From: Microbacterium sp. MYb62
GTDB taxonomy: Bacteria > Actinomycetota > Actinomycetes > Actinomycetales > Microbacteriaceae
NCBI RefSeq assembly: GCF_002979475.1
Contig: NZ_PCOY01000001.1
Span: 310,001-374,000 of the forward strand
DNA: 64,000 bases
Direction of reading: 5' to 3'
The notes beneath the pieces were generated by a model. The model was not told where the DNA came from. It was given only the letters and a program-made list of their open reading frames with translations, and ran no database searches. Of this stretch, positions 1-64,000 are shown one piece after another. How positions within the stretch are numbered: position 1 is the stretch's first letter; each line of letters begins with the position of its first letter. Both the position numbers and the translations under genes were made by a program.

Positions 1-1317
1 GCCCGCCTTGGCCTTGGCCTGCGCCTTCTTCTTCGCCTTGGCCTCGGCATCCTTCTTGGCCTGAGCCTTGACCTTCTCACGAGCCTCGGCGCGGGCCCTG
101 GCCTCTGCCTTGGCCTGTTCGATGCGCTGCTGCCGACGCGTCGGCGGGGGCGTGTCGGGAAGCTCGATGGCCCGCCCGGACTCGGCGACGTCGCTCATGG
201 CGTTCGCAGGCGTCACGGCGTTGCGACGCGAGCGCATGAAGAGCCCGAGGATGATCGCGAGGGCGATGACCGCGTCGATCGCGACGCCCCAGTTGCCCAG
301 CCAGACCACGAGCAACGCGGCCAGGGCGCCCACTCCGCCGGCGGCCGGAAGCGTCAGCAGCCAGCCGATGCCGATGCGGCCGGCGGTCCGCCAGCGGACG
401 GTGGAGCCGCGGCGGCCGAGGCCGGAGCCGATGACCGAGCCGGAGGCGACCTGCGTCGTGGAGAGCGCGAAACCGAGAGCGCTGGAAGCGAGGATCGTGG
501 CGGCGGTCGAGCTCTCCGCCGCGAAGCCCTGGGCGGGCTTGACGTCGGTCAGCCCCTTGCCGAGGGTACGGATGATGCGCCACCCGCCGAGATAGGTTCC
601 GAGCGCGATCGTGAACGCGCAGGCGATGATCACCCAGAGCTCGGGCTCGTGGTGCGCTCCCGACTGCCAGCCGATCGTGATCATCGCGAGCGTGATCACG
701 CCCATGGTCTTCTGCGCGTCATTGGTGCCGTGGGCGAGGGCGACCAGGGACGACGTGAAGATCTGCCCCCAGCGGAACCCGTCGCGGCCGTCGGGCTTGC
801 CGTCGTAACGACGGGTGACGGAGTAGGCGATCTTCGTCGCCGCGAAGGCGATCAGACCGGCTGTGACCGGCGCGATCAGAGCGGGGAGCACGATCTTCGA
901 GAGCACCATTCCGAAGTCGATGCCGCCGATGCCCGCGCCCACCAGGGTCGCGCCGATGAGGCCGCCGAAGAGGGCGTGCGACGAGCTCGACGGCAGGCCG
1001 AGGAGCCAGGTCAGCATGTTCCAGGTGATGGCGCCGATCAGACCGGCGAAGATCAGCGAGAGGAACAGATCCGCTCCCGCATCGATGATCGCATCCTCCC
1101 GGATGATGCCACCGGAGATGGTCTTCGAGACCTCTGTCGACAGGAAGGCGCCGACGAGGTTCAGCACGGCGGCGAGGAGGACGGCGGTCTTGGGCTTCAG
1201 CGCACCGGTGGCGATCGGCGTCGCCATGGCGTTCGCGGTGTCGTGAAAGCCGTTGGTGAAGTCGAAGAAGAGTGCCAGCGCGATGACAAGCACGACGATG
1301 AGGGCTGCGGTTTCCAC
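1..1317 (-). CDS. pit: PiT family inorganic phosphate transporter (3' end cut by window edge)
   Basis: Low-affinity phosphate:cation symporter of the inner membrane. The 439 codons present begin with a GTG. The family signature FDFTNGFHDTANAMAT is at residues 17-32, and a second family repeat includes ALAHGTNDAQKTMG. Both are duplicated PiT motifs that carry the transport site. Many hydrophobic helices follow, and the visible C-terminus is a long Lys/Ala/Arg-rich tail (from about residue 400) that runs off the left edge, so the stop is not seen. The start is the GTG after which the reading matches the family N-terminus; no strong ribosome site is visible. A tandem Pho box lies about 65 bp upstream, which fits control by phosphate. 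Confidence 0.93.
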   Translation of the reverse strand, partial: METAALIVVLVIALALFFDFTNGFHDTANAMATPIATGALKPKTAVLLAAVLNLVGAFLSTEVSKTISGGIIREDAIIDAGADLFLSLIFAGLIGAITWNMLTWLLGLPSSSSHALFGGLIGATLVGAGIGGIDFGMVLSKIVLPALIAPVTAGLIAFAATKIAYSVTRRYDGKPDGRDGFRWGQIFTSSLVALAHGTNDAQKTMGVITLAMITIGWQSGAHHEPELWVIIACAFTIALGTYLGGWRIIRTLGKGLTDVKPAQGFAAESSTAATILASSALGFALSTTQVASGSVIGSGLGRRGSTVRWRTAGRIGIGWLLTLPAAGGVGALAALLVVWLGNWGVAIDAVIALAIILGLFMRSRRNAVTPANAMSDVAESGRAIELPDTPPPTRRQQRIEQAKAEARARAEAREKVKAQAKKDAEAKAKKKAQAKAKAG

Positions 1318-1380
1318 CGTTCGCTTTCGGTCGTTTGAGGAAGAAGGAGATGTCGACGTGATCGACGTGACGAACGAAGA

Positions 1381-1413
1381 GTTCACCGTGGGTTTGACTT
1401 CCGTTAACCGGCC
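1381..1413 (+). promoter_or_regulatory. Tandem Pho box (three 11-bp repeats)
   Basis: Three consecutive 11-mers read GTTCACCGTGG, GTTTGACTTCC and GTTAACCGGCC. The spacing and the GTTCACC core match the direct-repeat PhoP site known from Streptomyces. It lies between the phosphate transporter (minus strand) and oligopeptidase B (plus strand). The repeats read in the plus direction, so orientation alone does not settle the target, but the transporter is the obvious candidate. Binding is inferred. Confidence 0.6.
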
Positions 1414-1461
1414 CCGGTAAATCCTCCCACCCTCCCCCGTGCCGGTCAACTCGACCTGGGA

Positions 1462-1476
1462 TAGCGTGAGACGGTG
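1462..1476 (+). promoter_or_regulatory. -10 box and leaderless start of oligopeptidase B
   Basis: TAGCGT at 1462-1467 is followed by six bases and then the GTG start at 1474. No ribosome site fits, so transcription probably begins at the start codon. Confidence 0.55.
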
Positions 1477-3573
1477 ACTGACGCCCCCGCCGCTGCCCGC
1501 CGCTCGACGCTCCGCACCCATCACGGTGACACGTTCGACGATCCCTACGAATGGCTTCGCGCCAAGGAATCCGCGGAGGTCGTCTCGCACCTCGAAGCGG
1601 AGAACGCCCACACCGACGCCGAGACGGCACACCTCGCCGATCTGCGGGAGCGCCTCTTCCAGGAGATCAAGGGCCGCGTCCAGGAGACCGACCTCTCCGT
1701 TCCCACCCGACGCGGTGACTGGTGGTACTACAGCCGCACCGCGGAAGGGGCGCAGTACGGCATCCACTGCCGCGCCACTGCCGAACCCGACGACTGGACT
1801 CCCCCGCGTCTCGAAGCCGGAGTCCCGGTTCCCGGCGAAGTCGTGCTCCTCGACGGCAACGTCGAGGCGGAGGGGCATGAGTTCTTCTCGCTCGGCGCCT
1901 TCGACACCTCCGACGACGCGACGAAGCTGCTCTGGTCCACCGACTTCGAGGGCGATGAGCTCTACACGGTGCACGTGCGCGACCTCGCCACGGGCATCAC
2001 GCTCGACGACGAGATCCCGAACACGGGCGGCGCCTTCTTCACCCCCGACGGCACGGGAGTGCTGTACACGACACGTGACGAGGCGTGGCGGCCGGACACC
2101 CTGTGGCTCCACCATCTGGGCACGCCCGTGTCGGACGACGTGAAGCTCTTCCACGAGCCGGACGAGAAGTTCTGGCTCGGCGCCGGGATCACGCGCAGCC
2201 GCCGGTACCTGGTCATCGGGGTCGGCTCGAGCATCACGAGCGAGGAGTACCTGGTCGATCTGACCGGTGATCTCACCGCAGAGCCGCGGCTCGTCTGGCC
2301 CCGCCGCGAGGGCGTCGAGTACTCGATCGAGCATGCCGTCGTGGAGGGCGAGGACCGTCTGCTCGTGCTGCACAACGACGAGGCGCTCGACTTCGAGCTC
2401 GTCTCGGTGCCGGTGGCCGATCCGCAGGGCGAACGACGGGTGATCCTGGCCCACGAGCCGGGCAGGAGGCTGCTCGGCGTCGACGCCTTCCGCGACTTCG
2501 CGACGGTCGAGTACCGCAGCGAAGGACTCGAACGCGTCGGTCTGCTCGACTACGCCACGGACGCCGTCGACGAGCTCGCCTTCGATGAGCCGCTCTACTC
2601 GGCCGGAGTGAGCGGCAACCCGGAGTGGCATTCGCCCTTCCTGCGCCTCGGCTACACCTCGTTCGTCACGCCGGGCACCGTGTACGACCTCGATCTCGCG
2701 ACCCGCGAGCTGGTGCTGCGCAAGCAGGTGCCGGTGCTGGGCGGCTACGACCCCGCGGACTACGGTCAGCGGCGCGACTGGGCGACCGCATCCGACGGCG
2801 TCCGCGTGCCGATCTCGCTGGTCTGGAAGCGTTCGTTCGGCGAACCCGGCGCCGAGGCACGCCCGGTGCACCTGTACGGATACGGCTCGTACGAGCACTC
2901 GATCGATCCCGGCTTCTCTGTCGCGCGCCTCTCCGAACTCGACCGAGGGGTGATCTTCGCGGTCGCGCACGTGCGCGGAGGCGGCGAGATGGGCCGTCAG
3001 TGGTACGAGGACGGCAAGCTCCTCAACAAGCGCAACACGTTCACGGACTTCGTCGCGTGCGGCGAGCACCTGGTCGCCACCGGTGTGACCACGCCGAATC
3101 GGATGGTGGCGGAGGGCGGCAGCGCCGGCGGCCTGCTGATGGGGGCGGTGACGAACCTCGCCCCGGAGCTCTTCGCCGGCATCCTCGCCGGCGTCCCGTT
3201 CGTGGACGCCCTGACGACGATCCTCGATCCCTCGCTGCCGCTGACCGTGATCGAGTGGGACGAGTGGGGCGACCCGCTCCACGATGCCGACGTCTACGCG
3301 TACATGAAGTCCTACACGCCGTACGAGAACGTCCGCGACGGCATCGAGTACCCGCGCATCCTCGCGGTGACCTCGCTCAACGACACGCGCGTCCTCTACG
3401 TCGAGCCGGCGAAGTGGGTGGCTCGTCTCCGGGAGGCCGGGGCGAAGGACGTGCTGCTCAAGTGCGAGATGGTCGCCGGGCACGGCGGTGTGAGCGGACG
3501 CTACAACTCCTGGAAGGAGCGGGCTTTCGAGCTCGCCTGGCTGCTCGACACGCTGGGACTCGCCGAGGCGTGA
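1474..3573 (+). CDS. ptrB: Oligopeptidase B / S9A prolyl oligopeptidase family serine peptidase
   Basis: Cytoplasmic serine peptidase that cleaves short peptides, in oligopeptidase B usually after Lys or Arg. The 699 residues are the usual family length: an N-terminal beta-propeller (about 70-420) and a C-terminal alpha/beta hydrolase domain. The catalytic triad is visible: Ser550 in GGSAGG, Asp637 in SLNDTRV and His670 in GHGG. The GTG start is supported by a -10 box six bases upstream. No signal peptide is present. The gene ends in a strong hairpin. Oligopeptidase B is preferred over prolyl oligopeptidase from the overall sequence pattern; substrate specificity was not tested. Confidence 0.92.
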   Translation: MTDAPAAARRSTLRTHHGDTFDDPYEWLRAKESAEVVSHLEAENAHTDAETAHLADLRERLFQEIKGRVQETDLSVPTRRGDWWYYSRTAEGAQYGIHCRATAEPDDWTPPRLEAGVPVPGEVVLLDGNVEAEGHEFFSLGAFDTSDDATKLLWSTDFEGDELYTVHVRDLATGITLDDEIPNTGGAFFTPDGTGVLYTTRDEAWRPDTLWLHHLGTPVSDDVKLFHEPDEKFWLGAGITRSRRYLVIGVGSSITSEEYLVDLTGDLTAEPRLVWPRREGVEYSIEHAVVEGEDRLLVLHNDEALDFELVSVPVADPQGERRVILAHEPGRRLLGVDAFRDFATVEYRSEGLERVGLLDYATDAVDELAFDEPLYSAGVSGNPEWHSPFLRLGYTSFVTPGTVYDLDLATRELVLRKQVPVLGGYDPADYGQRRDWATASDGVRVPISLVWKRSFGEPGAEARPVHLYGYGSYEHSIDPGFSVARLSELDRGVIFAVAHVRGGGEMGRQWYEDGKLLNKRNTFTDFVACGEHLVATGVTTPNRMVAEGGSAGGLLMGAVTNLAPELFAGILAGVPFVDALTTILDPSLPLTVIEWDEWGDPLHDADVYAYMKSYTPYENVRDGIEYPRILAVTSLNDTRVLYVEPAKWVARLREAGAKDVLLKCEMVAGHGGVSGRYNSWKERAFELAWLLDTLGLAEA

Positions 3574-3581
3574 GCGGCACA

Positions 3582-3607
3582 GCTCCCGGGCGTGAGCGCC
3601 CGGGAGC
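3582..3607 (+). terminator. Intrinsic hairpin terminator of oligopeptidase B
   Basis: Perfect 11-bp inverted repeat (3582-3592 with 3597-3607, loop TGAG) beginning nine bases after the stop codon. There is no U-tract, which is common for actinobacterial terminators. Confidence 0.75.
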
Positions 3608-3631
3608 GGGTGCCAGATCGGACGATCACGC

Positions 3632-3668
3632 CAGAACAGGCGGGGTTCGGCACAAAGCGCCTGTTCTG
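3632..3668. repeat. Inverted repeat upstream of DUF559 gene
   Basis: Arms CAGAACAGGCG (3632-3642) and CGCCTGTTCTG (3658-3668) form a perfect 11-bp stem around a 15-base loop. It is separate from the oligopeptidase terminator. Its core CAGGCG recurs in the palindromic tract on the other side of the DUF559 gene. The rest of 3608-3811 shows no gene. Confidence 0.6.
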
Positions 3669-3811
3669 AAGCGATGGCCTGCTGCGCTGTCCTGCTGAGG
3701 GGCAGGAAAGCGCCGCAGTCCGCTCCTGCACAGGTCGGCTTTCGCTCGTCGTCTCCTCCGTCGACGCGCCTGGCGAAGTCATCGTCCCGCGGACCGGGGC
3801 AAGCTGAGCAG

Positions 3812-4318
3812 GTGCCGAAGACGACAGTCGAAGAATGGATCCGCGCGCAGAACGGCGTCGCCCATACATCCGCTCGCCACCTCGCCGGTTTCAGCGAGCA
3901 CAGTGTGCGTAGGGATGCCGTCGACATCGATGTCCTGGAACGGGTGCAGTGGCGATCTCGTGCCGCGGACGATCTCGCGGCGCGGGTGGGCGACCGATCC
4001 GATTCCGGACCGGAGACCGCATTCATCGCGCTGATGCACGGGATCGGCGTCGCGGTGCGACAGCAGGTGTGGGTCGACGGGCACCCGCTTGACGCCCTGA
4101 TCGGCGAACGTCTCGGCATCCAGATCGATGGTTTCGCACACCACGGCGCCGCGAAGGATCGACGCCGCGACATCCGCGCGGATGCCCGCCTCGCGCTGCG
4201 CGGATACACGATCCTCCGGTTCGATGTGCAGCAGGTGCTGTACGACGCGCGATACGTCGAGCAGATGGTCCAGGGGGCGATCGCCCAGGGTCTGCACCGG
4301 CACAGAACGCGCGCCTGA
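3812..4318 (+). CDS. DUF559 domain protein (Vsr-like endonuclease fold), apparently internally shortened
   Basis: The 168 residues join a short N-terminal helix-turn-helix-like segment (VPKTTVEEWIRAQNGVAHTS) directly to a C-terminal DUF559 domain, recognised by LIGERLGIQIDGF, the Asp/Arg-rich DRRRDIRADARLALRGY, and the end AIAQGL. DUF559 has the very-short-patch-repair endonuclease fold; the biochemical role of these proteins is unknown. Relatives that I recall in this family have about 270-300 residues with a middle region between the two parts, so roughly 100 residues seem to be missing in frame after SEHSVRR. The GTG start is chosen because the protein resembles relatives from there; no clear ribosome site is seen. 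Function is not known, and it may be a decayed copy. Confidence 0.65.
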   Translation: MPKTTVEEWIRAQNGVAHTSARHLAGFSEHSVRRDAVDIDVLERVQWRSRAADDLAARVGDRSDSGPETAFIALMHGIGVAVRQQVWVDGHPLDALIGERLGIQIDGFAHHGAAKDRRRDIRADARLALRGYTILRFDVQQVLYDARYVEQMVQGAIAQGLHRHRTRA

Positions 4319-4379
4319 GCATCCGCGGCTGTTCGCCGCGCGACCGGGTGCGATTCGACGCGCGGCGTCGATCACGCGA

Positions 4380-4449
4380 GATCAGGCGAACACGTCGCAT
4401 CAGGCACGCAGGACGAGAAGTCGCCTGATTCCGCGAGATCGCCTGATTC
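4380..4449. repeat. Palindromic CAGGCG/CGCCTG repeat tract
   Basis: GATCAGGCGA at 4380-4389 is the inverse of TCGCCTGATTC, which occurs twice (4421-4431 and 4439-4449) with CGCGAGA between. A further ATCAGGC lies at about 4399. The tract fills the gap between the convergent DUF559 gene and pfkA, and may act as a bidirectional terminator. The rest of 4319-4477 holds no gene. Confidence 0.5.
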
Positions 4450-4477
4450 GGCGTGAGGGATCCGAGCGCTCGCGGAA

Positions 4478-5506
4478 TCAGCCGAAGAGCGCCGCGGCCT
4501 CGTCATAGCGGTAACGCGGAACGGTGTTCAGCTCGCCGAGCGCATCGGCGAACGGCACCCGGACGATATCGGTGCCCTGCATCGCGACCATCTGACCCCA
4601 GGCGCCGTCGACGATCGCGTCGGCGGCGTGCAGTCCGAGTCGCGTTGCGAGCACGCGGTCGAACGCCGAAGGCGAACCTCCGCGCTGGATGTGGCCGAGG
4701 ATCGTCGCACGCGTCTCGATGCCGGTGATGCGTTCGATCTCCGGGGCGAGCAGGTCGCCGATGCCACCCAGGCGGGGGCGGTTGAAGGCGTCGAGGCCCT
4801 TGTCGCTGTACGCCTCGTCCATCCCGAGGAGCTTGAACCCCTCGGAGACGACGACCAGGGGTGCGCGGCCACGGTCGTGGGCGCTGGTCACGAGCTCGGT
4901 GATGTCGTCGATCGACATCGGCACCTCGGGGATGCAGATGACGTGCGCACCGGCGGCCATGCCTGCGTGCAGAGCGATCCATCCGACGTGGCGCCCCATG
5001 ACCTCGGCCACCATGCAGCGCTGGTGCGAGTCGCCGGTCGTGCGCAGGCGATCCATCGCATCCGTGGCGATGTTCACCGCCGTGTCGAAGCCGAACGAGT
5101 AGTCGGTCGCCTGCAGGTCGTTGTCGATCGTCTTGGGAACGCCGATGACTTTGATGCCGTCCTTGGCGAGGCGGTCCGCCGCGGCCAGCGTGCCTTCACC
5201 GCCGATCGCGATGATGCCGTCGATCTTGTGCCCGTAGAGGGTCTTGGCGATGTTGTCGGCTCCTCCGCGCTCCCCCTCGTAGGGGTTCGTGCGGCTGGTG
5301 CCGAGGATCGTGCCGCCGACCTTGGACAGGCCCTTCACCTCGTGCCGAGTCAGCGGCATGAAGTCACCGTCGACGAGACCGCGCCATCCGTCGCGGATGC
5401 CGACGAACTCCAGGTCGTACGTGGTGGTGCCCTTGAGCACGATGCCGCGGATGACCGCGTTGAGGCCGGGGCAGTCGCCACCGCTCGTCAGGATGCCGAT
5501 CTTCAT
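4478..5506 (-). CDS. pfkA: 6-phosphofructokinase (ATP-type residue at the phosphoryl-donor site)
   Basis: Catalyses fructose 6-phosphate to fructose 1,6-bisphosphate, the committed step of glycolysis, in the cytoplasm. The 342 residues match the actinobacterial group III family. The nucleotide motif GGEGT (102-106) has Gly105 where PPi-dependent enzymes have Asp, which points to ATP. PKTIDND (124-130) keeps Lys125, a combination known from Streptomyces ATP-dependent enzymes, and contains the catalytic Asp. The start has an AAGG ribosome site. The gene is single; its upstream region (5507-5683) is intergenic with no other gene seen. Confidence 0.94.
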   Translation of the reverse strand: MKIGILTSGGDCPGLNAVIRGIVLKGTTTYDLEFVGIRDGWRGLVDGDFMPLTRHEVKGLSKVGGTILGTSRTNPYEGERGGADNIAKTLYGHKIDGIIAIGGEGTLAAADRLAKDGIKVIGVPKTIDNDLQATDYSFGFDTAVNIATDAMDRLRTTGDSHQRCMVAEVMGRHVGWIALHAGMAAGAHVICIPEVPMSIDDITELVTSAHDRGRAPLVVVSEGFKLLGMDEAYSDKGLDAFNRPRLGGIGDLLAPEIERITGIETRATILGHIQRGGSPSAFDRVLATRLGLHAADAIVDGAWGQMVAMQGTDIVRVPFADALGELNTVPRYRYDEAAALFG

Positions 5507-5683
5507 GCTGGTGCCTTCAGACGTTCGGGAGATAGGGGGACGAGGCGACGCTGCCTTCGAACGACACTAGCGCCCCGGCATGCTCGGGCGCCATTCGGAC
5601 GCGACGAAAACCGTTGATCTTGACGCCTTGATCCGCTGATTTCGGCGAACTTCCCGATCTCGCACGATGGCGGCCCGAATTCG

Positions 5684-5709
5684 CCGTTAAGAACAAGAGT
5701 TCTTGACGG
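5684..5709 (-). terminator. Hairpin after the SNF2 helicase gene
   Basis: Arms at 5684-5694 and 5699-5709 (CCGTTAAGAAC / GTTCTTGACGG, loop AAGA) lie immediately after the helicase stop codon. Pairing is complete with one G-U in plus-sense RNA and has one mismatch in the minus-sense transcript that would use it. Confidence 0.5.
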
Positions 5710-5710
5710 T

Positions 5711-7855
5711 TCAGGCCGCGCCCAGCGCCTGCCGCAGCAGGTGCATGAGGGCCGCCAGCTGCACCGGCTCGCCGGCCGACTCCTCGACGGCTTCCCCGTC
5801 GAGGGCCCGCGCCGCGAGTCCCTGCTTCTGGTCGATCAGCTCCGCGATCTTCGTGTCGATCGTGTGCGCGGCGATGATCCGCCACGCGGTGACCGGCTCG
5901 TCCTGACCGATGCGGTGCACGCGGTCGATCGCCTGCGTCTGCTCGGCCGCCGTCCACGACAGCTCGGCGAGCACGACGTTCGACGCCGCCTGCAGGTTGA
6001 GTCCGACGCCGGCCGCGGTGAGCGAGCAGACGGCGATGCCGACGGCGGGGTCGCCGTTGAAGTCGTCGATCGCCTGCTGGCGGGTCGTGGTCGTCTGGTC
6101 TCCACGGATCGACACCGAGCGGATGCCCGCGGCGGCGAAATGCGCCTCGGCCTGATCCATGACGTCGATGTGCTTCGCGAAGAAGACGACCTTGCCGACC
6201 GAGCGCTGCAGCTGCGCGGCGTAGTCGGCCGCGAGCTGCGCCTTCGCCTGGCCGATGCGGCGGACCATCGTGAAGACGTTGTCTCCCCCGGTGCCGGCGG
6301 CCTTCGACTCCTCGAGCTCGTTCTGCGCGACGAGGCGCACGATGTCCTCGTCGATCTCGCCCGGCGCGAGGCCGCGGTCGCCACGCGCCTCGATGATGCG
6401 GCGGTAGCGCGCGGCCAGCCGCTCGCCCAGCTCGCGCTCGGCCTGGCGGATGCTGCGCCCGAACTCGTCGTCGAGCTGCACCGGCAGGTCGGCGATCAGC
6501 TTGTCGGGAAGGTCGGCGGCGACGTCCTTCTTCTTGCGTCGGACGATGCCCATCGAGATGACCGCGTCGCGCGCCTCGGGGTAGAACGCCTTGTCGGCCG
6601 GGGTGAAGCCGGTCGCGTCGAGCTTCTCCATGAGCTCGGGGCCCGGCTTCTCACCGGTCGTCCAGCCGAGGAATCGCCAGATCGCGTCGAAGTCCTCGAC
6701 GTCGTTGATCAGCGGCGTCCCGGTGAGGGCGAGCATCAGGGGGTCGTGCCCCGGCGTGCGCTCGCGCACCTGTGCAGCAAGTGACAGCACGTTCTGCGAC
6801 CGCTGCGAGGAGAGGTTCTTGATGAAGTGCGCCTCGTCGACGACCATTCCGCGCAGACCGATGGAGGCCAGCCACGACATGTGCCGGTCGAGGATCTCGT
6901 AGTTCACGATGAACACGTCGGCGAACGCGTCGATGTCGGTGCCGTCGCCCTGGATCACCGTCGCGCGGCGCTGCGGCGTCCAGCGCTCGACCTCGCGCGC
7001 CCAGTTCATCTTCACGACGTTGGGCACGACCACCAGCAGCGGGTAGGCGCCGGCGACGGAGGCCGCGAGCACCGACTGCGCGGTCTTGCCGAGTCCGGGC
7101 TCGTCCGCGAGGAGGAAGCTGCGGTGTCCCGCCTTCACGGCCTCGAGGAACCGCGACTGGTGCACCATCACCTCGAGGCCCTTGGGCGAGATGTGGTCGA
7201 ACTCCGGCGCGGGAGGAAGATCCATCGACGCCGCGGATCCGCCGGCTCCCGTCTCGAACGCCTTGTACAGCGGGCCCATGAGCTCCCAGCCGTCGAGCCG
7301 GCGACGCGGCGTCGCCGTCGAACGCGGCGTGAGGTCGGGGGCGAGGAACGGGTTCGCCAGCTGCCGTGCCTCGACGGACGGCGGCGTGACCTGTCGCTCG
7401 GCGATCGCGGCGGGCACCACGGAGATCTGCACGGGGGCGGCATCCGCGATGATCAGCTCCTCCGGTGCGAGCTCGGCACCGGACTCGAGCAGCCAGTCGC
7501 GACGCATGCGCTTCGCCACGGGAGATGTCGCCTGGTCGGCCTCCAGCAGCTGGATGAGCGAGGTGTCGCGCGCAGCCGTCTTCGCGAGGATCGTCGCCAC
7601 ACCGTCGAGCCGCTTCAGCAGCTCGGCCCGTGCGGGGTCGCCGATCTCGGCATCGGCCTTCACCCTGGCGCGCTCCTCGCGCACCAGGAAGGCGATCACC
7701 TGGAACTTCACCCGGTTCGTCGGGCCGAGCTTCCCTCGCTGCGACTTCGCCTCGATCTCGCGCACCTTGCGCGCGAGGATCGGGATGAGGGGTGCTTCAT
7801 CGTCGCGACGGGACGTCTTCTTGCGCCGCGTGGCGGCGGTTGCCGTGGTCGGCAT
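5711..7855 (-). CDS. SNF2-family DEAD/DEAH-box helicase
   Basis: Superfamily 2 ATPase with RecA-like lobes of the Swi2/Snf2 type; such proteins move along or remodel DNA-protein complexes, and the specific role here is unknown. In the 714 residues the helicase core starts near 245. Walker A is ADEPGLGKTAQ, the DEAH box is VVDEAHFIK, motif III is LALTGTPLIND, and motif VI is DRVHRIGQ. A basic N-terminus precedes it (TRRKKTSRR). The start at 7855 is preferred over a longer reading to 7972 because AGGAGG stands five bases upstream. No restriction-modification or defence partner is next to it, so a housekeeping or repair role is as likely. Confidence 0.88.
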   Translation of the reverse strand: MPTTATAATRRKKTSRRDDEAPLIPILARKVREIEAKSQRGKLGPTNRVKFQVIAFLVREERARVKADAEIGDPARAELLKRLDGVATILAKTAARDTSLIQLLEADQATSPVAKRMRRDWLLESGAELAPEELIIADAAPVQISVVPAAIAERQVTPPSVEARQLANPFLAPDLTPRSTATPRRRLDGWELMGPLYKAFETGAGGSAASMDLPPAPEFDHISPKGLEVMVHQSRFLEAVKAGHRSFLLADEPGLGKTAQSVLAASVAGAYPLLVVVPNVVKMNWAREVERWTPQRRATVIQGDGTDIDAFADVFIVNYEILDRHMSWLASIGLRGMVVDEAHFIKNLSSQRSQNVLSLAAQVRERTPGHDPLMLALTGTPLINDVEDFDAIWRFLGWTTGEKPGPELMEKLDATGFTPADKAFYPEARDAVISMGIVRRKKKDVAADLPDKLIADLPVQLDDEFGRSIRQAERELGERLAARYRRIIEARGDRGLAPGEIDEDIVRLVAQNELEESKAAGTGGDNVFTMVRRIGQAKAQLAADYAAQLQRSVGKVVFFAKHIDVMDQAEAHFAAAGIRSVSIRGDQTTTTRQQAIDDFNGDPAVGIAVCSLTAAGVGLNLQAASNVVLAELSWTAAEQTQAIDRVHRIGQDEPVTAWRIIAAHTIDTKIAELIDQKQGLAARALDGEAVEESAGEPVQLAALMHLLRQALGAA

Positions 7856-7878
7856 GCTCCTCCTGAGCGTGAAGGCTC

Positions 7879-7897
7879 CGGCTTCCCCAGGAAGCCG
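7879..7897 (-). other. Small hairpin in the 5' untranslated region of the helicase gene
   Basis: Arms CGGCTTCC and GGAAGCCG form an 8-bp stem with a 3-base loop, about 15 bases upstream of the ribosome site. The rest of 7898-8092 shows no gene; a TAGAAT at 8013-8008 on the minus strand is a possible -10 box. Confidence 0.35.
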
Positions 7898-8092
7898 CGG
7901 GCCGTTCTCGTTGTCCGCGTGTGGCGTGAGCCAGGACCGTACGAACAGTGGATCTTCTTCCCGTCGGGGCACGCGAGATGCGCGAGGTTCGGCGGGAGCC
8001 GATGTCCATTCTATGCCATCAGGCTCGCCTCGCGGAGATTGCGCCCGCCGCGCCGTCGATCCGTCCGAGGAATCCGCGTGGCCGGTGGGGAC

Positions 8093-9046
8093 TCAGACGG
8101 CCGGAAGCCCGAGAGCGCGCGCGGCATCGGTGACGTCGGTGCTCATCTGCGCCATCAGCTTGTCGATGCCCTCGAAAGCGACCATTCCCCGCAGGCGCTC
8201 GACGAACTCGACGGTCACATCGTGCCCGTAGAGGTCGAGAGTGGTCTCGCCGAGCACGTGGGCCTCCACCTGACGCACGAGGACGTCATCGAAGGTGGGG
8301 TTCGTGCCGACGGAGATCGCCGACGGATGCCGGATGCCCGTGTCGTGGTCGACGAGCCATCCCGCGTACACGCCGTCAGCGGGCACGAAGGCATCGACGA
8401 TGGTCGAGAGGTTGGCAGTCGGGAAGCCCAGTTCCCGCCCGCGCTTGAGGCCGTGGACGACTTCGCCGCGCACGTCCGGGTACCGTCCGAGCACCTTCGC
8501 GGCCGCCGCGACGTCGCCGTCCATCAGCAGCTCGCGGATCCAGCTCGACGAGACCCGCCGGGAGGAACCGGGAAGATACACGTCGTCGACGACCTCGACG
8601 GTGAAGCCGTGGCGGGGACCCAGCTCACGCAGGAGCTCAGGTGTGCCCGCTCCCCTGTTGCCGAAGCGGAAATCCTGCCCGACGAGGACGGTCGACACCT
8701 GGAGGGCGCCGACGAGGATCTCGACCACGAAGTCCTCCGCGCTGCGGGCGGCCATCTCTTCGTCGAAGGTGAGGACGAGCGTCGCGTCGAGTCCGAGCTC
8801 ACCGAGCAGCTCGAGCTTGCGGTCGACCGTGACGACGTTCTCGGGGCAGCGGTCGGGACGGAGGACTGCGAGCGGGTTGCGGTCGAACGTGACCGCGACC
8901 GAGCGGCTGCCGCCGGCGGCAGCCGCCTCCTTCAGCCGCTCGATGACCGCACGGTGTCCTGCGTGGACACCGTCGAACTTGCCGATGGCGACGGCACTCG
9001 GTCCGAAGTCCGCGGGAACATCCTCCGGGCTGCGGAAGACGATCAC
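8093..9046 (-). CDS. ribF: Bifunctional riboflavin kinase / FAD synthetase
   Basis: Makes FMN from riboflavin and then FAD from FMN, in the cytoplasm. The 317 residues show the N-terminal FAD synthetase nucleotidyltransferase (GKFDGVHAGHRAV near 22-34, ISS-type motif SSSWIRELL) and the C-terminal riboflavin kinase (GRELGFPTANLS, with the PTAN motif). The GTG start overlaps the stop of the upstream membrane protein gene (GTGA), which indicates translational coupling. It closes the truB-to-ribF transcript. The longer upstream reading is rejected because it does not resemble the family. Confidence 0.95.
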   Translation of the reverse strand: MIVFRSPEDVPADFGPSAVAIGKFDGVHAGHRAVIERLKEAAAAGGSRSVAVTFDRNPLAVLRPDRCPENVVTVDRKLELLGELGLDATLVLTFDEEMAARSAEDFVVEILVGALQVSTVLVGQDFRFGNRGAGTPELLRELGPRHGFTVEVVDDVYLPGSSRRVSSSWIRELLMDGDVAAAAKVLGRYPDVRGEVVHGLKRGRELGFPTANLSTIVDAFVPADGVYAGWLVDHDTGIRHPSAISVGTNPTFDDVLVRQVEAHVLGETTLDLYGHDVTVEFVERLRGMVAFEGIDKLMAQMSTDVTDAARALGLPAV

Positions 9047-9480
9047 GCGTCGACCTCGACCGGCTGCGCGACGTCGGCCGGGCGATGCGTCCGGAGCCAC
9101 CAGATGCCGAAGACGGGAAGGACGAGCGGGATGAACAGGTAGCCGCGCCCGAACAGCGACCACACGGTCTCATGCTGGAACAGGTCGGGCAGGAGCACGC
9201 TCAGCAGCCCGACGACGAGGACCCCGGTGAGTTCGAACACGATGGCGATCCACGCGACCGTGTACCAGCCACGACGACGAGCGAGGACGAGGGCGAGCGT
9301 GGCGAGGATGTAGACGACGGCGGCGAGTGCCGACAACGAGTACGCGAGCGGCGCCTCGTCGAATCGACGGACGATCTGCACGAAACTGCGCCCTGTGGCG
9401 GCCAACGCCATGACGGCGTAGACGACCACGAGGACGCGACCGATTCCGGTCATCCGGGTGGAGGGGGCGGTGGAGCTCAT
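9043..9480 (-). CDS. Small integral membrane protein in the truB-ribF operon
   Basis: The 145 residues hold about four hydrophobic segments (near 13-33, 45-65, 75-100 and 112-132) and a short acidic C-terminus. I do not recognise the family. It lies between a second small membrane protein and ribF and overlaps ribF by four bases. The start with MSSTAPSTRM is chosen; ATG at 9492 is an alternative. A TAGGAT box ten bases upstream suggests an extra internal promoter. Confidence 0.7.
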   Translation of the reverse strand: MSSTAPSTRMTGIGRVLVVVYAVMALAATGRSFVQIVRRFDEAPLAYSLSALAAVVYILATLALVLARRRGWYTVAWIAIVFELTGVLVVGLLSVLLPDLFQHETVWSLFGRGYLFIPLVLPVFGIWWLRTHRPADVAQPVEVDA

Positions 9481-9538
9481 AGCGCATTCCATCCTAGAGC
9501 CGTGGGAGACGGCCGGCCTCCGCGTCCGATGTCTCGCG

Positions 9539-9907
9539 TCACGCGATCTGGACCGACCAGATGACCTGCATCCGCCACAGCATGATCGCGATCGCGACCG
9601 CCGCGACCCCGAGGACGACCGTGCTCCACCTGCTCCGTTCCATGAGCGCCCAGAGCACAGCCCCGACCGGCAGCAGCGCCGCCGACACCAGGTAGACCCA
9701 GTACTCGAGCAGATCACCTGTGGGCGGGTTGCCCGCGAACGGCGCGATGATCGCGGCGATCACCTGCACGACCAGGAGCACCTCGACGAGAGCGAGCGCG
9801 CCGACGGAGAAGTCGCTCGGACGACGACCGATCAGACCGGCGACGACGCAGAAGGCTCCGGCAGCGACGGCGATCGCGATCTGCGCGATCGTGAACCACA
9901 GGATCAT
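9539..9907 (-). CDS. Small four-helix membrane protein downstream of truB
   Basis: The 122 residues are mostly hydrophobic, with four predicted membrane spans (about 5-25, 37-57, 68-87 and 95-113). No family is recognised. The start codon overlaps the truB stop (ATGA), so the two genes are translationally coupled. It and the following membrane protein form an insert between truB and ribF, which are adjacent or nearly adjacent in many actinobacteria. Confidence 0.72.
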   Translation of the reverse strand: MILWFTIAQIAIAVAAGAFCVVAGLIGRRPSDFSVGALALVEVLLVVQVIAAIIAPFAGNPPTGDLLEYWVYLVSAALLPVGAVLWALMERSRWSTVVLGVAAVAIAIMLWRMQVIWSVQIA

Positions 9908-10797
9908 CTGTCGGCCTCCGGCATGTTCATGGCGCTCTTCAGGTCGGCACCCCGCCGCTCGACGATGCCGATCAGGACGCCATCCGGGTCGATCGCCGCG
10001 CCGATCGCGCCGTCGAGGCGGGCGGCCTGCCCACCCAGGCGCTTGCCGTGTCGGAGGTCGCGGGCATCGTCGCCCGACATCTCGAGCACGGGAAGAATCC
10101 GCGACGCCGCCTCACCCGGAGTCAGGGTGGGCGCGCCCTCGAGAGCGTCGAGGCCGACGGCGTCCGCCACATCGAACGGTCCGACCCTGGTGCGGCGCAG
10201 CGCGGTGAGATGACCCCCGACGCCGAGCGCCGCCCCGAGGTCACGGGCGAGGGAGCGGATGTAGGTGCCGGACGAGCAGTCGACGATCACATCGAGGTCG
10301 ATGTATCCCTCGCCCTTGCGGGTCTCGTGCAGATCGAAACGGGTGACCACGACGTCTCTGGCGGCGAGCACGACCTCCTCGCCGGCGCGCACACGGTCGT
10401 AGGCACGGCGCCCGTCGACCTTGATCGCGGAGACGGCGCTGGGGACCTGGGAGATCTCGCCGGTGAGCGCCGCGATCCCCGCCGACACCGCGTCGTCGGT
10501 CACCGCGTCCCATGCTTCCGGCGCAGCGACCGTGACGACCGCGCCCTCGGCGTCGTCGGTGCCGGTCGTCTGGCCGAGACGGATCGTCGCCTCATACGTC
10601 TTGTCGGCCCCCACGATGTACGTCAGCAGACGCGTCGCCCCTTCGATACCGATGACCAGCAGACCGGTCGCCATCGGATCGAGCGTTCCCGCGTGGCCGA
10701 CCTTCCGCGTTCCGAAGGCGCGTCTGGTGCGGGCGACGACGTCATGGCTGGTCATTCCTGCGGGCTTGTCGACGAGGAGGATACCGGGCGAGACCAT
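9904..10797 (-). CDS. truB: tRNA pseudouridine(55) synthase TruB
   Basis: Isomerises U55 in the T-loop of tRNAs to pseudouridine. The 297 residues show the N-terminal LLVDKPAGMTSHDVV, and the catalytic Asp40 in HAGTLDPMATG; the family signature SSGTYIRSLARDLG follows later. The length agrees with actinobacterial TruB. The ATG is six bases after a TAGGCT box with no properly spaced ribosome site, so the mRNA is probably leaderless. It is the first gene of the truB-membrane-membrane-ribF run. Confidence 0.95.
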   Translation of the reverse strand: MVSPGILLVDKPAGMTSHDVVARTRRAFGTRKVGHAGTLDPMATGLLVIGIEGATRLLTYIVGADKTYEATIRLGQTTGTDDAEGAVVTVAAPEAWDAVTDDAVSAGIAALTGEISQVPSAVSAIKVDGRRAYDRVRAGEEVVLAARDVVVTRFDLHETRKGEGYIDLDVIVDCSSGTYIRSLARDLGAALGVGGHLTALRRTRVGPFDVADAVGLDALEGAPTLTPGEAASRILPVLEMSGDDARDLRHGKRLGGQAARLDGAIGAAIDPDGVLIGIVERRGADLKSAMNMPEADR

Positions 10798-10902
10798 CCC
10801 TCCAGCCTACCGATCACGAGGTGATCGCCCTGCGCCAGCGGACCGGCACGGGCGACGGCGGCGCACTCCGTCGCCCCGGCATCGCTCACCTAGGCTGGAG
10901 GG
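10798..10902. promoter_or_regulatory. Divergent truB/mutY promoters with identical start modules
   Basis: Reading outward on each strand, both genes have the same 15 bases, TAGGCTGGAGGGATG (minus strand 10809-10795, plus strand 10891-10905). TAGGCT would be the -10 box and the ATG the transcription start. GGAGGG touches the ATG and is too close to serve as a ribosome site. No clear -35 boxes are seen. Confidence 0.6.
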
Positions 10903-11799
10903 ATGTCCTCCCCGTCGGCCCCCGTCGAGCTGATGTCGCCCCTGCCGACGTGGTATCGAGCGACCGCCAGGGATCTGCCGTGGCGGCGGCAGGCGTTCCA
11001 CGACGAGTTCGGCGCGTGGGGCGTGCTGGTGAGCGAGTTCATGCTGCAGCAGACACCCGTCACCAGAGTCATCCCGCACCTCGAGGCGTGGCTCGCACGG
11101 TGGCCGACGCCGACCGCGATGTCGCGGGCGTCGACGGCCGACGTGGTGCGCCAATGGGCGAATCTCGGGTACCCGCGACGCGCCCTCTGGCTGCACCGCG
11201 CTGCCGTCGAGATCACCGATCGGCACGGAGGGATCGTTCCTCCCGACGTCGATGCTCTTCTCGCTCTGTCCGGCATCGGCGATTACACGGCGCGCGCCGT
11301 CGCGGTGTTCGCCTACGGCGACCGACACCCCGTCGTCGACACCAACACTCGTCGGGTCCTGGCCAGAGCCGTCGAGGGGCGGGCGCATCCTGCGCCTCCG
11401 TCGCGCAGGGATCTCGACCTGATGACTTCCCTGCTGCCGCTTTCGCGGGAGGAAGCAGCGGAGTTCAACGCGGCCGCGATGGAGCTCGGTGCGACCGTGT
11501 GCACGGCGCGCTCCCCGCGATGCGAGCTGTGCCCGCTCGCAGGAGGCTGCGCCTGGCTGGCGGCCGGCCGCCCGGACACGGGCGATGAGCGACGCCGACA
11601 GGCCACCTACGAGGGGTCGGACCGCCAGGCGCGTGGGGCAGTTCTCCGCCTGCTGCGCGATCTGTCCCCCGCGGCGGCTCCGCTCCACATCGTGCTGCCG
11701 GACTGGCCCGATGCCCGGCAGCGCGACCGGGCAATCGATTCGCTGATCGCGGACGGGCTCGCCGAGGCCGACGGAGAGTCTCTCTTCCTCCCCCGGTGA
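10903..11799 (+). CDS. mutY: A/G-specific adenine glycosylase MutY
   Basis: Removes adenine mispaired with 8-oxoguanine. The 298 residues carry the catalytic Glu45 (VSEFMLQQT), the helix-hairpin-helix LSGIGDYTARAV near 122-133, and Asp146 in VVDTNTRR. The iron-sulfur cluster ligands are Cys200, 207, 210 and 216 (C-x6-C-x2-C-x5-C). The protein is shorter than E. coli MutY and the C-terminal Nudix-like lesion-recognition domain is reduced or absent, as is common in actinobacteria. It begins at a leaderless-type start divergent from truB and ends seven bases from the convergent LuxR gene. Confidence 0.95.
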   Translation: MSSPSAPVELMSPLPTWYRATARDLPWRRQAFHDEFGAWGVLVSEFMLQQTPVTRVIPHLEAWLARWPTPTAMSRASTADVVRQWANLGYPRRALWLHRAAVEITDRHGGIVPPDVDALLALSGIGDYTARAVAVFAYGDRHPVVDTNTRRVLARAVEGRAHPAPPSRRDLDLMTSLLPLSREEAAEFNAAAMELGATVCTARSPRCELCPLAGGCAWLAAGRPDTGDERRRQATYEGSDRQARGAVLRLLRDLSPAAAPLHIVLPDWPDARQRDRAIDSLIADGLAEADGESLFLPR

Positions 11800-11806
11800 C
11801 CGCCCC

Positions 11807-13939
11807 TCAGAGATGCTGATCGGTGCGGTGTGCGAGCACCGTGAGCTCGACCCGGCTCCGCACGTCGAGCTTGGCGAAGACCCGGCCGAGATGCACCTCG
11901 ACGGTGCGCACGGACACGTTCAGATCATCGGCGATGTCTCGGTTCGCCGCACCACGCACCGCCTGCATCGCCACTTCGAGCTCGCGCGTCGTGAGCTGGA
12001 GCGCCCAGGCGGAGCGGCATGCCGCCAGCGCCTCTGTCACCGGCACGATGCTGCCCTCCCTGGCGTCGAGTCGATCGAGACGGTCGCGGATCGCACGCGC
12101 CCATGCCGTCGCTCCCGAGATCTCGAACAGCCTCTCGGCGTGCTGGAGATGTACCCGTGCCGAGGCATGATCATCGCGGATCGCATGCTGAGTGCCGAGC
12201 ATCGTCTCCACCCGCGCTCTGGCGAACGGCGACCTCAGCATCCGCGCAGCCTCGCGCACCTCGTCGCGCTCGGTGCGCCAACGCCCATCCGCCGCCGTCG
12301 CCACCCGGACACGCAACCGCTGCGCGAAGGCGATCTCCGGAGGCTCGATCGAGGTCGCCGGTGCCGGAGGATCGTCCGAGATGAGCGCGAGCTCGTCGAG
12401 CCCCGGCACCGCGATGGCGGTCTGCGGCGAGCCGAGATCGGACCAGAGGCGGACCGTGGCCGCGGCATCGTCGAAGGACCCGGCCAGGAAGGACTGGATG
12501 CCGCGGTCGACGAGGAGATCGATCTTCACACCGGACGGGAGCGCCGCCGTGAGCGAACGGGAGAACGGACCGAGTTCGCCGAGCACGGCCAGGTCGAGAC
12601 GGCGTGCGAGCACGACACCGAGACCGGCGAAGGGCAGCGCGATCGGCAGCGCGAGCGCCGCCTGGATCAGGCGATCGCGCGCGAGACCGATGTCGCCGCG
12701 CCACACGAGCAGCAGCACCTCGACGACCGCGCGGTAGGCGTGGATCACCGGACTGCGTTCGTACCCGGGAACGAACGGGTCGGGTTCGCCGGACATCGCG
12801 GAATCATCCGCCGCGAGCAGACGCAGCGCCTGATCGATGTCGCCGCGCATCGCCGCGCGCAGCGTGCGGAGCATCCCCCCGCTCACCGGGCCGGAGGCCG
12901 TCACCTCGTCGACGTCGCGCTCGCCCGCGATGAGCCAGCTCAGCGCGACGATGGGGTCTCTCAGATCCCGCTCGGCACCGATCCGCGCCGCGCCGTCGCG
13001 GAGGGCATCGAGCCAGATGCGCATCCCGCGCCGGTCTCTCCGCTCGGCGCACATCACCGCCGCGAGGGCGGCGGCCCTGGCCCAGTGATGCCACCCGTCG
13101 AGGTCCTTCGCTCCGGGACGAAGAGCGTTCGGATCCACCGCCGGCACCGTGCCCTGAAGGAAGGTCTGGGCGACGAGCAGTGCGCCGAGACCTCGCAGCC
13201 GACAGCTCTCTGCGCCGTGCGGATAGAGGGTTCCCAGCCAGGTGGCCGCCTCTGCGGCGAACCCGGCACCGACGGCGGAAGCCCCTGCGACGAGACGTGC
13301 GTGATCTCGGTCGTCCCCGGTGGCATGCTCCGATGCCTCGCGCGCCAGCAGCAGCGCGCGCTCAGGGTACCCCGCTTCGGTGAGCTGCCGAGCGATGTCG
13401 GTCAGCTCGGGTGCGGCCTCCGGATCCCCCTCGAGCGATGCGCGGGCCCGATGCCAGTCGGCGCTCACCCGGTCGCCGCGGTCGCGGAAGACGGCGCTCA
13501 AGCGCTCGTGCACCGCGGCGGTGCCGGCGGCGCAGGTCGTCGCCCGCACCCAGATGGCCAGCCGTGCATCCACGAACCGCGCATGACCGGCATGCACGGT
13601 CAGGTGGGCCCCGACGGCGGCCGCTGCGATCTCGGTCGCCGATCGGCCGTCGAACTCGAGGAGCGGTTCGAGGGTGTCGTCGAGGCACACGGCGAGAGCC
13701 AGGAGCATCTCGCGATCACGCGGCTCCAGGGCGAGGGCATCGAACCTGCGGGCGATGGCCGGAACCAGCGGCAGCGGCGTCGGGAGCGGGCAGAGCCCGT
13801 GACGCTGGGCAGGAGGCAGCCGCTCGACCACCTCGCGGATCGTGGGAGCATGCGCATCCAGATCGGCCGCGAGGCGTGCGAGGACGTGCGGAGCACAGCC
13901 GAGGCCCGTCTCGAGGAGGTCATCGAGGAGCACCCCCAC
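11807..13939 (-). CDS. Large LuxR-family transcriptional regulator
   Basis: The 710 residues end in a LuxR/GerE helix-turn-helix (about 645-705, with LTTRELEVAMQAVRG and VSVRTVEVHLGRVFAKL). The rest is alpha-helical and TPR-like, as in LAL/MalT-type regulators, but no Walker A motif is visible, so it lacks the usual N-terminal ATPase or the annotated start is too far downstream. The GTG start at 13939 is uncertain: no good ribosome site precedes it, and the open frame extends about 75 bases further with no ATG/GTG/TTG. A TACGCT box at 14036-14031 is a possible promoter. Ligand and targets are unknown. Confidence 0.75.
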   Translation of the reverse strand: MGVLLDDLLETGLGCAPHVLARLAADLDAHAPTIREVVERLPPAQRHGLCPLPTPLPLVPAIARRFDALALEPRDREMLLALAVCLDDTLEPLLEFDGRSATEIAAAAVGAHLTVHAGHARFVDARLAIWVRATTCAAGTAAVHERLSAVFRDRGDRVSADWHRARASLEGDPEAAPELTDIARQLTEAGYPERALLLAREASEHATGDDRDHARLVAGASAVGAGFAAEAATWLGTLYPHGAESCRLRGLGALLVAQTFLQGTVPAVDPNALRPGAKDLDGWHHWARAAALAAVMCAERRDRRGMRIWLDALRDGAARIGAERDLRDPIVALSWLIAGERDVDEVTASGPVSGGMLRTLRAAMRGDIDQALRLLAADDSAMSGEPDPFVPGYERSPVIHAYRAVVEVLLLVWRGDIGLARDRLIQAALALPIALPFAGLGVVLARRLDLAVLGELGPFSRSLTAALPSGVKIDLLVDRGIQSFLAGSFDDAAATVRLWSDLGSPQTAIAVPGLDELALISDDPPAPATSIEPPEIAFAQRLRVRVATAADGRWRTERDEVREAARMLRSPFARARVETMLGTQHAIRDDHASARVHLQHAERLFEISGATAWARAIRDRLDRLDAREGSIVPVTEALAACRSAWALQLTTRELEVAMQAVRGAANRDIADDLNVSVRTVEVHLGRVFAKLDVRSRVELTVLAHRTDQHL

Positions 13940-14001
13940 GGTCGCAGGCGCGACGAAGAGCCCCCCAGACGTGTTCGCACCCTCGATGCCGATCCCCCTC
14001 A

Positions 14002-14028
14002 GCTTCGCGGGAGGTCATCCCGCGAAGC
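14002..14028 (-). terminator. Hairpin between rbfA and the LuxR gene
   Basis: Perfect 10-bp stem (GCTTCGCGGG with CCCGCGAAGC, 7-base loop) starting about 20 bases after the rbfA stop codon. It probably terminates the nusA-rbfA transcript, but it also lies where the LuxR mRNA might begin. Confidence 0.6.
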
Positions 14029-14047
14029 CGAGCGTATCAAACGGGTG

Positions 14048-14473
14048 CTACTCCGACTCGTCGTCGGTGCGGTACGGGTCGGCGTCGCCGGCGTGCGACG
14101 CCGAGGACGCGAGCTTCGCGACGTCGGCATCGCGTTGCTGAGCCTCACGGAGCAGTGCACCGATGTGATCGGCATTCTCCGGAAGAGCATCCGGGATGAA
14201 CTCGAGGGTCGGCACGAGCCTGGTGCTCAGCTGCCGTCCCACCTCGCTGCGCAGCATCCCCGTCGCCGAGGTGAGCGCGGCACCACTGGAGATGCGCTCC
14301 TCCTCCGTGCCCAGCACCGTGTAGAACACGGATGCGTGCTGGAGGTCGCCGCTCACGCGGACGTCGGTGATGGTGACGAAGCCGAGGCGCGGATCGCGCA
14401 GCCCCTTCTCCAGCCGTTCGGCGAGGATCACGCGGATGCGGTCCGCGAGACGAGCCTGTCGTTCGCCTGCCAT
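14048..14473 (-). CDS. rbfA: 30S ribosome-binding factor A
   Basis: Binds the 30S subunit and helps 16S rRNA 5'-end maturation, particularly in the cold. The 141 residues have the family's KH-like fold pattern: RIRVILAERLEKGLRDPRLG, then ITDVRVSGDLQHASVFYTVLG. The C-terminus is a short acidic tail. A GGGAGAG ribosome site precedes the ATG. It is the last gene of the nusA-ylxR-infB-rbfA cluster. Confidence 0.95.
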   Translation of the reverse strand: MAGERQARLADRIRVILAERLEKGLRDPRLGFVTITDVRVSGDLQHASVFYTVLGTEEERISSGAALTSATGMLRSEVGRQLSTRLVPTLEFIPDALPENADHIGALLREAQQRDADVAKLASSASHAGDADPYRTDDESE

Positions 14474-14500
14474 TGTTCTCTCCCTGTCCAGGAACCCTCA

Positions 14501-14550
14501 GGGCGTCCCTCGTCTCCGTGCCCCGGAAGGAGCAGGAGCGAAGGACGCCC
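14501..14550 (-). other. Imperfect long hairpin between infB and rbfA
   Basis: GGGCGTCC (14501-14508) pairs with GGACGCCC (14543-14550), and the stem can extend inward (TCG and CTCC with GGAG and CGA) past a mismatch and a bulge. It could attenuate or process the infB-rbfA transcript; it has no U-tract. Confidence 0.4.
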
Positions 14551-14568
14551 GAAGGTGTTTCGAATTGA

Positions 14569-17316
14569 TCAGCCGCGAGGCTTCTCGACGAGCTCGGTCG
14601 TCTCGATCTCATCACCGATCTGGATGTCGTTGTACTTGCCGAGTCCGATACCGGCCTCGTAGTCCGTACGGACCTCGGTGACGTCGTCCTTGAAGCGGCG
14701 CAGCGACTCGATGGCGAGGCCATCGGCCAGCACGACGCCGTCGCGGATGACGCGGGCCTTGGCGTTGCGTGTGATCGTTCCCGATCGCACGATGACACCG
14801 GCGATGTTGCCGAACTTCGAGGAGCGGAACACCTCGCGGATCTCGGCGACGCCCGACTGGACCTCTTCGTACTCCGGCTTGAGCATGCCCTTGAGCGAGC
14901 TCTCGATCTCGTCGATCGCGTTGTAGATGACGGAGTAGAAACGGATGTCCACGCCCTCACGGGCGGCACGCTCGCGCGCCTTCGTGTCGGGACGGACGTT
15001 GAAGCCCACGATGATCGCGTTGTCGATCGTCGCCAGGTTCACGTCGGACTCGGTGATCGCACCGACACCGCGGTGGATGATGCGCAGCTGCACCGAGTCG
15101 TCGACCTCGATCTTGAGGAGCGACTCCTCGAGTGCCTCGACGGCACCGGAGACGTCACCCTTGATGATGAGGTTGAGCGACTCGACCTTGCCCTCTTCGA
15201 GAGCACGGGTGAAGTCCTCGAGCGAGATGCGCTTGCGGGCCTTCGCCAACTGGGCGTTGCGCTCGACCGCTTCACGCTTCTCGGCGATCTGGCGGGCCAT
15301 GCGGTCTTCCTCGGTGACGATGAAGACGTCGCCGGCGCGCGGCACGGAGTTCAGACCCTGCACCTGCACCGGGCGCGACGGGTAGGCCTCGAGGACCTGC
15401 TCGCCGTTCTCGTCCGCCATCGCACGCACACGGCCGTAAGCCGTACCCGCTACGATCGCATCGCCGACCCGGAGCGTTCCGGACTGGATGAGCACCGTGG
15501 CGACCGAACCGCGACCCTTGTCGAGCTTCGCCTCGATGGCGACACCGCGAGCGGCCTTGTTCGGGTTGGCGGTCAGGTCGAGGCCTGCGTCGGCCGTGAG
15601 CAGCACGGCGTCCAGAAGTTCCTGGATACCCGTGTTGGCACGAGCCGAGACGTCGACGAACATGACGTCGCCACCGAACTCCTCGGCGACCAGACCGTAT
15701 TCGGTCAGCTGCTGACGCACCTTCGAGGGGTTCGCGTCGGGCTTGTCGACCTTGTTCACCGCGACCACGATCGGCACGTTCGCCGCCTGCGCGTGGTTCA
15801 GCGCTTCGACCGTCTGCGGCATGATGCCGTCGTCGGCCGCGACCACGAGGATCGCGAGGTCGGTGACCTGCGCACCACGGGCACGCATGGCGGTGAACGC
15901 CTCGTGACCCGGGGTGTCGATGAAGGTGATGGCCCGCTCGATGCCCTCGTGCTCGGTCCAGACCTGGTAGGCACCGATGTGCTGGGTGATGCCGCCGGCT
16001 TCGCCCTCGATGACGTTGGTCTGACGGATCGCGTCGAGCAGTCGCGTCTTACCGTGGTCGACGTGGCCCATGACGGTGACGACCGGGGGACGGATCTCGA
16101 GGTCGTCTTCGCTCTCGGCCTCCAGCTCGGCCTCGAGGTCGAGACCGAAGCCCTCGAGGAGCTCCTTGTCCTCGTCCTCGGGCGAGACCATCTGGATCTT
16201 GTAGCCGAGCTCAGCACCCAGGACCTCGAACGTCGCCTCATCGAGGGACTCGGTGGCCGTGGCCATCTCACCCAGGTTGAAGAGGATGGTGACGAGGGTT
16301 CCGGGCTGGACCGTGTAGCCGGTCAGCGTCTCGATCTTGTCGGCGAAGTCCGCGATGGATGCGCCGCGGCGCATGCGGATGATCTCTCCGTTGCCGCGGG
16401 TGACGTTGACGCCACCGACGACCGGAGCACTCCGCATCTCGAACTCTTGCCGCTTCGCCCGCCGCGACTTGCGCTGCTTGCTCTTGCCGCCGCCCTTACC
16501 GAAGGCACCCGCGGTACCGCCGCCGGGACCACGGCCACGACCGCCACCGCCACCGGGACGACCGGCGAATCCGCCGCCGCCACCGGGACGTGCTCCGGGG
16601 CCGCCGGCACCGCCGGGGCCACCGGCACCGCCGGGACGACCGGGGCCGCCGGGACGCTGCTGGAACGGGGCACCGGGACGACCGCCGCCGCCGCTGCGGG
16701 GAGCACCGGGACGCGGCGAACCAGGACGCGGAGCTCCCGGACGGGGTGCACCGGGTCGCGGCGCCTGCGGACGCGGGATGTTGCCCGGCGTCGGGCGCTG
16801 ACCCATGCCCTGTGCGGAGGCGAAGGGGTTGTTGCCCGGGCGGGGACCGGCCGGACGCGACCCCATCCCCTGCGCGGAGGAGAACGGGTTGTTGCCAGGA
16901 CGAGGAGCACCGGGAGTCGGTGCCCCGCCGTCTGCGGGCTTGGATGCTTCGGGTGCAGCTGCTGCCGGAGCCTCTGCTGCGGGGGCAGGGGCAGGAGCGG
17001 CTGCAGGCGCCTCGGCGGCCGGAGCCTCCGGGGCAGGCTTGGGACCGGGCTTGGGGCCCGGGGTGGGTGCAGGCTTCGCACCCGGCTTCGCTGCCGGCTT
17101 CGCCGCAGCGGGCTTGGCCGCGGGAGCGGCGTCTGCCGAGCCCTTGAGCGAGCCGTCGGCCTCGATCGCCGCACGCAGCTTGCGCGCCACCGGCGGTTCG
17201 ATGGTCGAGGACGGGCTCTTCACGAACTCGCCGAGTTCCTTGAGCTTCGCAAGAGCGACCTTGCTGTCGACGCCGAGTTCGGCGGCGATCTCATGTACGC
17301 GTGGTTTACCAGCCAC
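14569..17316 (-). CDS. infB: Translation initiation factor IF-2
   Basis: GTPase that brings initiator tRNA to the 30S subunit and promotes subunit joining. In the 915 residues the IF2 N-terminal module is at 1-55 ([19 protein letters not shown]), followed by a Pro/Ala/Gly/Arg-rich low-complexity linker (about 60-290) with a near repeat of [13 protein letters not shown]. The G domain has G1 GHVDHGKT at 417-424, then DTPGHEAF and NKVDK. Domains II-IV follow, ending VEKPRG. Long linkers of this kind are typical of actinobacterial IF-2. It lies in the conserved nusA-ylxR-infB-rbfA order. Confidence 0.97.
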
Positions 17317-17410
17317 AATTCTCCTGTCTGAGTCGGTCCACCCAGACAGGGCAGACCACTAGTCGCGGACGGGTCTCATTTCGAGCCGTTCACTTTGTTT
17401 CCATAGCTGT

Positions 17411-17665
17411 TCAGCCTTTGTTTCTTGGTGGGTGCTGTTCGAAGGTCCGTGTGTCCAACTGAGTGGTCACACGCAGTGCCCGCCCGAATGCGCGTCGCCG
17501 CAGAGCGGCCTCCATGCATTCGGGTGTCGGATGCACCCACGCGCCGCGCCCCGGCAGGACAGCACGCTCATCGGGGATGAGGGTGTCGTTCTGGGCCACC
17601 ACCCTGAGCAGGGCGGAGCGGGGAGCACGCGTGCGACAACCGACGCACGTTCGTACGGGTTCCAT
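17411..17665 (-). CDS. ylxR: YlxR family (DUF448) RNA-binding protein
   Basis: Small protein of 84 residues with the family signature RTCVGCRTRAPRSALLRVV and GRGAWVHPTPEC; the family has been linked to RNA binding or RNase P regulation in some bacteria. It sits between nusA and infB as usual. The ATG at 17665 has AGGTG upstream; the longer reading adds an unconserved basic stretch. 17317-17410 between it and infB holds no gene. Confidence 0.9.
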   Translation of the reverse strand: MEPVRTCVGCRTRAPRSALLRVVAQNDTLIPDERAVLPGRGAWVHPTPECMEAALRRRAFGRALRVTTQLDTRTFEQHPPRNKG

Positions 17666-17727
17666 CTTACACCTGCGTTTCCCCTCGCCCCGCCCGCGCA
17701 CAGGGCGAGCCGGAAGGCCGGAGCCGA

Positions 17728-18711
17728 TCAGTCGAGGATGCTGTCCGGCTGGATGTCGATCTTCGCGCCCGTGAGCTTGGCGGCCAGACGCGCGTTCTGG
17801 CCCTCCTTGCCGATCGCGAGCGACAGCTGATAGTCGGGGACCAGGGCGCGGACGGCCTTGGTGCCCGCGTCGAGCACGAACGAGCTCGTGACCTTCGCAG
17901 GAGAGAGGGCGTGTGCGACGAACGTCGGCAGATCGGCGTCGTAGTCGACGATGTCGATCTTCTCGCCGGCGAGCTCCTCGGTCACCGCACGGACACGACG
18001 GCCCAGCTCGCCGATGCAGGCACCCTTGGCGTTGATCGACGGGTCGTTCGCCTTCACCGCGATCTTCGTGCGGTGCCCGGCTTCCCGCGCCAGCGCGACG
18101 ATCTCGACCAGACCGGCGGCGATCTCCGGCACCTCGAGGGCGAAGAGCCGGCGGACGAGTCCCGGGTGTGTGCGCGAGACGGTGATCTGCGGCCCCTTGA
18201 GGCCCTTCGCGACGCTCGTGACGTACACGCGCAGACGCGAACCGTGTGTGTACTCCTCGCCGGGCACCTGCTCCTCGGGAGGGAGGATCGCCTCGACCGC
18301 ACCGAGATCGACGTGGATCATGCGCGGGTTGGGTCCCTGCTGGATCACCCCGGCGACGATGTCGCCCTCTTTGTCCTTGAAGTCGCCGAGCACCACGTCG
18401 TCCGCGATGTCGCGGAGGCGCTGGCTGATGACCTGCTTGGCGGCGAATGCCGCGATACGACCGAAGTCGTCCGGCGTGGCGTCCTCCTCGCCGATGACGG
18501 CACCCTCCTCGTCGCGGACGACCTGCAGCACGGCCACATGGCCGGTCTTGCGATCGAGATCCACGCGGACGCCCTCGGGCATGACGCCGTCTTCGGACAC
18601 GTGCTTGGAGTACGCGGTCAGGATCGCCTGCTCGATGATCGCGACGAGTTCGTCGAAGGGGATCGCCTTCTCCTTCTCGATCCCTCGCAGAAGACTCAGT
18701 TCGATGTCCAT
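17728..18711 (-). CDS. nusA: Transcription termination/antitermination factor NusA
   Basis: Binds RNA polymerase and nascent RNA to modulate pausing and termination. The 327 residues start MDIELSLLRGIEKEKAIP; an N-terminal polymerase-binding domain is followed by S1 (about 115-185) and two KH domains, the second ending VPDYQLSLAIGKEGQNARLAAKLTGAKIDI. There is no C-terminal acidic repeat domain, as expected outside Proteobacteria. The ATG at 18711 has GAGAGG six bases upstream. It heads the nusA-ylxR-infB-rbfA cluster; rimP, usually just upstream, is not there. Confidence 0.96.
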   Translation of the reverse strand: MDIELSLLRGIEKEKAIPFDELVAIIEQAILTAYSKHVSEDGVMPEGVRVDLDRKTGHVAVLQVVRDEEGAVIGEEDATPDDFGRIAAFAAKQVISQRLRDIADDVVLGDFKDKEGDIVAGVIQQGPNPRMIHVDLGAVEAILPPEEQVPGEEYTHGSRLRVYVTSVAKGLKGPQITVSRTHPGLVRRLFALEVPEIAAGLVEIVALAREAGHRTKIAVKANDPSINAKGACIGELGRRVRAVTEELAGEKIDIVDYDADLPTFVAHALSPAKVTSSFVLDAGTKAVRALVPDYQLSLAIGKEGQNARLAAKLTGAKIDIQPDSILD

Positions 18712-18843
18712 GACGGCCTCTCTATTCAGCTCTCGTCGCGCCTGTTCGCACGCGCGACATCCGTACCACGATACCCTGTGCCCACCGCCTCCTGCCACGA
18801 AGGCAGCGGCGCTCACGCCGAGGATCGGCTCGAGGAGGACCAC

Positions 18844-20199
18844 ATGAGCGCATACGACACCATCGTGATCGGTGCAGGGATGTCGGGGCTCACGAGTGCC
18901 CGGATGCTCTCCGACGCCGGGCAGCGCGTCGTCGTGCTCGAGGGGCGCGACCGCATCGGCGGGCGGATGCACAGCGATCGCAGCGCCGGATTCCCGGTCG
19001 ACCTCGGCGCCTCCTGGATCCATGGGATCGAGGATTCACCGCTGTGGGACCTCGTCCACGCTCTCCGGATTCCGGCGATCGAGTACACGGTGGGCAGCTT
19101 TCAGGTGGGCGGACGCCCGATCGAGAACTTCGACGGCGACAGACGACCCATGGATGCGACGGCCACCGCCCAGTGGATCGCCGACGTCGACACGGCCGAC
19201 CGTCTGCTCATCGAGGAGATCGCCGCCTCCTCCCCCGGCGATACCTACCTGGACGTCACCGAGCGGGCACTCGACCGTTCCGGCTTCTCCCCGGAGCGCA
19301 TCGACGACATCCGCGAGTTCTTCCGCCATCGGGTCGAGGAGCAGTGTGGCGCGTGGATCGGCGATCTCGACGCGCACGGCTTGGATGAAGACGCGATCGT
19401 CGGCGATGAGGTGATCTTCCCGCGCGGGTACGACGAGCTGCCCCACCGCATCGGCGCCGGCCTCGACGTGCGACTGGAGACCGTCGTGACACGGGTGAGC
19501 CGATCGCCCGAAGGCGTCATCGTGCACGCCGGCGACACGGAGTACCGGGCGGACCGGGCGATCGTCACCGTGCCGCTCGGCGTCCTCCAGGCCGGTACGA
19601 TCACGTTCGACCCGGAGCTCCCGGATGCGGTCGCCGGCCCCCTCTCCCGGCTCGGGATGGGCGTCTTCAACAAAGTGTTCGTCCAGTTCCCCGAACGCTT
19701 CTGGGACGAGGGGACTTACGTGATCCGTGCGCTCGGCGAAGCCGGCGAGCACTGGCACTCCTGGTACGACGTCTCGGCCGTCAGCGGCATCCCCACGTTG
19801 CTGACGTTCGCCGCCGGACCCTTCGGGCGACGGATGCAGGAGCGTGCGGATGCGGAGATCGTCGCCGACGCGGTCAGCGCGCTGCGTCTGCTCTACGGTG
19901 ACGCCGTCGGTGAGCCGCTCGCCCACTGGGTCACGCGCTGGGGGCACGACGCCTTCTCGAACGGCTCCTACTCGCACCTCGCGGTGGGATCGAGCCACCA
20001 TGACCACGACGATCTCGCGGGACCCGTCGACGGCGTCCTGCACTTCGCGGGCGAGGCCACGTGGGGCGACGAGCCCGCGACCGTCGGTGCGGCCTTCTAC
20101 TCCGGACACCGAGCCGCGGAGCGTATCCTCGGACGTTCCGTCGACCTCGGCGAATTCGCCGCCGGCATCATCGAGCGGGAGCAGACGGCAGGGCGTTGA
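18844..20199 (+). CDS. FAD-dependent amine oxidase (flavin monoamine/polyamine oxidase family)
   Basis: Oxidises amines with FAD and oxygen, giving an imine, hydrogen peroxide and reduced flavin; the substrate is not known. The 451 residues show the Rossmann motif IVIGAGMSGLTSARMLSDAG at 7-26, then EGRDRIGGRM, and the C-terminal FAD contact HFAGEATWGDEPATVGAAFYSG. The ATG at 18844 has an excellent GAGGAGG site. No signal peptide is seen. It runs against the LOG gene and their 3' ends overlap by 32 bases. Confidence 0.88.
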   Translation: MSAYDTIVIGAGMSGLTSARMLSDAGQRVVVLEGRDRIGGRMHSDRSAGFPVDLGASWIHGIEDSPLWDLVHALRIPAIEYTVGSFQVGGRPIENFDGDRRPMDATATAQWIADVDTADRLLIEEIAASSPGDTYLDVTERALDRSGFSPERIDDIREFFRHRVEEQCGAWIGDLDAHGLDEDAIVGDEVIFPRGYDELPHRIGAGLDVRLETVVTRVSRSPEGVIVHAGDTEYRADRAIVTVPLGVLQAGTITFDPELPDAVAGPLSRLGMGVFNKVFVQFPERFWDEGTYVIRALGEAGEHWHSWYDVSAVSGIPTLLTFAAGPFGRRMQERADAEIVADAVSALRLLYGDAVGEPLAHWVTRWGHDAFSNGSYSHLAVGSSHHDHDDLAGPVDGVLHFAGEATWGDEPATVGAAFYSGHRAAERILGRSVDLGEFAAGIIEREQTAGR

Positions 20200-21208
20200 T
20201 CGCCCCGATCAGGCGGAACAGGTTCCCGACCTGACGCTGATCGAGGTGCAGGATCAGACGCGGCAGGTCGACCTTGTCGTCGTCGGCGACCTCGGGCTGT
20301 CGCGGCGCCGTCCGCTCGATACGCCCGGACGAGAGCATCGGGGCGAACTGCTCGTTGAGTTCTGCGATCTCGGCATCCGTCGGCGTGCTCCGGAGCCTCA
20401 GCACGAGCGCGTCACCCACCCACCGCAGCGAATCGTAGTTGTGCCAGAATCCGGTTATCTCCGCCCGTGCCGCCTCCACCGAATCCGTGATCACGACGCG
20501 ATCGAAGTCGCCCTCCGAGATCACTCCGGTCGGCGCGAGGTGGTCATCGATGAAACTGCGAAGCCCCTGCCAGAAGGTTCCGCCCGGCTGGTCGAGGAGC
20601 ACGATCGGCGTCGGCTCGGCCTTCCCCGTCTGCTGCAGCGTGAGCAGTTCGAACATCTCGTCCAGCGTGCCGAATCCGCCGGGAAGGCAGATGAATCCCG
20701 ACGACTCCTTGATGAGCATCAGCTTGCGGGTGAAGAAGTACTTCATCGCGACGACATGGTCCTGGCCGGTGACGAAGCCGTTCGGCTTCTCCTCGAAAGG
20801 CAGCCGGATCGACACGCCCAGCGAGAGCGCGGGGCCTGCGCCCTCGGAAGCCGCCTGCATGATGCCGGGGCCGGCGCCCGTCACGACCATCCATCCGTCC
20901 CCCGCCAGCGCTGCCGCGACGTCACGGGCGGTGAGGTACAGCGGATCGTCCTGCCGCGTGCGGGCTGAGCCGAAGACCGTCACCTTGGGGACGCCGCGGA
21001 ACGGAGCGAAGAGGCGGAACGCGTCGCGCATCTCCGCCAGGGCCGCGGAGGCGATCTTCAGATCGAGGCGGTCGGCTCCGTCCTCGCCGAGGAGGATCGC
21101 CGTGCGGAGCATCCGCATCACCAGTCGCCGATCGGCATGCACTCCCGCGTCGTCGAGGACGGCGTTGATCTCGGAGCTGAGGGCTTCAGGGAGAGGTTCG
21201 TCGATCAT
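20168..21208 (-). CDS. LOG family protein (TIGR00730-type Rossmann fold)
   Basis: The 346 residues contain the LOG signature: VFGSARTRQDDPLY, VTGAGPGIMQAASEGA and PGGFGTLDEMFELLTLQQTG. Short LOG proteins release cytokinin bases from nucleotides or hydrolyse AMP; this long form has N- and C-terminal extensions and its substrate is unknown. The ATG has a CACGCT box six bases upstream, a weaker version of the leaderless start seen elsewhere. The 3' end overlaps the amine oxidase gene by 32 bases. Confidence 0.85.
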   Translation of the reverse strand: MIDEPLPEALSSEINAVLDDAGVHADRRLVMRMLRTAILLGEDGADRLDLKIASAALAEMRDAFRLFAPFRGVPKVTVFGSARTRQDDPLYLTARDVAAALAGDGWMVVTGAGPGIMQAASEGAGPALSLGVSIRLPFEEKPNGFVTGQDHVVAMKYFFTRKLMLIKESSGFICLPGGFGTLDEMFELLTLQQTGKAEPTPIVLLDQPGGTFWQGLRSFIDDHLAPTGVISEGDFDRVVITDSVEAARAEITGFWHNYDSLRWVGDALVLRLRSTPTDAEIAELNEQFAPMLSSGRIERTAPRQPEVADDDKVDLPRLILHLDQRQVGNLFRLIGAINALPSAPAR

Positions 21209-21350
21209 GACACCAGCGTGTCATGGGTCGGGACGACCCCGGGCCGCAACGCCGGGCATCGGGTCGAGACGGGCGCGGCTCCTGCGATCACGCCACCGCG
21301 ATGGTGTCAATGCCCGTGACCACCCCCACGGCAGACCGCACGCTGAGGTC

Positions 21351-21854
21351 ATGACGGAGATCACAGGACCCGAAGCCCTCGCCCGCGTCGCGGAACTCGT
21401 GGAGGACATCGACATCACGATGCTCACCACCACCGACGACGACGGCAATCTCGTGAGTCGGCCGATGTCGACCCGGCAGATGGACGACGCCGGCGATCTC
21501 TGGTTCTTCACCGCCGAGGACACCGAGAAGGTCGAAGATGCTCGACGGCATCACGACGTGGGCCTCGCCTACTGCGATGCCAAGGGGATGCGCTACGTGT
21601 CGGTCGCCGGCACCGCCGAAGTCGTGCACGACAGGGCGAAGATGGAGGAGCTCTACTCCGCGTCGCTGGAGATCTGGTTCGCGGATGGCCTCGACACTCC
21701 GGGCATCGCCCTCCTCAAGGTGACGCCGAAGGTCACGGAGTTCTGGGAGCCCGCGAAAGGCAAGCTCGCGCTCGCTGCGGGCGCACTCAAGTCTCTCGTC
21801 ACCCGTGACACGCCGGACGACGACATCATGAACCACGGCCGCATCATCTGCTGA
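21351..21854 (+). CDS. Pyridoxamine 5'-phosphate oxidase family protein (general stress protein 26-like)
   Basis: The 167 residues form the split-barrel flavin-binding fold (IDITMLTTTDDDGNLVSRPM, DLWFFTAEDTEKVED, YVSVAGTAEVV). Such proteins bind FMN, FAD or F420; the ligand and reaction here are unknown. GAGG stands four bases before the ATG. The gene converges on proS, with an 18-bp gap that shows no terminator. Confidence 0.85.
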   Translation: MTEITGPEALARVAELVEDIDITMLTTTDDDGNLVSRPMSTRQMDDAGDLWFFTAEDTEKVEDARRHHDVGLAYCDAKGMRYVSVAGTAEVVHDRAKMEELYSASLEIWFADGLDTPGIALLKVTPKVTEFWEPAKGKLALAAGALKSLVTRDTPDDDIMNHGRIIC

Positions 21855-21872
21855 CGACGCGGCCGCAGAGGC

Positions 21873-23633
21873 TCAGCGGGCGGTGGCGAGCCTCTGGACG
21901 ACCTCGTCGACCGAGACCGTGTCGCGCTCCCCCGTGGCACGGTCCCACAGCTCGAGCTGACCTTCGGCGGCCCCCCGTCCGACGATGACGATCTTCGGCA
22001 CGCCGACGAGCTCGGCATCACCGAACTTCACACCGGGCGAGACCTTGGGGCGGTCGTCGTACAGCACGTCGAGACCCGCGGTCTCGAGTTGCGAGGAAAG
22101 GCTCTCGGCGACGTCGAACGCGATCTGATCACGACCGGCCGCGACGACCTGCACGTCGAACGGTGCGACGGAGGCCGGCCAGATGAGCCCCTTCTCGTCG
22201 TTGTTCAGCTCGGCGATGATCGCGAGGATGCGGGTCACACCGATGCCGTAGGAGCCCATCGTGACGGTGACGAGCTTGCCGTTCTCGTTGAGCACCTTGA
22301 GACCGAGGGCCTCGGCGTACTTGCGACCGAGCTGGAAGACGTGTCCGATCTCCATGCCGCGTGCGAGCTCGACCGGGCCCGAGCCGTCGGGTGCGGGATC
22401 GCCCGCGCGCACGTTCGCGATCTCCACGATGCCGTCGGCGGCGAAGTCACGCCCCGCGACGACGGAGTGCGCGTGCTTCTCGTCGATGTTCGCGCCGGTG
22501 ATCCAGCTCGTGCCCTCGCTCACGCGCGGATCGACCAGGTAGCGGATGCCGGTCGCCGACTCCTCGCCGAGCACCGCACCGGTGGGCGACCAGGGGCCGA
22601 TGTAGCCCTTCACGAGCAGCGGGTTGTTCTCGAAGTCGTCGGCGGTGGCCGTCTCGACCTCCGCGGGCGCGAAGGCGACCTCCGCGCGCTTCTCGTCGAC
22701 TTCACGGTCGCCGGGGATGCCGACGACGACCAGCTCGCGCGTGCCGTCCAGGTGCGTGAGCGCGAGGACGACGTTCTTGAGCGTGTCCGCTGCGGTGTAC
22801 TCGCCGTCGAGCGCGCGGTTGACGTGCGCGACCAGCGTCTCGATGGTCGGTGTGTCGGGAGAATCGAAGATCACCGGGGACGCGTCGGCGTCGTAGGCGA
22901 TCGCGTCGGGAACCGCAGTGGTGAACGCCTCGACGTTGGCCGCGTATCCCCCGGCGCTGCGCACGAACGTGTCCTCGCCGACGGGCGTCGGGTGCAGGAA
23001 CTCCTCGCTGCGGGATCCTCCCATCGCGCCGGCATCCGCCTGGACGATGACGTACTCGAGACCGAGTCGCTGGAAGATGCGCTCGTACGCGTCGCGCTGC
23101 GCCTGGTAGCTGACGTCCAGCCCCTCGTCGGAGGAGTCGAAGGAGTAGGCGTCCTTCATCGTGAACTCGCGTCCGCGGAGCAGCCCGGCCCGCGGGCGTG
23201 CCTCGTCGCGATACTTGTCCTGGATCTGGAAGATCGTGAGCGGGAGGTCCTTGTACGACGAGTACAGGTCCTTCACGAGCAGGGTGAACGCCTCTTCGTG
23301 CGTCGGGGCGAGGAGGTAGTCGCCGCCCTTGCGATCCTGCAGACGGAAGAGCAGGTCGCCGTACTCCTCCCAGCGCCCCGTCGCCTGGTAGGCCTCACGC
23401 GGCATGAGCGCGGGGAAATGCACCTCCTGCGCGCCGGCGGCTGCCATCTCCTCGCGGACGACGGTCTCGATCTTCGCCTTGACGCGCAGCCCCAGTGGCA
23501 GCCACGCGAAGATGCCGGCGGCCTGCGGACGGATGTATCCGGCCCGGATCAGCAGCTTGTGACTGGCGACCTCTGCGCCTGCAGGGTCTTCGCGGAGTGT
23601 GCGGAGGAAGAAGTTCGAAAGACGAGTGACCAC
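21873..23633 (-). CDS. proS: Prolyl-tRNA synthetase (bacterial type with editing insertion)
   Basis: Charges tRNA-Pro with proline. The 586 residues match the bacterial form: class II motifs ([37 protein letters not shown] as motif 2) and an internal YbaK-like editing domain (about 225-400), then motif 3 ([12 protein letters not shown]) and an anticodon-binding domain. The GTG start is six bases after a TAGACT box, so the mRNA is probably leaderless. In actinobacteria proS commonly stands between ispG and nusA, as here, but with several inserted genes on both sides. Confidence 0.97.
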
Positions 23634-23639
23634 GGAGCA

Positions 23640-23645
23640 AGTCTA
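23640..23645 (-). promoter_or_regulatory. -10 box of the leaderless proS promoter
   Basis: TAGACT on the minus strand, then TGCTCC and the GTG start at 23633. Confidence 0.5.
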
Positions 23646-23675
23646 GTGAGCCGCGGCCACTCGTCTTCGACGTCG

Positions 23676-24446
23676 TCAGTTGAGCGCCGGCAGGTTCGCC
23701 GGGACGACGCCGCCCGCGTAGAGGTCGGCTGCGAGCTCCTGCAGCGCCGTCAGGGCGACGCGCTGGGGAAGCGGACCGTAGGAGATGCGCGCGACGCCGA
23801 GCTTCTCGTACTCGGACGCGGCGAGCGCACCGGGGAGTCCGATCACGCTGACTTTGCGCTCCCCGATGCCCTCGACGAGCTGACGGGTGACGTTCATGTC
23901 GAGGATGCCGGGCACGAAGACGGCGGTCGCTCCGGCGTCGAGGTAGGCACGGCCGCGCTGGATCGCATCGGCGATGCTCTCCTGGACAGGACGGCCGCCG
24001 GCACGGACGAAGGCGTCGGTGCGGGCGTTGAGGGCGAAGGGAACTCCCTCGGCCTCGGCAGCCCTGACGATCGCCGCGACGGCGCTGACGGACTCGTCGA
24101 GCGGCTTGAGTCGGTCCTCGACGTTGGCGCCGACGACGCCGGCTCCGATCGCGAGGCGCGTGGTCTCCCCCGCGTCTCCGTATCCGTCGTCGAGATCCGC
24201 CGTGACGGGTACCTGGACGGCCGCGGCGATGCGACCGACCATGTCGATCATGATCTCGCGCGGGGTCGCGCCGTCGTCGTAGCCGAACGAGGCGGCGATG
24301 CCGTGTCCGGCGGTGGCGAGCGCCTTCGTCTCGGGGAGGGCGGCGACGGCCCGCGCGGAGACGACATCCCACACGTTCACGACGCGGAGGATCTCCGGGG
24401 CGTCATAGAGTCCGACGAGGGTCTGGGCTTTGGCTGCAGTGGTCAT
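23676..24446 (-). CDS. Isocitrate lyase / PEP mutase family protein
   Basis: The 256 residues form the PEP mutase-like TIM barrel: metal-binding DLDDGYGD, then ANVEDRL and LNARTDAF. Members cleave or form C-C or C-P bonds of 2-hydroxy acids (2-methylisocitrate lyase, oxaloacetate hydrolase, PEP mutase); this branch is not assigned. The KKCGH catalytic loop of isocitrate lyase is not present, so classical lyase activity is doubtful. The ATG lies six bases after TAGCGT (24458-24453) and faces the RNB gene. Confidence 0.82.
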   Translation of the reverse strand: MTTAAKAQTLVGLYDAPEILRVVNVWDVVSARAVAALPETKALATAGHGIAASFGYDDGATPREIMIDMVGRIAAAVQVPVTADLDDGYGDAGETTRLAIGAGVVGANVEDRLKPLDESVSAVAAIVRAAEAEGVPFALNARTDAFVRAGGRPVQESIADAIQRGRAYLDAGATAVFVPGILDMNVTRQLVEGIGERKVSVIGLPGALAASEYEKLGVARISYGPLPQRVALTALQELAADLYAGGVVPANLPALN

Positions 24447-24452
24447 GACTCC

Positions 24453-24525
24453 ACGCTAACGCGGGATCGCGTGGGTGGGGCGGGCACGACGCGCCCGCCG
24501 GAGTTCGCCCGCCTAGGGTGGAGCC
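24453..24525. promoter_or_regulatory. Divergent leaderless promoters (PEP mutase-like / RNB ribonuclease)
   Basis: Minus strand: TAGCGT, six bases, ATG at 24446. Plus strand: TAGGGT at 24514-24519, six bases, ATG at 24526. Confidence 0.5.
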
Positions 24526-25941
24526 ATGCCTCAGCGCCGATCGCACGTCGCCCCTTCCGCCGCTCAGACCGAACTGGCATCGGCGCTCACCGCTCTGCGT
24601 GAGTCCGTGGACGCGCCGGTCGAGTTCGCCGACGAGGTCATCGCGGAGGCGGAGGCGTCGCGCGCGGCCGCTCCGGGACTCGACCTTCGCGACGTGCCCT
24701 TCGCGACCCTGGATCCGGACGGATCCCGTGACCTCGATCAGGCGTTCCATCTGGAGCGCGCGGGCACCGGCTACACCGTGCGATACGCGATCGCCGATGT
24801 TCCGGGCTTCGTCGTCCCCGGTGGAGCGGTGGATGCCGAGGCTCGGCGCCGCGGTCAGACGCTGTACGCCGCTGACGGCTCGATTCCTCTGCATCCGCGT
24901 GTCCTGAGCGAAGATCGTGCTTCGCTGCTCGCCGATGTCGACCGGCCGGCACTGGTGTGGACGTTCGATCTCGATGCCGAGGGCGTCGTCACGGAATTCC
25001 GGCTGGAGCGTGCGGTGATCCGCTCGCGCGCGCAGCTCGACTACGCCACGACACAGCGATCGCTCGATCGGGGCGAGGGCGGACCGGCCACGCTCCTCCC
25101 CGAGATCGGCGCTCTGCGGATGGAACAGGAGCGCCTGCGCGGAGGGGCGAGCCTGAACCTGCCGGACGAGGAGGTCGTGCGCGCAGAGGACGGCACCTAC
25201 GCGATCGAGCGGCGCCGTCCGCTCCCCGTCGAGGAGTGGAACGCGCAGCTCTCGCTCATGACCGGGATGGCGGCGGCGTCCCTGATGCTCGACGCCGGGG
25301 TGGGGATCCTCCGCACGATGCCGGAGCCGGAGGACGCGGCCTTCGAGGCGTTCCGTCACCAGACCGAGGCTCTCGGCCGCCCGTGGACGACCGGGACGTA
25401 CGGCGAGTATCTTCGCGGACTCGACCGCGCCGACCCGATGACCCTCCCCGTGCTCGAGGCGGCCGCGTCGCTCTTCCGCGGCGCGGGCTATCTGGTGTTC
25501 GACGGCGAGGCGCCGGAGGACGCCGTGCAGGCGGCCATCGCCGCCCCCTACGCCCACGCCACCGCTCCCCTGCGTCGGCTGGTCGATCGCTGGACCCTCG
25601 CGATCTGTCTCGCCGTTTCTCACGGCGATTCGATCCCCGAGTGGGTGCGCACGTCGCTCGCCGAGCTCCCCGCCCTCATGCAGGAGTCCGGTCAGCGCGC
25701 GTCCCGGCTGAATTCCGCCACGATCAACTGCGTGGAGGCCGCGCTGCTCACTCCGCTGGTCGGGACCACGGTCGAGGCGACCGTGATCGAGCTTCGAGGC
25801 GAGCGGGCGGCGGTGCAGATCGCCGAACCGGCGGTGACCGCGACTGCCCCCGTGCCCGCAGGAACGAAGCCGGGCGACATCGTGCGGATTCGCGTGGTCA
25901 GCACCGACATCGCCGAGGGCACGGTGGAGCTCGCCGTCTGA
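24526..25941 (+). CDS. RNB-domain ribonuclease (RNase II/R family)
   Basis: 3'-5' exoribonuclease family. The 471 residues are little more than an RNB domain: catalytic Asp cluster in DPDGSRDLDQAFH (residues 65-77) and the later YAHATAPLRRLVDRW. A short C-terminal region (about 405-470) may form a small S1-like barrel; full-length RNase R has extra cold-shock domains that are missing here. Actinobacteria often have this short form. It starts with a leaderless-type ATG. Reaction is inferred from the conserved acidic residues. Confidence 0.88.
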   Translation: MPQRRSHVAPSAAQTELASALTALRESVDAPVEFADEVIAEAEASRAAAPGLDLRDVPFATLDPDGSRDLDQAFHLERAGTGYTVRYAIADVPGFVVPGGAVDAEARRRGQTLYAADGSIPLHPRVLSEDRASLLADVDRPALVWTFDLDAEGVVTEFRLERAVIRSRAQLDYATTQRSLDRGEGGPATLLPEIGALRMEQERLRGGASLNLPDEEVVRAEDGTYAIERRRPLPVEEWNAQLSLMTGMAAASLMLDAGVGILRTMPEPEDAAFEAFRHQTEALGRPWTTGTYGEYLRGLDRADPMTLPVLEAAASLFRGAGYLVFDGEAPEDAVQAAIAAPYAHATAPLRRLVDRWTLAICLAVSHGDSIPEWVRTSLAELPALMQESGQRASRLNSATINCVEAALLTPLVGTTVEATVIELRGERAAVQIAEPAVTATAPVPAGTKPGDIVRIRVVSTDIAEGTVELAV

Positions 25942-25948
25942 GCGGACC

Positions 25949-25984
25949 TTGAGGTGTGCCATCAAACTGGTACATAATGTGCCA
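25949..25984 (+). promoter_or_regulatory. Promoter overlapped by a GntR-type operator
   Basis: TTGAGG (25949-25954) and CATAAT (25973-25978) are spaced by 18 bases. The near-palindrome TGGTACATAATGTGCCA (25968-25984) covers the -10 box. Related half sites TGTGCCA (25955-25961) and TGACACA (25991-25997) flank it. This looks like the autoregulatory site of the GntR gene downstream. Confidence 0.6.
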
Positions 25985-26011
25985 AGACATTGACACACTA
26001 TGGAGGCGATG

Positions 26012-26914
26012 ATGGCTCTGCTCCTGCTCATACTCTGGGGACCGGTCCTGCTCGCCACCGGTATCGCCTTCGCGCTCCGACTGACTCTTCTGCGACGTGC
26101 GCCACGGATGGGGGCGCGGGATGCCGTCATCGCCGCCGTCGTGGGTGGCGTTCCCACCGTCATCGTCGTCGCCCCACGCGCGGGCACCTTCGGCATGGGC
26201 CCGGCGCTCTGGTGGGATCTCGGGCAGCAGGCGGCCCTCCCCCTGATCCTCGGCATCATCGGCATCGTCCTGCTGTCCTTGCCCGCACGATCCGCGCAGA
26301 TGAGCGCATCGGCGCAGCTCACCCCGCGGACGGTCCGCACGTTCCTGCGCCTGAGGGGGCCGATCGTGCTCGCGCTGCTCGTCGCGCTCACCCTCACCCT
26401 CACGGTCGCCGCCGGTGCGGCCTCCGAGACCGACGACCTGGGACGGCACACCCTGTTCACGATCACGCTGGGAACGTCGGGCACTTCGGCGTCCACCGGG
26501 ATCTACGGCTGGTACCACTCCCTCCCGTCGCTCGCTCTGCTCGCGGCACTCGTCGTCGTGGCCGTCCTCGCATGGCTCCGCATCCCCCGGCCGCCGTGGG
26601 GCGAGGACATCGCCCACGACACCGCCGTCCGCCGCACTCGTGCCGACAACATCTCGCGCCTCGCCTGCGGAGCCGTCCTTCTTCACCTCGCCGTCGTGCT
26701 CCACTCCCTCCGCGGCACGGCGTCGGTCATGCTGTCGGCGCCGGCGAACGATCTCGGCATGATCTCTCTGGGCACGCCCTTCGCCGCGATGGAGCCGGCC
26801 CTCTTCGTCGCGGCGACCGTGGCCACCGTCGCCGGGCTCGCGCTCTGGCTGCTCACCGCACTCAGCGGCATCCCGCTGGGGGCACGTCGGCAGGCGCCGG
26901 TGCCCACCTCATGA
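26012..26914 (+). CDS. Polytopic membrane protein paired with a GntR regulator
   Basis: The 300 residues have about seven hydrophobic segments; an extracytoplasmic loop near 135-165 is rich in Gly/Ser/Thr. I do not recognise the family. GGAGG at 26002-26006 fits the ATG at 26012 best; ATG at 26000 and 26009 are less well spaced. It overlaps the regulator gene by four bases (ATGA), so both come from one transcript driven by the promoter/operator just upstream. A transported or sensed compound cannot be named. Confidence 0.72.
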   Translation: MALLLLILWGPVLLATGIAFALRLTLLRRAPRMGARDAVIAAVVGGVPTVIVVAPRAGTFGMGPALWWDLGQQAALPLILGIIGIVLLSLPARSAQMSASAQLTPRTVRTFLRLRGPIVLALLVALTLTLTVAAGAASETDDLGRHTLFTITLGTSGTSASTGIYGWYHSLPSLALLAALVVVAVLAWLRIPRPPWGEDIAHDTAVRRTRADNISRLACGAVLLHLAVVLHSLRGTASVMLSAPANDLGMISLGTPFAAMEPALFVAATVATVAGLALWLLTALSGIPLGARRQAPVPTS

Positions 26915-27261
26915 TCATCACGATCAGCCGTGACACCGGCGAGTCCCCGTCGGAACAGGTCCACGGACAGCTCCGCGGTCTGATCACGACCGGCCACCTG
27001 CTGGCCGGCGACCGCCTTCCATCCGTTCGCCAACTGGCTTCGGACCTGGGGATCGCACCCGGAACCGTCGCCAAGGCGTATCGCCTCCTCGAGGAGGACG
27101 GTCTCGTGACGTCGCGGATCGGCTCCGGCACCCGCGTGAGCGATGCCGCACACCCGGTCGCCGGCGGTATCGCCGATGCGGCCCGTGTCCTCTCCGACAC
27201 CGCGAAGCGGGAAGGACTCACCCTCGCAGATGCACAGCGGGTGCTCCGCGCGATCTGGTGA
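26911..27261 (+). CDS. GntR family transcriptional regulator (YtrA-like, short form)
   Basis: The 116 residues consist of an N-terminal winged helix (SEQVHGQLRGLITTGHL, then RLPSVRQLASDLGIAPGTVAKAYRLLEEDGLV) and a short C-terminal helical part with no ligand-binding domain. This is the YtrA subfamily layout, whose members repress their own operon of membrane or ABC proteins. The start overlaps the membrane protein gene. The predicted operator is at 25968-25984. Confidence 0.88.
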   Translation: MIITISRDTGESPSEQVHGQLRGLITTGHLLAGDRLPSVRQLASDLGIAPGTVAKAYRLLEEDGLVTSRIGSGTRVSDAAHPVAGGIADAARVLSDTAKREGLTLADAQRVLRAIW

Positions 27262-27323
27262 CGGGGCGCCGGCGAACTCGAGCGCTCCATCGGTGCCCGA
27301 CCTCCGACGGATACGCTGACGTG

Positions 27324-28016
27324 GTGGAACACGCCGCCATCGCCGAACGATTCATCGCCGCCGTCTACCCGCGAGCCGAGATCGCCGTCATCGCGGGGAG
27401 CACCGCCCGTGGAGAGCGCACCGCGACGAGCGATGTCGATCTGCTCCTGATCGGTGATTCCCTCTTCGACGTCGCGGCCCAGACGAGCGAGGCGGCGACG
27501 CACGAGTTCGAGGGCGAGATCTTCGAGGTGTTCGCCTACCGCCCTGAGGGCTTCGCCGAATGGGCGGATCGCGGCATCGAACAGCATCGTCCCGTCATCG
27601 TGCACATGCTCGTCGAGGGGATCCCGATCCGGAGCACCCCCTCATTGGAGTCGCTCCGTGAACAGTGGAGTGGGGTCCTCGACGCCGGGCCGTCACTCGA
27701 CGCGGCGGAGTCGGCGTTCCGGCGCTACATGATCACCGATCTGCTCGACGACCTCCGGGACGCGACGGATGCGCTCGAACGGCGCGTGGTGTCCGCCACG
27801 CTGTTCGAGAGGATCGCGGAGCTGATGCTCCTCGCCGAGGGACGCTGGATCGCCGCCGGAAAGTGGCTTCCCCGTCGGCTGCGCGACCTGAGCCCCGAGC
27901 GCGCTGCTCTGCTGAGCACGCCGCTGCTCGCGGACGACCTGTCAGCCTTCGCGCAGCAGGTCGAGGCAGAACTGCGGCGTGCCGGCGGGCGGGTCCAGGC
28001 CGGGTTCGTGCGCTGA
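27324..28016 (+). CDS. Nucleotidyltransferase domain protein
   Basis: The 230 residues start with a minimal nucleotidyltransferase fold: AGSTARGERTATSDVDLLLIG gives the GS motif and the DxD metal-binding pair. The C-terminal half is helical. Members transfer nucleotides to antibiotics, proteins or RNA; the target is unknown and no HEPN partner gene is adjacent. GTG at 27324 is six bases after TACGCT (27312-27317), which favours it over the GTG at 27321. It converges on the AlaX-type gene with a gap of two bases. Confidence 0.75.
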   Translation: MEHAAIAERFIAAVYPRAEIAVIAGSTARGERTATSDVDLLLIGDSLFDVAAQTSEAATHEFEGEIFEVFAYRPEGFAEWADRGIEQHRPVIVHMLVEGIPIRSTPSLESLREQWSGVLDAGPSLDAAESAFRRYMITDLLDDLRDATDALERRVVSATLFERIAELMLLAEGRWIAAGKWLPRRLRDLSPERAALLSTPLLADDLSAFAQQVEAELRRAGGRVQAGFVR

Positions 28017-28018
28017 GA

Positions 28019-28885
28019 TCAGGCTGCCGACGTCGCGGAGGTGGTCATCACCAGCAGCTGCGGATCGGTCAGATCCAGCGACACCGTGATCGATGCGAAC
28101 TCGGAGACCGACTCCACATGGGTACCACCGCAGAGGATCACCGCATCGCCCTCGGGAAGCTCGCAGTGCCAGCGTCGCCGATCCACGATCGTCGGGCCCT
28201 CCGCCTCGATCCGACTGGAGGAACCTGCGGCGATCCACGCGGCGAGCTGGGTGTTGATCCGCTGCTCGCGCTCGACGAGCGTCGTCGCGAAGGTCTCGGT
28301 GTCGAACCCGGCCCTGCGCAGACTCTTGCCGAGGCGGTACTCGTCGACGGCGCCGTCCTCATGGATGCGGCTGGACTGGTTCGCGCGCCCCTCGAAGTCG
28401 GGGTTCCCGAGCGCGTCCTCGCCCGGCTCCTTGCGCCACAGGTCGGCGACGGCGAGATCCAGGGCCAGGGACGCGAGATGGCACGCCGTGTGCCCGCGGC
28501 TGAGTCCATCCCGCCGCGCGACGTCGACGGACAGGTTCACGCGAGAGCCCGCGGCCAACCATCCGGGTGCCGCTCCATCGAGGCGATGCCCGACGAGCCA
28601 GGTCCACCCCTCGGCGCCGCGCTTGACGGGGATGTCGCTCCCGACGGCGAACGCACCCTCGTCGGAGACCGCGGCCATCAGCGCCTCGGCCACCCGCACC
28701 GTGTCACCGCCTGCGGCGATCGTGCCGTCATCGCCGGGCTGGTCGGGCCAGGTGTGATCCACGGGGTGGAAGGGCGTGGCGTCGACGACGACGATGGTCC
28801 CGGCCGAGCCGCTCTCGACCCGGGTGACGAGGCCTTCTCCGGTGACAGCGCCACCGGAGAAGGTCACGATGGTGGGTGTGGGCAT
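28019..28885 (-). CDS. Alanyl-tRNA editing domain protein (AlaX-like)
   Basis: Stand-alone deacylase related to the editing domain of alanyl-tRNA synthetase; removes Ser or Gly from mischarged tRNA-Ala. The 288 residues carry both zinc-binding motifs, HTACH (HxxxH) in GHTACHLASLALD and CGGTH (CxxxH) near the C-terminus. The N-terminal barrel is HPVDHTWPDQPG. The ATG at 28885 has GAGGAG upstream; a longer reading adds an unconserved Ser-rich stretch. Exact substrate is inferred. Confidence 0.85.
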   Translation of the reverse strand: MPTPTIVTFSGGAVTGEGLVTRVESGSAGTIVVVDATPFHPVDHTWPDQPGDDGTIAAGGDTVRVAEALMAAVSDEGAFAVGSDIPVKRGAEGWTWLVGHRLDGAAPGWLAAGSRVNLSVDVARRDGLSRGHTACHLASLALDLAVADLWRKEPGEDALGNPDFEGRANQSSRIHEDGAVDEYRLGKSLRRAGFDTETFATTLVEREQRINTQLAAWIAAGSSSRIEAEGPTIVDRRRWHCELPEGDAVILCGGTHVESVSEFASITVSLDLTDPQLLVMTTSATSAA

Positions 28886-28946
28886 GGTGCTCCTCGGATT
28901 CGACGGTGGTGCGCTCGTCCCTCGGTACGGACCCTGTCCGCACCGA

Positions 28947-29279
28947 TCAGTGCGACGGCGGGATGGTGAAGCTGGCGATCTTGTCGCCCTCGACGACGAA
29001 GATGCCGTCGGACTCGCCGTTGAAGACACGACTCGACCATCCGAAGCGGATGCGCGTGGTGTCCCCTGCGGTCTCAGCAGAGAGGACGGTCATCCGCGCA
29101 CCGGCGCCGATCGCATCGCTGTCGGCCCAGCCGCGCACGCCGACGGGACCGGCCTTGACCGTTCCCCAGTCGCTGACGAAGCCGTCGGGAGTGAACGCGT
29201 CGACGAACGCCTCGGTGTCGGCGTCGTTGATCGCGTCGACCATCGCCTGAACGGTGGCGGGCAGGGTGAGTTCCGACAT
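28947..29279 (-). CDS. NTF2-like / SnoaL-like protein
   Basis: The 110 residues have the NTF2-like cone fold pattern (MVDAINDADTEAFVDAFTPDGFVSDWG at the start, ending GDKIASFTIPP). Members include ketosteroid isomerase-like enzymes and many proteins of unknown role; no function can be assigned. A GGAGGA ribosome site precedes the ATG. The gene lies between the AlaX-type gene and ispG on the same strand. Confidence 0.75.
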   Translation of the reverse strand: MSELTLPATVQAMVDAINDADTEAFVDAFTPDGFVSDWGTVKAGPVGVRGWADSDAIGAGARMTVLSAETAGDTTRIRFGWSSRVFNGESDGIFVVEGDKIASFTIPPSH

Positions 29280-29297
29280 GTCGTCCTCCTCCGAGAC

Positions 29298-30449
29298 TCA
29301 GACCGTGACGACCTGGGCGGTGCCGAGCGGAGCCTCAGGGCCCATGTCGGCGGCGATCCGGTTGGCCTCCTCGATCAGCGTCGCGACGATGTCCGCCTCG
29401 GGCACGGTCTTGATGACCTCGCCCTTCACGAAGATCTGTCCCTTGCCGTTGCCCGACGCGACGCCGAGGTCGGCCTCACGAGCCTCACCCGGTCCGTTCA
29501 CGACGCAACCCATCACGGCGACCCGCAACGGGACGGTCATGTCCTTGAGACCTTCGGTGACGTTCTCGGCCAGCGTGTAGACGTCGACCTGGGCGCGACC
29601 GCACGACGGACACGAGACGATCTCGAGCTTGCGCTCCCGCAGGTTGAGCGACTGCAGGATCTGGTGCCCGACCTTGACCTCTTCGGCGGGCGGGGCGGAG
29701 AGCGAGACGCGGATCGTGTCGCCGATGCCCTCGCCGAGCAGGATGCCGAAGGCCGTGGCGCTCTTGATGGTGCCCTGGAACGCCGGTCCCGCCTCCGTCA
29801 CCCCGAGGTGCAGGGGCCAGTCGCCTCGCTCCGCCAGCAGACGGTAGGCCTTGACCATCACGATGGGGTCGTTGTGCTTGACGGAGATCTTGAAGTCGTG
29901 GAAGTCGTGCTCCTCGAACAGCGACGCCTCCCAGACGGCGCTCTCGACCAGCGCCTCCGCCGTGGCCTTGCCGTGCTTGGTGAGGATGCGGCGATCCAAC
30001 GATCCGGCGTTGACGCCGATGCGCAACGAGACGCCGGCGGCCTTGGCCGCCTCCGCGATCTTGCCGACGTTGCCGTCGAACTCGCGGATGTTGCCCGGGT
30101 TCACCCGGACCGCCCCGCAGCCCGCATCGATCGCGGTGTAGATGTAGCGCGGCTGGAAGTGGATGTCGGCGATGACCGGGATCTGGCTCTTCATGGCGAT
30201 GATCTTCAGCGCGTCGGCGTCGTCCTGATGCGGCACCGCGACGCGCACGATCTCGCATCCCGACGCCGTGAGCTCGGCGATCTGCTGCAGCGTCCCGTTG
30301 ATGTCGGTCGTCTTCGTCGTCGTCATCGACTGCACGCTGACGGGGGCGTCGCCGCCCACGAGCACCTTGCCCACCTTGATCTGGCGGGACTTGCGGCGCG
30401 GGGCGAGGACTTCGGGGATCTTCGGCATTCCGAGGTTCACTGCTGGCAC
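29298..30449 (-). CDS. ispG: 4-hydroxy-3-methylbut-2-enyl diphosphate synthase (flavodoxin)
   Basis: Penultimate step of the MEP isoprenoid pathway. The 383 residues match family length: N-terminal TIM barrel ([27 protein letters not shown]) and a C-terminal 4Fe-4S domain with CPSCGR and GCVVNGPGE. The GTG start follows TAGGCT-GGGGGC directly, so the mRNA is probably leaderless. In many actinobacteria dxr, a site-2 protease and ispG are adjacent; here inserts separate all three. Confidence 0.97.
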
Positions 30450-30461
30450 GCCCCCAGCCTA
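30450..30461 (-). promoter_or_regulatory. -10 box of the leaderless ispG promoter
   Basis: TAGGCT (30461-30456) then GGGGGC and the GTG at 30449. It is divergent from the trp leader promoter. Confidence 0.5.
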
Positions 30462-30532
30462 CGCCGCCAGGATGCGTGAGGGCTGGATGCCGGGCCTCGC
30501 GTCACGCGCCCGAAGCGACACCGCCGGTGTGG

Positions 30533-30544
30533 TAGTTTCGGCGC
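30533..30544 (+). promoter_or_regulatory. -10 box of the trp leader promoter
   Basis: TAGTTT at 30533-30538 followed by CGGCGC and the leader peptide ATG at 30545, so the leader RNA should begin at the A of the start codon. Confidence 0.55.
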
Positions 30545-30580
30545 ATGCTCGCGAACTTCACCTGGTGGCCCGCCTTCTAG
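30545..30580 (+). CDS. trpL: trp leader peptide MLANFTWWPAF
   Basis: Eleven codons with tandem Trp codons at positions 7-8 (30563-30568), followed by TAG. It lies just before an attenuator and a fused anthranilate synthase gene. Ribosome stalling at the Trp codons when charged tRNA-Trp is scarce would favour the antiterminator. There is no ribosome site; a -10 box six bases upstream indicates leaderless translation. Confidence 0.85.
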   Translation: MLANFTWWPAF

Positions 30581-30631
30581 GCGGTGTGTTCGCGTTCCCA
30601 CGAATCCAGACCGCCTCCGGGGCGGTCTTTT
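30570..30631 (+). promoter_or_regulatory. Transcription attenuator of the anthranilate synthase gene
   Basis: Pause hairpin: CCGCC (30570-30574) with GGCGG (30580-30584). Antiterminator: GGCGGT (30580-30585) with ACCGCC (30610-30615). Terminator: AGACCGCC (30608-30615) with GGCGGTCT (30621-30628), followed by a T-run. The mutually exclusive pairing and the Trp-rich leader are those of classical trp attenuation. Confidence 0.85.
30608..30631 (+). terminator. trp attenuator terminator hairpin
   Basis: An 8-bp GC-rich stem with a 5-base loop and TTTT at its end; the only hairpin in the window with a U-tract, as expected for a regulated terminator. Confidence 0.82.
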
Positions 30632-30668
30632 CGTTGCGCCGAGCCGGAGCACTGCACAGGAGACATCC

Positions 30669-32552
30669 ATGACCCTCTCACGCCTCGCCGAGCTCAGCAC
30701 CGACCCGACGGCATCCTTCGTGCTGATCGCGCGCGACGGCGCGGACACCGTCGAGCTGCTCAGCGGCGACGTCGTCGACGTCGATCTGCTCGCGGACATT
30801 CCGCTGAGCATCGACGGCACGCCGCGCGAGGTCTTCGCGATGGTCCCCTATCGCCAAGTGCGCGAGCGCGGATTCGTCGCCCAGGACGACGGCGCCCCGC
30901 TGCGCTGCGTGATCGTCGACGAGCATCTCGACCTGCCCACGTCCGAGCTCCTCGCCGCGCTTCCCGGCGACCCGGTCCCCCTGCATGACGACGGATTCGA
31001 CATCGCCGACGCGGAGTACGCCGCGATCGTCGAGAAGGTCATCGCCGAGGAGATCGGTCGCGGCGAAGGGGCGAACTTCGTCATCCGGCGTGACTTCACC
31101 GCGCGGATCGACGTCGATGACCGCACGGCCGCCCTCACGTGGTTCCGCGCGCTGCTCACGCACGAGCGCGGCGCCTACTGGACCTTCGCGGTCTTCACCC
31201 CCGGCCACATCGCCGTCGGCGCGAGCCCCGAGGCGCACGTGGTCGCCCGCGGAGGCGTCGTCACGATGAACCCGATCTCCGGAACCTTCCGCCATCCGGC
31301 CGGAGGCGCGACCAAGGAGACGCTGATCGACTTCCTCGCCTCTACCAAGGAGACCGAAGAGCTCTTCATGGTCGTGGACGAGGAGCTCAAAATGATGAGC
31401 GCGGTCTGCTCCGACGGCGGGCGGATCACCGGACCGCATCTGAAGGAGATGTCGCGGCTCACGCACACCGAGTACATGCTCCGCGGACGCAGCGCACTCG
31501 ACCCCCGCGACATCCTCCGCGAGACGATGTTCGCCCCCACGGTCACCGGATCGCCCATGCAGAACGCCTGTGCGGTCATCCGGCGTCACGAGCAGAAGCC
31601 CCGCGGCTACTATTCCGGCGTCGCCGCCCTGTTCACCCCGAACGACGACGGCGGCCACGACCTCGATGCACCGATCCTCATCCGCACGGTCTACGTCCAG
31701 GACGGCACGCTCCGCGTTCCGGTCGGGGCGACCCTGGTCCGCCACTCCGACCCACAGGGAGAGGTGTCGGAGACGCACGGGAAGGCCGCAGGCGTACTCG
31801 GCGCGATCGGCGCGATCGACCGCGACCGCGTCGCCGAGGCGCGCAGCGATGCCGACGCTCCGGGCGAGGCACGCGCCCTCGCGAACGATCCGGCGATCGC
31901 CGACCTGCTGTCCTCCCGCAACGCGCGACTGGCCGAGTTCTGGCTCAACCCGCAGGGCGAGGAGTTCACCGGACCCTTCGCGGGTCGGACCGCGCTCGTC
32001 GTGGACGCGGAAGACCGGTTCACGACGATGCTCGCCCACCAGCTCCGTCATCTCGGCCTCGCGGTGACGATCGCCCCCTGGGATGAGGTGCAGGACGCGG
32101 AGCTCGACGCAGCCGATCTGGTGGTCGCCGGTCCTGGTCCCGGAGACCCCCGCGACACGACCACTCCCCGCATCGCCCGGATGCGCGAGGTCGTCGCCCG
32201 CCGCCTGGATGCGCAGGCGCCGCTGCTCGCGGTGTGCCTCAGCCATCAGATCCTCGCCGACCGGTTCGGCATCGCACTTACGCCGCTCGATGCCCCGCAC
32301 CAGGGTCTGCAGAAGTCCGTGCCCGTGTTCGGGGAGGATGCCTCGATCGGCTTCTACAACACCTTCACCGCGCGGGTGGCGCCGGGGACCACGACTGCCG
32401 GAGCCGCGGAGATCTCCGCAGACCCGATCTCCGGCGACGTGTACGCCCTCCGCGGCAGGCACTTCGCCTCGGTGCAAGGGCATCTGGAGTCGATCCTGTC
32501 CCGCGACGGGATCCACACGCTCGAGCGCCTCGTCGCCCAGGCCCTCGCCTGA
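30669..32552 (+). CDS. Fused anthranilate synthase (PhzE-like, TrpE-TrpG fusion)
   Basis: Chorismate to anthranilate with ammonia from glutamine, the first step of tryptophan synthesis, if it acts as an anthranilate synthase. The 627 residues join a TrpE-type chorismate-binding half (1-about 420; EEIGRGEGANFVIRR, NPISGTFRHP, MVVDEELKMMSAVC) to a TrpG-type amidotransferase (about 440-627; nucleophile Cys in LAVCLSHQ). The closest recalled pattern is PhzE, which makes 2-amino-2-deoxyisochorismate. The Trp-controlled attenuator argues for a tryptophan role. The triad His/Glu motif reads HLES in place of HPES. AGGAGA stands before the ATG. Confidence 0.9.
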   Translation: MTLSRLAELSTDPTASFVLIARDGADTVELLSGDVVDVDLLADIPLSIDGTPREVFAMVPYRQVRERGFVAQDDGAPLRCVIVDEHLDLPTSELLAALPGDPVPLHDDGFDIADAEYAAIVEKVIAEEIGRGEGANFVIRRDFTARIDVDDRTAALTWFRALLTHERGAYWTFAVFTPGHIAVGASPEAHVVARGGVVTMNPISGTFRHPAGGATKETLIDFLASTKETEELFMVVDEELKMMSAVCSDGGRITGPHLKEMSRLTHTEYMLRGRSALDPRDILRETMFAPTVTGSPMQNACAVIRRHEQKPRGYYSGVAALFTPNDDGGHDLDAPILIRTVYVQDGTLRVPVGATLVRHSDPQGEVSETHGKAAGVLGAIGAIDRDRVAEARSDADAPGEARALANDPAIADLLSSRNARLAEFWLNPQGEEFTGPFAGRTALVVDAEDRFTTMLAHQLRHLGLAVTIAPWDEVQDAELDAADLVVAGPGPGDPRDTTTPRIARMREVVARRLDAQAPLLAVCLSHQILADRFGIALTPLDAPHQGLQKSVPVFGEDASIGFYNTFTARVAPGTTTAGAAEISADPISGDVYALRGRHFASVQGHLESILSRDGIHTLERLVAQALA

Positions 32553-32573
32553 GACGGGGCGGGCGACCGGCGT

Positions 32574-33807
32574 TCAGAGGCCGAGATCGCCTCTGGACCG
32601 CAGCAGGCGGCGCTCCGCGTCGTTCTTCGTGCGCTCCCGAGCGTCGCGGACGGCGATGGACGATTCCTCGTCACGCCCGAGACGGTGCAGCAGATCGGCT
32701 CGCACCGCGTGCCACAGGTGGAATCTGTTCCAGCTCGTCATGGAGCAGGTCCACCTCTGTCAGCGCCGCCTCGACCTCGCCCGTCTCCGCGACCGCGACC
32801 GCCCGGTTGAGGCGGACCACCGGCGACGGGTCGTATCCGAGCAGCATGTCGTAGAGGACCACGATCTGCGGCCAGTCAGTGCGCGCGTACTCCGCGGCGT
32901 CGGCGTGGCACGCCGCTATCGCGGCCTGCAGCTGCCATCGCCCCGGTCGCCCCCGGGCTGCGGCGGCAGCGAGCGCACGGTGCGCATCGATCTGCAGCGC
33001 GGGGTCCCAGCGCGAGCGGTCCTGGTCCGCCAGGAGCACGATGTCTCCGCCGAACGAGCGCGCCGGCTCACGGCTGCGATGGAACTTCAGCAGCGCGACC
33101 AGGCCGAGCGCCTCCGGTTCGCCGGGGAGGGCCTGCGCGACCACGTCGGCGAGCCAGAGCGCATCCTCGGCGACATCGCGATCCGCCGCAGCGCCACCGC
33201 CCGCGACGAGGTGCGCCTCGTTGTACATCACCGAGATCACGGTGAGCACCAGGTCGAGACGCGGCGACCGTTCCCCTCCCGTCGGCACCCGCAGCGGGAT
33301 CCCGGCTGCTCCGATCTTGCGCTTCGCCCTGACGATGCGCTGGCCGACCGCGATCGGCGTGCTCACCGTGGCCCTGGCGATCTGCTCGGTGGTGAGTCCG
33401 CATACCGCGCGCAGGGTGAGAGCGAGCTGCGCCGAAGCCGACAGGGCCGGGTGGCAGCACCCGAACAGCAGCGGGAGGCGCTCGTCGATGTCGCGCTCCG
33501 ACGGCACCGGAGTCGCGGCGAGGAACTCGAGCTTCTGTCGATAGCGCTTGTCACGGCGGAGCCTGTCGAGCGCGTCGTGCCGGGCGGCGGTGGTGAGCCA
33601 GCCGCCCGGGTTCGGAGGAACGCCCGCCGTGCGCCACCGCACCAGCGCCTCGGCGACGGCCTCCGCCGCCGACTCCTCCGCGAGATCGAGGTTGCCGAGT
33701 GAGAGGGTGAGCGCCGCGACGATCCGTCCGGACTCCTCGCGGATCACCCGAGCGAGCACGCGATCGGATGCCGCGTCGGACGGCGACACGGCATCCGGGG
33801 CGTTCAC
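32574..33807 (-). pseudogene. ECF42-type RNA polymerase sigma factor with a frameshift near its 3' end
   Basis: The uninterrupted frame gives 378 residues (33807 to 32671): sigma-70 region 2 (LAEESAAEAVAEALVRW, WLTTAARHDALDRLRRDKRY), region 4 (LTLRAVCGLTTEQIARAT), and a TPR-like C-terminal extension with MYNEAH. After VDLLHDELEQ the family reading shifts to another frame: FHLWHAVRADLLHRLGRDEE to RRLLRSRGDLGL, stopping at 32574. One base too many around 32725-32730 explains this. Removing it would restore a 410-residue protein. The start overlaps its DGPF partner by four bases. Either a true mutation or a sequencing error. Confidence 0.85.
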
Positions 33808-34172
33808 TGTTCGAACTGGCTGTAGTCGGTCACGACGGGACGGACCTCCACGGAGGTGCCCTCGAGCTCCAGCATCGGCCAGCTCTTGGCGAGCGCGATC
33901 GCCTCATCGAGGTCGGCGACGTCGATGATGCTGAACCCGCCGACCGCCTCTCTGGCCTCGGTGAACGGGCCGTCGACGACGATGACGCCCTGCGCGCTGT
34001 GTCGCACCGTGGTCGCCGTCTCGACCGGCTGCAGTTCTGCTCCGCTGTCTTCGATCGCGTCGGCGTTGTCCTGGAACCACTGGTACACGCGCCCGTAGAC
34101 GTCCTGCGCGACCTCCGGTGCGACGGCCGCGTCGTGCTCCGGGGTCGACGTGAACATGATGACGTACTTCAT
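33804..34172 (-). CDS. YCII-related DGPF domain protein
   Basis: The 122 residues contain the DGPF signature (VVDGPFTEAREAVGGFSIIDVADLDEAIALAK) of the YCII-like fold; molecular role unknown. Such genes are the standard partners of ECF42 sigma factors and usually lie in one operon with them, as here, with a four-base overlap (ATGA). AAAGGA precedes the ATG. Because the sigma factor is frameshifted, the pair may not be functional. Confidence 0.88.
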   Translation of the reverse strand: MKYVIMFTSTPEHDAAVAPEVAQDVYGRVYQWFQDNADAIEDSGAELQPVETATTVRHSAQGVIVVDGPFTEAREAVGGFSIIDVADLDEAIALAKSWPMLELEGTSVEVRPVVTDYSQFEQ

Positions 34173-34215
34173 GAGGTTCGTCCTTTCGTCGTGAGAACCG
34201 TTTCACCCCCACAGC

Positions 34216-34239
34216 GAACGGGCAAGGACGATTTCGACA
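34216..34239 (-). promoter_or_regulatory. Candidate ECF42-type promoter
   Basis: TGTCGA on the minus strand (34239-34234) matches the -35 element that I recall for ECF42 promoters. The expected -10 about 16-17 bases later reads only CGCTG, a poor match. It lies right after the site-2 protease gene and upstream of the DGPF-sigma operon, which suggests autoregulation. Confidence 0.3.
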
Positions 34240-34241
34240 CG

Positions 34242-35555
34242 TCAGCCGAGAATGCTCACCGGATTGAAGAGATCGGCGACCAGGAGCAGGGCACCCATCG
34301 CGATCAGGAGGACGGCGACGACCACCGTCAGCGGCACGAGCTTCGTCGCGTCGACGGGTGCAGGTGGAGGGCGGCGGAAGAGCTTGGCCCACGCGCGCTT
34401 CACGCCGTCCCAGAGCGCCACCACGATGTGACCGCCGTCGAGCGGGAGCAGCGGGATCAGGTTGAAGACGAACAGCGCGATGTTCAGCGACCCCAGCAGC
34501 CCGAGCACGTAGGCGAATCGGTTGAGGATCGGCGCATCGGTCGCGGCGGCCTCCCCGGCGAGACGCCCGACGCCCACGACGCTCAGGGGTCCGTTCGGAT
34601 CCCGCTCGCCACCGGTCACGAGCGAGACGCCCACGTCCCACAGACGCACGGGGAGCGTGACGATCAGCGAGGCGACGCGACCGACGCTGTCGGCGGCCAT
34701 CTGCGGACCGGCCGTGAGGGGCTGCTGCACGTAGCCCATCTGCGCCCCCATGCCCACGTACCCGACCTCCTTGACGACCGGCTCGCCGTCGTCGTCGAGG
34801 ACCGGCTGTCCGCCGGCATCCGTGATCGTGCGCTCCGCGGCGATCGGGGTGATGCTCAACGTCTTCTCCGCGCCGTCGCGGAGCACGACCATGTCGAGCG
34901 TCTCCCCCGGCGACGCCTGCACGATCGCCGTCGCCTCGGCGAAGGTCGACACCGGCCGGCCGTCGACGGAGACGATCACATCGAGCGGCTCGATGCCGGC
35001 TTCCGCGGCCGGCGATGGCGGATCGTCGGGAGCGCACTCGGTCGCGGTGGACCCGGCGGGCACCACGCACTCTGTGACCGAGGCGATCGTCGTGGTGCCC
35101 TGCTGCAACCCGATGCCGGACAGGAGCACCGTGAAGATCACGACGGCGAGGAGCAGATTCATCACCGGACCGCCGAGCATGACGACGACGCGCTTCCAGA
35201 CGGGCAGCTGGTAGAACACCCGGTCTTCCGCGCCTTCGGCGATGGTCTCGTCGTTGGCGGAGCGGGCGTCCTGGATCAGCGAACGGAAGACACCGGATGC
35301 GGCACGTGTGCTTCGCGACGGCGGGTACATCCCCGACATCGAGATGAAACCACCCAGGGGGAGCAACTTGAATCCGTACTCGGTCTCGCCGATGCGCTTC
35401 GACCACAGCCGCGGTCCGAAGCCGATCATGTACTGGCCGACACGCACGCCGAAGAGCTTGGCGGGGACGAGATGGCCGACCTCGTGCAGGCCGATCGAGA
35501 CCCCGAGGCCGATCAGCATGACGAGGATGCCGGCCAGATAGAGCAGGAATTCCAC
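34242..35555 (-). CDS. Site-2 protease (M50 family, Rip1/RseP-like)
   Basis: Membrane zinc metalloprotease for regulated intramembrane proteolysis, for example of anti-sigma factors. The 437 residues have HEVGH in the first helix (residues 25-29), a cytoplasmic or periplasmic PDZ domain (about 185-245), and the second metal-binding motif PLDGGH near 380. The GTG start is six bases after TAGCGT (35567-35562), with no ribosome site. It is the middle member of the dxr-protease-ispG arrangement, here spread over about 10 kb. Confidence 0.93.
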   Translation of the reverse strand: MEFLLYLAGILVMLIGLGVSIGLHEVGHLVPAKLFGVRVGQYMIGFGPRLWSKRIGETEYGFKLLPLGGFISMSGMYPPSRSTRAASGVFRSLIQDARSANDETIAEGAEDRVFYQLPVWKRVVVMLGGPVMNLLLAVVIFTVLLSGIGLQQGTTTIASVTECVVPAGSTATECAPDDPPSPAAEAGIEPLDVIVSVDGRPVSTFAEATAIVQASPGETLDMVVLRDGAEKTLSITPIAAERTITDAGGQPVLDDDGEPVVKEVGYVGMGAQMGYVQQPLTAGPQMAADSVGRVASLIVTLPVRLWDVGVSLVTGGERDPNGPLSVVGVGRLAGEAAATDAPILNRFAYVLGLLGSLNIALFVFNLIPLLPLDGGHIVVALWDGVKRAWAKLFRRPPPAPVDATKLVPLTVVVAVLLIAMGALLLVADLFNPVSILG

Positions 35556-35620
35556 GTGCCAACGCTAGTGCCCCCAGCTAGGAATCCGCCCGGCCCCCTC
35601 CGCGGGGCTAGGCTGTGGGC
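35556..35620. promoter_or_regulatory. Divergent leaderless promoters (site-2 protease / membrane protein)
   Basis: Minus strand: TAGCGT, TGGCAC, GTG at 35555. Plus strand: TAGGCT at 35609-35614, GTGGGC, GTG at 35621. Only 65 bp separate the two start codons. Confidence 0.5.
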
Positions 35621-36205
35621 GTGAATGCCCGGCAGCTGCGTCTCGTGCGTGCTGCCGCCATCTCCTCCGCCGCGACGCTGATCGCCGCGATCTCGCACAC
35701 GTGGGGAGGCGGATCCGCGCCCCACCCGCTGCTGGTCATCGCCGTCGCAACCCTGCTCACGCCGCTGTCCGCACTGCTCGTCGGCGTGCACCGCTCCCGC
35801 ATCCGCGTCGCCGTCGCCGTGTGCCTCGGGCAGACCGTCTTCCACGTGCTCTTCCAGGTGCTGGGCGCGCCGACGGGCGCCACCTCGATCACGGGCGGCG
35901 GACACGTCCACCACATCGACCTCGCGCTTCTCGGCACCGCCTCGGCCCTGCCGGCACCGAGCACGATGATGCTGTTCGCACACGCCGTCGCGGCGGTGCT
36001 GACCACGCTCCTGGTGTGGCACGGAGAATCGGTCGTGCGGGCCGTCGCGGTGTGGGTCGAGGCGTTGTTCCGGCAGGTCGTCGCGCTCGCGCCCGCCGCG
36101 CACCGGCGACCGCCCCGTCTTCGCTCGACCACCGTGTTCTCGTTCGACGCCGCCGTCGCCGCCGCCGTGCCGCGACGCGGTCCTCCTGCGCTCGTCCGCG
36201 ACTGA
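35621..36205 (+). CDS. Membrane protein with His-rich motif, next to YcnI
   Basis: The 194 residues have about four hydrophobic segments and a GGGHVHHIDLALLG stretch plus a later FAHAVAAVLTTLLVWHGE, placing several His residues near membrane segments. The family is not firmly recognised. Together with the YcnI-type gene directly downstream it suggests copper handling. GTG at 35621 is chosen for the -10 spacing; GTG at 35615 is also possible. It is inserted between the site-2 protease and dxr. Confidence 0.65.
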   Translation: MNARQLRLVRAAAISSAATLIAAISHTWGGGSAPHPLLVIAVATLLTPLSALLVGVHRSRIRVAVAVCLGQTVFHVLFQVLGAPTGATSITGGGHVHHIDLALLGTASALPAPSTMMLFAHAVAAVLTTLLVWHGESVVRAVAVWVEALFRQVVALAPAAHRRPPRLRSTTVFSFDAAVAAAVPRRGPPALVRD

Positions 36206-36303
36206 GCCGTCGCATCCGAGCCCACCGCCCTTCGCAGGCGGCATCACCCTTCGCGGAGCCGCGCCGTCCGTGCGCGCCCGCACACGAGCATCAGGAGATA
36301 TCC

Positions 36304-36984
36304 ATGACCCGTAACACCCGTACCCGCACCCGCCGCACCGTCATCACCGCCACCGGCATCATCGGCGGTGCCGTCCTCGCCCTCGCCTTCCCCTCGATGG
36401 CCGGCGCCCACGTGGGAGTCAGCCCGGACGAACTCGTCGCAGGCGACCACGGCGTCCTCACGTTCTCGTTCTCGCACGGGTGCGAGAACTCCCCCACCAC
36501 GGCGCTGCGCATCACGATGCCGGACGGACTCGCCTCCGTGGCGCCGACCATGGACGGGGACTGGAACATCGAGGTGGAGCGCGGCGACGACGGCCTCGTC
36601 AGCGCTGTGACGTACACCGCGCTCACACCGGTGCCCACCGATCTCCGAGGAGCGGTGAGCATGTCGGTCGGTCTCGATGAGAGCACGCCGGAGTCGCTCG
36701 CGTTCCCCGTCGTGCAGCAGTGCGTCGAAGGCGCGACCGAATGGACGCAGCTCGCCGAGAAGGGCGAGGACCCGCACGACCTCGATGCCCCGGCCCCGGT
36801 GGTGTCCGTCACGGAGACCGCGGCAGGCGATCACGGCGAGCACGGAGCCGCCGCGGCCGCGGACGAGACTCCGGCGACCTCCCCCGCGACCGATCCCGTG
36901 GGAATCGTCCTCGGCACCGGCGGGCTCATCGCCGGCCTCGCCGCCCTCGTGGTCGCCGTCCTCGCCTACCGGCGTCGGGCCTGA
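36304..36984 (+). CDS. ycnI: YcnI family copper-associated protein (DUF1775)
   Basis: The 226 residues have a signal peptide (residues 1-35) cleaved before His (SMAGA-HVGVSPDEL); in Bacillus YcnI this N-terminal His helps bind Cu(II). A beta-sandwich domain with FSFSHGCENSP follows, and a C-terminal membrane anchor (VGIVLGTGGLIAGLAALVVAV) with basic end, so the domain would face outside. AGGAGA stands before the ATG. It pairs with the His-containing membrane protein upstream. Copper role is inferred from family. Confidence 0.87.
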   Translation: MTRNTRTRTRRTVITATGIIGGAVLALAFPSMAGAHVGVSPDELVAGDHGVLTFSFSHGCENSPTTALRITMPDGLASVAPTMDGDWNIEVERGDDGLVSAVTYTALTPVPTDLRGAVSMSVGLDESTPESLAFPVVQQCVEGATEWTQLAEKGEDPHDLDAPAPVVSVTETAAGDHGEHGAAAAADETPATSPATDPVGIVLGTGGLIAGLAALVVAVLAYRRRA

Positions 36985-37076
36985 CGGCTCGCACGGCTCC
37001 TCGCGCCCCTCTCAGGCGCGCGAGGAGTCGTGCCGGAGAGGAGTTCGCGGTGCCGCCATGAGATCATGGATCCGCC

Positions 37077-38699
37077 ATGTCGATTGAACAACAACCGAGC
37101 CTGCCTCCCGTGCTCCGCCCCGCGAACCCGCCCCGGCGTGAGCTGTCCGAACTCGCTTCCCGTTTCGCCCGCAGTGTGCGCGGCGATGTCGACGGGATCG
37201 CCCTCTCCGGCATCACCCTCGCCACGGCGGACCTGCGCCCCGGCGAGGCCTTCGTCGCGATCCGAGGGGTCAACCGGCACGGTGCCGACTTCGCCGTCAC
37301 CGCGGCGGAGAAGGGTGCCGTCGCCGTCATCACCGACGAGCACGGAGCAGCCATCGCCGAACCGGCGGGACTGCCGATCCTCGTGGTCGACGATCCTCGC
37401 GCCGTGCTGGGCGACCTCAGCGCCTGGGTGTACGGCACCGGGGCCGGTGATCCGCTCCCCCTGCTGTTCGCGACCACCGGCACCAACGGGAAGACCAGCG
37501 TCTCGCACCTGCTGGAGGGCATCCTCGACCAGATCGGCGTCGTCACCGGCCTCTCTTCCACTGCCGAGCGCCACATCGCGGGCGAGGTCATCGTCTCCCG
37601 CCTGACGACGCCCGAGGCCTCCGAGATGCACGCGCTGCTGGCTCTCATGCGTGAGCGCACCGTCGAAGCGGTCGCGGTCGAGGTCAGCGCGCAGGCCCTC
37701 TCGCGTCACCGTGTCGACGGCATCCGATTCGACGTCGCCGGCTTCACGAACCTGAGCCATGACCACCTCGACGACTACGCCGACATGGAGGAGTACTTCG
37801 AGGCGAAGCTCCCGCTCTTCCGCCCTGACCGTGCGAAGCGCGGCGTCATCTGCCTCGACTCGCCCTCCGGCGCGATCGTGGTCGACCGCGCCGAGATCCC
37901 CGTCGTCACGGTCGGCACGCCGTCGATCGCCGCCGACCCCGACGCCGCATCAGCCGCCGACTGGGTCGTCGTGATCGACGAGGAGCGGGCTGCCGGCACC
38001 ACCTTCACGATGCGCGGCCCTGCCGGCTCGCTCACCACCACCGTCCCGGTGATCGGCCCGCACATGGCCGCCAACGCGGCGCTCGCGATCGTGATGCTCC
38101 TCGAGGGGGGCTATGCGTGGGAGCGCATCGTCGACGCGCTCACCCGTGACGGCGGCATCCGCGCCTACCTGCCCGGTCGCACCCAGCTGGTCTCGGGCGA
38201 GCACGGTCCCGCCGTCTTCGTCGACTTCGGTCATTCTCCCGACGCCTTCGAGAAAACTCTCGCCGCTGTCCGTCGAGTGACGCCGGGGAAGGTCCTGATG
38301 CTGTTCGGTGCCGACGGCGATCGCGATGCCAGCAAGCGGTTCGACATGGCGCGAACCGCCGTGGAGGGCAGCGACATCCTCGTCGTGACCGACCACCACC
38401 CCCGCTTCGAGGACCCGGCATCCATTCGCGCCACCCTCATCGAAGGCGCTCGCACCGCACGACCGGATGCCGAAATCCATGAGGCGTCCCCGCCCGAGAA
38501 CGCGATCGTGACCGCGGTCGGGCTCGTCGGCGACGGCGACGCCATCCTGTGGGCAGGCCCCGGCCACCAGGACTACCGCGACATCCGCGGCGTGCGCACC
38601 CCCTACTCGGCCCGGGAACTCGCCCGCAGAGCACTGCGCGCCGCCGGCTGGCCGGTCCCGGACTCGCGTTGGCCGGTGCCCTACCCCGACGAGGACTGA
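37077..38699 (+). CDS. Mur ligase family protein (MurE paralogue)
   Basis: ATP-dependent ligase related to UDP-MurNAc-tripeptide synthase. The 540 residues have the three Mur domains: N-terminal substrate domain, central ATPase with TTGTNGKTS (Lys139) and NLSHDHLDDY, and C-terminal domain. The motif that reads DNPR in DAP-adding MurE is HHPR here (DHHPRFEDP, near 439-447), and the usual GxGGDRDxxKR reads GADGDRDASKR. It is away from any division/cell-wall cluster, so it is probably a second, divergent enzyme with another substrate. Start ATG lacks a strong ribosome site. Confidence 0.83.
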   Translation: MSIEQQPSLPPVLRPANPPRRELSELASRFARSVRGDVDGIALSGITLATADLRPGEAFVAIRGVNRHGADFAVTAAEKGAVAVITDEHGAAIAEPAGLPILVVDDPRAVLGDLSAWVYGTGAGDPLPLLFATTGTNGKTSVSHLLEGILDQIGVVTGLSSTAERHIAGEVIVSRLTTPEASEMHALLALMRERTVEAVAVEVSAQALSRHRVDGIRFDVAGFTNLSHDHLDDYADMEEYFEAKLPLFRPDRAKRGVICLDSPSGAIVVDRAEIPVVTVGTPSIAADPDAASAADWVVVIDEERAAGTTFTMRGPAGSLTTTVPVIGPHMAANAALAIVMLLEGGYAWERIVDALTRDGGIRAYLPGRTQLVSGEHGPAVFVDFGHSPDAFEKTLAAVRRVTPGKVLMLFGADGDRDASKRFDMARTAVEGSDILVVTDHHPRFEDPASIRATLIEGARTARPDAEIHEASPPENAIVTAVGLVGDGDAILWAGPGHQDYRDIRGVRTPYSARELARRALRAAGWPVPDSRWPVPYPDED

Positions 38700-38706
38700 C
38701 CCGTCC

Positions 38707-38731
38707 GATCGGGGCGGTCATCGCCCCGATC
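38707..38731. terminator. Bidirectional hairpin between the Mur ligase gene and dxr
   Basis: Perfect 10-bp inverted repeat (GATCGGGGCG with CGCCCCGATC, loop GTCAT) in the 37-bp gap between two convergent stop codons. Confidence 0.75.
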
Positions 38732-38736
38732 CCGGC

Positions 38737-39819
38737 TCACGCCGCCGCGATCATCCGATCGGCGGTCGTGCGCGCCCAGGACTCGGCCGCGGCGAGCGTC
38801 TCGACGTTCAGCGCGTCCGGAGCCTCGTGTGCATCGACGACCCGGGCGATCGTGTCGACGATGCCGAGGAACGACAGCCGTCCCTCGTGGAACGCATCGA
38901 CGGCCTGTTCGTTCGCCGCGTTGTAGACCGCCGGGAAAGTGCCGCCGGCGCGTCCGACGGCTTTCGCGAGGGCGACCGATGGGAATGCCGCGCTGTCGAG
39001 CGGCTCGAAGGTCCACGACGTGGCCGATGTCCAATCGAGCGGCCGGCCGACCCCGCCGATCCGATTCGGCCAGTCGAGTCCCAGCGAGATCGGCAACCGC
39101 ATGTCAGGAGGCGAGGCCTGCGCGATCGTGGAGCCGTCGATGAACTCGACCATGGAGTGCACGATCGACTGCGGATGCACCACGACCTCGATGTCGTCGT
39201 AGGCGACGTCGAAGAGCAGATGCGCTTCGATCACCTCGAGGCCCTTGTTCACGAGGGTGGCCGAGTTGGTCGTGACCATCCGCCCCATGTCCCAGGTCGG
39301 GTGCGCGAGGGCCTCAGCCGGGGTCACATCGGTGAGTTCGGAGCGGCTGCGCCCACGGAAGGGGCCACCGGATGCCGTCACCACGAGCCGTCGCACCTCG
39401 GCGTGGGTGCCGGCGAGCAGGGCCTGGGCCAACGCGGAATGCTCCGAGTCCACCGGGACGATCTGCCCGGGGGCGGCGGCGGCGAGCACGAGGTCGCCAC
39501 CGACGATGAGCGATTCCTTGTTGGCCAGTGCCAGGGTGCGCCCCGCCTTCAGCGCCGCGAGCGTGGAGCCGAGGCCGATCGATCCGGTGATCGCATTGAG
39601 CACCACGTCGGCCTCGACATCGCGGACGAGCTGCTCGGCCTCGTCGGCGCCGAGCGCGGTGGCGTCGACCTGGAACTGCGCCGCCTGCGCCGCCAGCATC
39701 TCGCTGTTCGAACCGGCGGCGAGGCCGACCAGCTCGAATCGCCGAGGGTTGGCCCGGATCACATCCAACGCCTGCGTGCCGATGGAACCGGTGGAGCCGA
39801 GGACGATGATGCGACGCAT
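38737..39819 (-). CDS. dxr: 1-deoxy-D-xylulose 5-phosphate reductoisomerase
   Basis: NADPH-dependent second step of the MEP pathway. The 360 residues have the nucleotide-binding [13 protein letters not shown] at 8-20, [12 protein letters not shown], metal site [12 protein letters not shown], and [15 protein letters not shown]. The ATG is six bases after TAGGCT (39831-39826), with no ribosome site. It opens the usual dxr-protease-ispG series. Confidence 0.97.
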
Positions 39820-39831
39820 ACCGCCAGCCTA
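39820..39831 (-). promoter_or_regulatory. -10 box of the leaderless dxr promoter
   Basis: TAGGCT then GGCGGT then the ATG at 39819 on the minus strand. Confidence 0.5.
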
Positions 39832-39856
39832 GGACACGACCTCGGCGCCTCCGCGG

Positions 39857-40813
39857 CTACTGCTGGACGGGAGTCGTCGCGAGGATGTCGACGACGAACA
39901 CGAGGCTCTCCTTCTGGAGTTCATGTCCTTCGCTCGCGCCGTAGCCGTCGGACGGCGGCATCACCACGATGACCTGGGACCCGACCTTCTGCCCCTCGAG
40001 CGCCTTCTGGAAGCCGGCGACGACACCGGTCGTCTGGAACTGCGTCGGCGCCGCGTCACGGCTCCAGCTGGAGTCGAACTCCTTGCCGTCGGACCACTTG
40101 ACGCCCAGGTACTGCACCACGACGAGATCACCCGAAGCGACCGTCGGACCGTCGCCCTGCTTGAGGACGGCGACCGTGGTCTCGGTCGGCGCGTCACCCT
40201 CCGGGATCGTCACGGTCGGCGCGCCCTTGTCGTCGAGCTTGACGGTGGGCATGCCGGGCGTGGGATCCACCGGGGTACCCGTGGCGACCTCGGGAAGCTT
40301 CTCGACGGCTTCCGCGTAGACGACCTTGTTCGTCTGCCCCTCGCCGAAGACGCTTCCGGGCAGGGCGAGCGCCACCTGAGTGCCGACGGGCTCGCACTCG
40401 AGCGCCGCGATGAACAGAGACGCGTTGTTCTGGTCGAGCAGCACGGACGCGAGTCCGCCCTCGTTGCGCGCGGACGAATCGACGACCTCTCCCGTGTCGG
40501 CGTCGACGATCTTGAACATCACCGAGACCAGGTCGTTCGCGACGACCTCATCGCCGTCTCCCTCGGAGATGACGGTGCGCTCGACCTCGGCGAACGGGGC
40601 ATCCGCGGGCACGGTGACGGTGGCATCGACGCCGGAACCGTCGACCACGACCGCATCGGATGTCGCACCCGGCTGGGCATCCAGCAAGCAGGTGCTCGAC
40701 GCGGTGGGCTCCGGAGTCCCGGAGCTCGACGGCGCAGAGGCGCCGGAACAGCCCGCCAGCAACAGGGTCGCCGCGGCGACGGTGGACAGAACGATGAGCG
40801 GACGCTTGCGCAC
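39857..40813 (-). CDS. FKBP-type peptidyl-prolyl isomerase lipoprotein
   Basis: The 318 residues start with a lipoprotein signal ending in the lipobox LLAGC, so the protein is anchored on the outer face of the membrane. The mature part holds two FKBP-like regions; the C-terminal one (about 215-315) is clearer, with VVVQYLGVKWSDGKEFDSSW, GVVAGFQKALEGQKVGSQV and PPSDGYG. Likely helps fold exported proteins. GTG at 40813 is chosen because it gives a clean signal peptide and has GAGG upstream. Confidence 0.88.
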   Translation of the reverse strand: MRKRPLIVLSTVAAATLLLAGCSGASAPSSSGTPEPTASSTCLLDAQPGATSDAVVVDGSGVDATVTVPADAPFAEVERTVISEGDGDEVVANDLVSVMFKIVDADTGEVVDSSARNEGGLASVLLDQNNASLFIAALECEPVGTQVALALPGSVFGEGQTNKVVYAEAVEKLPEVATGTPVDPTPGMPTVKLDDKGAPTVTIPEGDAPTETTVAVLKQGDGPTVASGDLVVVQYLGVKWSDGKEFDSSWSRDAAPTQFQTTGVVAGFQKALEGQKVGSQVIVVMPPSDGYGASEGHELQKESLVFVVDILATTPVQQ

Positions 40814-40925
40814 AGGGAGACCTCGGGATCGCGGGCAGGGAAACTCCATCCTGCCTCATCCCCCTTTGCCCGCGCTGGGAGGCGCGGCGCGAGTCTTCAT
40901 TCCCACGTCGGCATGGATCCGGGAG

Positions 40926-40937
40926 TAACCTGCTCTG
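40926..40937 (+). promoter_or_regulatory. -10 box of the leaderless PlsC-family promoter
   Basis: TAACCT at 40926-40931, GCTCTG, then ATG at 40938. Confidence 0.5.
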
Positions 40938-41735
40938 ATGACCTCTGCGCAGTCCGTCGAGCCCGAATCCTCGTCAGAAGAGGAATCCTCGCCAGAAGAG
41001 ACTGCGAAGCCACGTCATGCCGGATTCGCCTACACGCTCGGCCGCGGCCTCATCACCCCGCTCGCCCGGCTCGTGTACCGCCCTCGGATCGAAGGTCGGG
41101 ACAACGTCCCCCTGAGCGGTCCCGTCATCTTCGCGAGCAATCATCTGTCCTTCATCGACTCGATCGCGATCCCGGTCGCGGCGCCCCGACCCGTCCATTT
41201 CCTGGCGAAGTCGAGCTATTTCGAGGGCGAAGGCTTCCAGGGCTGGATGAGCAAGACGTTCTTCGAGTCGATCGGCGCGATCCCGGTGCGCCGGGGCGCT
41301 GGCCAGGCCGCCTTGGACGCACTGGATCTGCAACGGCAGCTCCTCGACGAGGGTCTCGCCGTCGCGCTGTATCCGGAAGGCACACGCTCCACCGACGGCC
41401 GCCTGTACAAGGGCCGCACAGGCGTCGCGTTCCTCGCGCTGCAGACGGGCGCTCCCGTGGTCCCCGTCGGACTCATCGGAACCGACAAGGTGATGCCGGT
41501 GGGGGCGAAGGTGCCCACCCTCAAGGAGCGCATCACGGTCCGGTTCGGCGAGCCACTCGACCTCTCCCCCCACGGACCGGCGACGAGCGGGCGAGCACGC
41601 CGCCTCGCCACGGACCAGATCATGGCCGCGATCCACGGCCTCTCCGGCCAGGAACTCGCCGGCGCCTACAACGAGGCTCCGGCGCAGGGTGCCATCGAGA
41701 AGATCAAGCAGGCGCTTCCCCACGAGCGCCGCTGA
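40938..41735 (+). CDS. 1-acyl-sn-glycerol-3-phosphate acyltransferase family protein
   Basis: Membrane-associated PlsC-type acyltransferase of phospholipid synthesis. The 265 residues have the acyl-transfer motif NHLSFIDSIAIP (family NHx4D), SIGAIPVRRG, and the glycerol phosphate-binding PEGTRS. The first 30 residues are acidic and Ser-rich. The start is leaderless-type. It converges on the OsmC gene. Acceptor and acyl chain are not determined. Confidence 0.9.
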   Translation: MTSAQSVEPESSSEEESSPEETAKPRHAGFAYTLGRGLITPLARLVYRPRIEGRDNVPLSGPVIFASNHLSFIDSIAIPVAAPRPVHFLAKSSYFEGEGFQGWMSKTFFESIGAIPVRRGAGQAALDALDLQRQLLDEGLAVALYPEGTRSTDGRLYKGRTGVAFLALQTGAPVVPVGLIGTDKVMPVGAKVPTLKERITVRFGEPLDLSPHGPATSGRARRLATDQIMAAIHGLSGQELAGAYNEAPAQGAIEKIKQALPHERR

Positions 41736-41747
41736 CGCCGGGTCGAT

Positions 41748-42242
41748 CTACGCGAGCGCGCTGACCGTCGCCTGATGCCGCACAGGGAAATTCATCGAGT
41801 TCGCGATGAAGCACCATTCGTTGGCCTGCGCGTGCGCACGCTCTGCGGCGTCGATCATCGAAGCCTCGGCGACGACGACCTCCGGTCGCAGCATGACCTC
41901 GACGAAGGAGCCGCCGCCCTTGCCGTCCTCGCGCATCATGCCACTGGCCTGATCGCGGTAGGACACCACGACGACTCCGGCCGTGACGCACGCGTGCAGA
42001 TACGAGAGCAGATGACACTCGGACAGGGAGGCCAGCAGGAGGTCTTCCGGGTTCCACCGCGAAGGATCCCCCCGGAAGGGCTTGTCTGATGACGCCAGGA
42101 GCTCGGGCTTGCCGCTGACCTCGATCGACACGTCGCGGCGGTAGTCCCGGTAGCCGCTGGTTCCGGTGCCGGTGTTGCCGGTCCACGTCGAGGTGAGCGC
42201 GTAGTGATGCTCGCCGAGGATGCGAGGGGTCGACTCTGCCAT
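41748..42242 (-). CDS. OsmC family protein
   Basis: The 164 residues show the OsmC/Ohr fold with the central helix ASLSECHLLSYLHACV and the late WCFIANSMNFPV. Two Cys in the SEC...HAC helix and one in WCF are candidates for thiol peroxidase chemistry, but the exact Ohr/OsmC active-site spacing is not matched, so peroxidase activity is uncertain. A weak CAGACT box lies six bases before the ATG. Confidence 0.85.
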   Translation of the reverse strand: MAESTPRILGEHHYALTSTWTGNTGTGTSGYRDYRRDVSIEVSGKPELLASSDKPFRGDPSRWNPEDLLLASLSECHLLSYLHACVTAGVVVVSYRDQASGMMREDGKGGGSFVEVMLRPEVVVAEASMIDAAERAHAQANEWCFIANSMNFPVRHQATVSALA

Positions 42243-42297
42243 GGGATCAGTCTGTCAGCGACCTCCGACACGGCGCGAGACGTCGAACGCCCCGAGC

Positions 42298-42309
42298 TAG
42301 AGTTGACGG
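42298..42309 (+). promoter_or_regulatory. -10 box of the leaderless asparaginase promoter
   Basis: TAGAGT at 42298-42303, TGACGG, then GTG at 42310. Confidence 0.5.
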
Positions 42310-43305
42310 GTGCTGGAGACTCTCACCGTTCAGGATTCCGTGGAACTCGCCGTCGTCGAGCGGAGTGGATTCGTCGAATCCCGTCACGCAGGCGCGGCGG
42401 TCGTGCTCTCGCCCGACGGCGATGTCGTCGCCCGCCACGGCAACGCCGACGCGCTGATCCTCCCTCGATCCAGCATGAAGCCGCTGCAGGCCGTCGCGTG
42501 CATCACCGCAGGTGCCGTCCTCGAGGGCGAGCAGCTCGCGATCTCCACCGCGAGCCACGTCGGCACCGACCGGCATGCGTCCGTCGTCCGCGACATCCTC
42601 ACCGAAGGCGGGCTCAACGAAGACCATCTCGGCTGCCCCGCCGCCTGGCCGAGCGACTCCGCGACGCGCGACGAACTCGTCCGCGAGCACGGCGAACCGG
42701 CACGCGTGCGCATGAACTGCTCGGGAAAGCACGCCGCGATGCTGCGCGCGTGCGTGGCGACCGGCTGGTCGACGGCGGGCTACGTCGACCCCGCGCATCC
42801 CCTGCAGCAGCACATCCGCGAGGTCGTCGAGCGCCTCACCGGCGAGAAGATCGCCCACACGGCCATCGACGGCTGCGGCGCACCCGTCCACGTCATGACG
42901 CTCACCGGTCTCGCTCGCTCGATGCACCGCATCGGCACCGCATCCGACCGCTCGCCGTTCGCTCTCCACCGGGTCGCGGGCTCACTGGTCCGGGCGGTGC
43001 GGGAGAACCCGTGGACCATCGAGGGCCCCGGTCGCCCGGACACGATCGCGATCGAGAGACTCGGGGTGTTCACCAAGCACGGTGCCGAGGGCGTCATGGT
43101 CATGGTGGCGCCGAACGGCACGACCGTGGCGCTGAAGATGCTCGACGGCGCGACCCGCGCCTCGACCATCGTGGCGGCCACGCTGCTCAGCCGTGCGGGC
43201 GGTCTGACCGACGCCGAGGTGGCCTCGCTCGCGGACGCACTCCCGCTCTCGATCCTGGGCGGCGGGACGGACGTCGGCCGCATGCGCCCCGGCGCCGGGA
43301 TCTGA
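42310..43305 (+). CDS. Asparaginase (Rhizobium etli-type, AnsA-II family)
   Basis: Hydrolyses L-asparagine to aspartate and ammonia. The 331 residues belong to the class 3 family, unrelated to E. coli AnsA/B: LILPRSSMKPLQA and MNCSGKHAAMLRAC carry the Ser-Lys pairs, and DGCGAPVHVM follows. The length fits the family. No signal peptide. The GTG start is leaderless-type. It converges on the EccC-like gene; the 59-bp gap shows no hairpin. Confidence 0.9.
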   Translation: MLETLTVQDSVELAVVERSGFVESRHAGAAVVLSPDGDVVARHGNADALILPRSSMKPLQAVACITAGAVLEGEQLAISTASHVGTDRHASVVRDILTEGGLNEDHLGCPAAWPSDSATRDELVREHGEPARVRMNCSGKHAAMLRACVATGWSTAGYVDPAHPLQQHIREVVERLTGEKIAHTAIDGCGAPVHVMTLTGLARSMHRIGTASDRSPFALHRVAGSLVRAVRENPWTIEGPGRPDTIAIERLGVFTKHGAEGVMVMVAPNGTTVALKMLDGATRASTIVAATLLSRAGGLTDAEVASLADALPLSILGGGTDVGRMRPGAGI

Positions 43306-43364
43306 TGTTCGGGGAACCGCGCCTGCGACCCTGAGACGGAGACTTCTGCGGTGGCGTACCCCTC

Positions 43365-46094
43365 TCACGGTGACAGCTCGGGAAGGACGACTCGGCGCGG
43401 CGAGCCCGCGCCGACCACCGACCACGCTCTGCCGGCATGGGGACGGGCGTACGGAGGCAGCTCCCGCACGGCGGCGAGCTGACGGAGGTCCGCCTGCTGT
43501 TCCGCGCGGATCAGCACTTCCCCCGTCGCCCGGATACGCTGCCAGGAGGACCAGTTGCGCTGCCACGTCTCCGCGTCGGCGACCACGATGCAGGCTCTTC
43601 CCGAGGACGGTTCGATCCCGGCGTCGATCACCTCGCATTCGGGATGAGCCCGACGCAGGCGAGCCGCCACCGCGGCCGCACCGGCACTGACGACGGCCGT
43701 GACATCGCTCGACGGCACCCACGCCGCCGCCGTTCGATGCGGCGGACGGACGGCCTCCTCCTCGACCCAGGCGAACTGCACCTCGCGGTCGCCGATCCTG
43801 GCGCGTCCGGGAACGCGATCGCGCACGAACCCCGCTGCCTCTCCCCCGGCGGCCATGTGCTCCACCCGAGTGGGCATACGCAGCAGCGCGCGATGCGCGA
43901 CCAGATCGAACACGCGTCCGGGCGCCCCCGACGCCCTGGCCGCTGCGAGCACGAAGGTTGTGCTCGATCCTGCGCGCACGACCTGCTCCCAAAAGTGGGC
44001 GTACTGCTGAGCATGTTCGGGCGGCAACGTGGCGAGGAGGGCGTCGAAGTCGTCGCAGAGGACGACGGCGGGCGGACGTTCGCCGCCGGTCGACCAGGCC
44101 GCCACCAGATCCCACGCTTCCTCGGGGTCGGCCGGGATCCAGAGCGCATCGGGTCTCTGCGCCGCCACAGCTCGCAGCACCGCGCTGCGACCCGATCCAC
44201 TCGCCCCGAGGACGACGAGTCCGCGGCCACGGCCTCCTCGCAGGAGCTCCAGCGGTTGGGACTGGTGCTCCGGATCATCGGCCAGACCCAGCACGATCGC
44301 GTCAGAGCCGGCGGCGGACTCAGCCACGAGATCGGCGAGAGCTATGCGCGCCGGGAGCGCGGGGAGCCAAGGGCTGCGTGGCGGGGGCTCGCTCGCCCAC
44401 CGCAGAGCGACGCGACGCAGATCCGCCGCCCCGGTCAAGGCGATGCGCATCGGGACGGGCTCGTCATCGGCTGGTCGCCGGACGATTCCGAGGCCGCGCG
44501 AGCTCGGTCCTCCGGGCAGCGTCGATGCGGCGTCCGTCCCCACCATGAGTCTGCTGTCGGCCGCGTCTCCGACGCGCAGACTGATGCGCAGCGGGCAGTT
44601 GGCCGCCAGCGCGTCACGGACGATGCCCGCCGCTCTCTGTGTGCCGAGGATGAGGTGCATGCCGAGAGCCCGACCACGCGCGGCGACATCGGTGAAGACG
44701 GCGCCGAGATCGGGATGCTCGGCCAGCAGCGCCGCGAACTCGTCGACGACGATCACCAGACGCGGCATCGCGACCTCGCGCACGTCACGGGCCCCCGCCG
44801 CGGCCAGCACGCCCTCACGACGTCGCAGCTCGGCCGTGAGGCTGGAGACGCCGCGCCTCGCGCCGCCCTCGTCGAGATCCGTGATGACCGCGGCGACCTG
44901 ACGCAGCTCGCGCAGCGGTTCGAACGCCGTCCCTCCCTTGAAGTCGGCGAGCACGAACGTCACACGTTCCGGGCCGTTCCCGGCGGCCATGGCCGTCACC
45001 CAGCTGACGAGAAGCTCGCTCTTGCCCGTCCCCGTCGTGCCGGTGACGATGGCGTGAGGGCCGTCACCCACGATGTCGACCACGACATCGCCGCGCTCCC
45101 CCCGCCCGATCGCCACCGCCAGGCCGTCTGCGGCCTGAGGCTGCGTGAGCTCCTGCAGGGAGACGACGTCGGGGAGCGCATCGTCCTCCTCCCCTCGTTG
45201 CGCGAGGCTCCGTGCGATCGCCTCCGCCTGTGCGAACGAGAGGAGTTCGACGGACACGCCCGACACTCCCTGCGGCGTGCGCAGTGTGGCTCGCCCCGGT
45301 TCGATGATGTCGATGACCGTCGTGATCCCCTCCGGCACCTCCGCATCCTCCTCGGTGCGCCAGATCACGGCCGCCGCATCGATCCGGCTCCCGTTCGCGG
45401 CGCCGACCCCCAGGCGGAAGCCGCCCCGGCGCGCCCTCACGGCGTGCGGGAGCGCCCCGAGACCGTGATCGTCGAGGTCCGCTCCGACGACCGACAGCTG
45501 CGCTGCTCCGAACCTCAGGCACAGCTGCAGGACCAGAGCGCGTGCCGCCGCATCTCTCAGCGGTCGCGGGCCCCGCAGACAGATCCCTCCACCCAGCGGA
45601 ACGACGACGGGAGCCCCTTCGATCACACGGCAGCGCTCCCGGAACCTGCGCCCGCGCTCATCGTCGCCGCCGATGCAGTGGATCTCGCTCACCGCGCTGC
45701 CGGCCCCCACGACGACGTGGGATGTCGGCTCGGGAGGAAGCACGCCCCGAAGCGGCGGCTGCGCGAGGCACGCCGCCGCATCAGGTCGCCGGAACCACAG
45801 TGCGTCGCGCTCCTCCGCGTGCCGACGTGCGAGTTCTGCCTCTGCCGCCACCCAGTCCCGCTCCGCCTGCGCATCGTCCTGTCGACGCTCGCGTCGCCGG
45901 TTGCGGACCGAATCCGCCAGCGACGCGAGGATCATCAGCGGCCCGAGCGCCGCGAAGCAGAGCGCGAGGATCGAACCCGAGACGAGCCACAGCACCACTC
46001 CCGCAGCGATCGGGACGAGCGCGGCGATGAACGGCAACGGCGCGCGCCGCGAAGGAGCCGGAACCGAGGGCAGCACGATCGGGAGGGATTCCAT
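43365..46094 (-). CDS. FtsK/SpoIIIE domain ATPase, EccC-like (type VII secretion type)
   Basis: The 909 residues begin with two membrane helices (about 20-65), then a soluble linker and two FtsK/SpoIIIE ATPase domains. The first has Walker A GTTGTGKS (352-359) and Walker B LVIVVDEFAAL. The second has GASGSGRS (630-637), in which Arg replaces the Walker Lys, and VVLCDDFDAL. This architecture is that of EccC/YukBA, the motor of type VII (ESX) secretion, and not of DNA-pumping FtsK, since no gamma domain is seen. No WXG100, EccB, EccD or EccE gene is in the window, so secretion is inferred only. A PP2C phosphatase gene lies upstream on the same strand. Confidence 0.85.
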   Translation of the reverse strand: MESLPIVLPSVPAPSRRAPLPFIAALVPIAAGVVLWLVSGSILALCFAALGPLMILASLADSVRNRRRERRQDDAQAERDWVAAEAELARRHAEERDALWFRRPDAAACLAQPPLRGVLPPEPTSHVVVGAGSAVSEIHCIGGDDERGRRFRERCRVIEGAPVVVPLGGGICLRGPRPLRDAAARALVLQLCLRFGAAQLSVVGADLDDHGLGALPHAVRARRGGFRLGVGAANGSRIDAAAVIWRTEEDAEVPEGITTVIDIIEPGRATLRTPQGVSGVSVELLSFAQAEAIARSLAQRGEEDDALPDVVSLQELTQPQAADGLAVAIGRGERGDVVVDIVGDGPHAIVTGTTGTGKSELLVSWVTAMAAGNGPERVTFVLADFKGGTAFEPLRELRQVAAVITDLDEGGARRGVSSLTAELRRREGVLAAAGARDVREVAMPRLVIVVDEFAALLAEHPDLGAVFTDVAARGRALGMHLILGTQRAAGIVRDALAANCPLRISLRVGDAADSRLMVGTDAASTLPGGPSSRGLGIVRRPADDEPVPMRIALTGAADLRRVALRWASEPPPRSPWLPALPARIALADLVAESAAGSDAIVLGLADDPEHQSQPLELLRGGRGRGLVVLGASGSGRSAVLRAVAAQRPDALWIPADPEEAWDLVAAWSTGGERPPAVVLCDDFDALLATLPPEHAQQYAHFWEQVVRAGSSTTFVLAAARASGAPGRVFDLVAHRALLRMPTRVEHMAAGGEAAGFVRDRVPGRARIGDREVQFAWVEEEAVRPPHRTAAAWVPSSDVTAVVSAGAAAVAARLRRAHPECEVIDAGIEPSSGRACIVVADAETWQRNWSSWQRIRATGEVLIRAEQQADLRQLAAVRELPPYARPHAGRAWSVVGAGSPRRVVLPELSP

Positions 46095-46152
46095 GCACCC
46101 CAGTGGATCGCATGCGGACCCTGGATCCCGCGCTGTCCACAGCGCGGAACGG

Positions 46153-46950
46153 TTACTCGGCCGTGTCTTCGATTGGGGAGGACGAGTCGGCCTCGTCCGC
46201 CACCTGCACGATGATGAGGGTCACGTTGTCCCGTCCGCCGTTCTCCAGGGCCGCGGCGAGCATCGCGTCGACGGCGGCGCCCGGATCGAGGTGCTCGCGG
46301 AGGAAGTGCTGGATCCCGTAGTCGGTGAGCTCCTTCGTCAGCCCGTCCGAGCAGATGACGAAGCGGTCCCCTGCGCGCACATCGATGGAGACGTAGTCCG
46401 GCGCCGTCAGCTCACTCGCCCCGACGGCGCGGGTGATCACGTTGCTGTACGGATGCCCCTCGGCCTCCTCCGGGCTGAGCTTGCCCGCAGTGATCAACTC
46501 CTGGACGACGGAGTGATCCGTCGTCACCTGCACGAGGCGGTCATCGCGTAGGAGATACACGCGCGAGTCCCCGATGTTCAAGGCGATCCAATGGGCCTCA
46601 TCGCCCTCGTTCTCGAAGTACACGCCCGTGAGCGTCGTCCCCGTGCCCTCGTCCGTGGTCTCGGGGTGATCGGCGATGTCGGCGACGGCCAGTTCCAGCG
46701 CGTTCTCGATCGCAGGACGATTCACATCGCCCGCGGAGACCGTGGATTGCAGTCGGTCGACCGTGCTGCGACTCGCGATCTCCCCGCCCGCGTGCCCACC
46801 CATGCCATCGGCGACGATGAAGAGCGGGAAGTCGGCGAGGAACGCATCCTGGTTCGTCTCCCGGCGCCGCCCCTGATCGGTGACACCGGACCAGGACAGC
46901 AGCAGCGGGCGCTGCGCAACCGTGACGCGGTGCGTCTTCGTCTCAGCCAC
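46153..46950 (-). CDS. PP2C-family Ser/Thr protein phosphatase
   Basis: Metal-dependent protein phosphatase. The 265 residues show the metal-binding motifs NQDAF, VADGMGGHAGGEIAS, IALNIGDSRVYLLRD, VICSDGLT and GGRDNVTLIIV. No membrane segment or sensor domain. GTG at 46950 has GGAGGC upstream. It is 58 bp upstream of the EccC-like gene on the same strand, so both may be co-transcribed. Targets are unknown. Confidence 0.93.
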   Translation of the reverse strand: MAETKTHRVTVAQRPLLLSWSGVTDQGRRRETNQDAFLADFPLFIVADGMGGHAGGEIASRSTVDRLQSTVSAGDVNRPAIENALELAVADIADHPETTDEGTGTTLTGVYFENEGDEAHWIALNIGDSRVYLLRDDRLVQVTTDHSVVQELITAGKLSPEEAEGHPYSNVITRAVGASELTAPDYVSIDVRAGDRFVICSDGLTKELTDYGIQHFLREHLDPGAAVDAMLAAALENGGRDNVTLIIVQVADEADSSSPIEDTAE

Positions 46951-47037
46951 GTGCTGCCTCCGATGGGCCTGCGACGGATCGGACGACCGCAGGATACTCA
47001 CACATCGTAGTAGAACTCCCCCGCACCCGAATCACAC

Positions 47038-48015
47038 TCATGCGCCCGGATCCGCCGGCAGCGGGAACAGCTCGTCGATGATCGCCAGATCGGAGGCGTC
47101 CGGACGCCACGCGTCTCCTGCTGCCGCGTTGGCCTCGACCTGCGCCGCCGTGGTCGCTCCGGCGATCACGCTGGACACCGCAGGCCGCGAGAGAAGCCAC
47201 CCGAACGTCGCCTGCAGCATGCTGATACCGCGCTCGTCGCAGAAGCCGCGGAATGCCTCGAGCGCATCCCACGGGGCGTTCTCCCACACATGGCGCCGCG
47301 TCGACATGATGCGGCTCGATGCGGGGCCTCCTTCGCGACGGAACTTGCCGGTGAGCAGCCCGTTCTGGAGGGGGAAGTACGGGAAGAAGCCGAGCCGGTA
47401 GCGCTCCACCGCCGGCAGAACCTCGCGCTCCGCGGCGCGCGCGAGCAGCGAGTAGTGGTTCTGCGCCGAGATGAACCTGCCGGAGGAACGTGCCCGGGTG
47501 GTGAACTCGGCCTCGGCGATCTGCCAGCCGGTGAAGTTCGAGTGTCCGTAGTAGCGGATCTTCCCTTCGCCCACGAGTTCGTCGAGAGCGTCCGTCGTCT
47601 CGGCGATCGGCGTCTCCGGGTCGGGAAGATGCAGCTGGTACAGGTCGATCCAGTCGGTGCGCAGTCGTCGCAGAGACTCCTCGACCGCGCGGCGGACGTA
47701 CCGGCGGGATCCGCGTGCCGCGGGGAACGCGTATCCCATGTCGCGTTCCTGGCCGAACTTCGTCGCGAGCACGATGCGATCGCGCCGTCCGTCGAGGGCC
47801 TCGCCCATCAGCGTCTCGCTCGCGCCGGCGACGGCACCGTACATGTCCGCCGTGTCGAAGAAGGTGACGCCGTTGGCGATGGCCGCGTCGATCACCTCGC
47901 GCGTGCCTGCCAGCGTCTCGGTCACGGTGCCCGCCCGCCCGAAGTTGTTGCAGCCGAGGCCGGTGGACGAGACGAGGAGACCGGATGCGCCGACTCGGCG
48001 CTGAGACAAGACCAT
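47038..48015 (-). CDS. Aldo/keto reductase
   Basis: NAD(P)H-dependent (alpha/beta)8-barrel oxidoreductase; substrate unknown. The 325 residues have the family motifs GCNNFGRAG, FFDTADMYG (catalytic Asp and Tyr), LATKFG with catalytic Lys, and LYQLHLPD with catalytic His. ATG at 48015 is seven bases after TAACGT (48028-48023), so leaderless transcription is likely; GTG at 48024 is less likely. Confidence 0.9.
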   Translation of the reverse strand: MVLSQRRVGASGLLVSSTGLGCNNFGRAGTVTETLAGTREVIDAAIANGVTFFDTADMYGAVAGASETLMGEALDGRRDRIVLATKFGQERDMGYAFPAARGSRRYVRRAVEESLRRLRTDWIDLYQLHLPDPETPIAETTDALDELVGEGKIRYYGHSNFTGWQIAEAEFTTRARSSGRFISAQNHYSLLARAAEREVLPAVERYRLGFFPYFPLQNGLLTGKFRREGGPASSRIMSTRRHVWENAPWDALEAFRGFCDERGISMLQATFGWLLSRPAVSSVIAGATTAAQVEANAAAGDAWRPDASDLAIIDELFPLPADPGA

Positions 48016-48062
48016 GACATCCACGTTAGCGTCCGCGCCGGACCGGCGACCGACGGGGACAG

Positions 48063-48096
48063 CACAGAGCCCCCGACCGGAGTCGAGGGCTCTGTG
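48063..48096 (-). terminator. Hairpin after the DUF5684 gene
   Basis: CACAGAGCCC pairs with GGGCTCTGTG (10 bp), with CGAC/GTCG extending the stem around a CGGA loop. It begins nine bases after the stop codon. Confidence 0.75.
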
Positions 48097-48104
48097 TCAG
48101 ACGG

Positions 48105-48935
48105 TCACGCGGGAGGCTGCGTGGGATCGGTCGGCGGTGCCGGCGGTGCAGCAGGCGGTGCCGGCGGTGCAGCAGGCGGTGCCGGCGGAGCAGCAGGCGG
48201 TGCCGTCGGCGGTGCCGGAGGGGTGGTCGGCGGAGCTGCGGGAGGAGCCGGCGGCGTCGTCGGCGGGACCGGAGGCACCGGAGCGCCCGTCGCCGGAGCC
48301 GCGGGCCCTGCGGGCGGTGCATAGCCCGGCTGTGCGGGCGGTGCGTATCCCTGCGGGGCAGGCGGCGCGTACCCCTGAGGGGCGGCACCGTAGCCGGCGC
48401 GCGGGGCGGCGGCGGACGGCTGGACGGGAACGCCCTCCCAGACCGTACGGTCGCCGAGCAGACCATTGCCGCTCCAGGAGGCCGGCTGGATGTTCGGGTT
48501 CCACCGCGACTTGTCGAAGGCGTTGATACCGAGCCACACGGGCGGGAGGAAGAAGTAGAGAACGACCCAGACGGCGTCCTTCTGCAGCTTCAGGCCCACT
48601 CGCCACCCGACGATCAGGTCGAGCACACGCCCCGCGATCGCCACGAGGGGCAGGATGAGGAACCATCCCAGGAACGGGATGATGGCGCCGACGAGGCCGG
48701 CTCCCATGAGGTACAGGATCAGCCACGGACTCAGGTCACCGAGCTTGTAGAAGATCATGGTGCTGTACACGGGCACCCAGGCACGCCACTTGCCCTGGAC
48801 CCCGGCCTTCTCGAAGACCTTCATGTAGAACCACGAGTAGATGACGTAGGTCACGATCGGCAAGACCGTGTAGATGAGGGACAGGAAGATGAACCACCCA
48901 CCTGCAATCCCCTCATAGCCGTAGTAGTCGTCCAT
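48105..48935 (-). CDS. DUF5684 membrane protein with a Pro/Ala repeat tail
   Basis: The 276 residues have an N-terminal membrane domain (about 10-150, four hydrophobic segments; WFYMKVFEKAGVQGKWRAWVP is typical of DUF5684) and a long Pro/Ala/Gly/Tyr-rich C-terminus: first GYAPP repeats, then about 60 residues of APPAPPA units. Function unknown. ATG at 48935 has GGAGGG upstream. Alone on its transcript with a terminator at its end. Confidence 0.8.
   Translation of the reverse strand: MDDYYGYEGIAGGWFIFLSLIYTVLPIVTYVIYSWFYMKVFEKAGVQGKWRAWVPVYSTMIFYKLGDLSPWLILYLMGAGLVGAIIPFLGWFLILPLVAIAGRVLDLIVGWRVGLKLQKDAVWVVLYFFLPPVWLGINAFDKSRWNPNIQPASWSGNGLLGDRTVWEGVPVQPSAAAPRAGYGAAPQGYAPPAPQGYAPPAQPGYAPPAGPAAPATGAPVPPVPPTTPPAPPAAPPTTPPAPPTAPPAAPPAPPAAPPAPPAAPPAPPTDPTQPPA
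48115..48270 (-). repeat. Tandem repeats coding for the Pro/Ala tail
   Basis: Near-identical units of the GGCGGTGCCGGCGG type encode APPAPPA; slippage there would change tail length without shifting the frame if whole units change. Confidence 0.7.
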
Positions 48936-49080
48936 GGTTCCCTCCAACGATCTTCGTAACGCGGCATTGTGCGCTGATCACATTAGCGTGTCCCTGCACG
49001 AGGCGCATGCCTCCGTCCGCTCGGGCGAGTTCGAGCGGAAACCCCGACCCGACGTCGCACGTCGCGGACCGGGGAGACGC
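48936..49080. other. Intergenic region between DUF5684 gene and yaaA
   Basis: Both neighbours are on the minus strand. The region contains the promoter area of the DUF5684 gene; a TAATGT at about 48985 (minus) is a possible -10 box. No gene or hairpin is clear. Confidence 0.4.
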
Positions 49081-49827
49081 TCACTCCTCGACGACGAGTT
49101 CGAGGACGCCCGACTGCGCCCCGTCACGGAGCACGACTCCGCGCTTCTGCGCCCAGCTGCGCATCGCTCGGAGGGACGCGATGCGGGGACGCTCCTCCGC
49201 GAGCGCCCGGAGGAGCAGTCCCTTGGACTTCTTGTTGAAGTGGTTGAGCGCCCTGCCGTGCTCCGTCACCACCCTGACGTACGCCGATGACACCGACGAG
49301 GGTACCGGACCGAGTGCGACGTAGGCCTCGCTGCGCAGATCGAGCACGAACGACGGATCCTCCGCAGCGATCGCCGAGGTCGTGGCGTCCGCCCAATGCC
49401 GGCGAAGCGCGGGAAGACCGGGAAGGGACGTGCCGGCGGCGAGTCGGTAGGTCGGCACGGCGTCCATCGCGCCGACCGGTCCGAGGGGCGCGCTGTGGAT
49501 CCAGACATGCGCCCCCAGCCAGCGGCGCGAGAAGGAAGAGAGGGTGCGCGCATCGAGTGCGTCGAACAGCACCCCCGTGTAGCGGTCGACCGCCGGCATG
49601 GTCGGCGCTGTGCGAAGTGCCCGGTTGTGCGCCACATCTCCACGCTGGCGGTCGCTCAGCTTGAGGACGCGACGCGCCGCGTCCTCATCGGACGCGAGAT
49701 CGACCAGAGCCTCGATGACCGCCGACCGATGCCCGTGCAGAGAGGGCAGAGCCAGCGCACTCAGGTCGAGCGGGGAACCGTCTCCCCCTTCGTGCTTGGT
49801 CTCCGACGGAGGGAGCAGGATCTTCAT
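49081..49827 (-). CDS. yaaA: YaaA family peroxide stress protein (UPF0246)
   Basis: The 248 residues have the family start MKILLPPSETKHEGGDG and the C-terminal NHFNKKSKGLLLRAL. E. coli YaaA lowers free iron and DNA damage under peroxide stress and binds DNA; whether that applies here is inferred. ATG at 49827 has GAGG five bases upstream; a longer reading includes sequence from the hairpin and is rejected. Confidence 0.88.
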   Translation of the reverse strand: MKILLPPSETKHEGGDGSPLDLSALALPSLHGHRSAVIEALVDLASDEDAARRVLKLSDRQRGDVAHNRALRTAPTMPAVDRYTGVLFDALDARTLSSFSRRWLGAHVWIHSAPLGPVGAMDAVPTYRLAAGTSLPGLPALRRHWADATTSAIAAEDPSFVLDLRSEAYVALGPVPSSVSSAYVRVVTEHGRALNHFNKKSKGLLLRALAEERPRIASLRAMRSWAQKRGVVLRDGAQSGVLELVVEE

Positions 49828-49847
49828 GAAACCTCGGTGGATGCAGA

Positions 49848-49911
49848 CGCGTCCGCCTCGGTCCTTCGACAGGCTCAGAAGACGAGCTGAGGAAGGTCCG
49901 AGGCGGACGCG
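49848..49911 (-). repeat. REP-like long hairpin after the atp operon
   Basis: 14-bp perfect arms (49848-49861 and 49898-49911), then after a T-T mismatch five further pairs, then CTCAG/CTGAG. The loop side contains CCTTCGACAGGCTCAG, which I recall as a widely spread palindromic sequence in high-GC genomes. It begins 14 bases after the atpC stop, so it should terminate the operon. Confidence 0.65.
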
Positions 49912-49924
49912 ATGATGTGAACTG

Positions 49925-50185
49925 CTAGGCGATGAGAGCCGCGTTGCCGGCAACGATCGTCAAGGTGTCGCCCTCCATGGAGAGGAACCCGTCCTGCGCG
50001 TTGGCCAGCACCTTGGTGCCATCCGACTGGGTGATGCGAACCTGGCCTTCGGCGAGGATGGCCAGCACCGGCTCGTGGCCGGTCATGAAGCCGATCTCAC
50101 CCTCGACGGTCTTGGCGACCACGAGGCTCGCCTCTCCCGTCCAGACCTCCGCATCCGCGGAGACGAGGCTGACGTGGAGCGCCAT
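49925..50185 (-). CDS. atpC: ATP synthase F1 epsilon subunit (short form)
   Basis: Central stalk subunit. The 86 residues contain only the N-terminal beta-sandwich (HVSLVSADAEVWTGEASLVVA, GEIGFMTGHEPVLAIL); the C-terminal helical hairpin that inhibits ATP hydrolysis in E. coli is missing. The ORF continues to a normal stop, so this is the natural length. ATG at 50185 follows the atpD stop by two bases. Confidence 0.93.
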   Translation of the reverse strand: MALHVSLVSADAEVWTGEASLVVAKTVEGEIGFMTGHEPVLAILAEGQVRITQSDGTKVLANAQDGFLSMEGDTLTIVAGNAALIA

Positions 50186-50187
50186 GG

Positions 50188-51663
<1,476 letters not shown>

Positions 51664-52560
51664 CTATTTGCTCGAGAGGGCGTCGGCGCCGCCGACGATC
51701 TCGGCGATCTGCTGAGTGATCTCCGCCTGGCGCGCGTTGTTGCGCAGACGGGTGTAGTCGGTGATGAGCTTGTCGGCGTTGTCGCTGGCCGACTTCATCG
51801 CCTTCTGCGTCGCGGCCTGCTTCGCGGCAGACGACTGCAGGAGAGCGTTGAAGACGCGGCTCTGGATGTACACCGGCAGGATCGCATCGAGAACGGTCTC
51901 GGCATCCGGCTCGAACTCGTACAGCGGGTAAACGGTGTTACCGGCTTCCGACTCATCGGCTTCCGTGATCTCCAGCGGGAGCAGACGCACGGATTCCGGC
52001 GACTGCGTCATCATGCTGACGAAACGGTTGTACACGAGGTGGATCTCGTCGACACCGCCGTCCTGTCCCCCGCGGGAGAAGGACTCGAGCAGTGTCGCGG
52101 AGATCTCCTCCGCGGTGTGGAACGACGGGGTGTCGGTGTCGCCCGTCCACTCCGCAGCGGCAGCCAGGCGTCGGAACTGGAAGTATCCGACGGCCTTGCG
52201 ACCGATGAGGTAGAAGACCGGCTCCTTGCCCTGCTCACGCAGGAGCTCCGCCACCTCGAGACCCTCACGGAGGATCTGCGAGTTGAAGGCTCCGGCGAGA
52301 CCGCGGTCCGAGGAGAAGATCACGACCGCGGAGCGGGTGATGTTCTCGGACTCACGGGTCAGCGGGTGATCCACGTTCGAGTGCGTCGCGACGGCCGATA
52401 CGGCCCTCGTCACGGCACGCGCGAAGGGAGTGGACGCCTTCACGCGTGCCATCGCCTTCTGGATGCGCGAAGCCGCGATGAGTTCCATCGCCTTCGTGAT
52501 CTTCTTGGTCGTCTGAGCAGAAGAGATCTTCTGCTTGTAGACCCTGAGTTGAGCGCCCAT
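51664..52560 (-). CDS. atpG: ATP synthase F1 gamma subunit
   Basis: Rotor shaft. The 298 residues have the N- and C-terminal long helices ([24 protein letters not shown] at the start; [20 protein letters not shown] at the end) that form the coiled coil, and a globular part between. Confidence 0.97.
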
Positions 52561-52579
52561 ATGTCAGTACCTCACGCGG

Positions 52580-54220
52580 TTACGCGCGACGACCCTTGAC
52601 GATCTTCTCCTGGTTGACGTCCTCAGCCTCGGCTGCAGCATGCTCCTCGTGACCCGGGGCGCCGATGGCGTGTCCCTTGCCGCCCTGGAACTCCAGGATG
52701 AAGGCATCCGTCTGCTTCTCGAGCTCGGCGACCGTGGCGTCATCGAGGACGTTGGTGTCGCGGAGCGTCTCGAGAACCTTGGTGTTGCGACGCAGGTAGT
52801 CCAGGAGCTCGCGCTCGAAGCGCAGGACATCCGAGACCTCGATCGTGTCGAGCTTGCCGTTGGTACCGGCCCAGATCGAGACGACCTGCTCCTCCACGGG
52901 GTACGGCGAGTACTGCGGCTGCTTGAGCAGCTCGGTCAGACGCGCACCACGGGAGAGCTGACGACGCGAAGCCGCGTCGAGGTCGGACGCGAACATCGCG
53001 AACGCCTCGAGGGAGCGGTACTGCGCGAGCTCCAGCTTCAACGTACCGGAGACCTTCTTGATCGACTTGACCTGCGCGTCACCACCGACTCGCGAGACCG
53101 AGATACCCACGTCGACCGCGGGACGCTGGTTGGCGTTGAAGAGGTCGGACTGCAGGAAGATCTGGCCGTCGGTGATCGAGATCACGTTGGTCGGGATGTA
53201 CGCCGAGACGTCGTTCGCCTTGGTCTCGATGATCGGGAGGCCCGTCATCGAACCGGCGCCGAGCTCGTCGGACAGCTTCGCGCAACGCTCGAGCAGACGA
53301 GAGTGCAGGTAGAAGACGTCGCCCGGGTATGCCTCGCGGCCCGGCGGGCGGCGCAGGAGGAGGGAAACGGCACGGTAGGCCTCAGCCTGCTTCGACAGGT
53401 CATCGAAGATGATGAGGACGTGCTTGCCGCCGTACATCCAGTGCTGGCCGATGGCCGAACCGGTGTAGGGAGCCAGGTACTTGAAGCCGGCGGGGTCGGA
53501 TGCGGGAGCGGCCACGATGGTGGTGTACTCCAGAGCGCCTGCCTCTTCGAGCGCGCCCTTCACCGAGGCGATGGTCGAGCCCTTCTGGCCGATCGCGACG
53601 TAGATGCAGCGGACCTGCTTGTTGACGTCGCCCGACTCCCAGTTGGCCTTCTGGTTGATGATCGTGTCGATCGCGATGGCCGTCTTACCGGTCTGGCGGT
53701 CGCCGATGATCAGCTGGCGCTGGCCACGGCCGACGGGGATCATGGCGTCGATGGCCTTGATGCCGGTCTGCATCGGCTCGTGCACCGACTTGCGCTGCAT
53801 GACGCCGGGAGCCTGGAGCTCGAGGGCGCGGACGCTCTCGGTCTCGATGGCGCCGAGGCCGTCGATCGGGTTGCCGAGCGGGTCGACCACGCGGCCGAGG
53901 TAGCCGTCGCCGACCGGAACCGAGAGGACCTCGCCGGTGCGGGTGACTTCCTGGCCGGCCTCGACACCGGTGAACTCGCCGAGGACGACGACACCGATCT
54001 CGTGCTCGTTCAGGCTCTGTGCGAGACCCTTGGTGCCGTCGGCGAAGATGACGAGCTCATTCGCCATGACGCCGGGAAGTCCCTCGACGTGTGCGATGCC
54101 GTCTGCGGCGTCGATGACGGTGCCGACCTCGGTCGCCCCGGCCCCGGAGGGCTCGTATGCTGCGGCGAAGTCCTTCAGCGCGTCACGGATGACGTCGGGG
54201 CTGATCGATAGTTCTGCCAT
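52580..54220 (-). CDS. atpA: ATP synthase F1 alpha subunit
   Basis: Non-catalytic nucleotide-binding subunit. The 546 residues have the N-terminal barrel, the P-loop [11 protein letters not shown] and the [20 protein letters not shown] motif. The Lys/Arg-ended C-terminus is longer than in E. coli (513). Confidence 0.98.
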
Positions 54221-54267
54221 TGTCTTCCCTTTGTATCTGGGTGCGCGGTTCCCCGCGCGAAGTCGTG

Positions 54268-55059
54268 TTAGCCCGCGAGCTTCTGGCGAAGGTCTGCGAG
54301 TCGTGCGGAGATGCTGCCGTCGATGACGTCATCGGCGATCTGCACGCGCAGACCTCCGACCACGGCAGGGTCGATGACGACGTTGAGCGACACCTGGCCG
54401 TCGTAGCGACGCGAGAGCGAGTCGCTGAGACGGGCGCGCTGGGCGTCGCTGAGGGCGGCCGCGGTGTGCACCGTGGCGACCACGCGACCCCGCTGATTCG
54501 AGACGATTCCCATCGCCCGGTTCAGCAGGCGACGAACACGGCGTCCGCGCGGCTGACGCACGAGCGACGTGATGATCAGCGTCGTGGCAGCGCTCGTGGA
54601 GCCTTCGGCCAGGAGGCGCTCGACGAGCGCGCTCTTGGCATCTTCTCCCCCGATGCGGCTGCCCAGAGCGAGCTCGAGCTCGGGGTTGGCCGCGATGACG
54701 CGAGAGAAGCTGAACAGCTCCGCCTCGATGTCCGCGCCGGGCTCTGCGATCGCGGCAGCGCGGATCGCGAGCTCCTCGATACCGTCGACGAGTTCACCCG
54801 CGTTCGACCAGCGCTCTGCGACCGCGGTCTTCAGTACGCCCTGGGCGCCTGCGGAGAACCCGCCGAACACCGCGGCCACGACGTTCTGTCGTGCCGCGGC
54901 GGGAGCGGAAGGGTCAGCAAGCGCGCCGCTCAGCTGGGACGACTCGCTCACGGCACGCGCGGCAGCCAGCAGCTCCCGTGCGGTGTCGAGCGTGATGTCC
55001 TTCGCTGCGGCAAGCGTCTTGATGGATGCCGCGAGTGCCTGAGTGGTCGCGCTGCCCAT
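54268..55059 (-). CDS. atpH: ATP synthase F1 delta subunit
   Basis: Joins the peripheral stalk to the head. The 263 residues exceed the 177 of E. coli; the C-terminal part ([37 protein letters not shown]) is the conserved region. The start overlaps the stop of atpF by one base. Confidence 0.95.
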
Positions 55060-55613
55060 TACTGAGCCGCCTTCTCGGATGCCTCGAGGTCGGCGAGGAA
55101 GCGGTCGACGACAGCCGTCGCACGTGCGTCGTCGGAGAGCGTCTCGCCGACCACGCCACCGGCGAGGTCGAGGGCGAGCGTTCCGACCTCGCTGCGCAGC
55201 GACACGAGAGCGGTCTGACGCTCTGCCTCGATCTGCGTGTGCGCGGTGGCGGTGATGCGTGCGGCCTCGGTGGTCGCGGCATCCTTCGCCTCGGCGACGA
55301 TCTTCTTGCCGTCCTCGCGGGCGGCCTCGCGGATCTCGCCGGCCTCGGTACGCGCTTCAGCGAGCTGACGCGTGTACTCCTCGAGTGCCGCCTCCGCCTG
55401 CTTCTGCGCCTCATCGGCCTTGGCGATGTTGCCCTCGATGGCGGCGGACCGCTCATCGAGCATCTTCGTCAGCTTCGGAAGGGCGACCTTCCAGACCACG
55501 ATGAGGATGACGATGAACCACAGGCCCGACCAGATGATGTCGTACCACGCAGGGATGAGGGGGTTGTTCGGCTCACCCTCTGCTGCGAGGTTCGTGACAA
55601 GAGCGTTCAGCAT
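55059..55613 (-). CDS. atpF: ATP synthase Fo subunit b
   Basis: Peripheral stalk. The 184 residues have one N-terminal membrane helix (IIWSGLWFIVILIVVWKVALP) and a long, Glu/Ala/Lys/Arg-rich coiled coil. The delta gene is separate and not fused, unlike in mycobacteria. Confidence 0.96.
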   Translation of the reverse strand: MLNALVTNLAAEGEPNNPLIPAWYDIIWSGLWFIVILIVVWKVALPKLTKMLDERSAAIEGNIAKADEAQKQAEAALEEYTRQLAEARTEAGEIREAAREDGKKIVAEAKDAATTEAARITATAHTQIEAERQTALVSLRSEVGTLALDLAGGVVGETLSDDARATAVVDRFLADLEASEKAAQ

Positions 55614-55640
55614 CCTGTCTCCTTCAGAAGTCGGTGAGGA

Positions 55641-56727
<1,087 letters not shown>

Positions 56728-56796
56728 CGCGGGCTCCAGCTTCGGGGCACCGGTCTAAACCGGGGCGACGATGGTCGGTGTGCTACACAGCGCAAG

Positions 56797-56812
56797 CGCT
56801 CGCGGGCGAGCG
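56797..56812. other. Short hairpin between atpI and atpB
   Basis: CGCTCG/CGAGCG (6 bp, loop CGGG) in the 123-bp gap between atpI and atpB. It may be a weak terminator or a 5' leader structure of the atpB-C transcript. Confidence 0.35.
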
Positions 56813-56850
56813 GCGGGCACTTGTCAACACTATCAGAATCTGAGGGTCAC

Positions 56851-57369
56851 CTAAGACCGCGGACCGTCCTCGTGGGGCCCCTCGTCGATGTGATTCGCCG
56901 TCCCGGGAGCACGGTCTTCGGGCACCTCGGTCGGAAGCGTCGTGTCGCTGACGTTGGGCAGACGCATGCTGGTCAGCACGATCACATCGATCGCGAGCGA
57001 CATCAGCACACCGGCCACGATCGAGAGGAAGAACACCATCGGCTGCAGCCACGGCTGACCCGCGAGCAGGATCATCGCGACGACGAACAGTCCGAGCTTG
57101 AGCAGCCAGCCGCCCAGCACGATCGCGAAGAAGAGCTGCACGTAGAGCGGGTCGCCGTACCAGCGGTTGGCGATGAGGATGCTGATGCCGGTGATCGCCA
57201 GGAACACCGCGGCGAGGAGGACGCCGAGCAGGCCGCTGACGAGCCCCTCCCCCTGGGCGACGAGTAAGCCGACGCCGCCCGCGATGATCGCGAGCACCAC
57301 GGTGGCGACCGCCGACCAGATCAGGGTGCGCCGCAGGATCGGCGTGCTGGAAACGGGGCTCGGACTCAT
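56851..57369 (-). CDS. AtpI-like membrane protein
   Basis: The 172 residues have four membrane segments (about 12-32, 36-56, 70-92, 97-120) and a polar, acidic C-terminal tail. Position directly upstream of atpB and the layout match AtpI, which assists Fo ring or Mg2+ handling. The ATG overlaps the wecA-type stop by one base. Sequence similarity to AtpI is weak, so the call leans on position. Confidence 0.7.
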   Translation of the reverse strand: MSPSPVSSTPILRRTLIWSAVATVVLAIIAGGVGLLVAQGEGLVSGLLGVLLAAVFLAITGISILIANRWYGDPLYVQLFFAIVLGGWLLKLGLFVVAMILLAGQPWLQPMVFFLSIVAGVLMSLAIDVIVLTSMRLPNVSDTTLPTEVPEDRAPGTANHIDEGPHEDGPRS

Positions 57370-58538
57370 CAGGACTCCACGGGTGTCGGGTCGGGTTCTG
57401 CGTCCGCTGCGGCTTTTCTGCGGCGGGTGGGGCTCAGGGTGATGACGAGGCAGGCCGCGATGCCCACGACGCCGAAGGCGACGCCGGGCAGGTACTGGCC
57501 GGGCCAGTCCTCGCGCGCACCGACATACATCATCAGGACGGCGAGCGAGACGACCGCGGTCCATGCGTAGAAGATGAGGACCGCATCACGGTCCCGGTGG
57601 CCGAGATCGAGCATCCGATGATGCAGGTGCTTCCGATCCGGAGAGAACGGCGATCGACCCGCGCTCATCCGGCGGAGCACCGCGAGGCCGAAGTCGAGCA
57701 GCGGCAGCAGGACGACGAGCAGCGGCAGCAGGATGGGGAGGAACGCTCCCACCAGCTGGGACCGCCCGAGGCGCTCCGGGTCGAGGGCGGACGGGTCCAT
57801 CTGGCCGGTGATGGCGATCGCCGACGTCGCCATCAGCAGTCCGATCACGAGCGCGCCGGAGTCCCCCATGAAGAGCTTCGCGGGGCTCCAGTTCAGCGGC
57901 AGGAATCCGAGGCAGGCGCCGATGAGGACGGCCGCGATGAAGGTGGAGAGGTTGAAGTAGCTCGAGGCGCCGGAGTCGCGCGTGAAGATATAGGAGTACG
58001 CGAAGAACACGCCGTTCGAGATCAGGCAGACTCCCGCGACGAGTCCGTCGAGACCGTCGATGAAGTTCACCGCGTTCATGACGATGACGATGGCGAACAT
58101 CGTGATCGTGATGCTGAGCCAGCTCGAGACGACGATCAGGTCGCCGAAGGGCAGCGACAGGATCTGCAGACCGCCGCCGACCGTGATGACGCCGGCGGCG
58201 AGGAACTGCGCACCCAGCTTGATCATCCAGTCGATGTCCCAGAGATCATCGACCACGCCGATGATCGCGATCAGCAGCGAGGCGCCCAGGATCGACCACA
58301 TGGTCTGCGGCGGGATCCAGATGCTCTGGAAGAAGGGATTCACCGCGGAGAATCCGAACGCGGCGGCGATGCCGAGGAAGATGGCGACGCCACCGAGGCG
58401 CGGCGTCGGGGTCGTGTGCACATCGCGCTCGCGGATGCCGGGGTACAGCTTGAAGCGGAGGCTCAGCTTCCACACCGCCCAGGTCAACGCGAAGGTGATC
58501 GCGGCGGTGAGGACGATCGTGAAGAGATACTGCTTCAC
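57369..58538 (-). CDS. wecA: Undecaprenyl-phosphate GlcNAc-1-phosphate transferase (MraY/WecA family)
   Basis: Integral membrane enzyme that places a sugar-1-phosphate on undecaprenyl phosphate, the first step of teichoic, teichuronic or other wall glycopolymers. The 389 residues have eleven-like membrane segments, with GVVDDLWDID, NAVNFIDGLDGL (catalytic Asp pair), LFMGDSGAL and HLHHRML. Overlaps tsaC by four bases. Sugar is inferred. Confidence 0.92.
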   Translation of the reverse strand: MKQYLFTIVLTAAITFALTWAVWKLSLRFKLYPGIRERDVHTTPTPRLGGVAIFLGIAAAFGFSAVNPFFQSIWIPPQTMWSILGASLLIAIIGVVDDLWDIDWMIKLGAQFLAAGVITVGGGLQILSLPFGDLIVVSSWLSITITMFAIVIVMNAVNFIDGLDGLVAGVCLISNGVFFAYSYIFTRDSGASSYFNLSTFIAAVLIGACLGFLPLNWSPAKLFMGDSGALVIGLLMATSAIAITGQMDPSALDPERLGRSQLVGAFLPILLPLLVVLLPLLDFGLAVLRRMSAGRSPFSPDRKHLHHRMLDLGHRDRDAVLIFYAWTAVVSLAVLMMYVGAREDWPGQYLPGVAFGVVGIAACLVITLSPTRRRKAAADAEPDPTPVES

Positions 58539-59260
58539 GAATCCCCGTCCGGCTCCTGCGCGTGCGCGTGCTCCGTCGGCTGCTCCTCCGCCTCGAGCAG
58601 ATCGCCGAGCACCTCCTGCAGCTGCTCGCGCGTGACCGCGCCGTCACGGAGGATGCGTACGGTCGCCGGCGCGGAGTCGTCGCCGCGACGCACCAGCGAG
58701 GTGGCATCGACGATGGTGGACGGGATGCCGTCCTTGCTCAGCCCGTCGGCGAGGTAGACCGCGACGCTGTCGCCCAGCATCTTCTCGGCATCCAGCGCGG
58801 AGATGGCCGCCGACTCCCCCGTGAGGTTCGCGCTGGAGACCGCGAGCGGACCGGTCTCCGCGAGCAGCTCGAGGGCGACCCGGCCCTCCGGCATCCGGAC
58901 CGCGACGGTACCGAGAGTCTCTCCCAGATCCCACACCAACGAGGGCTGCGCCGGGAGCACGATCGTGAGTCCGCCGGGCCAGAAGGCCTCAACGAGGCGC
59001 TCGACCGGCTCGGGGACCGACTCCGCCAGGGCCGCGAGCGTCTCCTTCGTGCCGATCAGCACGGGCGGCGGCTGGTCGCGTCCTCGCCCCTTCGCATCGA
59101 GGAGGCGCTGGACCGCGGCCGGAGAGAAGGCGTCGGCGGCGACGCCGTAGACGGTGTCTGTGGGCATGACGATGAGGTCGCCACGGCCGATCGCCTGGCG
59201 CGCATTGCGCATGCCGGCGAGCAGCTGCGACTCGTCGCGGCAGTCGAAGATGGAGGACAT
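58535..59260 (-). CDS. tsaC: L-threonylcarbamoyladenylate synthase (Sua5/YrdC/TsaC family)
   Basis: Makes threonylcarbamoyl-AMP for the t6A modification of tRNAs decoding ANN. The 241 residues have the YrdC fold: VMPTDTVYGVAADAF, AFWPGGLTIVLPA, and VSSANLTGESA. The acidic/His tail is not conserved. Overlaps wecA by four bases. A TAGAAT box lies nine bases before the ATG. Confidence 0.93.
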   Translation of the reverse strand: MSSIFDCRDESQLLAGMRNARQAIGRGDLIVMPTDTVYGVAADAFSPAAVQRLLDAKGRGRDQPPPVLIGTKETLAALAESVPEPVERLVEAFWPGGLTIVLPAQPSLVWDLGETLGTVAVRMPEGRVALELLAETGPLAVSSANLTGESAAISALDAEKMLGDSVAVYLADGLSKDGIPSTIVDATSLVRRGDDSAPATVRILRDGAVTREQLQEVLGDLLEAEEQPTEHAHAQEPDGDS

Positions 59261-59312
59261 GACGGTTCGATTCTATGCCGCGCGGTCGCGCCGCATGCTC
59301 GGAGTCCGCTGA

Positions 59313-60173
59313 TCAGGGCCGGATCGCGGTGGTGGTGCGGTCGCGCAGCGTCAGGTCGCGATGCGTCGCCGCCGCTCGCCAGCCGTCCCCGGTGAGGATC
59401 TCCCTGATCGATTCGCCCTGCAGCTCGCCGTGCTCGATCACGAGGAGACCGCCCGGTCGCAGCAGTCGCAGCGCCCGCGTGCTGAGCACCCGGACGATGT
59501 CGAGGCCGTCCTCTCCCCCATACAGTGCCATGGACGGATCGAAGAGCCGCACCTCCGGATCGCGGGGGACCGCGGCGTCCGGCACGTACGGCGGATTCGA
59601 GATGACGACGGACGCGGTTCCATCGAGCTCGGGGAACGCCTCGCGCAGGTCGGACAGGACGAGCGTGAGGTTCTCGACCCCCGCGACGTTCCGGCTGGCC
59701 CAGGCATAGGCGTCTTCGGAGAGCTCGGCCGCGAAGACGCGGGCATGCGGGACCTCCGTCGCCATGGCCAGGGCGATCGCTCCGCTGCCGGTCCCGAGGT
59801 CGATGCCGATCGGTGCCGGCTCGGCGGAGTTCAGCAGCGCATCGATCGCGTACTGCACCACGGTCTCGGTCTCCGGTCGCGGCACGAAGACCCCCGGTCC
59901 GACCGCCAGCTCGAGGTGCCGGAATGCCGCGGTGCCGGTGATGTGCTGCAGTGGTTCGCGCGAGGCACGGCGCGTCACGAGCGCATCCAGAGCCGCTGCG
60001 CTCTCTTCATCGATCCCGTCGCCGCGGATGATCGCGGCCTGCACCTCACCCCGGCGGCGGCCGAGCACGTGCCCGGCGAGGAGTTCGACGTCGACCATGG
60101 GATCCGGCACGCCGACGTCGGCCAGGCGCTGGACGGCCGTGCGGACCGTCGCGGCAAGAGAGGTATCGGGCAT
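59313..60173 (-). CDS. prmC: Peptide chain release factor N5-glutamine methyltransferase
   Basis: Methylates the Gln of the GGQ motif in release factors. The 286 residues have the SAM-binding [17 protein letters not shown] and the catalytic NPPYVPD (NPPY). Heads the prmC-tsaC-wecA-atpI series. ATG at 60173 is seven bases after TACGCT (60186-60181). prfA is not next to it in the window. Confidence 0.94.
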
Positions 60174-60273
60174 GGATTCCAGCGTAGAGCGCCGGGCGCC
60201 GTCACAAAGCCGTTTCCCCAGGACCCCTCCCCTAGGCTTGTCCGGCAGCGACCCCCGCACAGGAAGGCTCACC

Positions 60274-61212
60274 ATGCCCGGCATCCACTCCGACATCACG
60301 ACCGCTTTCGGCAACACACCCCTCGTCCGCCTGAACCGGGTGACCGAAGGCCTCGGGGCCACCGTTCTCGCCAAGCTCGAGTACTACAATCCCGCGTCCA
60401 GTGTGAAGGACCGCATCGGCATCGCGATGATCAACGCCGCCGAGGCATCGGGCGAGCTCGCACCAGGGGGCACGATCGTGGAGTCCACGAGCGGCAACAC
60501 GGGCATCGCCCTCGCCATGGTCGGCGCTGCCCGCGGCTACCGGGTCATCCTGACGATGCCGGCATCCATGTCGAAGGAGCGTCGCGTCCTGCTGAAGGCC
60601 TTCGGCGCGGAGATCGTGCTCACCGACCCCACCAAGGGGATGAGCGGAGCGATCGAGGAGACCAAGCGCATCGTCGCCGAGACGCCGGGGGCGATCTGGA
60701 TCCGCCAGTTCGAGAACGCCGCGAACCCTCAGATCCACCGCGAGACCACCGCGCAGGAGATCCTGCGCGACACGGACGGCGCGGTCGACATCCTCGTCGC
60801 GGGAGTCGGCACCGGCGGCACCGTCACGGGCACCGGCCAGGCGCTCAAGGCCGCGAAGCCCGGCGTGCAGATCATCGCCGTCGAGCCGAAGGACTCCCCC
60901 GTGCTCACTGAGGGACACCCCGGTCCGCACAAGATCCAGGGCATCGGCCCGAACTTCGTCCCCGACGTCCTCGACCGCGACGTTCTCGACGAGATCCTCA
61001 CCGCCGAGTTCGACGAGTCGCTGCGCGTCGCGCGCGACCTCGCCGCCAAGGAGGGCCTGCTCGTCGGCATGTCGTCCGGCGCGGCCGTCGCCGCGGCGCT
61101 GAAGGTCGCCGCCCGTCCGGAGAACGCCGGCAAGACGATCGTCGTCGTGATCCCCGACACCGGTGAGCGGTACCTCTCCACCGCGCTGTTCGAGGATCTG
61201 CGCGAAGACTGA
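60274..61212 (+). CDS. cysK: Cysteine synthase A (O-acetylserine sulfhydrylase)
   Basis: PLP enzyme that makes L-cysteine from O-acetylserine and sulfide. The 312 residues have [11 protein letters not shown] with the PLP Lys, [11 protein letters not shown], and [18 protein letters not shown] stands before the ATG; TAGGCT at about 60232 is a candidate -10 box. cysE follows after eight bases. Confidence 0.96.
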
Positions 61213-61220
61213 GTCGTTCG

Positions 61221-61793
61221 ATGGGCATGATCGGGCGCATGCGCGAGGACATCGCGGCGGCCCGCCTCAGAGACCCGGCGGCGCGCAGCGCTGTCGAGGT
61301 CACTCTGCTGTACCCGGGACTGCACGCCATCTGGGCGCACCGCGTCTCGCACGCGCTCTGGCGGCGTCGACTGCGCCTGCTCGCGCGCACCGGCTCGCAG
61401 GTCTCGCGGTGGCTGACCGGGATCGAGATCCATCCCGGAGCGAAGATCGGACGTCGCTTCTTCATCGACCACGGCATGGGCGTGGTCATCGGTGAGACCG
61501 CAGAGGTGGGCGACGACGTGATGTTGTATCACGGCGTCACCCTCGGCGGGCGCACGCGCACAGCCGGCAAGCGGCATCCCACTCTCGGCGACGGGGTCGC
61601 CGTCGGCGCGGGTGCGAAGATCCTCGGGCCGGTGACGATCGGCGCGGGCTCGGTGGTCGGCGCGAACGCCGTCGTCACGCGTGACGCCCCGGCGGACAGC
61701 ATCCTCGTCGGGGTGCCGGCGAAGCCGCGCCAGCGCGCGGACGGCGAAGACACCCGGGCGCTGCTCACCGCACCCGATCACTACGCGATCTGA
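61221..61793 (+). CDS. cysE: Serine O-acetyltransferase
   Basis: Acetylates serine with acetyl-CoA, supplying CysK. The 190 residues have an N-terminal helical part and a left-handed beta-helix with [40 protein letters not shown]. It is the short CysE form and lacks the long N-terminal extension of E. coli (273). ATG at 61221 is used; ATG at 61227 is equally possible. Confidence 0.95.
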
Positions 61794-61813
61794 GCGGAAC
61801 GGCCCCGAAAGGA

Positions 61814-62221
61814 CTAGCGGCGGGCGGTCTTGGCGGCTTCGACCCGCTTGCGCAGGAAGATGAGCGGAAGCAGCACGCTGCCGACAGCGGTGATCAGCCA
61901 CACGATGACCGACCCGAGCAGCCACCCCGTCAGGTCGGTGATCCGGAGGCCCCCGATGGGCAGCAGCACGACGATGATGAGGGAGATCAGCGTCGAGAAG
62001 ATCCCGATCCCACCCATCAGCACCGGCGCGTAGCGGGTGGCGATCTTGCCGACCCAGGGCGAGAGCACACTCTGCAGGATCGCGAAGATCAGGATGCAGA
62101 TGACGAAGCCCCACCACTTGTCCCACTCGATCTCGAAGCCGTCGAGCAGGAGGTCTGCGGCGATGAGGCCGAGCCCGGCGGACACGACGTACATCAGGCC
62201 GCGGAACAGGAGAGTGATCAC
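61814..62221 (-). CDS. Holin-like four-helix membrane protein (phage holin family IV type)
   Basis: The 135 residues have four membrane helices and a basic C-terminus (RKRVEAAKTARR). This family is named after phage holins but is widespread on actinobacterial chromosomes without phage genes; the role is unknown. The GTG start is six bases after TATGCT (62233-62228). No prophage genes are nearby. Confidence 0.8.
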   Translation of the reverse strand: MITLLFRGLMYVVSAGLGLIAADLLLDGFEIEWDKWWGFVICILIFAILQSVLSPWVGKIATRYAPVLMGGIGIFSTLISLIIVVLLPIGGLRITDLTGWLLGSVIVWLITAVGSVLLPLIFLRKRVEAAKTARR

Positions 62222-62227
62222 GGGCTG

Positions 62228-62233
62228 AGCATA
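62228..62233 (-). promoter_or_regulatory. -10 box of the leaderless holin-like gene promoter
   Basis: TATGCT then CAGCCC and the GTG at 62221. Confidence 0.45.
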
Positions 62234-62291
62234 TCGCCCTGCACGGCCGGCGGCGGGGAGCTCGGCGCCCGCGCTTCCCGCCGCCGGGTCG

Positions 62292-63836
62292 TCACTGCGC
62301 CACGAAGAACGGGACGGCGCCGGTCAGGATGCCGACCGCGAGCATGACCAGGGACACGATCGTCGCACGCCAGAGCACCTTGCGGTGGTGGTCGCCCAGG
62401 TTCACGCTCGCGAGGGAGACGAGCAGCAGGATCGCGGGCACGAGCGGGCTCTGCAGGTGCACCGGCTGACCGGTGATCGAGGCTCGCGCCATCTCCACGG
62501 GATCGATGCCGAAGTTCGCCGCGCTCTGGGCGAGAACCGGGAGGATGCCGAAGTAGAACGCGTCGTTCGACATGAAGAACGTGAACGGGATCGAGAGGAC
62601 CCCGGTGATCGGGGCGAGGAACGGGCCGAGCGCCGGCGGGAGGACGTTCGTGATCCAGGTCGCCATCGCATCGACCATCCCGGTGCCGGTGAGCACGCCG
62701 ACCAGGACTCCGGCTGCGATGACCATCGAGACGACGCCGACGATGCTCGGGGCGTGCGCGACGATCTCCGAGGCCTGCTCCTTGATGCCCCGGAAGTTGA
62801 TCACGAGGGCGATGCCGGCGCCCACCATGAACACGTACGGCAGCGGCAGGATGTCGAGCACCAGCAGCACCATCACCGCGACCGTGAGCACCAGGTTGAA
62901 CCAGATGAGCTTCGGCCGGAGCGTGGGGCGGGCGGGGTCCAGCATCGTGTCGGCCATGGCCGTGTCCGCAGGATCGACGCTCGCTGCGGACACGGGAGCG
63001 TGTCCCCCGGCGACGACCACGAGATTGCCGGTGCGCAGCGACGCCCGTGCACCGGGCTTGGGCTCGGCTCCCCGGAAGATCTTCGGCACGGTGGAGAGCG
63101 ATCCGCCGTCGGCACCGGCGAGCAGCCCCTCGGAGCCGAGCCGTCCGAGTCGCCGGCGCTCCTGCAGGCCGAGTATCCACGCGAAGCCGAGGGTCACGAT
63201 GATCCCGGCCCCGAGGGCGGGAAGCATCGGCACGAAGATGTCGGTCGGCTGCAGCCCGAGCGCCGTCGCCGCCCGCACGGTGGGACCGCCCCACGGCACG
63301 ATGTTCAGCGTGCCGTTCATGAGACCGGCGACGCAGGTGAGCACGACGGGGCTCATGCCCAGACGGAGGTAGATGGGCAGCATCGCCGAGGTCGTGATGA
63401 TGAAGGTCGTCGAGCCGTCGCCGTCGAGGGACACGGCGCCGGCCAGGATCGCCGTCCCGAGGACCACCTTCGCCGGATCGTCACCGAGCAGACGGGTGAT
63501 CACGCGGATGAGCGGATCGAACAGGCCCACGTCGATCATGATCCCGAAGAACATGATCGCGAACATCAGCAGGGCCGCGGTCGGCGCCATGGTGCCGATC
63601 GCGTCGAGGATCATGTCGCCGAGGCCGAGGCCCGCTCCCGCGAAGAGCCCGAACGCCGTGGGCACGAGGATCAGAGCCACCATGGGTGTCAGGCGCTTGG
63701 TCATGATGAGCGTCATGAACGCGAGCACCATCGTGAATCCGAGGAGCACCAGCACCCATTCGGGCGGCACGAACGCCACGTCGTAGGTTGGCGCCTCTTC
63801 GGCGGCCGCGAACAGGCCGGTGAGTGCGTCTGGCAT
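62292..63836 (-). CDS. Citrate:cation symporter (CitMHS family)
   Basis: Imports citrate with a divalent metal or proton. The 514 residues have eleven or twelve membrane helices, with a large polar loop (about 225-295). Family motifs are MFAIMFFGIMIDVGLFDPLIR, VSLDGDGSTTFIITTSAMLP and VPWGGPTVRAATAL. AAGGAG stands before the ATG. A gene starting at 63993 on the other strand is divergent, and may be a regulator. Confidence 0.92.
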   Translation of the reverse strand: MPDALTGLFAAAEEAPTYDVAFVPPEWVLVLLGFTMVLAFMTLIMTKRLTPMVALILVPTAFGLFAGAGLGLGDMILDAIGTMAPTAALLMFAIMFFGIMIDVGLFDPLIRVITRLLGDDPAKVVLGTAILAGAVSLDGDGSTTFIITTSAMLPIYLRLGMSPVVLTCVAGLMNGTLNIVPWGGPTVRAATALGLQPTDIFVPMLPALGAGIIVTLGFAWILGLQERRRLGRLGSEGLLAGADGGSLSTVPKIFRGAEPKPGARASLRTGNLVVVAGGHAPVSAASVDPADTAMADTMLDPARPTLRPKLIWFNLVLTVAVMVLLVLDILPLPYVFMVGAGIALVINFRGIKEQASEIVAHAPSIVGVVSMVIAAGVLVGVLTGTGMVDAMATWITNVLPPALGPFLAPITGVLSIPFTFFMSNDAFYFGILPVLAQSAANFGIDPVEMARASITGQPVHLQSPLVPAILLLVSLASVNLGDHHRKVLWRATIVSLVMLAVGILTGAVPFFVAQ

Positions 63837-63992
63837 GCGTTGACTCCTTCGTCGTGGCCCCGTCGTCGGCGACGGGTCCCGATGAGATTAGGCAATCCCC
63901 GACGACCGGGTGCGGTATCCCGCATTCCCGGGGCTTCTGCGCGTAGCGTGAGTTCTGCGCATATTGCGCGAGTGCAGCACGGGAGGAGCACG
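63837..63992. promoter_or_regulatory. Divergent control region of the citrate transporter
   Basis: Palindrome GCGCATATTGCGC (63957-63969) and two direct repeats of TTCTGCGC (63935-63942 and 63953-63960, 18 bp apart). A TAGCGT at 63944-63949 is a possible -10 box for the plus-strand gene. Regulator binding is inferred. Confidence 0.4.
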
Positions 63993-64000
63993 GTGCCGAA
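63993..64000 (+). CDS. Start of a divergent gene (GTG CCG AA..), cut by window edge
   Basis: GGGAGGAG at 63981-63988 is a good ribosome site for a GTG at 63993. Only two full codons and two more bases are visible. By position it may be the two-component regulator of the citrate transporter, but this is inference only. Confidence 0.4.

Follow-up and report, generated by a model that had tools for sequence, protein, structure and literature searches.

The stretch of Microbacterium DNA analysed here (64,000 nucleotides in all, referred to below as the window) very probably carries, ahead of a fused anthranilate synthase gene, a ribosome-mediated attenuator whose leader open reading frame (ORF) is leaderless and, in addition, a helix at the 5' end of the RNA that we call the lock. 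It is the lock that appears to be new: bases within the first ~12 nucleotides (nt) of the RNA, often including the start codon, are predicted to pair with a strand between the stop codon of the leader and the terminator. The helix encloses the hairpin formed by strands 1 and 2 (1:2). The pairing between nt 6-12 and nt 44-50 is absent from the original prediction for this locus, which was made from the sequence; the parts that the prediction did name, tandem Trp codons, a pause hairpin, an antiterminator and a terminator, are all present in the sequence and its fold (Table 1). The ORF, the position of the -10 element, the helices, their conservation and the covariation of the lock come from sequence comparison, and from these we infer the start site, stalling, termination, read-through and the role of the lock.

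In the mechanism that we propose, transcription would start at the A of the leader ATG (position 30545), as the position of the promoter element suggests, so that no 5' untranslated region (UTR) is expected, and a 70S ribosome would bind the RNA at its 5' end and translate the 11 codons. When Trp-tRNA is short, this ribosome would stall at the Trp codons, 7 and 8, and cover strand 1; strand 2 would then be free to pair with strand 3, and RNA polymerase would read into trpEG. When Trp is ample, the ribosome would reach the stop codon and cover strand 2, and the 3:4 terminator would form. Bases within the first ~12 nt would pair with nt 44-50 once these have emerged, giving a lock that is nested around 1:2 and that would form a topological pseudoknot with 2:3. 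Such a lock would close the loading site to ribosomes not yet bound, and would favour termination if the leader is untranslated.

Table 1. Features of the leader region and of the gene that follows it, in window positions; nt numbers count from the A of the leader ATG.
Feature	Position	Strand	Details and basis
Extended -10 element, TGG TAGTTT (putative)	30530..30538	+	Hexamer 30533-30538, six bases before the ATG; sequence
Leader ORF, MLANFTWWPAF and stop	30545..30580	+	Sequence; tandem-Trp leader accepted in 75/80 relatives
Lock 5' strand, CGCGAAC, nt 6-12	30550..30556	+	Fold; covariation
Strand 1, CCGCC, nt 26-30	30570..30574	+	Within codons 9-10; fold, alignment
Strand 2, GGCGGT, nt 36-41	30580..30585	+	Begins at last base of stop codon; alignment
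Lock 3' strand, GTTCGCG, nt 44-50	30588..30594	+	Fold; swapped-partner tests
Strand 3, terminator 5' arm	30608..30616	+	ACCGCC at 30610-30615 pairs with strand 2 (antiterminator)
Strand 4, terminator 3' arm (30620-30628), with U-tract (30628-30631)	30620..30631	+	Scan, alignment
AGGAG, Shine-Dalgarno-like	30658..30662	+	Six bases before the ATG of the structural gene; sequence
Fused TrpE-TrpG type protein, 627 aa	30669..32552	+	Chorismate_bind then GATase; the attenuated gene

Conservation of the leader and its helices

The leader reads ATG CTC GCG AAC TTC ACC TGG TGG CCC GCC TTC TAG (36 bases), with its two Trp codons at 30563-30568, and sits between the divergent ispG gene (29298-30449, minus strand) and the fused TrpE-TrpG gene. 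Relatives were drawn from the best 80 of at least 577 confirmed matches to the downstream protein. The eleven best of those fetched are Microbacterium, 85-93% identical in this protein, and the placement of the DNA in the Microbacteriaceae was thus right. In 75 of the 80 loci we accepted a short ORF with tandem Trp codons, lying 120-304 bases ahead of the matched start; the loci not used either had too little upstream DNA (L030, L046), carried a WWW ORF further upstream (L071) or had no such ORF (L081, L082). Together with the window, the 75 accepted loci make up a set of 76 leaders. Where several in-frame starts were available, one was chosen manually when the -10 position was known for the window but had yet to be listed for the relatives.

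A wider sample was taken across the class, in which 109 of 296 genomes have the fused gene at E 1e-60 or better. From 121 places, 113 upstream regions were fetched, the places left out being the window's own, one in a close Microbacterium, and six that were pieces or had late starts. A leader ORF, defined here by at least two Trp codons and a -10 element at -11 to -14 (so that only the 76-leader set tests the -10 spacing), is found in 74 of the 113 regions, across seven families. Of the rest, 33 have nothing and six have W-containing ORFs with no -10 element, which we judge to be chance. No recognisable Trp leader was found in any of the nine upstream regions of the fused gene in family f23, or in any of the 13 from genus g50 of family f33, implying that the control has been lost or replaced there. 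Nine genomes, seven in f25 and two in f24, have two fetched copies of the gene; in each of them the leader is found on one copy and is absent from the other, and the leader-free second copy may serve a secondary pathway.

Alignment of the leader among its relatives, which the original prediction had put forward as a check, shows the leader to be conserved. The alignment, A1, holds 71 of the 76 leaders (65 distinct), the divergent L073, L075, L077, L079 and L080 being omitted. Over its 65 distinct rows, pairing is found in 87.7% of cells for 1:2, 95.3% for 2:3 and 94.5% for 3:4, with 65.8% for the extension of the antiterminator. For both structures, none of 500 shuffles reached the observed covariation score or the observed number of cells in which both sides have changed (32 and 14). 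Two stricter measures do not exceed the shuffles. The count of pairs that have changed on both sides was equalled or exceeded in 161 and 93 of 500 shuffles, and that of further pair types in 101 and 435. When the antiterminator register is slid by -1 its covariation is 0.104, compared with 0.101 for the true register, yet it pairs in only 47% of cells. The GGCGG/CCGCC core hardly varies, and much of the support for these helices is therefore conservation. In a subgroup of the Microbacterium-type leaders (L027, L031, L057, L032, L038, L039, L041, L043 and L047) the strand 3-4 insertion is longer and the U-tract weaker.

It is likewise conservation that carries the case for an attenuator. A terminator scan of 29500-31500 returned a single site, the hairpin at 30608-30628 with its short U-tract, TTTT at 30628-30631 (TTTTCGTTG); with 0.7 sites expected in shuffled sequence, this hairpin is not significant alone. 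The original prediction was mistaken in calling this the only U-tract of the window, since runs of at least four T occur at 30628, 51642, 55881 (five T) and 57414, with A-runs of 4 at four places. The T-runs at 51642, 55881 and 57414 are possible terminators in this GC-rich window. In a scripted scan, 68 of the 76 leaders showed a hairpin that resembles a terminator and is followed by a T-rich tail, although some of these, judging by their position, are probably chance. The fold of nt 1-92 has an energy of -39.9 kcal/mol (z -3.3), with two of 200 shuffles as good. The Rfam model Trp_leader (RF00513) matches over its full length at 30557-30635, with 28.5 bits and an E value of 4.5e-4 in a search of 251 bases; this is below its 41-bit gathering cut-off, and no Rfam match at gathering was found in the window. 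On the comparative evidence, attenuation controlled by the Trp codons is strongly supported.

The geometry of the leader fits the proposed switch. If a ribosome is assumed to cover 11 nt past the first base of its A-site codon, strand 2 stays free during a stall at the Trp codons and is covered once the ribosome has reached the stop codon. At the point where strand 4 is about to be transcribed, the upstream pairing of strand 3 averages 0.69 with a Trp stall, 0.29 with the ribosome at the stop codon and 0.29 with no ribosome, these means being taken over the 121 of 128 unique leaders that have a hairpin; it is higher with the Trp stall than at the stop codon in 109 of the 121. At equilibrium, 3:4 beats 2:3 even in the presence of a stalled ribosome (0.79 at nt 86), which implies that the switch has to work kinetically.

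Pairing of the RNA 5' end

What might the lock do? On paper it would be both a protector, such that no translation leads to termination, and a gate that closes the landing site of the ribosome. In the window, opening nt 1-15 for a ribosome costs 3.3 kcal/mol of free energy when 48 nt of RNA have emerged and 7.7 kcal/mol when 50 nt have; later the cost is 2.0 at nt 71, where 2:3 is competing, and 7.3 at nt 92. Over the 128 leaders the cost is 8.2 kcal/mol when the real loop is present, 5.6 when it is left out and 4.9 when it is shuffled, and it is higher with the real than with the shuffled loop in 114 of the 128, the exception being family f24 (10.9 vs 11.4). Accessibility of the start codon in the same leaders is 0.58, compared with 0.72 when loops are shuffled. 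The AUG of the window stays free (0.84 vs 0.80 shuffled), sitting in an unpaired overhang of five bases. Without a ribosome, the lock of the window is formed at 0.99 at nt 60 and at 0.06 at nt 74, where 2:3 wins, so that it could enforce termination only if refolding is slow. The gate is thus the stronger reading in the window, since at nt 74 the ribosome-free RNA favours 2:3 at equilibrium.

A more modest explanation, which we consider doubtful although it deserves serious weight, is that the lock is the lower part of a classical 1:2 protector hairpin and has no special role in leaderless initiation. Its nesting around 1:2 would be expected on this explanation, as would the outcome of blocking nt 1-12 in silico: of 121 leaders, 80 gain antiterminator pairing and 18 lose it, the mean going from 0.29 to 0.47, as a protector would require. 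In 75 of 128 leaders, however, the helix (at a score of at least 14 in the swap test described below) takes in one or more of nt 1-3, and this is the place where the ribosome must land. The cost of opening nt 1-15, 8.2 kcal/mol with the real loop, also argues for an effect on initiation, but the AUG of the window is itself unpaired. The protector role and the initiation role are compatible and do not exclude each other.

Pairing of the first RNA bases with a strand made later could limit the time during which a ribosome can load. We put forward tentatively, as a single proposal whose chances we place somewhat short of even, that the lock is a loading timer in the leaderless trp attenuators of several actinomycete families. 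The lock strand would be made ~35-45 nt later, only ribosomes that land before ~60 nt have been transcribed would count, and untranslated RNA would terminate by default. The lock would then replace the timing that the 5' UTR and Shine-Dalgarno site provide in E. coli, and the principle may be general for leaderless attenuators.

The other explanation to be weighed is that the pairing is not a selected helix at all, and arises simply as a by-product of shared ancestry and of the codons used (GCG, CGC). We regard this as unlikely, on the strength of tests in which partners were swapped between leaders. Here nt 1-14 were set against the stretch from stop codon to terminator, the best helix starting in the first six bases was scored, and the register was refitted for true and swapped partners alike. 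The sample comprised 128 unique leaders of 150, "Microbacterium" being the default label for named loci with no other label and including a few metagenome bins. The mean lock score is 17.50 for true partners, compared with 16.23 for swaps within families, 14.45 for global swaps and 11.49 for composition-shuffled loops, and none of 400 global swaps, and none of 400 within families, was as good as the true partners. A score of 18 is reached by 73 of the 128 true pairs, against 50.1 for within-family and 27.1 for global swaps. Swapped partners also pair well, as the by-product explanation would have it: a score of at least 14 is found for 100 of the 128 true pairs, and for means of 90.2 within-family and 74.8 global swaps.

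The families themselves differ. The number of swaps as good as the true partners, out of 400, is 0 in Microbacterium, 2 in f26 and 5 in f33; the within-family signal is weak in f25 (24) and absent in f24 (231) and Agromyces (271), where a score of 14 is reached by none of nine and three of seven leaders, respectively. A version of the test based on duplex energy, with a cruder loop, gave 0 of 1000 swaps as good for all leaders, for Microbacterium and for the within-family comparison overall. By this measure 20 of 1000 were as good in f26 and 65 in f33, and there was no signal in f25 (881/1000), f24 (674/1000) or Agromyces (619/1000). The silence of these last families fits a by-product, as does the pairing of the lock in alignment A1, where the fixed register of the window gives pairs in only 81.5% (2 pairs) and 69.8% (5 pairs) of cells.

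Several lines of evidence nevertheless point to a selected helix. Among 64 disjoint pairs of leaders that differ on both strands, paired as nearest neighbours by leader similarity and not derived from a tree, the true combination is better in 33, the crossed one in 11 and 20 are tied (p 0.0013), the ties being what a by-product would give. The same 64 pairs divide 35 to 13 by duplex energy (p 0.0021), and the 50 closest divide 22 to 9 (p 0.029), with only 5 to 2 within f25. A control stretch beyond the terminator gives no pairing signal, 60 and 200 of 300 swaps doing at least as well as the true partners, whereas for the loop, in the same comparison, again none of 300 swaps was as good. At the first position of the lock there are 12 A-T and 7 G-C pairs, in keeping with AUG and GUG starts. 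Examples are seen in Embleya (L073), where GTGATCGCGA pairs with TCGCGATCAC, and in family f26 (L114, L118, L124), where ATGTACGC pairs with GCGTACAT.

We also considered branched-chain leaders. Among 40 ilvB upstream regions (of 58 places listed), a leaderless branched-chain leader was found in only four, and with this sample, which is too small, 155, 267 and 126 of 300 lock swaps were as good. Candidate leaderless branched-chain leader ORFs lie upstream of ilvB in L210, L211, L212 and L222, for example MHHSILVVTKACAD.

The controlled gene and the start of its transcript

The protein downstream of the leader combines Chorismate_bind (133.4 bits) and GATase (77.7 bits) domains from Pfam in one chain. 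It is one of three Chorismate_bind proteins in the genome, and since the other two are PabB-like and isochorismate-synthase-like, exclusion leaves the fused gene as the anthranilate synthase gene, or at least as the only candidate for it found in the genome by sequence. Could it instead make 2-amino-2-deoxyisochorismate, in the manner of PhzE, for a secondary product, and not anthranilate for Trp? The nearest solved structure by sequence is 3r74 (E 1.3e-151), which we take to be PhzE, and no cut-off was reached among 25 of the 42 NCBIfam families. We nevertheless think this very unlikely, since the Trp-codon leader is conserved, since the genome, which has a completeness rating of 99.99% and contains trpD, trpB and trpA (on other contigs), yielded no other TrpE candidate, and since the nine two-copy genomes have the leader on one copy and none on the other. 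No W-rich small ORF with TANNNT before its start was found near the other chorismate-binding genes, the second GATase-like match or the hisG...trpB-trpA genes. A Shine-Dalgarno-like site is present before the structural gene and absent before the leader.

Evidence for the absence of a 5' UTR comes from the promoter element. In all 76 leaders a TANNNT hexamer is found at -12 (45 leaders) or -13 (31) from the start codon, and thus lies six or seven bases from it, and in none is there a second TANNNT within 45 bases upstream of the start. Further upstream the density of TANNNT is 12 per 15200 positions, a frequency at which fewer than one of the 76 leaders would have the hexamer at -12 or -13 by chance. 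The hexamer is preceded by TGN in 60 of the 76, and the best match to a -35 element averages 2.2 of 6 over the 76 leaders, compared with 2.0 in shuffles (2 of 6 in the window); together these fit an extended -10 promoter. A sigma-70 scan, which requires a -35, found no promoter. When both strands of the window were scanned for W-rich small ORFs (6-30 amino acids, ATG or GTG start, WW or at least two W), MLANFTWWPAF was the only one with TANNNT at most 14 bases before its start. Five Shine-Dalgarno-like tetramers were sought in the 25 bases that precede the start codon in each of the 76 leaders; they occur nine times, and seven of these occurrences lie between -21 and -25, at too great a distance from the start, the other two being closer. 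The leaderless start that the original prediction read from a -10 box six bases before the ATG is therefore strongly supported by comparison with relatives. A transcript that begins further upstream with an ordinary 5' UTR, the TANNNT being coincidental or minor, would suit the lack of a clear -35 element but is highly improbable, given the exact spacing in 76 of 76 leaders, the distance of the Shine-Dalgarno-like matches and the leaderless transcription of S. lividans trpL1 recorded by RNA-seq in the accessible text of its report (PMC8079986).

Microbacterium and other actinomycetes would thus join the organisms with leaderless trp attenuators (74 of the 113 upstream regions sampled), and the fused TrpEG is marked as the controlled step of Trp synthesis in Microbacterium. 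How a leaderless ORF is synchronised with RNA polymerase becomes testable in these leaders. The lock offers a defined helix with natural compensatory variants, such that breaking and restoring it should shift ribosome loading and read-through predictably.

Comparison with known attenuators

Strands 1-4, the tandem Trp codons and the opposition of terminator and antiterminator are shared with the E. coli trp leader and with RF00513. The E. coli leader has an ordinary 5' UTR and a Shine-Dalgarno site. The Microbacterium leader, in contrast, has no Shine-Dalgarno site and would have no 5' UTR, and its 5' end is drawn into a helix. A timing of initiation and stalling unlike that in E. coli, as the original prediction envisaged, is plausible on the basis of folding and covariation.

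Attenuation by Trp codons in a leaderless leader was already known, as the S. lividans case and earlier predictions indicate. Seliverstov et al. (2005; PMC1262725) predicted Trp attenuators in Corynebacterium and Streptomyces and, in the accessible text, refer to experimental work on S. venezuelae and C. glutamicum. For the trp attenuator of S. venezuelae, Lin, Paradkar and Vining (1998) are cited both there and in PMC4833913. The attenuators that they describe resemble those found here in their double or triple UGG codons, GC-rich terminators with U-tracts and complementary triples. According to its legend, their alignment, for the genera Corynebacterium and Streptomyces, spans the region from the Trp codons to the terminator; having begun at the Trp codons, it would leave the 5' end of the RNA outside (PMC1262725).

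The closest Trp counterpart is S. lividans trpL1 (MFAHSTRNWWWTAHPAAH), which, according to the part of the report available, is transcribed leaderless ahead of a monocistronic trpE (PMC8079986). It shares with the Microbacterium leader a leaderless ORF, tandem Trp codons, two hairpins and a uridine-rich stretch, but it has 18 residues and three Trp codons, compared with 11 residues and two Trp codons. Near-identical leaders occur in our class-wide sample (MFAHSTQNWWWTAHPAAH). Pairing of the RNA 5' end is not named in the accessible part of the trpL1 report, and no comparative evidence for the lock in trp leaders was found in the literature searched, which was mostly open-access.

The idea of a lock does, however, have a precedent in another system, the ilvBNC operon of C. 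glutamicum. There, as far as the accessible text of the 2025 report goes (PMC11857589), the transcription start is one nucleotide from the leader ATG, and a hairpin, H1, covers the landing site; the authors argue that H1 blocks leaderless initiation and functions as an anti-antiterminator. Its role was modelled, and according to the authors conservation could not tell H1 from H2 (PMC11857589). The ilvBNC attenuator responds to branched-chain amino acids, in contrast to the Trp control proposed here, and the lock of the Microbacterium type differs from H1 in being backed by swapped-partner tests. The two systems are alike in a pairing near the RNA 5' end, which among the trp leaders is conserved, though not in family f24 and only weakly in Agromyces.
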